From: a virus
IMG/VR virus record: IMGVR_UViG_3300024346_000277
Location: 1 to 33,337 of that record
Length of the DNA: 33,337 nucleotides
Strand: one strand, 5' to 3'
Shown here: piece after piece, positions 1 through 33,337 of the stretch
Layout of the letters: each line of letters begins with the position of its first letter
Numbering within the stretch: the first letter of the stretch is position 1
Translations under genes and position numbers: made by a program
The notes under the pieces: generated by a model
What the model was told of the DNA's origin: nothing
The model's input: the letters and a program-made list of their open reading frames with translations, nothing else
The model's database searches: none

Positions 1-218
1 GTCCATGGGTCATTTGGTCTTGGTCCTTGTCCACATAGCCAACAGATGGATGCGTTGTCTCGGACTTCTTTTGCTTTCCGTTTGTAGTTGCCTTTGTAGT
101 GTGGGCGTGGTGGTCTGGGTGGTCGTGGATGTTGATTGTTCCATTGTGTTTGGCATGGTTCGCAACGTGATAGTTGTGGTGTTAATGCACCACAGTTCAG
201 GCAGGGTCTTTGTATCAC
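1..218 (-). CDS. HNH endonuclease, N-terminal part (cut by window edge)
   Basis: The reading frame starts at a GTG three bases after the stop of the CmoA-like gene and runs open off the left edge, giving about 72 residues. It opens with a zinc-knuckle (CLNCG, then CEPC), a Pro/Arg-rich linker (PRPPRPPRPH), the Y-K-G-N-Y-K-R-K-A-K-E-V-R segment and a second CWLCG knuckle. This order is typical of small phage HNH endonucleases, in which the DH and N...H catalytic residues follow; those lie outside the window. Such HNH proteins often sit beside the small terminase and support cos or headful packaging. The start is the first usable one after an in-frame stop, with no strong ribosome binding site. 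The family call rests on the N-terminal half only. Confidence 0.7.
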   Translation of the reverse strand, partial: MIQRPCLNCGALTPQLSRCEPCQTQWNNQHPRPPRPPRPHYKGNYKRKAKEVRDNASICWLCGQGPRPNDPW

Positions 219-220
219 CG

Positions 221-889
221 TTATGTCAATGGTGTTTCATGTATCCACCCTGCGAACTCTCCGAAGCGGAAGAAGGGTTGGAATGTGTCTGGTAGTTCTT
301 GTTCTTGTAGGGGTCTTTGTACTCCTGATAGGGAGAGTTCTTTAGCAAGTATTTCGTCTGGTGTTATGCCCGATGCGACTTTGCCTGCGATGGTTAAGCG
401 GTGAAGGATGGTACCAAAGTAGCCGTTGGCTGTTTCAAGTTTGTCCACGATAATGATTGCCCCACCCTTCCTAGAAGTATTGACAAGTTGTGCTATTAGT
501 TTTTGGCGTTCTTCAATAGATATAAACATTAAGCAAAGGAATAAGATTGTTACGTCATGGGGTTGGTAGTCGTACTTAGTTGCGTCACCTACTGTTACTT
601 CTCCCCACCCTTTCCAGATAGATACCATTTCTTTACTGGAGTCAATGCCTATACATTTGGCGTTACGAGTTGCCAAAGTGTCCATAAGTAGCGCAGATAT
701 GTTTCCTGTGGAGCATCCAATATCGTACATCCGCCCGTTCTCTGGAATGTAGTGACGGGCTATATGGGCTACAGCACCAGATACCAGTTCATACCACGGC
801 AGTGTTTCCCGTACGTGACGGTCAAAGTGGTTGGCTACTGACTCATCCTTAAACGTCCAATCAGTAGGAATGTCAAACTTGTCGTTCAT
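221..889 (-). CDS. CmoA-like SAM-dependent enzyme (putative carboxy-SAM synthase)
   Basis: A 222-residue class I Rossmann-fold SAM enzyme. By eye it follows E. coli CmoA along most of its length: DWTF near residue 10, VA..F, P.Y with Tyr33, the SAM loop YDIGCSTG at 55-62 (CmoA has YDLGCSLG), GIDSS at 81-85 (AIDNS), ISIEERQKLIAQL at 123-135 (EPSERQALLDKI), and KGGAIIIVDK at 141-150 (PGGALVLSEK). CmoA makes carboxy-SAM from SAM and prephenate, normally for wobble-uridine modification of tRNA; no CmoB partner is visible here. The position matching CmoA Arg199, which contacts the carboxylate, appears to be Glu184, so the chemistry may differ. The ATG overlaps the methyltransferase stop (ATGA), suggesting coupled translation and a joint function. 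Alternative: an ordinary methyltransferase of the CmoA subgroup. Confidence 0.7.
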   Translation of the reverse strand: MNDKFDIPTDWTFKDESVANHFDRHVRETLPWYELVSGAVAHIARHYIPENGRMYDIGCSTGNISALLMDTLATRNAKCIGIDSSKEMVSIWKGWGEVTVGDATKYDYQPHDVTILFLCLMFISIEERQKLIAQLVNTSRKGGAIIIVDKLETANGYFGTILHRLTIAGKVASGITPDEILAKELSLSGVQRPLQEQELPDTFQPFFRFGEFAGWIHETPLT

Positions 890-1950
890 TTTATTTTATC
901 CAGTATCTCTGTCTTGATTGTTTCAGCGATTGCTTTCATCATGGGTGGCGGTACAGAACGTCCTAGTCTTTCCCATCGTTGTTCAAACGTTCCAGTTAGT
1001 TCAAAGTCGTCAGGAAATCCTGATAGTCGGCGTACTTCGTGAAGGGTGAACTTACGGCATTGGGTTGGATGGGTGACACCAGCGGCAGGGACGTTTCCAC
1101 ATTCTGCTGTAATTGTTTGTATTGGCTTGTCTCTATGTGACCTAACTAACAAGAACGGTGTCTCGGCTTTGGTTCCTTCTTTAAGTAGTTTCCATTTTCT
1201 ACCGAGGGCGTATCTGTCTAGCGTTATGTCTTTACCCGTTTCAGGGTCGTTTGTGTGGTGTATTACAACGTCCATAGCGTCACGCATTGTGTATCTAGGG
1301 GACTTAGGGGTGGGGAATACTGGTTCAAGCCCTAAATCGTTCCTGACGCCTATAAAGATAAGTCTTTGTCTGGCTTGTGGAACACCGAGGAAGGAACTGT
1401 CAAGAACTTTGGCTTTAACGTTGTAACCAGCGTCCTTTAATTCTTGAAGTATCTCTAGGAAGTAACCCCTAGCCACGCCTTTAACAAGTCCAGCAACGTT
1501 CTCGGCTACAAAAACTTTTGGTTGTAAGCCTTTAAGCAGACGCACATACTCAAAAAACAAGTCGTCAGTTACTTGGTTAGTGTCCGAATAGGCTTTGTCT
1601 TTGCCCCATAAGCGTTCCCGTTTGCCAGCCGTAGAGAAAGATGAGCAGGGGGGTGAGCCTTCCAATACGTCCAACTCGCCACGTTTCAAGCGTGCTTCTG
1701 ACAAAATATCCATTGGATTAACAGTTCTAATATCATCGGGACTTAGTTTCACGTTTGGATGATTAAGAACGTAAGTGTTTCTTGCTTCCTCTACAAACTC
1801 ATTAGCCCAAACAACTTTATAGCCAGCCATTTCAAACCCTAGACAAGAACCGCCAGCACCAGAGAAAGTAGAAACAACTTTGTAGCCGTTCGTGCCTTTA
1901 ACTTTGGCTATTTCTTTCATAGAAGGGATTTTGTATTTAGGCTTGTCCAC
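886..1950 (-). CDS. C5-cytosine DNA methyltransferase with altered motif X
   Basis: A 354-residue C5-cytosine DNA methyltransferase with all catalytic motifs in order: motif I FSGAGGS..GFE (29-40), motif IV GSPPCSSFS with nucleophile Cys102, motif VI ENV (150-152), motif VIII QARQRL (192-197), a target-recognition region of about 100 residues, motif IX RRLSGFPDDF (307-316) and motif X LGRSVPP (329-335). Motif X normally reads GNSVPP; here Asn is replaced by Arg331 (codon at 958-960). That Asn lies at the cofactor pocket, and basic substitutions there let an engineered methyltransferase use carboxy-SAM. The GTG start has a GAGA-type ribosome binding site and overlaps the upstream PP-loop gene by 14 bases; the stop overlaps the CmoA-like start. 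No cognate restriction enzyme is present, so it modifies phage DNA rather than forming a restriction pair. Confidence 0.93.
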   Translation of the reverse strand: MDKPKYKIPSMKEIAKVKGTNGYKVVSTFSGAGGSCLGFEMAGYKVVWANEFVEEARNTYVLNHPNVKLSPDDIRTVNPMDILSEARLKRGELDVLEGSPPCSSFSTAGKRERLWGKDKAYSDTNQVTDDLFFEYVRLLKGLQPKVFVAENVAGLVKGVARGYFLEILQELKDAGYNVKAKVLDSSFLGVPQARQRLIFIGVRNDLGLEPVFPTPKSPRYTMRDAMDVVIHHTNDPETGKDITLDRYALGRKWKLLKEGTKAETPFLLVRSHRDKPIQTITAECGNVPAAGVTHPTQCRKFTLHEVRRLSGFPDDFELTGTFEQRWERLGRSVPPPMMKAIAETIKTEILDKIK

Positions 1951-2785
1951 GGATTATCTCGTTGTATATACCAACTACAGACTTGTAGCCTTTTGTGTTT
2001 ACTGGATGATTAACCAGTTGTGCAAACAAAGCAGAAATACCAGAGTCACCAAGTTGTAGGTTTACGTGCTTCTTGACATTCCATTTCATTATTTCAGGGA
2101 ATGCGTCACGAATTGGTTGCTTCTGCTCTGGAGTATTACAAGATTTGTATGAGTGACCGTAAAGTATTTCCCTAAATCTTGGGTCACGATAAGGTGATAC
2201 CACTTTAATACCTAACTCGGTAGTTAATTTATCCCATGCAAGTTTTTGCCCGTAGTCTGGGTTAGCAAACTTTTCAGCACGTATCTCATCCAGCCAAGTC
2301 GGGTCATCACCATCTGCACCATGACCACGAATAGAACAATCTCTATCGTCACCGAACAAGCCACCAGCAGTTAAGCCGTTAGCGATAACTCTGATACCAA
2401 TTTTGCGTGCTTCTCTAATGGCGTACCAGCAAGGCCAAAACGACTCAATTCCTGCTTTTCGCCTGAGCCCGTAGTTAGATATCAGGCTTTGTAGGTCGCC
2501 TAGGACGGTTTCTAAGCCTGTAGGAAGAAAAATAGGGGTAAAGACTAAGCCCTCTTGTTTAGCGGTCTTTTGAGCCGTCCTAAAGTCGCTTGACGGACGA
2601 CCATTAAGACAGAAAGAAATAACCATTGGACGTACCCCATTGGCAAGGTATCCCGCAAGAATAGCGTTGCTGTCCACCCCACCAGAAAGAAACACACCAA
2701 CGTTCTCTGTGTCTTGGCAATGTTCCAAGATAAGTGAGCGTATTGCTTTCGCAGTTGGATGTTCTATTTGGCTTTGCCCGACCAT
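1937..2785 (-). CDS. Asparagine-synthetase-like PP-loop ATPase without glutaminase domain
   Basis: A 282-residue protein with the ATP-pyrophosphatase P-loop motif SGGVDSN near residues 34-40 and a later NGLTAGGLFGDDRD segment that resembles the G-x-GADE-x-F-G-G region of asparagine synthetase B. It lacks the N-terminal Cys2 glutamine-hydrolysing domain, so it would use free ammonia or another amine. Family members activate a carboxylate as an acyl-AMP and form an amide. It lies between the ParB-like gene (22-base overlap) and the DNA methyltransferase (overlap), so its substrate may be a carboxylated base rather than free aspartate; this is inference. I take ATG 2785; an in-frame GTG lies at 2797, and neither has a good ribosome binding site. 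QueC is less likely, because its zinc-binding cysteine cluster is absent. Confidence 0.75.
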   Translation of the reverse strand: MVGQSQIEHPTAKAIRSLILEHCQDTENVGVFLSGGVDSNAILAGYLANGVRPMVISFCLNGRPSSDFRTAQKTAKQEGLVFTPIFLPTGLETVLGDLQSLISNYGLRRKAGIESFWPCWYAIREARKIGIRVIANGLTAGGLFGDDRDCSIRGHGADGDDPTWLDEIRAEKFANPDYGQKLAWDKLTTELGIKVVSPYRDPRFREILYGHSYKSCNTPEQKQPIRDAFPEIMKWNVKKHVNLQLGDSGISALFAQLVNHPVNTKGYKSVVGIYNEIIRGQA

Positions 2786-3318
2786 TCGTAACCGCACTTA
2801 GGACAACAGAAGTCAGTTTTAATTTCGTTGTCGTACTCTGGAAAATCAACTGGTGGCTCGTGAACCTTTGGATTAACAAGTTTAATTAAATCATCTAAAT
2901 CGTCTTGCGAAAATAAAGTGCTATTCAACCCGATTGTCTTTTCAACCTCGGTAAGCAATTCTGCGAGTTCTGCTTGGTCGTAAGTAGCCAAATCATTAGA
3001 ACGGTTATCAGCCAGCATTATTTGAATGGATTTAGATTCGTCACAGTCTATTTCAACTACGTCAATCTCTTTCCAGCCAAGTAATTGTGCTGCTTTCCAT
3101 GTGTGGTTGCCAGCAAGAATGTATTTAGTTGATTGCTGAATAACAATTGGTCTGTATTGACCATGTGCTTCAAGACTTTGGCTAATTGCACCAATGTCGC
3201 CCTGACGTACATTCTTTGGGTGTGGTATTAACGACCCAATCTTGACACGTTTAATTTGTGGAATCCCATCGCTCATGTCGCAAACTCTACCACGCTGATA
3301 TACACTTACAACTCTCAT
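2764..3318 (-). CDS. ParB/Srx-fold protein with C-terminal zinc-knuckle
   Basis: A 184-residue protein with a ParB N-domain at about 20-105: IGSLIPHPKNVR, GQYRPIVI, and AGNHTWKAAQLLGW, which is the ParB GxHRxxAA-type box. An acidic helical region and a C-terminal FCCPKCGYEWSG knuckle follow. Phage ParB-like proteins of this size are common in DNA-modification and nuclease contexts; no helix-turn-helix or partner ParA is visible, so a partition role is unlikely. It is first in the cassette with the PP-loop enzyme, the DNA methyltransferase and the CmoA-like enzyme. Its ATG at 3318 sits directly after AGGGGA, too close for an ideal ribosome binding site; ATG 3276 (MSDGIPQ) is a good alternative and would keep the whole ParB fold. 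Confidence 0.82.
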   Translation of the reverse strand: MRVVSVYQRGRVCDMSDGIPQIKRVKIGSLIPHPKNVRQGDIGAISQSLEAHGQYRPIVIQQSTKYILAGNHTWKAAQLLGWKEIDVVEIDCDESKSIQIMLADNRSNDLATYDQAELAELLTEVEKTIGLNSTLFSQDDLDDLIKLVNPKVHEPPVDFPEYDNEIKTDFCCPKCGYEWSGKAK

Positions 3319-3398
3319 TCCCCTAGTGAGTTCGTTGGGGTTATCGTTAGTTCCTTACCAGCAATGGTTATACGGTAGCCCCAACATTAGGGAGACAT
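3319..3398 (-). promoter_or_regulatory. Structured leader upstream of the DNA-modification cassette
   Basis: Between the terminator and the ParB-like start, a seven-base inverted repeat (GTTGGGG at 3385-3379 pairing with CCCCAAC at 3340-3334, read on the minus strand) encloses about 38 bases. Inside it a smaller ACCA/TGGT hairpin can form at 3357-3368. The cassette promoter should also lie here or inside the terminator, but I see no convincing -35/-10 pair. It could be an mRNA leader that controls the cassette or simply a protein-binding palindrome. No known riboswitch class is recognised. Confidence 0.4.
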
Positions 3399-3400
3399 AA

Positions 3401-3438
3401 AAAAGCCCCCAACCCAATTTCTCAGGTCAGGGGCTTTT
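3401..3438 (-). terminator. Rho-independent terminator after the DUF932 gene
   Basis: AAAAGCCCC at one end pairs with GGGGCTTTT at the other (nine base pairs). On the minus strand the stem is followed by a run of T. It lies just downstream of the DUF932 stop and separates that operon from the modification cassette. A short T-run also follows on the plus strand, so it may work in both directions. Confidence 0.88.
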
Positions 3439-3454
3439 CTGTTGGGGGGAATTG

Positions 3455-4459
3455 TTATCGGGTTACTTGAAGCAGTAACTCCATTGCGTGAATATCAGCC
3501 TCGGCGTTCTTGCCTTTAAGCGTTTCCATCATCGTACGTTCTACAGCGATGGTATTACCCCGTATAGGACGCTCGTGCTGACGGTATGTATTAACGGCTT
3601 GTAGAACACCATAGCCAGTACCTTTCCACGGTGATACTCGCTCATCTGAGATGTACAAGTTCTTTAACTGCTCACGAACGTTATCGGCACGAGTTTGTTT
3701 GTTCGCCCCATCTGCACCTGTCGCTGGTGCAAACTTGGTAAGGAACTTGTCAAACTGGTTATCCGAAACCTTAATAGCAAGAAGTGTCTCCAATTCTTTC
3801 GTGAACTCATCAGACATGGTGTGAATAATATCTAACGCTGAACGTGCTTCTGCGATTCGTGTAAGTGATTTGGAAGTATGACGAATACGGTATGTCTGTC
3901 CATTTTCGTCCAATGCCATTTCACGAGTGTTATCGCAAACCACGATTGTTACAACACGCTTGTACGTTGTCGCAATGGAACCATTAAATGACGTAGTAGC
4001 AAGAAGTGTTGGTCTGAACTCTACGTCAGCAACCTTCATGTTTTCTGGCATTTCAACTTGTACCCAAGCAACTGCACCGCCTTTAAGTAGTCCAGCAGAA
4101 CCGATAACTAGGTCATCGTCCAAGAAGTTTGCAACGTTCTTGATAAGCCATTCGCTGTACTGGTGTGATTGGTACTTCGTTGAAGGTACGCCAAGACTTG
4201 CGAATGTGTCGTCACGAACAATTACTTTCTTGTTTGGTACCACCATTTTGTCACCGTTTGGAGTTGTGTATTCCATTGGTAGTTCTATTGCGTTCCAAAA
4301 GAAAAGACGGCGTTCAACATCTTCTACTGGAATTGCTAGTTCATAGTGGTTTGGTTCTGCACCTTGACTGGATTCTTTGTAATGCCATGCTTTACCACGC
4401 TTACTTGTCATGCCAATCAAAATGTTTTGGTTATACCACTCTGTTGTTTCTGTTCCCAT
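3455..4459 (-). CDS. DUF932 family phage/plasmid protein
   Basis: A 334-residue protein that fits the DUF932 family (phage/plasmid-like protein TIGR03299). Recognisable stretches are the N-terminal GKAWHY segment, RDDTFASLGVPSTKYQ (the usual 'vG..Y...Q' region), a central TYKRVVTIVVCDNTREMAL segment matching the common RIVCSNTL region, and the C-terminal WKGTGYGVLQAVNTYRQHE matching 'gTayaalNAvteY.dH'. The biochemical role of the family is unknown; it is frequent in phages and mobile elements. It has a strong AAAAGGAACAA ribosome binding site before ATG 4459. It follows the tRNA-like RNA and the unrecognised 296-aa gene and is closed by the terminator at 3401-3438, so the three probably form one transcript. 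Confidence 0.85.
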   Translation of the reverse strand: MGTETTEWYNQNILIGMTSKRGKAWHYKESSQGAEPNHYELAIPVEDVERRLFFWNAIELPMEYTTPNGDKMVVPNKKVIVRDDTFASLGVPSTKYQSHQYSEWLIKNVANFLDDDLVIGSAGLLKGGAVAWVQVEMPENMKVADVEFRPTLLATTSFNGSIATTYKRVVTIVVCDNTREMALDENGQTYRIRHTSKSLTRIAEARSALDIIHTMSDEFTKELETLLAIKVSDNQFDKFLTKFAPATGADGANKQTRADNVREQLKNLYISDERVSPWKGTGYGVLQAVNTYRQHERPIRGNTIAVERTMMETLKGKNAEADIHAMELLLQVTR

Positions 4460-4495
4460 TTTATTTGTTCCTTTTATTTGTAGGGTTTTGGTTTA

Positions 4496-4579
4496 ACGCC
4501 TCTCGGCGTAGTGGGTGGTCGGGAGTTGAACCCGACTAGGCGACCATATCGCCCACCCTGTTTCGTTTGGGGGAAACGA
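4496..4579 (-). ncRNA. Structured RNA with a tRNA-like acceptor/T-arm core and no D-arm
   Basis: On the minus strand four helices follow each other in the gap between two genes. First, TCGTTT/AAACGA closes a CCCCC loop (4579-4563). Then a 46-base core (4558-4513): outer stem GGGTGG/CCACCC, an inner hairpin GGCGA-TATGG-TCGCC, and a T-arm of five pairs (TCGGG/CCCGA) around TTCAACT, the standard T-loop sequence, stacked directly on the outer stem as in tRNA. Last, ACGCC-GAGA-GGCGT (4509-4496) has a GNRA tetraloop. There is no D-arm, and only 17 bases lie between outer stem and T-arm, too few for a normal tRNA. It may be a tRNA-derived element, a processing signal or a tRNA mimic. Confidence 0.55.
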
Positions 4580-4583
4580 TTTG

Positions 4584-5474
4584 TTAGAAGTATGCGAATA
4601 CTGCTTGGTACTTCTTAATGATTGGAACGATTAACAAGTCTGGAAGGTCTGAACGCCAACCGTTGTTAAGTGCTTGTTCAAGAACCATTGATACTGCTTC
4701 TTTGTACTGAACGATGCGAGGCTCTGAACTCCAATGTTCAATAACAGAACCAATAAGGTTCTTGGTAATTCGCATTTGAGTTACTACGCCAAAGTGAATT
4801 GTGTTTTCCAACATTTGTTCTGTGGTGGCTGGCTCTGAATATGGAAATGATTTTTCAATCCATTGTTCACAAACTTTAATAGCACGTTCTGAATCTTTTG
4901 ATAGCGGTTGGGTTTCCCTAAGTACAACAAGTTTGTTATCCCAATTAATTTTTGCTTGGGCTTGTTCTTCTTCTCGCTTGATTTTTGCAAACATACGTCC
5001 GAGTTGGTCGCCACTTGCAAAAGCATCTAAAAACTCATACCAATCTCGGTAATGACCAGTTGCAGTTTCACCTTGATTAATTTCAACAACTATGGCTTCG
5101 CCTTCTGGGTCAACGACTGTTCCTTGAATCCAAATACATTCGGCTTCGCCCCATCCACTTTTGTAAAGCAACTTGGTTGCGTAGTAAGAGTTTTTGTTTG
5201 TGCCGTACTTTGTTTCGTTGCGGAATACTTCGTTGTGAAGAAGGTCGTGAATCATCTCGTTGGCTTCAACGATAAATGCTTCCACGGGTTCTGTGCCGTA
5301 AGTTTGTGTTGCTGGAATCCATGCTTGTCTTTCTGTAAAGCCAAGTTGAACTTGATAATCGTCACATTTGGTTAGTTCGGTAATTAACTTTCCAATTTTG
5401 GTTCGCTTATCAACTTTCCATGTTCCTGCTGTAAAAATTGGCATGACGCCAACTGTGTTGTTTTCTGTTTCCAT
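4584..5474 (-). CDS. Unrecognised 296-aa phage protein
   Basis: I do not recognise a family. The protein is soluble, has no membrane segment or signal peptide, and is rich in Trp and acidic residues. Visible features are the GTWKVDKRTKIGKLITEL segment near the N-terminus, an EANEMIHDLLHNEVF helix, a charged KIKREEEQAQAKI helix around residue 165, and a helical C-terminal third. ATG 5474 is chosen over GTG 5486 because GGGAG lies upstream at workable distance, while it overlaps the GTG. The promoter-operator module at 5545-5635 lies upstream, and the structured RNA starts right after the stop. The fixed order with DUF932 hints at a shared function, unproved. Confidence 0.75.
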   Translation of the reverse strand: METENNTVGVMPIFTAGTWKVDKRTKIGKLITELTKCDDYQVQLGFTERQAWIPATQTYGTEPVEAFIVEANEMIHDLLHNEVFRNETKYGTNKNSYYATKLLYKSGWGEAECIWIQGTVVDPEGEAIVVEINQGETATGHYRDWYEFLDAFASGDQLGRMFAKIKREEEQAQAKINWDNKLVVLRETQPLSKDSERAIKVCEQWIEKSFPYSEPATTEQMLENTIHFGVVTQMRITKNLIGSVIEHWSSEPRIVQYKEAVSMVLEQALNNGWRSDLPDLLIVPIIKKYQAVFAYF

Positions 5475-5544
5475 TTTGTTTTTCACTCCCTAGTGATTTT
5501 GTTGTTTATGAGCATCGCTGTCTTTTGAGTACGGCGCTCGTTGT

Positions 5545-5645
5545 CAGTATATACGTTAATTAGATACCTAAATACCCATTTTTCAACCCCTTATGGTATA
5601 AGCGTTTGCGAGCCTGTCCCCTAGAGATATAGCGCCCTAGAGATA
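5545..5645 (-). promoter_or_regulatory. Promoter-operator module, copy B
   Basis: Read on the minus strand this region has tandem TATCTCTAGGG boxes (plus-strand CCCTAGAGATA at 5619-5629 and 5635-5645), GGACAGG, a 13-base palindrome CTTAT-ACC-ATAAG (5602-5590), GGGGTTGA..AATGGG, and 21 bases later TATATACTG, whose TATACT is a near-ideal -10 hexamer. The same elements in the same order and spacing occur at 9512-9603. It precedes the 296-aa gene. The palindrome is a likely regulator site; I cannot place a clear -35. The remaining bases (5475-5544 and 5646-5689) show no further gene. Confidence 0.65.
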
Positions 5646-5689
5646 GACACGCTTAGAAGCCGTCCTAGCGGTCTCTACGTTAATTTCAT

Positions 5690-6133
5690 TTAGCGGTTCT
5701 TTACTGTCTTTTTGGTCTTTTGGTTCTTCTTCCAGATATTCGGGTGTAGATACTTATTGTGTTTAATGCAACCCCACCCAAAGAAACCAACAGGTGGTCG
5801 GAAGAATGGCCGATTGTTTTCTCTGTCCTCGTATGTAATGTATTCATTCTTTGTTTGGTATCCATAAATAGATATGCGATGAGCAACAAGTATTTGTTCC
5901 TCTTTGGTTGCACCATCTGGTGACTTTGCAAACTCCCGTCCGCCATATCCACGCCAAGTAGATAAAGCAATGCCAAGACCACCTGCAAAGTTTCCACCAT
6001 CTTTCCAATCTTGTTGTGTTTCGCATTGCGCTACATCGTCCCAAAATTGAACTGGCATTATTGTTGGTCGTACTTTGTGAGATACAACTGTTGCGCCCGA
6101 CTGGTGAGAAGGAACAATAAGCCCCACTACCAC
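5690..6133 (-). CDS. Rpf-like secreted muralytic (transglycosylase-type) protein
   Basis: A protein of about 147 residues with a resuscitation-promoting-factor-like lysozyme domain at 30-92: FWDDVAQCETQQDW, GGNFAGGLGIALSTWRGYGG, then ATKEEQILVAHRI. The Glu after Cys (Glu38) is the expected catalytic acid, and the GGL..TW..YGG and AT.EEQI.VA blocks match Rpf proteins, which cut peptidoglycan glycan strands in Actinobacteria. The listed start is GTG 6133. The frame is open further upstream and codes for RALLVVVGLIVPSHQSGA, a signal-peptide-like stretch; a CTG with GGAG upstream could begin it. The basic C-terminal tail ends KKTVKNR. It follows the XRE regulator closely and lies far from the lysis genes, so a role in entry, host revival or cell-wall change is possible. 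Confidence 0.8.
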   Translation of the reverse strand: MVVGLIVPSHQSGATVVSHKVRPTIMPVQFWDDVAQCETQQDWKDGGNFAGGLGIALSTWRGYGGREFAKSPDGATKEEQILVAHRISIYGYQTKNEYITYEDRENNRPFFRPPVGFFGWGCIKHNKYLHPNIWKKNQKTKKTVKNR

Positions 6134-6150
6134 CAGCAGCGCACGATAAA

Positions 6151-6384
6151 TCAGCGTGCTACTCCACGCTCGGCGGATATTGCATAGGCGAGAGGAATTA
6201 ACAACTCGCCCTTAGGTGTCTCAAACAACTGTTCAAGCCTAACTATGTTTTCCATAGAAGGATTAGCACGTCCTGATTCCCAGAGATAGACCGCAGTTTG
6301 TGATACGTCCAAAGTCTCTGACAACTTGCGTTGGGTTAGACCCATGCGCTTACGATTTGATTTAAGTAATTCTGTAAAGCCCAT
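6151..6384 (-). CDS. XRE-type helix-turn-helix regulator
   Basis: A 77-residue protein that is nearly all one Cro/C1-type HTH domain: LLKSNRKRMGLTQRKLSETL, then DVSQTAVYLWESGRANPS and ENIVRLEQLF. The LTQ..LSE..DVSQ..V..WE.GR.NP pattern is canonical. It probably binds DNA as a dimer and controls phage transcription; the palindromes at 5590-5602 and 9558-9570 are candidate operators. The ribosome binding site AGGAAACAAAATG is good. It lies between a small helical protein and the Rpf-like gene. With no integrase in view, a lysogeny repressor role is not supported over simple early/late control. Confidence 0.92.
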   Translation of the reverse strand: MGFTELLKSNRKRMGLTQRKLSETLDVSQTAVYLWESGRANPSMENIVRLEQLFETPKGELLIPLAYAISAERGVAR

Positions 6385-6392
6385 TTTGTTTC

Positions 6393-6641
6393 CTATTCGT
6401 TTATGAAGTATGGGTGTATGTTGCGAGATTCACTCAGCGCATCATTGGCTAGGGATATGGCTACTTCACTATTCTGCTTGGTTGCTACATCGTTTACAAG
6501 TGTGTTAAGTGCGTACACAAGTTTTTGATTAACCTCTACTTCTAGTGATAATTGCAAACGCAGTTGTTCTATGGTCTTTCGGGCTTCATCCATAACCCGA
6601 CCTGCTTCTTGTATTTCAGCCATTGCTTGGTACTCATCCAT
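6393..6641 (-). CDS. Small coiled-coil protein, unknown function
   Basis: An 82-residue protein dominated by one long amphipathic helix (residues 5-55: EAGRVMDEARKTIEQLRLQL then EVNQKLVYALNTLV), likely a dimeric coiled coil. No enzymatic motif is seen. Its ATG overlaps the end of the preceding 50-aa gene by eight bases. It sits in the early small-gene run just upstream of the XRE regulator. Function not recognised. Confidence 0.7.
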   Translation of the reverse strand: MDEYQAMAEIQEAGRVMDEARKTIEQLRLQLSLEVEVNQKLVYALNTLVNDVATKQNSEVAISLANDALSESRNIHPYFINE

Positions 6642-6786
6642 TGTTATTCTCCAATATTGTTCGTGCTAACACTTCGTACAAACCTTTCCAGTAAAGACAT
6701 TGAGTTTTGTAATACTCCAACTCTGTTTCTTTTAACTCTGTAAGTATTTCATAAACGTCATCTATGTGTACGTATTCAGTTGTCAC
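6634..6786 (-). CDS. Small acidic protein, 50 aa, unknown function
   Basis: A GTG-started frame that overlaps the stop of the 77-aa gene by 11 bases and ends eight bases inside the next gene. It encodes an acidic helical peptide (TTEYVHIDDVYEILTELKE, then YYKTQCLYWKGLYEVLARTI). Dense packing with real genes on both sides and sensible composition support it as coding; no ribosome binding site is obvious, so translation may be coupled. Function not recognised. Confidence 0.6.
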   Translation of the reverse strand: MTTEYVHIDDVYEILTELKETELEYYKTQCLYWKGLYEVLARTILENNNG

Positions 6787-7009
6787 GGTGTTCCCCTTCA
6801 TAGTTCATAAGTGCAACGTAGGCGTTATGCCACGATTGTTTGTTGTCTGGTTCCATGTTCCTTATTGCTTCTGCTAGTTGTCCAGCGATACGTTCCCACG
6901 TAGTTGCTGATTTTGATGCTTGGTTGGCGACGGTTACATACCATTTGGCTGTTCCTATTGTTGGGTGCGTTGCTCGTAAGTACGCAAGTTTCATTTCTTC
7001 AAAGTCCAT
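6776..7009 (-). CDS. Small early protein, 77 aa, unknown function
   Basis: The protein is helical with several Trp residues (AKWYVTVANQASKSATTWER, then NMEPDNKQSWHNAYVALMNY) and no known motif. ATG 7009 follows a strong AAAAGGAACAAC ribosome binding site, one of the near-identical sites used across this early region. Neighbours are other small early genes. Function not recognised. Confidence 0.72.
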   Translation of the reverse strand: MDFEEMKLAYLRATHPTIGTAKWYVTVANQASKSATTWERIAGQLAEAIRNMEPDNKQSWHNAYVALMNYEGEHRDN

Positions 7010-7026
7010 TGTTGTTCCTTTTGTTG

Positions 7027-7182
7027 TTATGACATTAATAAATAAAGCGCAGAAGCAGTAAGACTAAAGCAATAACAAATAACGATTATGTTTGTGTCTT
7101 GTCTGTTTTGTTTGTCTTGCACAACGCTGTGTGTGAATGTTGATAGATGTAAAAATAATAAACAAAATGCAACTAATCGCAT
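7027..7182 (-). CDS. Small membrane protein, 51 aa
   Basis: Starts at ATG 7182 after GGAAAGGGG and overlaps the zinc-finger gene by ten bases. The product has an N-terminal hydrophobic segment (MRLVAFCLLFLHLSTF), a short polar loop (QDKQNRQDTN) and a second hydrophobic segment (IIVICYCFSLTASALYLLM). Two membrane passes or a signal peptide plus one pass are both possible. It could act on the host envelope during early infection. Function not recognised. Confidence 0.55.
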   Translation of the reverse strand: MRLVAFCLLFLHLSTFTHSVVQDKQNRQDTNIIVICYCFSLTASALYLLMS

Positions 7183-7289
7183 ATTGTGTACCCCTTTCCT
7201 TTGCACGCCATACAGCGTTCGTGTATTTCTAAATACTGACTCATGTTGCCAGTTCCGCCACATTCTTCACAATTATCAAAACGCCTCAC
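7173..7289 (-). CDS. DnaJ-type zinc-finger small protein
   Basis: The frame encodes paired CxxCxGxG-type motifs, CEECGGTGN and CMACKGKGY, the signature of the DnaJ central zinc domain, often found alone in tiny phage proteins. The start is uncertain. GTG 7289 gives 38 residues and a 14-base overlap with the preceding gene. ATG 7376, with AAGG seven bases upstream, gives 67 residues but would overlap that gene by 101 bases. I list the short form. It likely binds zinc and either nucleic acid or a protein partner. Confidence 0.6.
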   Translation of the reverse strand: MRRFDNCEECGGTGNMSQYLEIHERCMACKGKGYTICD

Positions 7290-7467
7290 TTGAGTTGTCA
7301 ATGAAAAGTCCAACTGCAATTGTTCTGACTTCTTGTTCATCTGTGTAACGGTACCAAACGTTTGTTCCTGATACATCTACAACCTTAACCCATCCTTGTT
7401 TCATATTAGGGATATTAAGGTTTAACAAGTCACCGTGTTTCAGATGACGCCAATTTTGTACGGGCAT
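7276..7467 (-). CDS. Small beta-rich protein, 63 aa
   Basis: Begins at ATG 7467 with AAGGA seven bases upstream, two bases after the stop of the preceding gene. The sequence (HLKHGDLLNLNIPN, GWVKVVDVSG, VWYRYTDEQEVRTIAVG) reads like a small SH3-like or KOW-like beta barrel of the kind seen in many phage hypothetical proteins. No catalytic motif. Function not recognised. Confidence 0.7.
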   Translation of the reverse strand: MPVQNWRHLKHGDLLNLNIPNMKQGWVKVVDVSGTNVWYRYTDEQEVRTIAVGLFIDNSSEAF

Positions 7468-7469
7468 AT

Positions 7470-7790
7470 TTAATCCTTACTTGTTTCATTAGCCAGTAAC
7501 GACTGAACAGCCCCTCGTGCTTCTTCCAGAGTTGCATACTCCATAAAGTTGCCTACCGTTTCAATATCGTGGTTAATTACTTCCCGTATTGTGTATCGGC
7601 GTTCACCGTTATACGGAGCAATAATCGCACCACCAGACACTTGTACAAGTTCGGCTTCTTCTGACGTAATAAAATACTTGCCACCGTCAAGCGTAATGTT
7701 GTGAATCTTTGTATCAAAGAACCTCATGTTGGATTTGCTAAACCAATGGGGTGCGTTAAGTTTTACTGTTTTCATATATATAAGTTTCAT
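7470..7790 (-). CDS. Small early protein, 106 aa, unknown function
   Basis: ATG 7790 follows AAAGGAACAAAGAA and overlaps the stop of the HTH gene (ATGA). The protein is mixed alpha/beta: an N-terminal RFFDTKIHNITLDGGKYFIT strand region, a Gly-rich turn, and a C-terminal helix with YATLEEARGAVQSLLAN. A second in-frame ATG occurs at residue 6. No known motif; no membrane segment. Confidence 0.75.
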   Translation of the reverse strand: MKLIYMKTVKLNAPHWFSKSNMRFFDTKIHNITLDGGKYFITSEEAELVQVSGGAIIAPYNGERRYTIREVINHDIETVGNFMEYATLEEARGAVQSLLANETSKD

Positions 7791-8188
7791 TTCTTTGTTC
7801 CTTTTTGTTTTGCTTCTTGACGTTCTTGTTTAACGTCACGGATTTCCCAACGTGCAGGTGCAGTATTACTAAACCGAGTTGGGTTCTTAACTATGTACTT
7901 GCGAATAGTGGAAGTGGAAAAGCCAGTAGCCCTAGCAATATCTTTCGGACTGAACAGGCCAGCCACGTTTGCATCCAACCACTTTTCCAAGTCGCCGTAT
8001 TTGTTTAATCGTTTGGTTCGTTTGGTTACAACTTCTACTTCTGTAGTGCCGTCTTGAAACTCGCAAGCAACCTCTGGGCGTATCATGTACGTTGCCAAAA
8101 CCCACTTAATGGGTTTATCGGGGTTAGCCAGTATTGCGTGTCTAGCACGATACCTTTCTGCTTCTATCGGGTCGTATGTCTTTGTCAT
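7787..8188 (-). CDS. Helix-turn-helix DNA-binding protein, 133 aa
   Basis: The N-terminal half (MTKTYDPIEAERYRARHAIL, KPIKWVLATYMIRPEVACEF) is unrecognised. A helix-turn-helix lies at about 80-115: LFSPKDIARATGFSTSTIRKYI followed by KNPTRFSNTAPARWEI, which reads as recognition helix and wing. ATG 8188 overlaps the stop of the upstream gene (ATGA) and is preceded by AAAAAGGAACAAAC. It probably regulates phage or host genes; the target is unknown. Confidence 0.75.
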   Translation of the reverse strand: MTKTYDPIEAERYRARHAILANPDKPIKWVLATYMIRPEVACEFQDGTTEVEVVTKRTKRLNKYGDLEKWLDANVAGLFSPKDIARATGFSTSTIRKYIVKNPTRFSNTAPARWEIRDVKQERQEAKQKGTKK

Positions 8189-8523
8189 TTTGTTTGTTCC
8201 TTTTTTGTTTGTACTTTGTAACCAATCCAAAGAAATGCTTTTTGTGCAGTTAATCTTTGTTGCCAGTTTTTGTTAAAACTTGTTGTTCTAACAAAACCAT
8301 CCATTGGGTTATCCATTTCTGGATTTGGTATCGCAGATTCAATACGGGTAGATGCTGGAAAAATCATAAACCCCGCAACTAAATCTTTGGCACTTGCTTG
8401 ATAAATCACATAGGTGATTGTTCTCGTCTGTGTGTTCTTGTCTTTAAGCACCATTGGTGGTTCCAGTTTGTAAATGGCACCATCACCGTTGCGTGTTTTT
8501 CTTACTTTAATTGCTACGTTCAT
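8185..8523 (-). CDS. Small early protein, 112 aa, unknown function
   Basis: ATG 8523 is chosen because GGAAGGAACAATTAAA precedes it; it overlaps the zinc-ribbon gene stop. The sequence is beta-rich in the middle (RTITYVIYQASAKDLVAGFMIF), then polar, and ends in a Trp-rich basic tail (NKNWQQRLTAQKAFLWIGYK). It has no motif that I recognise. The gene lies within a row of overlapping early genes and is likely co-translated with the HTH gene downstream. Confidence 0.7.
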   Translation of the reverse strand: MNVAIKVRKTRNGDGAIYKLEPPMVLKDKNTQTRTITYVIYQASAKDLVAGFMIFPASTRIESAIPNPEMDNPMDGFVRTTSFNKNWQQRLTAQKAFLWIGYKVQTKKEQTK

Positions 8524-8708
8524 TTTAATTGTTCCTTCCAATTTGTTACTGAACCCTCTTGCCATTGTTGAATAGCCTCATCTAATCCACAATCTGGGCA
8601 TACATCTGTTTGGTTATCCAAACGTGATAACGCCACTCTTGGTGGATACATTTTCTGGTTACACCGTGGGCATCTAAGTGCTTGGGTGTCTATTTGTTTT
8701 TGTTTCAT
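8520..8708 (-). CDS. Zinc-ribbon protein, 62 aa
   Basis: Two cysteine knuckles, CPRC near residue 14 and CPDCG near residue 42, frame PPRVALSRLDNQTDV, followed by LDEAIQQWQEG. This matches the small zinc-ribbon proteins common in actinobacteriophages (RCPRC...ALSR.DN.T..C..CG..EA). ATG 8708 has AAAAGGAACAACC upstream and overlaps the previous stop (ATGA). It probably binds DNA, RNA or a polymerase component. Confidence 0.8.
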   Translation of the reverse strand: MKQKQIDTQALRCPRCNQKMYPPRVALSRLDNQTDVCPDCGLDEAIQQWQEGSVTNWKEQLK

Positions 8709-8890
8709 TGGTTGTTCCTTTTGTATGTTGTTTTTTTGTAGTGGGACTTTGACTTTGGTGGATAAATGATTTTGGAATCTGGATTGATTCTGTGTTCTCT
8801 GATTGTAAGTAACGCCCAAAGTGAGAAACCAAATAACGCAACCGCTATTAGTTCTTGAAGTGTAAACGTTGCCATTGCTCCAGCGAACAT
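8705..8890 (-). CDS. Small membrane protein with basic tail, 61 aa
   Basis: One clear membrane helix (LQELIAVALFGFSLWALLTI, residues 11-30) is followed by a strongly basic tail rich in Lys, Tyr and Asn, ending YKRNNQ. The topology suggests a cytoplasmic basic tail. ATG 8890 overlaps the upstream stop (TAATG); ATG 8875 is an alternative. Could be an early host-membrane effector; function not recognised. Confidence 0.6.
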   Translation of the reverse strand: MFAGAMATFTLQELIAVALFGFSLWALLTIREHRINPDSKIIYPPKSKSHYKKTTYKRNNQ

Positions 8891-9153
8891 TATTTGTTAC
8901 CTGCTTCTGATTCGTGAACGTACTGGCTGAACAAGTAATCGGCGTACTCGCCGTTTGCCTCGTCAAGAAGGTTCATCGCTGCTTGTAGTTGTTTGGCACC
9001 TGTAATTAGATGTTCAACGGACGTTGCTTCTTTGCCGTATGCCGAGTAAGCAAATTGTGAACGTGATGTATTGACTACCAAGTTTTGGAAAAGAATGTTT
9101 ACATCTTCTCTGGCTCGGCTGATTTGTTCTAGGTATTGTTTTTGTGTTTTCAT
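8890..9153 (-). CDS. Small helical early protein, 87 aa
   Basis: Starts at ATG 9153 after AAAAGGAACCTGAAA. The protein is almost all helix (KQYLEQISRAREDVNILFQN, then VEHLITGAKQLQAAMNLLDE), acidic near the end, with no known motif. The frame is open far upstream, but composition and the ribosome binding site point to this start. Function not recognised. Confidence 0.7.
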   Translation of the reverse strand: MKTQKQYLEQISRAREDVNILFQNLVVNTSRSQFAYSAYGKEATSVEHLITGAKQLQAAMNLLDEANGEYADYLFSQYVHESEAGNK

Positions 9154-9223
9154 TTTCAGGTTCCTTTTCTGTAATGAACAAGTTGCGGTCTTGATGACCG
9201 CTTCTTTTTGTTGTTGTTTTTGG

Positions 9224-9460
9224 TTAGTGACTGAAGTCGGCTTTGTACTGAACGTATGAACTGACTTGTGATTTGGCTTGCTTGTAACTACCTGCTCGGC
9301 GGATTCTGTTTGTGTCGTCCAACCAGAACCAACCTTTTGCTTTTGTAAAAGCATCTGCTGTGTCTTTGCCGTGACAGATGGAATATCCGAGGAACGTGTA
9401 AACGCCCTCTGCGAGTTTTTTACCTCTCGCTGTTTTGTTTTGTGGCTTTGATGTTTTCAT
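9224..9460 (-). CDS. Small basic early protein, 78 aa
   Basis: First gene after promoter module A. ATG 9460 follows AGGGGTACCAAAA. It has a basic N-terminus (KTSKPQNKTARGKKL) and a compact remainder with aromatic residues (GVYTFLGYSICHGKDTADAF, KGWFWLDDTNRIRRAGSYKQ). It might bind nucleic acid because of its charge. Family not recognised. Confidence 0.65.
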   Translation of the reverse strand: MKTSKPQNKTARGKKLAEGVYTFLGYSICHGKDTADAFTKAKGWFWLDDTNRIRRAGSYKQAKSQVSSYVQYKADFSH

Positions 9461-9511
9461 TTTTGGTACCCCTATCGGTAAAGCCCCTAGACGGTCTAGT
9501 TGCTATAAGTA

Positions 9512-9603
9512 CAGTTTATAGGGCTAGAGGGGGGGTAGTAAACCCATTCCTCAACCCCTTACAACGTAAGACTTTCCCGACCTGTCCATTAGAGATTTAG
9601 CGA
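9512..9603 (-). promoter_or_regulatory. Promoter-operator module, copy A
   Basis: On the minus strand: CGCTAAATCTCTAA, GGACAGG, a palindrome CTTAC-GTT-GTAAG (9570-9558), GGGGTTGA..AATGGG and, 22 bases on, TATAAACTG (TAAACT fits a TANNNT -10). Order and spacing match the copy at 5545-5635. Compared with that copy, both bases of the innermost palindrome pair differ (C-G here, T-A there), so symmetry is kept. It is placed to drive the long run of early genes from 9460 leftwards. Bases 9604-9628 hold no gene. Confidence 0.65.
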
Positions 9604-9628
9604 CCACCCCTAATTTCGTCACAATTTG

Positions 9629-10444
9629 CTACTGAGCGTATTGGTTCTGAAACTCTGCAAGTTTTTGTAACAACGGTTCGTGCAACCGTTCGGCTTTGTC
9701 AAGTATGTAATCAATTATGTCTTGTTCGTCTTTGCGTAACCTAACAAAATTAAGAACCTGAGTAGCACAGTCATCTAACTGTCTATCTTGTATTGGTTGC
9801 TGTACTGGCTTGCTTGGAGTCTTGCGACCATTACGCAACCTACTGTCCATTTCTCTAACACTAGGTACAGAACCAACATCGTTTAACACCATGAGTATTT
9901 GCTCTGAAGTAAACCCACGCTCTACCGCCGAAGCAACAACGCTATTAAGTGCATACCAAGAACGTTTACCTAAAGGCTTAACCTCTTGTGCGTTCCACCA
10001 TTCTTCGCAAATCTTCTTGGCTTCGGATACGGAGCCAGTTGGTTCTTGGCTCTGGTTAATACTGGCTCTGGTTTGTAGAGACATTTCTTTACTACCTGTC
10101 GGGTCAATATCTTTACTAGGTGGGATAACATTTTTTACTACCCCATTCGGATTAATACTGACCACTGTGTATTGGTTGCTCGTGTAGTCGCCCTGTTTAG
10201 TTTTGCGATGACGTACTTCTAAAGCCCCGATACATACAAGTTCTTCTACAGCCTTAGACAACGTTGGTTGCGATATCTGGCATTGACTTGCGAGCGTTGC
10301 TCTGGATGGGTGGCACTTACCTTGTACATCTGCGTACCGCCGTAGAACGCAATAAAGCCTTACGGCGTTACTTGACATTTCTGCGTAAAGTACCCACTCT
10401 GGGATTATGGCGAAATAGTTATCCGCCTGTATTGCCTTGCTCAT
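9629..10444 (-). CDS. Replication-initiator-like winged-helix protein
   Basis: A 271-residue protein. The N-terminal third is a winged helix of the phage replication/DnaD-entry type: YFAIIPEWVLYAEMSSNAVR, LYCVLRRYADVQGKCHPSRATLA, CQISQPTLSKAVEELVCIGAL, then a basic wing. A polar linker and a helical C-terminal part follow (KKICEEWWNAQEVKPLGKRS; VRLRKDEQDIIDYILDKAERL). Phage proteins of this build bind the origin or load the helicase; no helicase gene is visible in the window. The ribosome binding site AGGAGAGA is good. The gene overlaps the nuclease-like gene upstream by 26 bases. Confidence 0.75.
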   Translation of the reverse strand: MSKAIQADNYFAIIPEWVLYAEMSSNAVRLYCVLRRYADVQGKCHPSRATLASQCQISQPTLSKAVEELVCIGALEVRHRKTKQGDYTSNQYTVVSINPNGVVKNVIPPSKDIDPTGSKEMSLQTRASINQSQEPTGSVSEAKKICEEWWNAQEVKPLGKRSWYALNSVVASAVERGFTSEQILMVLNDVGSVPSVREMDSRLRNGRKTPSKPVQQPIQDRQLDDCATQVLNFVRLRKDEQDIIDYILDKAERLHEPLLQKLAEFQNQYAQ

Positions 10445-10868
10445 TCTCTCCTAGTTTCGTTCCTGTGTATTGTGCAAACGCCGATAGTCGCATTACTACT
10501 AACCCGTCTTTCATACCGTCTGGCATTGCTACCATAGCGAATGGTCGGTAGTCCCCAATGGGTCGGTGAGGTTCTGATTGCATTTCACATTTTAAGTAGG
10601 CTGTAAACACAGGATTTATTTGCGCACCTGCTTTAACTTCTACACGAATATCACCACCCCACAGTTCTTCGTGTCGTGTATTGGCACCACCAATGCCAAG
10701 AACCTTACGGGCGTCCCGTGCTTTTTTGTCACCTTTAGCACGATTACGTTTACCTCTACACTTGTTACAAGCACAACCACGTATATGTCCTTCTGGTCTT
10801 TTTAATGGTGTACCAAATAATCCACAACCACATACGCAGTCTGCTTTATCTTTTAGTTGTGATTCCAT
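10419..10868 (-). CDS. Putative PD-(D/E)XK nuclease with N-terminal zinc domain
   Basis: A 149-residue protein. The N-terminus carries five Cys (CVCGCG at 11-16 and CACNKC at 32-37 in part), likely a zinc module, then RNRAKGDKKARDARKVLGIG. The middle has HEELWGGDIRVEVKAGAQIN, where Glu67, Asp73 and Glu77-x-Lys79 fit the PD-(D/E)XK catalytic order. This layout is seen in phage proteins proposed to be Holliday-junction resolvases. Its place between WhiB and the initiator-like gene, near SSB and recombination genes, supports DNA processing. The exact activity is inferred. Confidence 0.6.
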   Translation of the reverse strand: MESQLKDKADCVCGCGLFGTPLKRPEGHIRGCACNKCRGKRNRAKGDKKARDARKVLGIGGANTRHEELWGGDIRVEVKAGAQINPVFTAYLKCEMQSEPHRPIGDYRPFAMVAMPDGMKDGLVVMRLSAFAQYTGTKLGENEQGNTGG

Positions 10869-11094
10869 TTTGTGCCTTTTGTTTTAGTGCGTAACGTTCA
10901 GGGGGTGTAAGCCCCCCAAACATCCCATGTAAGTCGGTTTCGTGGCTCATAGCGTCTTGCAAACACTCCATTCGTACTTCGCACTCATTACATATTTTGC
11001 GTGCTTTTTCGTATTCACCGTGAGCAGGGAAAAATATTGAAGTGGACATTCCCCGACAATTTGCTTGTAACCGCCAATTAGTCTGTTTGTTCAT
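10846..11094 (-). CDS. WhiB-family Fe-S transcription factor
   Basis: An 82-residue protein with the four WhiB cysteines: Cys13, then C-x2-C (Cys35, Cys38) and Cys44, the spacing that holds a [4Fe-4S] cluster. The downstream turn GMFGGLTPPERY corresponds to the GVWGG motif, with Val-Trp replaced by Met-Phe. A basic tail (KQKAQNGITTKR) would contact DNA. WhiB proteins are restricted to Actinobacteria and their phages, which is the best host clue here. Some phage versions interfere with host sigma factor/WhiB complexes. ATG 11094 overlaps the end of ssb by 17 bases. Confidence 0.95.
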   Translation of the reverse strand: MNKQTNWRLQANCRGMSTSIFFPAHGEYEKARKICNECEVRMECLQDAMSHETDLHGMFGGLTPPERYALKQKAQNGITTKR

Positions 11095-11404
11095 TTAAGA
11101 ACCGTAGCGCAATACCACAATCGCTTGCCACGACTACAATCTTGCTTCGTTTGTTTCCATCTTTGTCATCAAACACTTCCTGTTCCATGTAGCCAGTAAC
11201 GATTACTCTGCTTCCTTTTCCGCATTGGGCTACGATGTTTTCACCTAGTTCGCCCCACGCCTTAATGTCAAACCAACTGGTCTTTTCTTCTTCTTTAACT
11301 TTTTTGTTTACAGCCAAACCGAACGTCAAGATAGCGGTACCGCTTTTCGTGTAGTTAAGTTTTGGCTCGGACATACGCCCTATAAGTGTTACTTGTGTTG
11401 TCAT
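11078..11404 (-). CDS. ssb: Single-stranded DNA-binding protein
   Basis: A 108-residue OB-fold protein: VTLIGRMSEPKLNYTKSGTA, FGLAVNKK, SWFDIKAWGELGENIVAQCG, KGSRVIVTGYMEQEVFDDKDG and the C-terminal strand RSKIVVVASDCG match bacterial SSB. It has almost no tail: the acidic DDDIPF-like tip that recruits partner proteins is missing, so it probably works without the usual host partner contacts. ATG 11404 has AGAGAAATTAAA before it; an upstream frame extension of six residues is possible. It sits with the recombination and replication genes. Confidence 0.95.
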   Translation of the reverse strand: MTTQVTLIGRMSEPKLNYTKSGTAILTFGLAVNKKVKEEEKTSWFDIKAWGELGENIVAQCGKGSRVIVTGYMEQEVFDDKDGNKRSKIVVVASDCGIALRFLNEQTD

Positions 11405-11414
11405 TTTAATTTCT

Positions 11415-11585
11415 CTATTCAATTATTCTTATTGTTGTTATTCTTGACCATTTGAAATCGTAGAGGCGTTCTGTCTCTAGTTCGCAAATAGTTATTGTTT
11501 CGTCATTACAAGAAAGCACTACGCCTTCTCTAATGGGGTCATAATCCTCACGGACTATTTCTATGGTTTTATTTACTAAGCACAT
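11415..11585 (-). CDS. Small beta-rich protein, 56 aa
   Basis: ATG 11585 follows AGGAACAACAA and overlaps the 168-aa gene by 17 bases. Sequence features (NKTIEIVREDYDPIREGVVL, CELETERLYDFKWSRITTI) suggest a small all-beta fold. No known motif. It is tightly packed with ssb downstream, so it may be co-translated. Function not recognised. Confidence 0.65.
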   Translation of the reverse strand: MCLVNKTIEIVREDYDPIREGVVLSCNDETITICELETERLYDFKWSRITTIRIIE

Positions 11586-12075
11586 TTGTTGTTCCTGTAG
11601 GTAATTCGCCAATAGCAATTTTGTATTTATCCATAGCGTCTGCTAACTCTAGCAACCACCAATTTCCCCATGCCGTTTCAAGCATCTGTGGGCTTTCATC
11701 AAACTTTAGAAAATCATCTAACGTTTGAACAAGGTGAGCGATTGCTTCATTAGTTTTACCGCTACGGGTTCTTACTGGTTCGTCAAAGCAATCAATATCG
11801 GAATAGTAAGGGCGAAAGCCTGAGTGAACATACACATGACAACCATTACGTTTAGTTCGCAAAGCAAATACTTTATGCAACTTATGGAAATTGGTTAAAG
11901 CACTAGATGTTTGACCATGATGATAACCAAACTTTTCTGATAACTCTTTCCAAGTAACGCCATAATGATTTTGCGTTCCTATATAACCCAATATGTCTTC
12001 CTTGTTTATTCGTTTACGTTCAATGCTTGCAGGACGATTAACGTGTCCGTCACTACCGTTGTATGCTCCGTCCAT
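11569..12075 (-). CDS. Winged-helix DNA-binding protein, 168 aa
   Basis: The N-terminal 90 residues form a winged helix: EDILGYIGTQNHYGVTWKEL, SEKFGYHHGQTSSALTNFHK, HKVFALRTKRNGCHVYVHSG. Similar proteins occur in actinobacteriophages next to recombination genes. The C-terminal half is helical and acidic (EAIAHLVQTLDDFLKFDESP; WWLLELADAMDKYKIAIGEL). It may control early or replication genes or act at the replication fork. ATG 12075 overlaps the upstream stop by one base. Confidence 0.72.
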   Translation of the reverse strand: MDGAYNGSDGHVNRPASIERKRINKEDILGYIGTQNHYGVTWKELSEKFGYHHGQTSSALTNFHKLHKVFALRTKRNGCHVYVHSGFRPYYSDIDCFDEPVRTRSGKTNEAIAHLVQTLDDFLKFDESPQMLETAWGNWWLLELADAMDKYKIAIGELPTGTTNVLSK

Positions 12076-12641
12076 TACTTACCTGCCAACTTCTGAATAA
12101 GGATACGTGTCTCATCTACTTCTATTTCAGAAATATGGGTTATCTGTCGCCCAATTAAATGACTAAGAATAGATGCTGTGTCTTCACTTGGATACTTTTG
12201 TTGTAACTGTTTCTCAACCCAAACTTGCTGTGCCGTAGTTAAACCAGCCTCGCCTTGCTGAACAGACTGCGCTATTTCTTTTTTAACCAATACTGGTTTT
12301 TCTTCAGAACGTCTTTGTACCTTATTCATTTCTTCACGACTAGGACGTTTGCCCTTGACCGACAGATTCATGTTTGCGGTGGCTCTTCCGATTGCGGACG
12401 TTTCACAATTTTCTACAAAACTTGTTTTATTAACTGGCGATGAGCCAAAAACTTCTTCTGCAAAGCCCGTAGATGTTGGGTTTGGTTCATCTACGTTGCG
12501 ATACAACGAGGCTTTAATTAAAACCCGTTTCTCATCGTAGTGAATTATCTCTGTAGCGACACGCCCGTTTGGGTGTAATTCCCAAAACTTGTTTAGGCGT
12601 TCCTCTACTGTTTCGTATGATGATAAGTCAAAATGTGCCAT
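12075..12641 (-). CDS. Putative single-strand annealing/recombination protein
   Basis: A 188-residue protein. The block NKTSFVENCETSAIGRATAN (about 72-91) is a hallmark of phage annealing-type proteins related to ERF/DUF1071 (Rad52-like). The preceding beta region (RVATEIIHYDEKRVLIKASLY) fits the fold, and a charged C-terminal helix region follows. It lies directly before the YqaJ-type exonuclease, forming the usual exonuclease-plus-annealing pair. ATG 12641 is preceded by AAGGGAGAAAATTACA. Exact family membership is inferred from the short motif and context. Confidence 0.68.
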   Translation of the reverse strand: MAHFDLSSYETVEERLNKFWELHPNGRVATEIIHYDEKRVLIKASLYRNVDEPNPTSTGFAEEVFGSSPVNKTSFVENCETSAIGRATANMNLSVKGKRPSREEMNKVQRRSEEKPVLVKKEIAQSVQQGEAGLTTAQQVWVEKQLQQKYPSEDTASILSHLIGRQITHISEIEVDETRILIQKLAGK

Positions 12642-12655
12642 TGTAATTTTCTCCC

Positions 12656-13570
12656 TTAGTGAGTACGCAGTATGCGTGTAGTTGCACCGATACGCCGATA
12701 GTTGGCGACCAGTTCTGGATTCTCTGCTTCAAGCAATTTTGCGTCAAGACGTAAACTGCCTTTGCGAGACTTGTATGAAATGACCTTTTCGCCATTTACA
12801 GTTCCTATTTCTTTGTTACCTAACAGGTTTACGATTTCATTTCGCAAATCTTGTTCTTGTTTATCCATATCCTCTCGTATGGATTTAATGTGTTTGTATT
12901 GTTGAACTAACTCAAAGCCACGTTCGCCAATTTCTAATTCACCAACGGGGTCGGGAAACATAGTTTTAACTTGGTGTTCTGTCATTAGTACATCTGGTGG
13001 TAGTTCGTTGTTATCAAAATATGTTCCAACGATTTCTGCCCAATCCAGCAAACGTGCAATGTCTGCTTCGTTGCGGAAAACTTGCCAATAGCCAAACCTC
13101 ATACGTTTATCTAGTACCACTACCATTGCGTAAGTTGCTGTAGGTACGCAGGCTAGTTGGGCTTGAACTTGCCAGTAAAACGATTCAGGTATTGCATCGT
13201 CTGACGAATACTGCATCGTGCTTTTGGCTTCAACTATTACCAATTCATCTTTTGTTAAACCGTCAAGAGTTGCAACAAAACGACCAGCAGTAAACCACGG
13301 GTCGGGAGTTTCAATCTGTTCTTCTAACAAATCAGAAGCGTATGCCAATAACGCTGGTTCTAAACGATGACCACGCATCTGCACTTCGTTTGGTGGTTCT
13401 GGTAATTCATCGCTTTGCCTAGAAATAAACAAATCAACGATGTTGCGGTACTTGGACAAGTTCATTAGGACTGGCGCATCGCTGGCACCAAACCTAACCT
13501 TTCCTGTTTTGTCACGTTTACGTTGAGTATGCCAATCTGGGCTTAGGTAAGTGGGTCTTGCTATTTTCAT
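12656..13570 (-). CDS. YqaJ-type recombination exonuclease
   Basis: A 304-residue lambda-exonuclease-fold protein. The YqaJ blocks are clear: RFGASDAPVLMNLSKY (27-42), MRGHRLEPALLAYAS (65-79), FVATLDGL (97-104), IVEAKST (111-117, the catalytic E-x-K) and YWQVQAQLACV (132-142). It digests one strand of duplex DNA ends and gives a single-stranded substrate to the annealing protein encoded next. The C-terminal 100 residues are helical and charged. Start ATG 13570 has AAAAAGGAACAC upstream. Part of the early recombination operon. Confidence 0.92.
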   Translation of the reverse strand: MKIARPTYLSPDWHTQRKRDKTGKVRFGASDAPVLMNLSKYRNIVDLFISRQSDELPEPPNEVQMRGHRLEPALLAYASDLLEEQIETPDPWFTAGRFVATLDGLTKDELVIVEAKSTMQYSSDDAIPESFYWQVQAQLACVPTATYAMVVVLDKRMRFGYWQVFRNEADIARLLDWAEIVGTYFDNNELPPDVLMTEHQVKTMFPDPVGELEIGERGFELVQQYKHIKSIREDMDKQEQDLRNEIVNLLGNKEIGTVNGEKVISYKSRKGSLRLDAKLLEAENPELVANYRRIGATTRILRTH

Positions 13571-13597
13571 CGTGTTCCTTTTTACTAAATGGGTGTA

Positions 13598-13831
13598 TCA
13601 GGCTTTTGTTACTGGTACTGGTTTTGTTTTTGGCTTTGTGTCTTTAACTTCTGTTTTGCTTTTTGGCTTCTCTGCCTTTGCTGGTTTGCACTTTGGGCAA
13701 GTGTGAACACCTTTACGGATAGACCAGCCGAGGCTTTTTATGTCTGCCCGTACATCTTTTGCAAGGACGTGAACCTTGCTTGGTGTATTGCAGGTATCGC
13801 AATTAATGGTGAACGCTCGTGTAAGAGTCAT
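13598..13831 (-). CDS. Zinc-binding protein with Lys/Pro-rich tail, 77 aa
   Basis: Cysteine pairs CDTC near residue 11 and CPKC near residue 45 form a zinc ribbon; the last 30 residues are Lys/Pro/Thr-rich (KPKSKTEVKDTKPKTKPVPV), a disordered basic tail. ATG 13831 follows AAAGGAACAAAA; a longer open frame exists but lacks a ribosome binding site. It is the first gene of the recombination operon after the intergenic region. Likely a nucleic-acid-binding accessory protein. Confidence 0.75.
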   Translation of the reverse strand: MTLTRAFTINCDTCNTPSKVHVLAKDVRADIKSLGWSIRKGVHTCPKCKPAKAEKPKSKTEVKDTKPKTKPVPVTKA

Positions 13832-13936
13832 TTTTGTTCCTTTGTTTGTAGGCGTTATTGCCATAGGGTCATTCTAACTCGCCCTTGTATCGGGGTTAGC
13901 CATTGACCTATTTAACAAAGTGGTTAATAGTTTGAG

Positions 13937-13969
13937 ACACGCAAAAACGTGTTAGACGGGGACTACCCG
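13937..13969. other. Pair of adjacent short hairpins in the early intergenic region
   Basis: ACACG/CGTGT around a six-base loop (13937-13952) and CGGG/CCCG around GACTA (13957-13969) lie next to each other, just after the 45-aa gene's stop and upstream of the early operon. The surrounding 13832-13936 holds no gene that I can support. They may be a weak terminator, a protein-binding site or part of an origin; none is proven. Confidence 0.4.
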
Positions 13970-13973
13970 AAAA

Positions 13974-14111
13974 TTATGCCGCTATACCCGAACAAATAAG
14001 CCTGTTTTCAAGTTTGTTAATTAACTCTGCCAAACGTTCCTGTTCAGCCCACCCAATCGGTGACAACTTTTTCAAGTAACTAATAACTAATTGCATTTCA
14101 ACGATTGACAT
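13974..14111 (-). CDS. Small protein, 45 aa, unknown function
   Basis: A frame from ATG 14111 to TAA 13974 encodes MSIVEMQLVISYLKKLSPIG, then a helix with WAEQERLAELINKLENRLI. The amphipathic helical composition and sensible codon use suggest a real small gene, but no strong ribosome binding site is present. It sits alone between the structural-operon terminator and the early operon. Function not recognised. Confidence 0.45.
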   Translation of the reverse strand: MSIVEMQLVISYLKKLSPIGWAEQERLAELINKLENRLICSGIAA

Positions 14112-14212
14112 AACAAACTTTTCATCTAGGGGTTTATATGTCTATCTTGTGACAAGCAAAAATCAACAAAGCGTTACTCGTCTCAAACCACTACTTCTCA
14201 TTAGAAAAGGAA

Positions 14213-14244
14213 GAGCCACCTCAACAACAAAGAAAAGGTGGCTC
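14213..14244 (-). terminator. Hairpin terminator at the end of the late operon
   Basis: A nine-base perfect stem GAGCCACCT/AGGTGGCTC with a 14-base loop; on the minus strand it is followed by TTCCTTTTCT. It lies 50 bases after the last late gene (14295). A second, imperfect hairpin (TCTGGTCGG/CCGTCCAGA, one mismatch, 14252-14283) stands just before it and may help. Together they separate late from early transcription. Confidence 0.75.
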
Positions 14245-14294
14245 AATCCCATCTGGTCGGCGGAGAAGGGAACACCGTCCAGACATAAGCCATG

Positions 14295-14555
14295 TTAGTC
14301 GGAAACTTTACACAAAACCTTTATGTCACGAATCATTCCTACAGGAATATGAATTGCATGAATAACATCACCCTCACAATAGGTTTGCCAAATAGTCACA
14401 TGGTCTTTTTTAGAACCCGAATCTGGAACTGGAACAAGAAAACCAACTGATTCAACAATTGTTTCTCCAGTATCTTCATAATCTTCAAGGGTAAGCCAGC
14501 CACCTTCTGAACAATGCGCATCTGCCCATTTAACCAAAACAATAGGATAATTCAT
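14295..14555 (-). CDS. Small phage protein, 86 aa, unknown function
   Basis: Starts at ATG 14555, overlapping the metallophosphoesterase stop (TAATG); ATG 14561 is possible. The product is beta-rich: VLVKWADAHCSEGGWLTLED, TIVESVGFLVPVPDSG, HVTIWQTYCEGDVIHAIHIP, ending IRDIKVLCKVSD. Proteins of this pattern (VxWxDA..., SVGfLv, IP...I..I..L) recur in tailed phages without an assigned role. Last gene of the late transcript before the terminator. Confidence 0.75.
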   Translation of the reverse strand: MNYPIVLVKWADAHCSEGGWLTLEDYEDTGETIVESVGFLVPVPDSGSKKDHVTIWQTYCEGDVIHAIHIPVGMIRDIKVLCKVSD

Positions 14556-15610
14556 TACCATTTTTCCTTTTTCCTGTCAGCACAAAATACTGGTGCTTGA
14601 AACGTAATGTTTTTTTCGGGCGTAATAAGGGCAAGAGCCTGTTGAGGTTGTTCAAATCCAAACCCCATAAGCATTGCATATTCGTCATATCCCTTCATTG
14701 ACCCGTTTACAACCATTGACGGTGTGCTGATGTACTGGTGCCAATGTCCGAGCCACAATGTCTTAAAAGTTTTACCCGTTTGTAAATAGCGTCCTTCTTT
14801 TCTTGCTCGCATCCGCATAATGGGTGGATAGATACCACCGATGCCACCGCCACCTGATACTTGGTCGCCATGTGTAATGAGATGCCCGTGTTCGTAAATG
14901 TTAATAATTGCATCGGCACTCTCAGGAATTGTAAAGGTAACTCTTTTGTCTTTAGCAAAGTGACGTTCAACCATTTTTGCCAATAGCCAATCGTAGTTTG
15001 TTCTAACCCGTTGTTTCATTCGTGGTTTTCGGGTTGTTCGCCCATGATTACCCACAACACTTACAACATGGCATTTCTTAAACTCTGTTGCCAGCAAATC
15101 GGTAACTGCTGCAATCTGTTCAGACCAAAAAAGCAAACTGCCAATCATTGTGTCATCGTTTGTAAGCGACAATTCCTCGTGAATGTCACCCGTGAAAATA
15201 TCTCCACCCAGAATTAAAACAACACCGTCATAAGTCACACCTGACATATAATGGCGAGCCAATTTAACAACATTCTGAGCCCAACGTTCTAACCGCATTA
15301 CAGCAATTTGACGGTTGTAAGCGTTTAAGCCTTCCATTTCATCAGGATTAACTACTTCATCAAAATGAGTGTCAGAAAGCATTACAACCAGCGTGGCAGC
15401 AGACGATTTAGGTTTAGAAGGAACAAGCCAATGTGGGGGGTCTAACAAAACATCATCAGCACTTTCAACAATAGTCAAAGAGCGTTCAATCTGTTCAAGA
15501 CGTTCAGTTAAACGGACATTTTCTGCTGCAAGCCTTGACCGTTCTTTCCTTACACGCATCATCTCAAAGCGTTCTGCTGTGTTGTCTTCCATTTCATCTT
15601 TAAGACTCAT
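14555..15610 (-). CDS. Calcineurin-like metallophosphoesterase
   Basis: A 351-residue protein with an N-terminal coiled coil (about 20-50, RVRKERSRLAAENVRLTERL) and a metallophosphoesterase domain. Metal ligands are visible: SDTH (79-82), GGD (135-137), GNHG (187-190), ITHGDQ near 246 and GHWH near 288, in the standard order for the binuclear-metal fold. It hydrolyses phosphodiesters or phosphomonoesters; the natural substrate is unknown. The coiled coil suggests oligomerisation or attachment to a partner. ATG 15610 lies one base after the stop of the upstream gene. The location after the endolysin in the late region is unusual for a nuclease-type role and might point to cell-envelope or packaging work. 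Confidence 0.9.
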   Translation of the reverse strand: MSLKDEMEDNTAERFEMMRVRKERSRLAAENVRLTERLEQIERSLTIVESADDVLLDPPHWLVPSKPKSSAATLVVMLSDTHFDEVVNPDEMEGLNAYNRQIAVMRLERWAQNVVKLARHYMSGVTYDGVVLILGGDIFTGDIHEELSLTNDDTMIGSLLFWSEQIAAVTDLLATEFKKCHVVSVVGNHGRTTRKPRMKQRVRTNYDWLLAKMVERHFAKDKRVTFTIPESADAIINIYEHGHLITHGDQVSGGGGIGGIYPPIMRMRARKEGRYLQTGKTFKTLWLGHWHQYISTPSMVVNGSMKGYDEYAMLMGFGFEQPQQALALITPEKNITFQAPVFCADRKKEKW

Positions 15611-15611
15611 A

Positions 15612-15830
15612 TTACATCGTGTCCTTCCACCGTTTAATAGTTCCTCTATCAACGAAAATGTTACGATTTCGCAAAGCCTTTTGAATGGCTGTTGGGAAAA
15701 TAGAAGGATTGGCTATTGCCTCAATTAAGTCTTTCGCATCTTCTTCATTTAGTTGAGACAAAATTTGATTAAACCGATTAGGTCGTTGCAAACTGGCTTG
15801 TTGTTGAATCTCGTTTAAGAAAGTTCCCAT
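15612..15830 (-). CDS. Small HTH-like protein, 72 aa
   Basis: ATG 15830 has GGAGAAGGGC upstream. The C-terminal half, SIFPTAIQKALRNRNIFVDR then GTIKRWKD, reads as a helix-turn-helix in which the last helix ends in a basic Trp motif; the N-terminal half is helical (RFNQILSQLNEEDAKDLIEA). It may bind DNA and regulate late genes. It is packed between the endolysin and the metallophosphoesterase. Family not recognised. Confidence 0.68.
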   Translation of the reverse strand: MGTFLNEIQQQASLQRPNRFNQILSQLNEEDAKDLIEAIANPSIFPTAIQKALRNRNIFVDRGTIKRWKDTM

Positions 15831-15846
15831 GCCCTTCTCCCGTCAT

Positions 15847-16359
15847 TTATGGCTTAGGCAAAGAACGCCACGCATCCTCAAACTTAGCAGGGTTGTCAGC
15901 CATTTCAGGTGAAAGTTCAATGTGTAGCCATTTGCCACCTTGAGAACCTGCATTATCCTTAGAATCATAAATCTTAACCGATTTAGGGTCAGAGCCTTCT
16001 CCACGACTGCATCGGTATCCACGACCCCAACCAAGAACCTTGTCCTTAACATTGGAGTCAAAGGCATAATCGTGCATTTCCTCAATGCCTAAAACGGCTG
16101 TATTTGCTAAGAACCAATCCCAAGCCTCAACTGCTTTAGTCCTATCTTTGTATCCAAGGTCACAGGCTCGCCCTGTAGCGTGAACTGAAAGCCACTTAGG
16201 GTCTCCAGCAACCGCTTTAGGATTATTCATCATACGGTTGGAAAACAAGCCCAGATTAGTAAAAGACCAGCGTTTGCCACAAAGTTCAACTAGTTTGACT
16301 GTTCCTGCTCGTGCGCCAACTTTGCTAACACCATCAGAACTACCTGTGTATTTACGCAT
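15847..16359 (-). CDS. M15-type peptidase endolysin
   Basis: A 170-residue zinc peptidase of the D-Ala-D-Ala carboxypeptidase/L-Ala-D-Glu endopeptidase type (M15). Zinc and catalytic residues are visible: SVHATGRACDLGY (58-70, His60 and Asp67) and WLHIE (144-148, His146). It would cut peptide stems of peptidoglycan at lysis. No cell-wall-binding domain or signal peptide is present, so release depends on a holin. ATG 16359 is chosen because AAAAGAGATAAG precedes it, overlapping the holin gene by eight bases; further ATGs upstream exist. Compact for an actinophage endolysin. Confidence 0.85.
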   Translation of the reverse strand: MRKYTGSSDGVSKVGARAGTVKLVELCGKRWSFTNLGLFSNRMMNNPKAVAGDPKWLSVHATGRACDLGYKDRTKAVEAWDWFLANTAVLGIEEMHDYAFDSNVKDKVLGWGRGYRCSRGEGSDPKSVKIYDSKDNAGSQGGKWLHIELSPEMADNPAKFEDAWRSLPKP

Positions 16360-16615
16360 TCTTATCTCTTTTAATGCCAAACGCCCCATCAACTTCATGC
16401 TTTTCTAGTTTTCCGTCATTTAATGCCTTAGCCAAGTCATAAACCACAAGGGCAACGGCTGCGCCACCTGCCTGCAAAGCCTTATACCAAAGGGGAACAG
16501 AAACATTAGTAGCAAAAGCGTCAATAACTGACGAGCCTGTAATAATTCCAAGTGCTGACGACACGAAAAGGGCGATTAGACGGGTGGCTACATCTTTGAT
16601 TACATTGAAATTCAT
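16352..16615 (-). CDS. Putative holin with two membrane segments
   Basis: An 87-residue protein with two hydrophobic helices (LIALFVSSALGIITGSSVID at about 12-31 and WYKALQAGGAAVALVVYDLA at about 43-62) and a charged C-terminus (KLEKHEVDGAFGIKRDKNA). Size, topology and direct overlap with the endolysin gene support a class II-type holin that permeabilises the membrane. ATG 16615 overlaps the stop of the 51-aa membrane protein. The alternative is an accessory lysis protein, with the true holin next door. Confidence 0.78.
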   Translation of the reverse strand: MNFNVIKDVATRLIALFVSSALGIITGSSVIDAFATNVSVPLWYKALQAGGAAVALVVYDLAKALNDGKLEKHEVDGAFGIKRDKNA

Positions 16616-16767
16616 TTAGAATCCTTATTTAGAATTGACAAAAGCAAGTGTATCAGAATGGTACAGAAGGTAATCCAAATGCCGTATGACCGTGTTTGAC
16701 CTGACAAAGTAATCAAAACCAGTCCCGTTCCTGCCCAAACCCACACATTTTCAAGTAAAAACTTCAT
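16612..16767 (-). CDS. Small two-helix membrane protein, 51 aa (possible holin or antiholin)
   Basis: Frame from ATG 16767 to a TGA that overlaps the holin start by four bases. It encodes two hydrophobic segments, VWVWAGTGLVLITLSG and IWITFCTILIHLLLSILN, joined by QTRSYG. It begins three bases before the end of the preceding operon's mucin-like gene (TAATTATG). In the lysis cassette this fits an antiholin or second holin. No functional test is possible from sequence. Confidence 0.6.
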   Translation of the reverse strand: MKFLLENVWVWAGTGLVLITLSGQTRSYGIWITFCTILIHLLLSILNKDSK

Positions 16768-16769
16768 AA

Positions 16770-17945
16770 TTATTGCTTTCTACGAACTGGCGGTGGCGGT
16801 GGCATCACAATCATAATTGCTGTGCTAACTACAATAACACGCCTTGTTTTAATATCTACTTTAGAACCGATTGGTACATAAGTGTCGGCTGCACCACTAA
16901 ACACATTGACCTTTGCCTCAAATGCTTCACGAATGGCTACTGGCGCATTTTGAACGGCTGCAATAATCTGTGCAACTTCGTCAGGGGGCAACTCCTCTAA
17001 GGAAAGAGCCTCAAAGACCCTTTTGGCTTCGGCGGTGTCTAACTGCGCTAAGGCTGCCGTATCGCTGGCAATCGTAGCAGCCTCGGCTGGCGTTACCTGA
17101 TTGGGCAACACAGTTGTAGTTGTTGGCGATATTGTGGTTGTCATGACAGGTAAAGAAGTTGATGATGTGCTGGTCGTAGCATCGGTAGTGCTTGTCGTAA
17201 CACTTACCGTTGTGCTACTTGTGCTTGTGCTAATTGGCTGATAAACCGTAGTTGTCGTTTCGGGAATTGTTGAGGTTGTAGATGACGAACTTGTTGTGGG
17301 TTGTTGGGTTGTTGTCGTTGTTCGGGCTACTTCTGTGGTTGTCGTTATCGGAACGGTGGTAGTAGTAGATGTGGTCGTACTTGTGGAAGTTGTTGTGGTG
17401 GGCTGAATTGTCGTACTTGTTGAAGTTGTGCTTGTCGTTGTTGTGCTTGTGCTTGTTGTTGTCGTTGATGTTGAAGTGGTGGTTTCGGGAATAGTAGATG
17501 TTGTGGTACTTGATGTCGTTGATGTTGTGGTTGGTACTTCTGTGGTGGTTGTCTGCATAGACCCAACACCGTCAAACGCTAATTCGTATTTCTCATTCCA
17601 ACCGTTTCCCCCTCGCCAAACATCAGGTTGCCAACAACAAGTTCCTGCTCTAAGCCTGTAACGACCAGCAGGAACCTCAAACGAAATAAACGACTGCAAA
17701 CCGTAAGAATCATCGTTAGAGATTAAAAGAGTGCCAGCCTCGTTGTAAAGCCACAATTGAGGGTCAGAGTTAAACCCGTCAATGTAATAAGTTTGCGCCA
17801 CAAAAATAGTTGGCTCAGAATACTCAAACCAATAATCAGTCGGTTCCGTAATTACAGGATTAGAAGCGTGTACAACAGAGGGGAAAAACGACAGAAACGC
17901 TATCGGTGCATAAACAAACCAGCGAAAATTACTTCTCTTTTTCAA
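16770..17945 (-). CDS. Membrane-anchored mucin-like protein with PPC-like beta domain
   Basis: About 391 residues from TTG 17945 (a further TTG at 17999 would add 18). Order: signal peptide (KKRSNFRWFVYAPIAFLSFF, ending PSVVHA); a beta-sandwich resembling bacterial pre-peptidase C-terminal domains (TYYIDGFNSDPQLWLYNEAG, SFISFEVPAGRYRLRAG); a stalk of about 150 residues made almost only of Thr, Ser and Val/Pro; a helical domain (AEAATIASDTAALAQLDTAE, FEALSLEELPPDEVAQIIAA); and a C-terminal hydrophobic stretch RRVIVVSTAIMIVMPPPPPV with a basic end. This looks like a host-surface-displayed stalk protein, not a virion tail part. It lies between DUF2746-like and holin genes. Possible roles are late surface exclusion, lysis or adhesion. 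Confidence 0.75.
   Translation of the reverse strand: MKKRSNFRWFVYAPIAFLSFFPSVVHASNPVITEPTDYWFEYSEPTIFVAQTYYIDGFNSDPQLWLYNEAGTLLISNDDSYGLQSFISFEVPAGRYRLRAGTCCWQPDVWRGGNGWNEKYELAFDGVGSMQTTTTEVPTTTSTTSSTTTSTIPETTTSTSTTTTSTSTTTTSTTSTSTTIQPTTTTSTSTTTSTTTTVPITTTTEVARTTTTTQQPTTSSSSTTSTIPETTTTVYQPISTSTSSTTVSVTTSTTDATTSTSSTSLPVMTTTISPTTTTVLPNQVTPAEAATIASDTAALAQLDTAEAKRVFEALSLEELPPDEVAQIIAAVQNAPVAIREAFEAKVNVFSGAADTYVPIGSKVDIKTRRVIVVSTAIMIVMPPPPPVRRKQ
17100..17560 (-). repeat. Thr/Ser low-complexity stalk-coding repeat
   Basis: Degenerate tandem triplets (mostly ACA, ACC, ACT and AGC on the minus strand) encode TTTST-like units in the mucin-like gene. Units are irregular and in frame, so selection is on protein composition. 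Length variation between related phages is likely. Confidence 0.8.
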
Positions 17946-18123
17946 GATGCCAGTCAATGTGATTCCCAAGGCGATTATCAACTTTGTCAATCTTCTCAAT
18001 AACTGAATCTAATTTATCTGCGTTTATGGCATGGTCACGATTGTTTTGCCTGCGTGTGGTTTCAATCAACGCCACTATTAACGCTGTAGCCATACCAATA
18101 ACAGCAACCGCTATTTCATTCAT
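17929..18123 (-). CDS. DUF2746-like single-pass membrane protein
   Basis: A 64-residue protein: one N-terminal membrane helix (IAVAVIGMATALIVALIETT) followed by a charged helix with a heptad-like pattern (NADKLDSVIEKIDKVDNRLG, then HIDWHLEKEK). This is the layout of the DUF2746 proteins of actinobacteriophages, some of which are described as holin-like. ATG 18123 follows directly after the tail-protein stop. It is the first gene of the lysis and surface group. Confidence 0.72.
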   Translation of the reverse strand: MNEIAVAVIGMATALIVALIETTRRQNNRDHAINADKLDSVIEKIDKVDNRLGNHIDWHLEKEK

Positions 18124-18759
18124 TTATGAAGCCCCAATATCTTCAATCGTAAATGAATATGTGCGCCCATCAGCAGGTACGCCAAAAATTGTTGCTGTGC
18201 CTAATTCTGTTGATGCTCTCATTTTGCGAGTTATTGAACCAGCCGAAGCAGTAAAAAGAAACACTGCTGTAAAATAATCAAAGTCGCCTGATGCAGTTGA
18301 TTGCATTGTGCTATTTTGTCCAACATTAGAACCATCTGTCAAACTCAAAAATACACGGCTTGTAGTGCTTTTCTGATAAAACCCATTGAATGTTGCACGA
18401 TACAAACGCCCAGTAACTGCTGTAAAGGTCACGCTCATTCCTGTAATGTCCACATCACTTGTTGTTAGTGAAGTGTTTGCCGTACTAATCGCGTAGCCCA
18501 TTATTCCTCTTGGTGAACTACCAAGCGATGAAGCAATCTCTACCCATGCTGAACCTGTGTATGACTGCAACACATTCGTATCATCAAGATAACAAGTCAT
18601 ACCTTCAGCAAGTGTTGGTTCACCAGCACCACCAAACGCAGCATCACGGGCTACCGATGTTGCGAACCGCATTATGGATTGGTCAGCGAGATAACCATTC
18701 ACATCTGCTGCTGTTAGTTTCGTGAACGATGCGAAAAGTTTTGCGCCTAAACCAGCCAT
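18124..18759 (-). CDS. Minor tail / tip protein, 211 aa
   Basis: The N-terminal part, LFASFTKLTAADVNGYLADQ, SIMRFATSVARDAAF, EGMTCYLDDTNVLQSYTGSA, matches a module common at the N-terminus of tail tip or fibre proteins of tailed phages (F..G..LTA.DVN.YL..Q..M.F....RDAA...P.EGM..YL.DT......Y.GSAWV). The C-terminal 130 residues are beta-rich and probably form the surface head. Located after the receptor-binding-like protein, as expected for a distal tail part. Confidence 0.78.
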   Translation of the reverse strand: MAGLGAKLFASFTKLTAADVNGYLADQSIMRFATSVARDAAFGGAGEPTLAEGMTCYLDDTNVLQSYTGSAWVEIASSLGSSPRGIMGYAISTANTSLTTSDVDITGMSVTFTAVTGRLYRATFNGFYQKSTTSRVFLSLTDGSNVGQNSTMQSTASGDFDYFTAVFLFTASAGSITRKMRASTELGTATIFGVPADGRTYSFTIEDIGAS

Positions 18760-18761
18760 GA

Positions 18762-18923
18762 TTATTCACCTATCCATTCTTCTGCTTCGTTACCCTCTGC
18801 AACCCACGCAAGATACGCCTGATAATCCGTGTTTTCATCAGCAAACGGAATGACCATCATGCTTGATTCATTTTCAACAATAATAAATTGACGGTCATCA
18901 ACAATTCTAATTTTATAGTTCAC
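18762..18923 (-). CDS. Small phage tail-associated protein, 53 aa
   Basis: GTG-started frame (18923) that overlaps the previous stop by 11 bases and ends two bases before the next ATG. The sequence has the frequent phage motif IPFADENTDYQAYLAWVAEG, which resembles the P-x-N-x-D-Y-Q-x-Y-L-x-W-x-x-E-G-N segment of tail-fibre-associated or XkdW-like proteins, and an N-terminal beta hairpin (NYKIRIVDDRQFIIVENE). It may chaperone or decorate the neighbouring fibre. Short, but the motif and position make it convincing. Confidence 0.7.
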   Translation of the reverse strand: MNYKIRIVDDRQFIIVENESSMMVIPFADENTDYQAYLAWVAEGNEAEEWIGE

Positions 18924-20076
18924 AAGATAACTCCATAGTGATTGTTGCAGGCAAAGAAGTGTAAGCAGTGTACGGGTCGGGAAAGTTATTACCTGAATAC
19001 CAATCCAAAAACAAATGTTCTCTGTGGTGTTCTCCAGAAATCACAGTGTTTGAAATACGGTAATCACCTAAATAATCCAACACTCCAGGCCTAGTAACTC
19101 TTGTAATAAAAGTACATACAAGAGTGGTAGCAGCCCTCATAGTTGTTGGCATAAAGTATTCGGCAAAACCCAGTGTTGGTTTGATAAAAGCAAACGAAAG
19201 TGCAAGTGCAGATGCTTTGAGATAATACCGTTCGCAATTACGCAGGTCATCAGCGAAAGATTTGAACTCAAATGGTGTAGCAACAGAACCAACAGTTAAT
19301 TGTGCGCCAGTCATAAACCAGTTGTTGCTTGTTGATGAAGCCAAGTTACTTACACCAACAGCACGATTAGCAGAAACTGTTGCAGCCCAAGTTGTAGCAA
19401 GTGTGCCTGATGTGTATGTAGTCCCTGCACCAAGCCACCAGTTTAATGTCATTGAACCGTTTGAATCATTATCAAATGCACCTGTTGTATCGGCAGGATA
19501 TGTAATCGTTTTGTATTCCCAAGTATTAGAAACATTGACCGTGTATGACTTACTGACTGTTCTACTGTTGTCGGAATCTTCTAATTCCACAATGAATGTG
19601 CCTGTCTGAAACGCTTTAACCCAAAAAGACAATGTAACTGTTTGCGCTGATGCTGTTCCTTTACGAATTGCTTGCAGGTTTTGACCTTCTATGGCTTGTT
19701 GAAAAATGAGATAATCTCCAGCAGCAGGTGACGCATCGGCTGTTGTGCAAGCAAGCCTAGAACAGTTACGAAATCCCGAACCTGCAGGCGCATCAGCAAG
19801 AGTCGTCTGTGAAAAAGTACCAAGAGTGTTGATAGCGGTTTTCCATCTATCGGCTGCGTAATAACCACTTGTTGTTATTCCTGTAACGGCTGTGCCAACT
19901 GCTGAACGCTGTGTGACCTGCATAGCCCCATTGATAATCAGGTTGCCTGAAGAAGAACCTGTGAACAAAACAGCATCAACCGTGTCGGCAATAGACTTCA
20001 TGGCGGTTGCGCCATCGGTTACATAATCTGTTGATGATGGGTATGGGATTGCGAAGTTTGTTGTTGTGCCAGCCAT
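18913..20076 (-). CDS. Receptor-binding or fibre-type tail protein, 387 aa
   Basis: The N-terminal attachment part begins GTTTNFAIPYPSSTDYVTDG. A beta-sandwich module follows with the typical phage fibre signature: NLIINGAMQVTQRS, YYAADRWK, TLSFWVKAFQTGTF, WEYKTITYPADTTG, and TGAQLTVGSVATPFEFKSFA then LRNCERYY. Such modules often carry carbohydrate-binding function and end in the ATPFE..S...DL..C.RYY block. The last 100 residues are probably the variable receptor-contact domain. It most likely determines adsorption. Confidence 0.82.
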   Translation of the reverse strand: MAGTTTNFAIPYPSSTDYVTDGATAMKSIADTVDAVLFTGSSSGNLIINGAMQVTQRSAVGTAVTGITTSGYYAADRWKTAINTLGTFSQTTLADAPAGSGFRNCSRLACTTADASPAAGDYLIFQQAIEGQNLQAIRKGTASAQTVTLSFWVKAFQTGTFIVELEDSDNSRTVSKSYTVNVSNTWEYKTITYPADTTGAFDNDSNGSMTLNWWLGAGTTYTSGTLATTWAATVSANRAVGVSNLASSTSNNWFMTGAQLTVGSVATPFEFKSFADDLRNCERYYLKASALALSFAFIKPTLGFAEYFMPTTMRAATTLVCTFITRVTRPGVLDYLGDYRISNTVISGEHHREHLFLDWYSGNNFPDPYTAYTSLPATITMELSCEL

Positions 20077-20083
20077 AGTTTCC

Positions 20084-20623
20084 TTAAAGGATTGTCCAAA
20101 TCAGATTACTCCATGTTAGTCCAGCAGGTACGGTATCCCAAGCAAGGGTGGGCGTGACCGCATTCCAAGGTTGTGAGAATCCAACAGGGGAGAAGTATAG
20201 TTCAATGTGGTGGGTGCTTTGGGTGATGACATGGTTGATGCCTTCAATGTAAAGGTTTTTCTGCACGATAGGTGGGGTGCCGTATTTGAAGGTTTTAACT
20301 ACTGCCACGAAATCGCCAATGTCTAGTGTGGATACTGAGTTGCGTTCGGGTGCTGTTAAGGCGTGCATATTTATAGACAGCCCTGTGTACCAAAAGTTGG
20401 GTTCAGTACGAATGAGATAGTCAGCCAATGTGAAAGCATCAGCATTTGTGGCTAGAGGTGCATCTTGAATAATGACGCTTTGAACGCCATAGTTTGTTTG
20501 TGACTCTATTGAGACAACCGTTTGGTCTGTTGGGAATAACTGTGCAGGGTTAGACTCCACAACAACAGTGCAGTCGTTAATAATGCTGTTAGGTCTTATA
20601 GACTGACTCCTAGAAACAGCCAT
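20084..20623 (-). CDS. Minor tail protein, 179 aa
   Basis: Located between the baseplate-type protein and the fibre, as in many siphoviruses. It is beta-rich with NSIINDCTVVVESNPAQLFP, QTNYGVQSVIIQDAPLATN and a repeated 'YFSPVGFSQPWNAV' ending, common in short actinophage minor tail proteins. No catalytic motif. It may be the C-terminal partner of the 267-aa protein; the stop and start of the two are only eight bases apart. Confidence 0.75.
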   Translation of the reverse strand: MAVSRSQSIRPNSIINDCTVVVESNPAQLFPTDQTVVSIESQTNYGVQSVIIQDAPLATNADAFTLADYLIRTEPNFWYTGLSINMHALTAPERNSVSTLDIGDFVAVVKTFKYGTPPIVQKNLYIEGINHVITQSTHHIELYFSPVGFSQPWNAVTPTLAWDTVPAGLTWSNLIWTIL

Positions 20624-20631
20624 TGCAGTGC

Positions 20632-21435
20632 CTATTCATAAGTGACTTCTAGCGTTTCGTATGGTATTTGGTTCGCATCTAGTGGGTCATCGCCGAAGAC
20701 AATAGTGGGAGAAGCAACTGTGCTAGTTGGGGTTCGTGATTCCCAATAAAAAACACCTTCACGGTCTATATACATTCTGCCCTGTTCGGCATTTGCAATA
20801 AGGTCGTTGAAATATGCAAGCGGTGTTTGTGTGCTAATTGCAATACTAGAAAGGTTGGCAACTCCAGTAGCGATAACTGGTGCAGGGATTGGTGGGAAAC
20901 CTACTTCTGTTAAGCCCAAAATCCTATCCACTCTTACCCCCGATGTTTCCGCAGGTGGAGTTAGGTCATTAATGGTGGTTGTGGTGAGGTTTAGGAATGC
21001 ATCAACGGCATCAATCTTTATGATGTTGTGGTAATCCATGCTGAACTCTGTGTTGTACTGGATGATTAAACCAACAAACATAAACTCATCATTGCGAGAT
21101 ATGCGTACAGCACGGCGAGGTTCAAAACCGAGTCTGCCTCTTTCAACATTCCAGTACGGGCTTGCACTATTAGCAACGCTAAACTTGTCTTGTGCTTTTA
21201 AGTCGTCAATAACAATACTGCAAGTGCCAGCACCGAACTGTGCATCTTGACTACTACGCCCCCGTTTAATACTGACATTAAGCACATACTCTGTCACATC
21301 AATGAATGTTGTAGAACCATCTAGGAAGTCTAAGTCAAGAAAGCCTAAGTCATTGTCATCAAGTGTGAAAACATCTTGGTAGAAACCAGCGTCAAGTTCC
21401 ACCTTGTATGTGCCGATGTCGTTTAAGCCAGCCAT
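20632..21435 (-). CDS. Minor tail protein (distal tail/baseplate type), 267 aa
   Basis: Directly after the tape measure, where phages encode distal tail or baseplate hub proteins. Features: DVTEYVLNVSIKRGRSSQDA, AGTCSIVIDDLKAQDKF, GRLGFEPRRAVRISRNDEFM, FVGLIIQYNTEF, and IYIDREGVFYWESRT-like text (RMYIDREGVFYWESR). The R-G-R...f.aGt..i...n...rf and p.r.v.I......f.G.I pattern is typical for this family of actinophage minor tail proteins. Function: probably tail-tip assembly and contact. Confidence 0.8.
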   Translation of the reverse strand: MAGLNDIGTYKVELDAGFYQDVFTLDDNDLGFLDLDFLDGSTTFIDVTEYVLNVSIKRGRSSQDAQFGAGTCSIVIDDLKAQDKFSVANSASPYWNVERGRLGFEPRRAVRISRNDEFMFVGLIIQYNTEFSMDYHNIIKIDAVDAFLNLTTTTINDLTPPAETSGVRVDRILGLTEVGFPPIPAPVIATGVANLSSIAISTQTPLAYFNDLIANAEQGRMYIDREGVFYWESRTPTSTVASPTIVFGDDPLDANQIPYETLEVTYE

Positions 21436-24147
21436 TTAAGTAACCTGAATATCTATCGCACCTGAGCGTCTATTAAACTTGCGAAGTTCAGCAACTAAAA
21501 AATCAGGCAATGTGCTGTCTGCAATCTTGCTGTTAATCGTAATGTTATAAATGTCGCCACCTGAGTTAAGTCTGTCAAGAGGAACAACTGCTTCACTACC
21601 AGACTCGCCAATCATCGCAAGCGTTGGATTATTAACGATGCCGCCCTCTGCCATCATCGGGAAGCCGTTAGGGAAGATACTTGCAAAGTCAAAACCAGAA
21701 AAGTCAATGTTAGAGAAGTCCATGTTAGAGAAGTCAATGCTTGGCAAGACCATCATTCCACCGCTAAAGCCGTTACCACCACCGCCAGTAGTAATTCCTG
21801 CACCAACAAACTGACCTGTATTCGGGTCTATTCCTGTAAGTCTTTGGGCTTCTTCTTCTTGTTTCTTTGTTGTGCCTTTTGCAGCCTGTGACAACCCCTT
21901 TCGGGCATTGTTTAATTCAAGTAACGCCTCTGCCTGTTTTTTATACGCCTCTGTTACTTCATCGGTAGCATCACGCTCTGTCTTCTGAGCATCAGTTAAA
22001 TCTTTAAGTGCGTCTTTGTAAATATCGGAGTCAGTAGCAGCACCATTAATAACTTCGTTTAATTCTTTCTGCTTGTCCAAAACATCTTGATTTGCGTCAG
22101 CCAATGCAATCTTTGCATCTTCTTGGTCAAGGATTGCGGTAGTAAGTTTTTCTTCTGCCGTTTGAATTGCCTCAGGTGTTGCCAACTTCCTTGCTTCAGT
22201 TACTTTGTCTTGTGCATCTTTTTGAGAATCTAATGCGTCTTCAAGTTCTTTCTCTGCTTTAGTAATTGATGATGTGCGCATTGATTTTCGCGCGAGAGCC
22301 ACAGCATTCTGTGCGTCAGCAACTTTCTGTGTAGCAGTAGCCAATTCTGCTTCGGCTTGATTTACAACCTTGCCACTCTTTAAGTCGTTTAATTCTTTTT
22401 GTGCATCAGCAACATTCCTAGTTGCATCACGCAATGACAATGTGGCACGAACGGCTGAACGTTGTGCATCGGCAAGGTCACGAGTAGCCGTAGCAGCCTC
22501 TTTGCTTCCTGCACCGTAGCCTTTGCTTACCTTATTAAACTTATCTTGGGCTACCCGTACATCATCTGTAGCGTTTGCAAGGCTAAGGGTGGCTGTGGCA
22601 ATGCCCTTTGTTGCGTCATTAAAGGCTTTAGTTTCAGAACCAAATAATTTTAGGGCTGAGGTGTATTTTTCAAGGGCTGTCTTGGCTTTATCCATTGCCG
22701 TAGTGTCAGTGTCGTCATCGCCACCACCAGTTTTTTTAGTTTTTTTCTTTGGAAGAATAGCGCCAGCAGTTAATTTAAGTGTTGGTTTTAACTTCCTAAG
22801 TTCATCACCTAGAGACTCCACAGACTTCTTTGCTTTGTTAGAACCAATTTCAAGTTCAGTTAATAACGGAATATCATCAAGAAAAGGCAGTCCGTTATAT
22901 GCCTTAATAAGATAGTTAATTCCCTTTACAAAAGGATTCACAAACGCATCAAGGAAAAAGTTAATGACATACCTTAAAATTGGAATCATTTTGCCAAGCA
23001 CTTCACGGAAACCCTTAAACCTTAAAGCCAATGCAGCAATAATTACAACAACAGCACCAATAAGTGCAGGGATACCGAAGAAGGCAGCATTCATAGCAAT
23101 AGCAGTACCAGTTGCAGCAGTACCAAAAGCAGTCATAGCGATAGTGGCAAGTGTTTGTAGTGCTGTGTAGATACCTGTTGCAAAGTTTAACGCAACCACA
23201 GCAGTTACTACGCCGAAGACAAGGTCACCCCAACCATTTAACTTGCCAAGTGCTTCTAAACCTTGCTCACCTAAATACTTAAAGGCAGCCCCTAATCCTT
23301 CTGTGCCAACAATGTCGGAGAACTTTCTGAATACAGGTATTACCGAGGTGTTCAAGAAACCCAAAATAGTTTTAAAGGCAGGCAGTAACGCTGTTCCAAG
23401 TTCAGCAGAAATGTCCTGAAAAGTGGCAATCAAAGTTCTTTGCATATTGGCAACACCGTCAGAGGTTCGTGAATAGTCGCCCTGTGCAAGTGAAGAGTCT
23501 TTAAGGATTAAAGCGTAGGCAGCCTGAGACTTTGCTAAAACACTTAATGGTCCCTTGCCGTCATACAGTTTAAGTGCCAGTGCTTCTTGTTTAAGGCGCA
23601 CATCGTTTATCGCAATACCAAAGCGTTTAAGTGGTTCTGCTTCGCCTGAAAGACCTGAACGAATAGCCAAAAGTGCTTCTTCAACAGGAACGTTATTAAA
23701 TGATGCAAGGTCTCCAGCGAGTTGCACCATCTTAATACTCATCTGAGAAGCCGCTTCACGGGTTGTGCCGAAGGCTTGAAGCAGGTTTCCGTAGGTTCCA
23801 GCAGCCTCTAATGCTTGCTGATTAGAAATACCCATTGACTGTGCGGCAGTAGAGGCAAAGTCTTTAACTGATTGGGCTGAATCACCAAAAACAACATTAA
23901 TTTTGGACATTGACTCTTCAAGGTTTGAACCAGCATCAATAAGTTTCTTGCCTATTACTCCTGAGACTAATCCTGCTGCAGCACCAAACTTTGCAAAGTT
24001 TTTTATTCCGTTATTAACGGCACTAGTAGTGGTTTGTAAAGCAAAAGCAGTCTTATCTGCGCCAGTTTTTAGTCTCTGAAAGTCTTTTATCGCCTTGTTA
24101 ATGCCTTTGGAATCAAATTCGGAGACAATGTTTACACCTAAAGCCAT
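21436..24147 (-). CDS. Tail tape measure protein
   Basis: At 903 residues the longest gene, placed between tail-tube/chaperone genes and minor tail genes. Order: N-terminal helical part with the phage tape-measure region (LIDAGSNLEESMSKINVVFG, QALEAAGTYGNLLQAF, about 69-130); hydrophobic segments at about 308-376; a long coiled coil with imperfect repeats rich in 'ATxDLADAQ' and 'VADAQ' (about 480-770); then a Gly-rich part with a DFSN repeat and the C-terminal MAEGGIVNNPTLAMIGESGS motif seen in many tape measures. It sets tail length and helps DNA passage; the hydrophobic segments may insert in the host membrane. Confidence 0.95.
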   Translation of the reverse strand: MALGVNIVSEFDSKGINKAIKDFQRLKTGADKTAFALQTTTSAVNNGIKNFAKFGAAAGLVSGVIGKKLIDAGSNLEESMSKINVVFGDSAQSVKDFASTAAQSMGISNQQALEAAGTYGNLLQAFGTTREAASQMSIKMVQLAGDLASFNNVPVEEALLAIRSGLSGEAEPLKRFGIAINDVRLKQEALALKLYDGKGPLSVLAKSQAAYALILKDSSLAQGDYSRTSDGVANMQRTLIATFQDISAELGTALLPAFKTILGFLNTSVIPVFRKFSDIVGTEGLGAAFKYLGEQGLEALGKLNGWGDLVFGVVTAVVALNFATGIYTALQTLATIAMTAFGTAATGTAIAMNAAFFGIPALIGAVVVIIAALALRFKGFREVLGKMIPILRYVINFFLDAFVNPFVKGINYLIKAYNGLPFLDDIPLLTELEIGSNKAKKSVESLGDELRKLKPTLKLTAGAILPKKKTKKTGGGDDDTDTTAMDKAKTALEKYTSALKLFGSETKAFNDATKGIATATLSLANATDDVRVAQDKFNKVSKGYGAGSKEAATATRDLADAQRSAVRATLSLRDATRNVADAQKELNDLKSGKVVNQAEAELATATQKVADAQNAVALARKSMRTSSITKAEKELEDALDSQKDAQDKVTEARKLATPEAIQTAEEKLTTAILDQEDAKIALADANQDVLDKQKELNEVINGAATDSDIYKDALKDLTDAQKTERDATDEVTEAYKKQAEALLELNNARKGLSQAAKGTTKKQEEEAQRLTGIDPNTGQFVGAGITTGGGGNGFSGGMMVLPSIDFSNMDFSNIDFSGFDFASIFPNGFPMMAEGGIVNNPTLAMIGESGSEAVVPLDRLNSGGDIYNITINSKIADSTLPDFLVAELRKFNRRSGAIDIQVT

Positions 24148-24656
24148 TATGCGCCTCTAACAATCTTTGCTTCTACCATTTTGTCTGTCTTGCCGATTAT
24201 CTTTAAAATGTCTGCTTCTACAAGTCCAATATGCTCTCTAACACTAGAATACATGACCCTTGAACGTGTCTTAGGTGGTTTAGATTTTGTTTTAAGATGT
24301 TTGTCTAAGTTTTTAACAAACAAAGAAATGTTGGCACCACCAGCAGAGTCATAAACTGCACCACCAGCGTTACGCTGTTCTAAACGTAAAATGCTGTTCT
24401 TACGCCCAACTACAGCCTTAACACCCTTACGCGCCTTCCCACCGCTATATGCAGGCAATCTAGCCTCACCAAGTCTGGCAGGCGAAGAAGGCCAGTTTTT
24501 TAAAGGTCGGGAAGGGAAATCACTACCAACAGCATTTACTAACTGTTGTGACCCTGACAATAATTCAGTTGAAATAGCCTTATACAAAGTAGGTTCGTAT
24601 TTGCGAAGTTCAGCCAGCAAAGTCTTTAATCCGTGTACTTCAATCGCAGTAGCCAT
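24147..24656 (-). CDS. HK97 gp10-like head-tail/tail assembly protein, 169 aa
   Basis: A basic 169-residue protein starting ATAIEVHGLKTLLAELRKYE, with KAISTELLSGSQQLVNAVGS and a basic C-terminal region. The 'G...L...L......l...l...l...a..i...a....P' beginning is the HK97 gp10/minor-tail-assembly pattern. The gene lies after the tail-assembly chaperone frameshift and overlaps the tape-measure start by one base. Usually gp10-like genes come before the tube, so the position is slightly unusual. Family call is moderate. Confidence 0.6.
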   Translation of the reverse strand: MATAIEVHGLKTLLAELRKYEPTLYKAISTELLSGSQQLVNAVGSDFPSRPLKNWPSSPARLGEARLPAYSGGKARKGVKAVVGRKNSILRLEQRNAGGAVYDSAGGANISLFVKNLDKHLKTKSKPPKTRSRVMYSSVREHIGLVEADILKIIGKTDKMVEAKIVRGA

Positions 24657-24665
24657 AAGACTATC

Positions 24666-25090
24666 TTACTGTTTTCTCATCGTCTTGGAAGCCTGCTTTG
24701 CAAGGTGTGTCACATACTGCGACATTACTGAGATGGTTAAATCGTCTTGCTGCATCACTTCTGACGGTGAAATGTGAAACTCATGTGCTAACTGAACGAT
24801 TGTCCAGTGCAGAGAGCCTACTCCAAAGGGGTTTCACCCGCTTCAGAGTCTTCCCTAACTTCAACCGACTCAACGGTATTAATCCATGCAGGGTCAAAAG
24901 CGTCTTGTGTTTTCATTGTGCGCTTTTCAGAGTGCCAAGCAAGCCAAGCCAAGTCTGTGAGCCGTAGTTCTTCTTCAAACTTAGTCACACTACGATTCCA
25001 AGTGCGTTCAAATGCTACAAAGTCGGGAAACTTTGCGTCTGCATCCCGTTTATCGCCGTTGGCGAATGTAATAGTTAAAGCAATTTTCAT
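24666..25090 (-). CDS. Tail assembly chaperone G-T fusion made by -1 frameshift
   Basis: Translation begins at ATG 25090 and, near the end of the short form, slips one base back on C-CCT-TTG (24830-24824). The new frame continues GVGSLHWTIVQLAHEFHISP, then SEVMQQDDLTISVMSQYVTH and ends at TAA 24668-24666, giving about 141 residues. The extension has the LH...LA.E..ISPSE pattern of siphovirus chaperone T-type domains, has no start codon of its own, and lies directly before the downstream tail genes. Both forms assist tape measure and tube assembly. Confidence 0.85.
24818..25090 (-). CDS. Tail assembly chaperone, short form (G)
   Basis: Unshifted product of 90 residues: KIALTITFANGDKRDADAKF, DFVAFERTWNRSVTKFEEEL, RLTDLAWLAWHSEKRTMKTQ, ending SEAGETPLE before TAG 24818. 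The F..fe...g.s......... R...lawlaw pattern is typical for the first chaperone of long-tailed phages. It is immediately after the tail-tube genes, the usual place. The short form should be the major product. Confidence 0.9.
   Translation of the reverse strand: MKIALTITFANGDKRDADAKFPDFVAFERTWNRSVTKFEEELRLTDLAWLAWHSEKRTMKTQDAFDPAWINTVESVEVREDSEAGETPLE
24824..24830 (-). other. -1 ribosomal frameshift slippery heptamer
   Basis: The minus-strand heptamer CCCTTTG is in the X XXY YYZ phase (C CCT TTG) six bases before the zero-frame stop of the chaperone gene. A one-base backward slip re-pairs both tRNAs on CCC and TTT. The open -1 frame that follows has tail-chaperone-like sequence. Confidence 0.85.
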
Positions 25091-25112
25091 TGTTTTCCTT
25101 CTTTTGTGTTGT

Positions 25113-25520
25113 TTAGACTACTGCTTTTGCCAATGTGCCACCTGTAAAGGTAACGCTAGTCATTGCCAGTTCGCCAACTGCGCCAGCCACAGGAGTATGT
25201 GAAGCGAGGTAGGTTGCTGTAAGGGTGTAGGCAGGGTTCGTTGCAGAAGTGGTTGCACCGTTAGGCTTTACAATCACAGTTGTTGTAGTGCCTACCAATG
25301 GGTACAGCGTGGCTTCAACATTAGAAGCGGCAAAGTCTTGCATGAAGGCAATTTCGCAAGAGTTATTCTGAAGTCCACCTGTGAACTTGTGCCCTGTATC
25401 ACCGAAAGCCGTAATCTCAATTGAGTCATTTTCGTAGTTAAGCGTTACAGAATTAGCGTGGTCAGATAGAACGACTGCGCCTACCGAAATGTATGCATTT
25501 GTTAAAACAAGAGTTGCCAT
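25113..25520 (-). CDS. Major tail tube protein, second copy
   Basis: A 135-residue protein: NSVTLNYENDSIEITAFGDT, FTGGLQNNSCEIAFMQDFAA, SNVEATLYPLVGTTTTV, YLASHTPVAGAVGELAMTSV. The TAFGD..H.F.GGL...s..i.f..d pattern is that of small actinophage tail-tube proteins. It is highly similar over its full length to the gene just upstream and follows it after ten bases. Which copy builds the tube, and whether both are in the virion, cannot be told. Confidence 0.82.
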   Translation of the reverse strand: MATLVLTNAYISVGAVVLSDHANSVTLNYENDSIEITAFGDTGHKFTGGLQNNSCEIAFMQDFAASNVEATLYPLVGTTTTVIVKPNGATTSATNPAYTLTATYLASHTPVAGAVGELAMTSVTFTGGTLAKAVV

Positions 25521-25530
25521 TTGTTATTCC

Positions 25531-25938
25531 TTATGAGTTGGCTTTAACGAGTGTGCCACCCGTAAAGGTTAAAGAGGTCATTGCTAATTCACCAACTGCG
25601 CCTGCAACTGGATTATGAGACGCAAGGTAGGTTGTTGAAACTGTATATCTAGGGTTAGTTGAACTAACTGTTGTGTCCACAGGGATGATTTCAACGGTTG
25701 TGGTTGTTCCTACAAGTGGGTAAATAGTGGCTTCAACATTTGAGGCTGCATAATCTTGCATAAATGCGATTTCAATGCTGTTATTTTGCAAACCGCCCGT
25801 AAAAGTGTGACCACCTGAGCCGAATGCAGTGTTTTCAACTGAGTCCACTTCATAGTTAAGGGTTACGCTGTTTGCACGACTGGCAAGAGCCACCGTATTC
25901 ACTTTAATACTGCAATTAGTAAGTACCAGTTGAGCCAT
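25531..25938 (-). CDS. Major tail tube protein, first copy
   Basis: A 135-residue paralogue of the next gene, same length and no gaps by eye: NSVTLNYEVDSVENTAFGSG, FTGGLQNNSIEIAFMQDYAA, SNVEATIYPLVGTTTTVE, YLASHNPVAGAVGELAMTSL. It differs mostly at surface-like positions near residues 9-22 and 82-95. Start ATG 25938 overlaps the 54-aa gene stop. Tandem duplication of the tube gene can give mixed or two-type tubes. Confidence 0.82.
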   Translation of the reverse strand: MAQLVLTNCSIKVNTVALASRANSVTLNYEVDSVENTAFGSGGHTFTGGLQNNSIEIAFMQDYAASNVEATIYPLVGTTTTVEIIPVDTTVSSTNPRYTVSTTYLASHNPVAGAVGELAMTSLTFTGGTLVKANS

Positions 25939-26102
25939 TATTTTGTGTCCTGTTCTTTAGGTTCAGTTTTGCCTTTTGCTTCTGCGATATGTCCACCTTC
26001 AACAAGAGCGTCAAAATTAACACCCTCAAACTTATCACTATCAACTGTTTCGCCTTGATTGCCAAGACCGCAATTATCTGAAATAACTTTATATTGTGCC
26101 AT
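25938..26102 (-). CDS. Small protein between tail terminator and tail tube, 54 aa
   Basis: Frame from ATG 26102 (TAATG overlap with upstream stop) to TAA 25938, which overlaps the tube-gene start. Product: AQYKVISDNCGLGNQGETVD, KFEGVNFDALVEGGHIAEAK, then a charged tail ending EQDTK. The V...G....G..V....f.g.n...Lv..G.i pattern is common in tiny phage neck-region proteins of unknown role. It is tightly packed within the structural operon. Confidence 0.7.
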   Translation of the reverse strand: MAQYKVISDNCGLGNQGETVDSDKFEGVNFDALVEGGHIAEAKGKTEPKEQDTK

Positions 26103-26509
26103 TATCCGTGAACTTCCACTAAAAACCTAATTTCAAGAAACTCTGCGTCTCCTGCACTTAGGCTTGTAACATCTGCTGATGATTGTACTATTAAAGTTGA
26201 ACAAATGCCACCAAGCGTTTTGTCGGCTTCAATTGCTGCTCTGATACTGCTCGCCCCTGAGTAGGACAAATACCCGTCAAGCAGGGCATCGGCTGTTCTG
26301 TCCGTGTACCTACCCACAACCACAACGATTGTATAATTAAAAACCACATCTCCACCGTTAAATGCTCTGTGGTATGTAACAGAGTTTAAGACAGGAAAAC
26401 CAATTGGTGGGTTTAGTTGGTCAGGCTGATAAGAGTACGCCCGAAGTCCACTAATGGTTGCAAGGCGGGCTTTTAGTCCGTCTGTTACTTGTGTAACGGT
26501 TGCAGGCAT
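26102..26509 (-). CDS. Tail terminator-like protein, 135 aa
   Basis: The sequence ATVTQVTDGLKARLATISGL at the start, then RAFNGGDVVFNYTIVVVVGR, DALLDGYLSYSGASSIRAAI and FLEIRFLVEVHG at the end, matches the alpha/beta pattern of tail terminator (gpU-like) or head-tail joining proteins in actinophages. Position after the connector and before the tube fits. The ATG overlaps the connector stop by one base. Confidence 0.75.
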   Translation of the reverse strand: MPATVTQVTDGLKARLATISGLRAYSYQPDQLNPPIGFPVLNSVTYHRAFNGGDVVFNYTIVVVVGRYTDRTADALLDGYLSYSGASSIRAAIEADKTLGGICSTLIVQSSADVTSLSAGDAEFLEIRFLVEVHG

Positions 26510-27111
26510 TAGGCAATTCCAAATTCACGGTAAGGGTTTAGAAGGTCACGTACGTCAGGGTCAATGGCTCTTACTTGCATTGCCATATCAGCAAAACCTA
26601 CAACTCCAAGTGCAGCGTTTAATCTTGCAAACTGCCTCATTGATAGCAAAATACAGGCTTCACGAATATCATCAGGTATGGCGTTCCAACCCCATTCAGC
26701 AGTGCATTGTACGGTTGGAAAAGATGGTGTCACTTCAAGTGAAAAAGTTTTACCGCTTACCATTCTTGCTTGGCGGTATGGTCGCCCTCTAAGTGGCGCA
26801 TCTGTTGGTTCAAGGATGTAATCCGTACCTTGTGTAATGGTCGTTGCGTAAGTGCCATTAGCGGTAGAGTCCAGTTTAATCGTTACCGATGTTGAAGGTA
26901 AATCAGCAGGAAACACACACAAGTATTCATCGTATGGGTAAATTGGTACGGCGGTACTTGCGGTCTTGTAAAACCATCTTCCGCAGTAGCCGTCTATCCT
27001 TCGTGAAGCACCTTCAATAGAGTTCTCAAGAAGTGTGTCATCCACACTATCAGTAAGTCTAAGTGCTGCCTTTACTTCGGCAAGGGTGCAATATCCATTA
27101 GTTATTGCCAT
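26509..27111 (-). CDS. Head-tail connector (HK97 gp6-like)
   Basis: About 200 residues. The start AITNGYCTLAEVKAALRLTD followed by DDTLLENSIEGASRRIDGYC and GRWFYK is characteristic of head-tail connector proteins, where the N-terminal helical domain docks under the portal. The middle is beta-rich, and the C-terminus is helical (IPDDIREACILLSMRQFARL). ATG 27111 is preferred over an upstream alternative at 27135. It overlaps the 76-aa gene by 14 bases. Confidence 0.88.
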   Translation of the reverse strand: MAITNGYCTLAEVKAALRLTDSVDDTLLENSIEGASRRIDGYCGRWFYKTASTAVPIYPYDEYLCVFPADLPSTSVTIKLDSTANGTYATTITQGTDYILEPTDAPLRGRPYRQARMVSGKTFSLEVTPSFPTVQCTAEWGWNAIPDDIREACILLSMRQFARLNAALGVVGFADMAMQVRAIDPDVRDLLNPYREFGIA

Positions 27112-27328
27112 TACTGTCCTTTGGCTTGCGCCCACGCCTTACAACAGCCTGTTCCATTTCAGGTTCTAGTGCAGCCACCTCAGTAACAACCTCTTTAGAA
27201 GGGCTTAAATATTTGTGGCTAAAACCAAGTTCTGCCAACGCTTCATCAACAGCAGCAATCCTGTCTTTAAGTCCCCTATTTTCATAGCCTTTGCGTTCAG
27301 CCAATAATGCTTCAATGTACTTGCTCAT
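27098..27328 (-). CDS. Small helical protein with AT-hook-like tail, 76 aa
   Basis: ATG 27328 gives SKYIEALLAERKGYENRGLK, DRIAAVDEALAELGF, then an acidic region and RRGRKPKDSNGNN at the end. The N-terminal helix pattern (Y...L..ER.GY..RGL.DR..AVD..L...G) is common in actinophage proteins next to the capsid gene. RRGRKP resembles an AT-hook. The longer open frame upstream lacks support. It may bind DNA or act in head completion; role unknown. Confidence 0.7.
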   Translation of the reverse strand: MSKYIEALLAERKGYENRGLKDRIAAVDEALAELGFSHKYLSPSKEVVTEVAALEPEMEQAVVRRGRKPKDSNGNN

Positions 27329-27376
27329 ATTGTAATGATACATCTTTCTACTGTGGAAAGTAAGCCTTAAATAGAA

Positions 27377-27408
27377 GAAGCCGAACAAGCATTTGCCTGT
27401 CCGACTTC
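27377..27408 (-). terminator. Hairpin downstream of the major capsid gene
   Basis: GAAGTCGGACAGG pairs with CTTGTTCGGCTTC (G-U pairs included) around a short loop; on the minus strand TTCTATTT follows. Located in the 50-base gap after the capsid stop. It probably dampens read-through so that capsid exceeds downstream products, or protects the capsid mRNA end. Confidence 0.6.
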
Positions 27409-27439
27409 AACTAATTTTTAGGTTTTTACAAACTTTGGA

Positions 27440-28750
27440 TTAGAAGGTTGGTGTGATAAGTCCCGTACCGTTGATTTGTGCCCAAGCGTTCGGGTAACGG
27501 TTTGCAGTAAAGGCACTGTATCCGTACACAATCATGGTTACATCTAGTTCAGCAGCCTTTGGCTGTTCAAAACGAAGCATCATTGGCTCGCCAGAACCTG
27601 TTTCCCACAAGTGCAACTCTTGCGTGTTACCAATGTAGATAGTGTCTTGGTCTGTACCAGCACCTTGAACAACGCTAACGGTTGCGTCTGTGTAAACAGG
27701 CAATCCGAGGATGCTGTAACCACTGTTGCCGTACATTGGGGCACCTGAACCGTAAGCGTATGCAGGCTGACCTGAGGACGATGGGGTTGGTACTGCAAGT
27801 GGGCGTGACTGCCCATCAACTGCTGCCAAAATGAAAGCAAGTCGGCGTGGGTGCATGATGATTACGTTTGGTCCAGCGAAGAAAGTTGTTTGTACTTTCT
27901 GAATTGCATCAACCAATTTTGGATACATCTCAGCAACTGTCGGACTGGCATCGGTATAAGTGACTGTCTGTCCTGCGGATGCAAGAAGTTCAGCAACAAC
28001 GGCGGTGTTCAAAACCGTGTGGTATGAAGAAACAAGGTCTGCCATTACAAGCGAGTCAATGTTTGTTCCACGCTCTAGTGCCTGACGGGAAACATTCTGC
28101 TGACCTGCAAATGTCTTAACTGTGAGGTCAAGTTTTGTGTCGTCCATGTTTGTTTCCTGAACGGCTGCGCCTTCAGTTTGCAATGCGGTTGCGGAACCAG
28201 TTGTTACCTTGCTGATGCTTAGTGTCAAACCTTCGTTTGGAAGTTGATGCTTGCGGGCGAGGTCTGCTGTTACACGACCTGCACGAGCGAATGGTGCTGC
28301 CAAGTCAGTAAGGAACTGAGGAACCATAAGACCAGCAAATGCTGCTGATGTTACGTCACGGCGTTCAATTCTTTCTTCTGCCATGTGGCGTGCAAGACGC
28401 TCAGATGCCATGTAGTCATTGTTAAACTGTGCAGCGTAAGCGTCACGAATGAACGATGTGTCTGCCTGTGGTGCGTAGGTACGAGCCTCAGACTTTACAA
28501 CGGCAGGTGCTACTGCACTGTCAAACTTCTTTTCTTTGCGCAGTTCTGCTGCTTCTGCTGAACGCTTTTCAAGTTCAGAATGAGTCTTAATTTGCTCGTC
28601 AAGTGAACGGCATTCGTCAAGAGATGCTGTGATTTCTGTGTCCTCATCTGAGGTCAGTTCACGGGCTTCTGTTTTTGCGGTTTCAACGATTGCTTCGGCT
28701 TTTGCAAGAGCAGCATCACGCTTTTCTGTAAGGTTTTGTGTCATAGACAT
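27440..28750 (-). CDS. Major capsid protein (HK97 fold)
   Basis: A 436-residue protein. Residues 1-105 are a charged helical delta/scaffold domain (EKRDAALAKAEAIVETAKTE, SLDEQIKTHSELEKRSAEAA), cut off by the protease encoded next. The rest is HK97 fold: the N-arm and E-loop region (FLTDLAAPFARAGRVTADLA, TEGAAVQETNMDDTKLDLTV), LVMADLVSSYHTVLNTAVVA, NVIIMHPRRLAFILAAVDGQ, SILGLPVYTDATV and the A-domain end VYGYSAFTANRYPNAWAQIN. ATG 28750 is well placed. The most abundant virion component. Confidence 0.97.
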   Translation of the reverse strand: MSMTQNLTEKRDAALAKAEAIVETAKTEARELTSDEDTEITASLDECRSLDEQIKTHSELEKRSAEAAELRKEKKFDSAVAPAVVKSEARTYAPQADTSFIRDAYAAQFNNDYMASERLARHMAEERIERRDVTSAAFAGLMVPQFLTDLAAPFARAGRVTADLARKHQLPNEGLTLSISKVTTGSATALQTEGAAVQETNMDDTKLDLTVKTFAGQQNVSRQALERGTNIDSLVMADLVSSYHTVLNTAVVAELLASAGQTVTYTDASPTVAEMYPKLVDAIQKVQTTFFAGPNVIIMHPRRLAFILAAVDGQSRPLAVPTPSSSGQPAYAYGSGAPMYGNSGYSILGLPVYTDATVSVVQGAGTDQDTIYIGNTQELHLWETGSGEPMMLRFEQPKAAELDVTMIVYGYSAFTANRYPNAWAQINGTGLITPTF

Positions 28751-28820
28751 TTAATTTTCTCCAATAATGGTTGTTGGTTGTTTATTAAGTGTTTTTACAG
28801 TGCGCCAATGGTGCGGCTGA

Positions 28821-30050
28821 TTAACGGCTTCGGTATCTCTGAATTGCAATCTCATTTTTTCTGAGACTTAAATTAGAAACTGTTGGGATTGTAACATTCT
28901 GCATTTGGGAACGCAACTCGGCTACGGTTTCCTCATAAGCAGGAAAAGTTACAACGCTAACATCATAAAGTTGCACCTCTTTTAGTTCTCTTACGGAACG
29001 GTCTGAGTTCCACGAATCCTTAACTGTGCGAAATGCGAAAGACATTTGTGACATATCGCCACGCTTCATAGCAGAGATTAAACGTGCAGCATCAGGGTTC
29101 ATCGGGTCAAGGTCTGTTTCAATACGTAATCCAATGTCATCTTCTTCTAAACGCAAAGTTCCCGACTTAGTTCTTGCTAATGGGATGCCTTCATGGTCTA
29201 TCAATAGGCGTACATCTGCACCATCATTTAGAGTTTTAGAAAATGCGCCACTTCTAACATATTCAGTAAATGGCATTGGTTCAGAAGGCGAGTCAAAAAT
29301 GGCGGCATATCCAACAATTTTGGTTCCATCTTCTGAGGCTCTTATCTCTAGGTCAGAGTAGGCAATACGGCGCGTTTCATTTTCTTCCCGTACAACCCAA
29401 TTGATGGTATTTGATTCCGTCATAATGCTCCTTATATTAGCAAATAATTCTGATGCAATGCGAGTGCGTGAATCTTTTTCTTGTTCTAATCGTGCAACAA
29501 CCCGTTCAGCGTATTGCTGAGTTCTTGCTGCTGCTGTTTTGGTTGTGCCACTGCCCCACAGTAAATGTGCAACTAGACCAGGTGTAATATCTCCAGCCTT
29601 AACACCTTCGGATTCTAAATCAACGGTGTGTCTTGCTATCCAAGGTGCAATCTTGCGCCATTTGGCTTCGGTAACAGTACCCGATGCCATTTTACGAGCA
29701 TCTTCTACTGTTTGTGGTTGAAGCCCATCGCCTGACAAACCTTCTTCATGGTATTTAAGTCCACGCCTTGCATTCGCACGCATAAACTCAGGGGCAGAGA
29801 GATTAACGGCACGAACTTCATCATCTTCTAACTCAATTTCCATATCATCTTCATCTTCATGAGGTTCCCAAGCATTGCAGTAAAAAGCACCACTAACATA
29901 ATCATTCCAGCGTGTGCAGTATGCCTTTTCACCCGAATCATCTATATTATCTTGGTCATAGTATTCACAGTTGCCGCAAGCCCGTCCTTCTGGAACATCC
30001 TTAGATAGTGCAGGGCGATAATTGTCAGGTAACAAACGCAGTTCAATCAT
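28821..30050 (-). CDS. Prohead protease fused to cysteine-rich and helical domains
   Basis: 409 residues in three parts. (1) 20-62: four cysteines (25, 28, 45, 58) in GRACGNCEYYDQ, YCTRWNDYVSG, FYCNAWEP, like the HiPIP-type Fe-S or zinc motif found near phage head genes. (2) 80-195: helical domain with GLQPQTVEDARKMASGTVTE and GLVAHLLWGSGTTK. (3) 225-390: S78 prohead protease, with KIVGYAAIFDSPSEP, FTEYVRSGAFSKTL, LLIDHEGIP (His286), RGDMSQMSFAFR (Ser334 or Ser337) and TFPAYEET. An AAGGAG lies four bases before the in-frame ATG 29423 (Met210), so a separate protease of 200 residues is probably also made. Starts one base into the portal stop. Confidence 0.9.
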   Translation of the reverse strand: MIELRLLPDNYRPALSKDVPEGRACGNCEYYDQDNIDDSGEKAYCTRWNDYVSGAFYCNAWEPHEDEDDMEIELEDDEVRAVNLSAPEFMRANARRGLKYHEEGLSGDGLQPQTVEDARKMASGTVTEAKWRKIAPWIARHTVDLESEGVKAGDITPGLVAHLLWGSGTTKTAAARTQQYAERVVARLEQEKDSRTRIASELFANIRSIMTESNTINWVVREENETRRIAYSDLEIRASEDGTKIVGYAAIFDSPSEPMPFTEYVRSGAFSKTLNDGADVRLLIDHEGIPLARTKSGTLRLEEDDIGLRIETDLDPMNPDAARLISAMKRGDMSQMSFAFRTVKDSWNSDRSVRELKEVQLYDVSVVTFPAYEETVAELRSQMQNVTIPTVSNLSLRKNEIAIQRYRSR

Positions 30051-31213
30051 TATTTACTCGGTGGCACTGCGTCTTGACCAACAGGAATTACGGTGTTAGA
30101 GCGTACAAACTCGTTACCTTCATCGTATGGTTCACGATTTTCAATTTCACGGGCTTCGTTCGGAGTTAGTGAACCGTTTGAAATCTGCATAGTTTGCGCC
30201 TGAACACGGGTCATTAGGTCTGCTCGCAGGAACTCTGTTGCGTCAAAGCGCATTTGTTGGTTTGCAGGAAGGAACTCACTAAAGGCTGTTTCAAGTCGCC
30301 TGACCCATCCGAGCAATGTGTACTTGTAAAATGCCGCACCTGTACCTTCAAGGTTAGTGTAAGTCTGGGTGTCTCCACCTGTTCCGATGATTAGATGTAG
30401 GGGAATGCGGTAAACACGAGCAATATCACGAATGATGCTCTCTTTGTGTTCAAGCATTTGCATATCGGCTGCTGAAGTCGTAATGCTGCGCCATTTAAGT
30501 CCGCCCTGCAGAACTGCTGGTCTGCGATGCTTGTAATGGGCTTGTTCCCAGTTTTGAGCAATCTGTTGTGCCTGTTCAGGAGTGATAGCCCCGTCAGTTT
30601 CCAAAACAGAGGATGGTGTTGCGCCTTCTCCGTAGAACTGCGCCAAAAAGCGTTCCATCGCCAAACCAGTACCAATAGTATTTCGCAAGGCTTCAATGGG
30701 TGAAACTCCAGTTTCCTGACCTGCAAGAACTATCCAATGTATTGCTTTAATGTCCTCTTTAGCAAACTGCTGCTTCCCAATTTGATAAACCATTGCGCCA
30801 GTATCGGTTTGCACTAAACCTTTTACGGCTTTGGGATGAATGTTCTGCATCTCTACTGGCAAACCATTTTTGCCTCTTGGCGCATAAATGTATGCGTTAC
30901 CGTGAATTGCAAGGGTAGTCATTGTTTGGTGCATAAACTCAAACATATTTTGCTTGTCATTAGGGTATTGAAAGACAGAAGGTACTGGTAGTCGTGCTAT
31001 TTGGTTTGCTTTGCGCTGAGTAATGTCTATTGGCATTGAAGCGATTGAGTCTGCAAGAAGTGAGACAGCAGATAAGATTGCGGATGAAGCAAAAACATTT
31101 ACCTCACTTACAATTTCCCCAGAATAGTTAGCGTAATAGGGACGAGCAGAAATACCATAAGGGTCTATAGATTGTGGCAATGCCCGTTGTTCTGTTTTGC
31201 GCCAAATGCTCAC
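30050..31213 (-). CDS. Portal protein (HK97 gp3-like)
   Basis: A 387-residue portal: SEVNVFASSAILSAVSLLAD, SIASMPIDI, FEFMHQTMTTLAIHGNAYIY, GVSPIEALRNTIGTGLAMER, FLAQFYGEGATPSSVLETDG, LEHKESIIRDIARVYRIPLH and QTYTNLEGTGAAFYKYTLLG follow the HK97-family portal from end to end. It forms the dodecameric DNA channel. The start is GTG 31213, overlapping the 49-aa gene stop (GTGA); no ATG fits better. Confidence 0.95.
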   Translation of the reverse strand: MSIWRKTEQRALPQSIDPYGISARPYYANYSGEIVSEVNVFASSAILSAVSLLADSIASMPIDITQRKANQIARLPVPSVFQYPNDKQNMFEFMHQTMTTLAIHGNAYIYAPRGKNGLPVEMQNIHPKAVKGLVQTDTGAMVYQIGKQQFAKEDIKAIHWIVLAGQETGVSPIEALRNTIGTGLAMERFLAQFYGEGATPSSVLETDGAITPEQAQQIAQNWEQAHYKHRRPAVLQGGLKWRSITTSAADMQMLEHKESIIRDIARVYRIPLHLIIGTGGDTQTYTNLEGTGAAFYKYTLLGWVRRLETAFSEFLPANQQMRFDATEFLRADLMTRVQAQTMQISNGSLTPNEAREIENREPYDEGNEFVRSNTVIPVGQDAVPPSK

Positions 31214-31359
31214 GCTGCTAGACCGCCTACAATAATTAGAATTATGCCTGCCACAATAGCACTAATTGGCACACTAAATGTAGAGACTCCCCCAATCAGC
31301 AATATAAACCCCAATACTTCAAACCCTGTTGAAATAATAGTTTGTAATTTTTCTTTCAT
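31210..31359 (-). CDS. Small two-segment membrane protein, 49 aa
   Basis: Frame from ATG 31359, overlapping the terminase stop (ATGA), to TGA 31210, overlapping the portal GTG. Product: KEKLQTIISTGFEVLGFILL, IGGVSTFSVPISAIVAGIIL, IIVGGLAA. Two hydrophobic helices with a short turn. GGGGAGACAAAAT lies upstream as ribosome binding site. Small membrane proteins between terminase and portal occur in actinophages; role unknown (possible membrane anchoring of the head assembly site). Confidence 0.75.
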   Translation of the reverse strand: MKEKLQTIISTGFEVLGFILLIGGVSTFSVPISAIVAGIILIIVGGLAA

Positions 31360-32873
31360 ATTTTGTCTCCCCAAATATCTAGGATAAGCGGTTCTATTGG
31401 TGATTTGTGTTTATGGGTAGCCCTGTCCAATGCCATTACCATAGCAATACAAGCGTCAATTTTGCGTCTTGACTTGCCTTTTGATAGTCGCCAACCGTTA
31501 TCTGCCATGCGTTGTGCTGCAGAAAGCACATGGTCTGTAAAAGTTGGAGAACCATCATGTATGACTTGTCCATTAACAATTAGTTCGTATGTCACTCCGC
31601 AGGCTGGAACCATACGTTGTGCGGATTGTGGAAATTCAACCATTGGCAATCCATCATCTGAAAGTGCCTCTGCCGACCTTTGGAAAAAAGCAGGGTCATA
31701 AGCAAACTCCTGCACATTGTAACGTAGGTGTAAATCTCTTAAATAATGTTCAACGGCTGCAATATCAACGCCAAAATCATTTGGATTCCAAATTTGCGGA
31801 AGCAACACATATCGCTCACCTTGTTGTTGGGCAAGAACCACACCGATTGAGTCGTGTTTCAAAGCCATGTCAATACCCACATAGCACGGTAGTTCTGGGT
31901 CTATAACTGTTTCTCCAACAAGACGTTCCCATGCGCCTACTGGTAGCCAAGACTCTTGTGTACGAACCCATTGGTTAAGGCGGTAACGGCGGAACGCCAT
32001 TTCGCTTGTTTGTTTGGCAGATACTTCCATATCTTCCATATCCAGCAATCCGTGAGACAAGTTTGGATTTGCTTTTACCCATTGCTTACGGTCATTAATG
32101 TCGCAATCTAATTTTCCTTCCCACCAAAAAAAACCAAAAGAGTCATCAACTACTTCTTTGGCTGCGAGGCTTTTACCGTAAGTATAAAGTTTGCCTGCAA
32201 TGGTATCTAAGTCATAGCCAGCCGTAGTAATAGCAACTACCAATGGGTCTCTACGGGCACCAGAACCAAGAGTTAAGGCATCCCACAAATCATCGTGTCG
32301 CTGAATGTGAAGTTCATCAAATATAACCATTGAAGGGTTTAACCCCTGCTGTAGTTTTCCATCTGCTGACAGAACACGATAGATAGCATTAAACTCTGGA
32401 ACTTCAATAACATCACGAAACACCCTGCATTTCTTAGACAAAACTGGACTATTTACAACTTGGTCACGGGCTTCGTTAAATACAATTCGTGCTTGTTGTC
32501 TGTCACCTGCAGCCGAATAAACCTCTGCACCAGCCTCACCAGCAAATAAACCATAAAGGGCAAGCGCAGAACCTAAAAGACTTTTACCTTGTTTTCTTGG
32601 AACTCCGACAAGCGCACGGCGATACCGCAAACGACCATCTGTTCTACGTTCAAGTAAATTACCAAGAAGCCACTCTTGCCAATCCGTAAACTCTAAAGGC
32701 TGACCAGACCTCATACCTTTGGTTAAGGTAAGCCAGTTGTAAGCAAAGTCTGTAATTAGTTTGCCATCGCTGTCATCGTACTTACGTTCTGTGTAGTAGG
32801 TCGGAGCCCACTTAGGATTAGGCTTGGTTGCGTTGTTCGTGGACACGTTTCCTGAACTCTCCCAAAGGGTCAC
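31356..32873 (-). CDS. terL: Terminase large subunit
   Basis: About 505 residues. ATPase: Walker A-like VGVPRKQGKS (89-98), Walker B SMVIFDELH (181-189), and a TTAGYD coupling segment. Nuclease: CYVGIDMALKHDSIG (first Asp), FAYDPAFFQRSAEAL (second) and KIDACIAMVMALDRA (third), the order of the RNase H-like fold. Packages DNA through the portal. GTG 32873 is listed; GTG 32846 (residue 10) is also possible and has AGGAAAC just before it. Overlaps the small subunit by 56 or 29 bases. Confidence 0.96.
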   Translation of the reverse strand: MTLWESSGNVSTNNATKPNPKWAPTYYTERKYDDSDGKLITDFAYNWLTLTKGMRSGQPLEFTDWQEWLLGNLLERRTDGRLRYRRALVGVPRKQGKSLLGSALALYGLFAGEAGAEVYSAAGDRQQARIVFNEARDQVVNSPVLSKKCRVFRDVIEVPEFNAIYRVLSADGKLQQGLNPSMVIFDELHIQRHDDLWDALTLGSGARRDPLVVAITTAGYDLDTIAGKLYTYGKSLAAKEVVDDSFGFFWWEGKLDCDINDRKQWVKANPNLSHGLLDMEDMEVSAKQTSEMAFRRYRLNQWVRTQESWLPVGAWERLVGETVIDPELPCYVGIDMALKHDSIGVVLAQQQGERYVLLPQIWNPNDFGVDIAAVEHYLRDLHLRYNVQEFAYDPAFFQRSAEALSDDGLPMVEFPQSAQRMVPACGVTYELIVNGQVIHDGSPTFTDHVLSAAQRMADNGWRLSKGKSRRKIDACIAMVMALDRATHKHKSPIEPLILDIWGDKI

Positions 32874-33300
32874 TTACACCAGCAGAACGGAAACCAATAC
32901 GCGCCCTATCTGTTGGAGTGAAACCAAGAAGGCTCAAATTGTCAGTTATTAACTTTTCAAGTTGTCTTAACCCTGTACGCGCACGCCAGTCAGTCGCATC
33001 AGTAAAAACCAAACGCCTCAAAATAGCCCTCTCATCTTCTTGCTCACAAACTATCATCAACAGTTCAATATCAGCATCTTGAAGCCAGCCTGCGCCAGCC
33101 TGCCAAAAGCGTTCCCACAATTCTAACCCAGGACCTTTGCCACCAGCCGTGTTACGAATGAGTTGCCTATGTGGTTCAGGGATGGTTTTTTCAACCTCTG
33201 GTAACACTTCCAAGACTGGTCTTGTGTTTTTCTTTTTATCCCTTAGCCCCAAATGTTCTCTGCGGTCTAACGGCATTGGTTTTGCGCCTCGTGTAGCCAT
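32818..33300 (-). CDS. terS: Terminase small subunit
   Basis: 160 residues, immediately before terL. Central helical region (DIELLMIVCEQEDERAILRR, RARTGLRQLEKLITDNLSLL) followed by LGFTPTDRARIGFRSAGVSD, the 'LGltP.dRar' motif of P27-type small terminases. The basic N-terminus (TRGAKPMPLDRREHLGLRDK) resembles other actinophage small terminases. It recognises the packaging site, which should lie close, possibly just upstream. Bases 33301-33337 show no gene. Confidence 0.85.
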   Translation of the reverse strand: MATRGAKPMPLDRREHLGLRDKKKNTRPVLEVLPEVEKTIPEPHRQLIRNTAGGKGPGLELWERFWQAGAGWLQDADIELLMIVCEQEDERAILRRLVFTDATDWRARTGLRQLEKLITDNLSLLGFTPTDRARIGFRSAGVSDPLGEFRKRVHEQRNQA

Positions 33301-33337
33301 AACTAAAACATACCAGACATAACAAAAGTTTTAATAC

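Follow-up and report, generated by a model that had tools for sequence, protein, structure and literature searches.

MascRNA, a small tRNA-like RNA, is cut out by RNase P and RNase Z, and in the polycistronic RNA of mitochondria tRNA structures lying between genes mark the cutting sites. Hairpins made of acceptor stem, T-stem and T-loop alone are good substrates of RNase P, which also cuts the phage RNAs M3 and C4 and the T4 gene 32 mRNA (PMC11143913); the tRNA-like structure of TYMV is cut by the same enzyme, according to references listed in PMC11143913. In substrate recognition, G292-G293-U294 of the RNase P RNA pairs with the 3' RCC, an unpaired N-1/N73 fixes the cut at +1, and the protein subunit touches the leader from N-8 to N-3 (PMC12710915). 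The phage element described here is of a known kind, a tRNA-like structure, but its architecture is new.

Architecture of the element

The window, which is the whole 33,337-nt stretch of viral DNA that was analyzed, carries a 46-nt tRNA-like RNA at 4558-4513 on the minus strand, between a gene encoding a 300-residue protein and a DUF932 gene. The site consists of the following features:

4584-5486, minus strand: gene on the upstream side, encoding a 300-aa protein of no known family; stop codon at 4586-4584
4563-4579, minus strand: 5' hairpin UCGUUU-CCCCC-AAACGA, which separates the upstream stop codon from the core (from the fold)
4513-4558, minus strand: tRNA-like core, G1 at 4558 and C72-equivalent at 4513; sequence GGGTG GGCGATATGGTCGCCTA GTCGGG TTCAACT CCCGAC CACCC
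4554-4558, minus strand: 5' strand of the acceptor-like stem, GGGTG, pairing with 4513-4517 (from the fold)
4540-4552, minus strand: D-arm-like hairpin GCGA-TATGG-TCGC (from the fold and from compensated stems in contigs L005 and L127)
4518-4536, minus strand: T-arm, stem GTCGGG/CCCGAC, loop TTCAACT at 4530-4524 (from the fold and family covariation)
4513-4517, minus strand: 3' strand of the acceptor-like stem, CACCC (from the fold)
4510-4512, minus strand: ACT after the acceptor, being a discriminator-like A, a C74-like C and then T
4496-4509, minus strand: 3' hairpin ACGCC-GAGA-GGCGT, GNRA loop, beginning at +4 after the acceptor (from the fold)
about 4475-4468, minus strand: Shine-Dalgarno (SD)-like AAAAGGAA before the DUF932 gene
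3455-4459, minus strand: downstream gene, DUF932 (PF06067; phrog_1221), start codon 53 nt past the acceptor

Three hairpins are thus packed into the 124-nt gap between the two genes. On the minus strand, the gap folds at -38 kcal/mol, compared with -25.2 +/- 3.3 kcal/mol for shuffled sequences (z = -3.9; 0/200 shuffles as good); the plus-strand fold of the same gap is unremarkable (z = -1.4). The structure is real and resides on the strand that codes for the genes at this site, the minus strand. If the T-stem is taken as 5 bp, the acceptor-like stem gains a sixth G-C pair, 4553 with 4518. The same stem covaries across the family described below.

All the parts listed in the initial annotation are present at 4496-4579, namely a T-loop on a stem closed by G-C, an acceptor-like stem, a core hairpin and two flanking hairpins, with the GNRA loop (GAGA) in the 3' one. 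That annotation had called the structure D-arm-less, which has to be reversed: the extra hairpin is the D-arm counterpart, because it carries a GG (4545-4544, the counterpart of tRNA G18 G19) that contacts the T-loop, and the arm without a counterpart is the anticodon arm. As in a tRNA, a TTCRANY T-loop closed by G-C is combined with a GG elbow contact to that loop.

The element belongs to neither of the two RNA classes closest to it. ARAGORN detected no tRNA in the window, and Rfam at gathering thresholds returned no match in the window and none in ten multi-copy loci except one ordinary tRNA. Membership among tRNAs is rejected on length, 46 nt in the window and 40 nt in most family members as opposed to a cloverleaf of about 70-90 nt, and on the missing anticodon arm; the initial annotation had rightly judged the structure too short for a normal tRNA. 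The best sub-threshold Rfam match of the window element, mascRNA (19.4 bits, E = 0.12), lies far below the gathering cutoff of mascRNA-menRNA (RF01684; 42.5 bits), so that this assignment is rejected as well. A typical family member matches the mascRNA model by its T-arm alone (13.8 bits), and an RF00233-type match of the window element spans only the 15-nt T-arm (10.2 bits).

A family of elements in phages

A first search pattern, with acceptor and T-loop fixed, recovered more than 120 viral contigs, mostly with a 40-nt form composed of a 5-bp acceptor, an 11-nt linker, a 6-bp T-stem and a 7-nt T-loop. A covariance model (R1) was built from 49 short elements of other phages, leaving the window out; it matches the window at 4561-4510 on the minus strand with 28.8 bits (E = 3e-5), the next best score being 8.2 bits. 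R1 gave 192 matches in 75 loci, 98 matches in 21 loci found by an independent pattern and a further 39 matches, three sets that partly overlap. The family comprises more than 200 members, distributed over environmental phages and phages of Streptomyces and Mycobacterium. Laboratory phages that infect Streptomyces coelicolor and Mycobacterium smegmatis harbor 5-14 copies; Papyrus has 14, Cuke 10, Joe 9 and Endor2 10, the latter divided into nine strong copies and one weak match within a tail gene. R1 has no match in phiC31, R4, Giles, Patience, Rey, Bongo, Jayden, Orchid, REQ1, Ziko or SWU1.

Could the element be a tRNA gene in decay, as the initial annotation had offered, or a chance hairpin? 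The T-arm looks genuine, and one Endor2 copy lies inside a tRNA-Arg annotation. However, the window element has more than 200 counterparts in a family that is uniform and covarying, with fixed lengths and positions, and a structure scan of the loci returned 200 distinct matches against one in shuffled DNA, a contrast inflated by the partial choice of these loci with a related pattern. The same loci contain acceptor variants that had not been selected for (GCCTG, GCGTG, GCGCG, GGGAG). Covariation and recurrence reject both ideas, to which we attach a negligible probability.

Two further observations concern the reach of the family. The tRNA-Arg annotation of Endor2 (L130, 44378-44460), which overlaps one mini tRNA-like element, is probably a misannotation; Sitrop (MT701598) has a tRNA-Arg annotated in the region homologous to that of Endor2. 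Members with the linker AAYGGTTTT... occur in five contigs of 33-38% GC (L039, L064, L117, L122, L038). These low-GC contigs may come from non-actinobacterial hosts, because the L039 terminase has distant (26%) matches alone, to phages of such hosts.

Covariation and the tRNA elbow

Both the acceptor stem and the T-stem covary in the family, and the T-loop is near invariant. Tertiary contacts were counted, beyond the search criteria, in 177 distinct 40-nt matches. In 176/177, the bases at linker positions 2 and 8 are Watson-Crick partners (C-G, A-U, G-C or U-A). Linker 4 and T-loop 2, equivalent to tRNA 18-55, are G and U in 169/177 and switch jointly to A and G in 6/6 elements from six contigs; these six lie 7-19 positions apart, and each is at least as close to some G-U element. 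Linker 5 and T-loop 3, equivalent to tRNA 19-56, are G-C in 176/177. Linker 9 can pair with T-loop position 7 (tRNA nt 60) in 167/177 (A-U 134, G-C 24, C-G 7, U-A 2), whereas the best of 20,000 shuffles, which ignore relatedness, reached 128. Judged by its internal pair and its contacts with the T-loop, the linker therefore does the work of a D-arm in miniature and restores the elbow of a tRNA. The additional pair with nt 60 distinguishes this actinophage tRNA-like family, and we know of no tRNA that has it.

The ends of the helix are constrained as well. The terminal pair G1-C72 is G-C in 176/177, with the inner pairs free to vary, and the -1 and +1 bases are able to pair in just 3/177. Position +1 is A or G and position +2 is C, each in 176/177; +3 is mostly U and is C in 4/177 only, so that the RCC motif is incomplete, and -1 is mostly A. 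The window element, with A at -1, A at +1, C at +2 and T at +3, agrees with this signature throughout. The stacked helix has 11 bp in the main class and 12 bp in a minor class. Such end constraints would be odd for a plain hairpin and natural for a site of cutting by tRNA-maturation enzymes.

Homologous sites and the DUF932 gene

The site itself can be compared among relatives. In contig L005, whose DUF932 protein is 61% identical, an element is found at the same place, and all variable stems have changed relative to the window with pairing kept: the D-arm-like hairpin is GCTG-AACGG-CAGC in place of the window's GCGA-TATGG-TCGC, GG being kept, and the T-arm is TCACGG-TTCAACT-CCGTGA. No change is seen in the acceptor stem, the A-C that follows it, the GG or the T-loop. 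L127 provides a third case of the extended form (hairpin GCTG-GTCGG-CAGC), and a dedicated scan found none beyond the window, L005 and L127. The compensatory changes in homologues on which the initial annotation had staked its structure beforehand were looked for, and are present. The window site is old, because the element stands directly before DUF932 in L005 and L077 (proteins about 60% identical) and in Papyrus too.

This neighborhood raises the question of whether a host or phage protein, or the ribosome, reads the tRNA elbow as a binding site and so controls how the next gene is transcribed or translated, for instance in auto-regulation by DUF932. The element adjoins DUF932 in several phages and is located in 5' leaders ahead of the SD. 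Yet most family copies precede genes unrelated to DUF932, no DUF932 match was found in Endor2 despite its strong copies, and Ziko presents the reverse case, DUF932 without the element. A strict link between element and DUF932 is not supported by these findings, and regulation through a binding site appears improbable.

Position between genes

The placement of the element relative to genes is strict. Among 190 distinct elements, G1 lies 6-10 nt past the end of the upstream stop codon in 109, and the start codon of the next gene usually follows 33-52 nt past the acceptor. In the annotated genomes of Endor2, Konstantine, Papyrus and Cuke, 38 elements are oriented in the sense of the genes; 34 are wholly intergenic, four overlap an annotated gene end, and 30 begin 6-15 nt past an annotated stop. 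A 3' hairpin begins at +3 to +6 after the acceptor in 180/253, and the 30 nt downstream exceed shuffled sequences in stability by a wide margin (mean z -2.5); an upstream hairpin is weaker, less general and of less regular form among family members (mean z -0.8).

This strict placement in cis with respect to start and stop codons, together with the conserved 3' hairpin, argues against the element being the source of a small stable RNA that, once excised, acts in trans, for example as a decoy for enzymes that modify or process tRNA. Numbers of up to 14 copies per genome would suit such a role, as would the closest Rfam match, mascRNA, itself an excised tRNA-like RNA; we nevertheless regard it as quite remote, below regulation through a binding site.

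The main rival to cutting is an uncut barrier in the mRNA, in which the pseudoknotted fold and the 3' hairpin would together block 5'-3' decay by RNase J, 3'-5' decay or ribosome run-through, keeping the cistrons independent. The constant position just past the footprint of a terminating ribosome and the hairpin directly 3' of the element are in keeping with it, and so is Ziko, where gaps of this kind are occupied by another covarying structure, a pseudoknot plus hairpin. A barrier, however, needs neither the T-loop/GG elbow nor a fixed G1-C72, unpaired -1/+1 bases and an invariant purine at +1 and C at +2. We hold it to be unlikely, albeit the foremost of the alternatives.

The Ziko structures were noted in the record of this Gordonia phage (MK919478, L132) at 37.2-41.7 kb on the minus strand, where each of nine gaps among the early genes, about 75-90 nt long, contains a repeated structure distinct from the tRNA-like element: 6-8 nt located at or close to the stop codon, with a sequence that varies from gap to gap, pair with the loop of a short hairpin that follows a long hairpin, forming a covarying pseudoknot. 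They support a general need for structured punctuation, without pointing to a particular enzyme. A tRNA-like structure of about 95 nt, flanked by hairpins, was also noted in the L5-like Mycobacterium phage SWU1 (JF946695, L173), on the minus strand at about 51.31-51.41 kb, where it precedes the last leftward gene annotated at the right end. It has an acceptor GGGTAG/CTACCC and a normal T-arm, and the ACTACGCC that comes next is shared with the window; ARAGORN misses it, and Rfam scores it as tRNA-Sec at 22.1 bits (E 0.027).

In the window, the genes around the site are on the minus strand, and those for terminase, portal, head protease, capsid and tape measure lie further right. No intrinsic terminator (GC-rich hairpin plus T run) was found at 4300-4900, and no promoter-like or terminator-like site at the gap, which we count in favor of tRNA punctuation. 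Past the DUF932 gene, 3319-3454 on the minus strand contains a strong hairpin (AAAAGCCCC...GGGGGCTTTTTT) accompanied by a T run, resembling an intrinsic terminator. The motif CTCTAGGGG, allowing at most one mismatch, occurs 8 times in the window against 2.6 expected; its copies at 3320-3328, 5618-5626, 5634-5642 and 9484-9492 on the minus strand are all intergenic and in a single orientation, and it is possibly a repressor or stoperator-like site.

Proposed mechanism

The reading we prefer, by a modest measure, is that host RNase P, perhaps with RNase Z, cuts polycistronic phage mRNA at the element, in the manner of tRNA punctuation. The element would act in cis as an anticodon-less structure within the mRNA, its acceptor-like stem stacked on the T-arm. 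The short linker, or the small hairpin in the window, would place a GG in the T-loop and thereby rebuild the outer elbow and the acceptor end, which are what tRNA-maturation enzymes recognize. RNase P would cut just 5' of G1, a few nucleotides past the upstream stop codon, and RNase Z may cut directly after the discriminator-like base. Such cuts would divide the transcript into individual mRNAs. The mRNA on the downstream side would begin with a stable structure or carry the 3' hairpin close to its 5' end, and we infer that the stability or the translation of the mRNA is affected.

By analogy with known substrates, it is quite possible that the element functions as a minimal substrate of RNase P. 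The space between stop codon and G1 approximates the leader zone contacted by the protein subunit, N-8 to N-3, which counts for RNase P. Since RNase Z is inhibited by CCA, avoidance of C at +3 would fit that enzyme, although the 3' hairpin lies within 3-6 nt and might get in its way. Several features speak against tRNA punctuation: the main-class helix falls short of the 12 bp of tRNA, +3 is rarely C and -1 mostly A, and the window copy is the only one in its contig and sits 25 nt from stop codon to G1 with the 5' hairpin in between.

The initial annotation had also proposed a tRNA mimic and a site for tRNA-processing enzymes; both fit the evidence well, the second as a putative cutting site, and the first interpretation as a whole is partly supported. 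Taken jointly, the pieces would define a new class of minimal anticodon-less tRNA mimics in actinobacterial phages, serving as intergenic tRNA punctuation at which RNase P (with RNase Z) splits early mRNA into separately stable messages, and in which an 11-nt linker rebuilds the elbow and adds the pair to nt 60. We judge this full combination to be evenly balanced between right and wrong.

Comparison with known systems

A widespread structured RNA family in well-studied phages has apparently gone unnamed: it is absent from Rfam 15, one Endor2 copy is filed under a tRNA-Arg annotation, and no description was found in open-licence papers, a body of literature that gives weak evidence of absence. 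If the element is a processing site, phages would organize gene expression via host tRNA-maturation enzymes, and the element would rank among the smallest natural folds keeping the tRNA elbow, a compact, portable cutting site and a natural test of what RNase P requires.

R4/L5-type stoperators and other intergenic repeats of actinophages (PMC10276819, PMC3029335) are likewise repeated between early genes in one orientation, but stoperators are short DNA repressor sites, whereas the elements are RNA folds with compensatory changes. The 3' tRNA-like structures of plant viruses (e.g., RF00233) are also viral tRNA mimics with a T-arm; they occupy the 3' end of the genome and have a pseudoknotted acceptor, while the element is internal, repeated and encoded by a DNA phage. 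Compared with the tRNA punctuation of mitochondria, the elements of phage operons are not tRNAs, have no anticodon arm and measure 40-46 nt.

MascRNA/menRNA (RF01684) shares with the element the organization of a small tRNA-like RNA with an acceptor stem, a D-like hairpin bearing GG and a T-arm, and differs in keeping a small anticodon-like arm, in its 7+5 bp helix and in being single-copy in vertebrates. A functional likeness is seen to the model substrates of RNase P and to the M3, C4 and T4 gene 32 RNAs (PMC11143913): the element resembles a minimal substrate, and, as with the phage substrates, a host enzyme would cut a phage RNA. In contrast to these substrates, the element, whose cleavage we infer, is repeated, covarying and intergenic, and has a GG linker that rebuilds the elbow.
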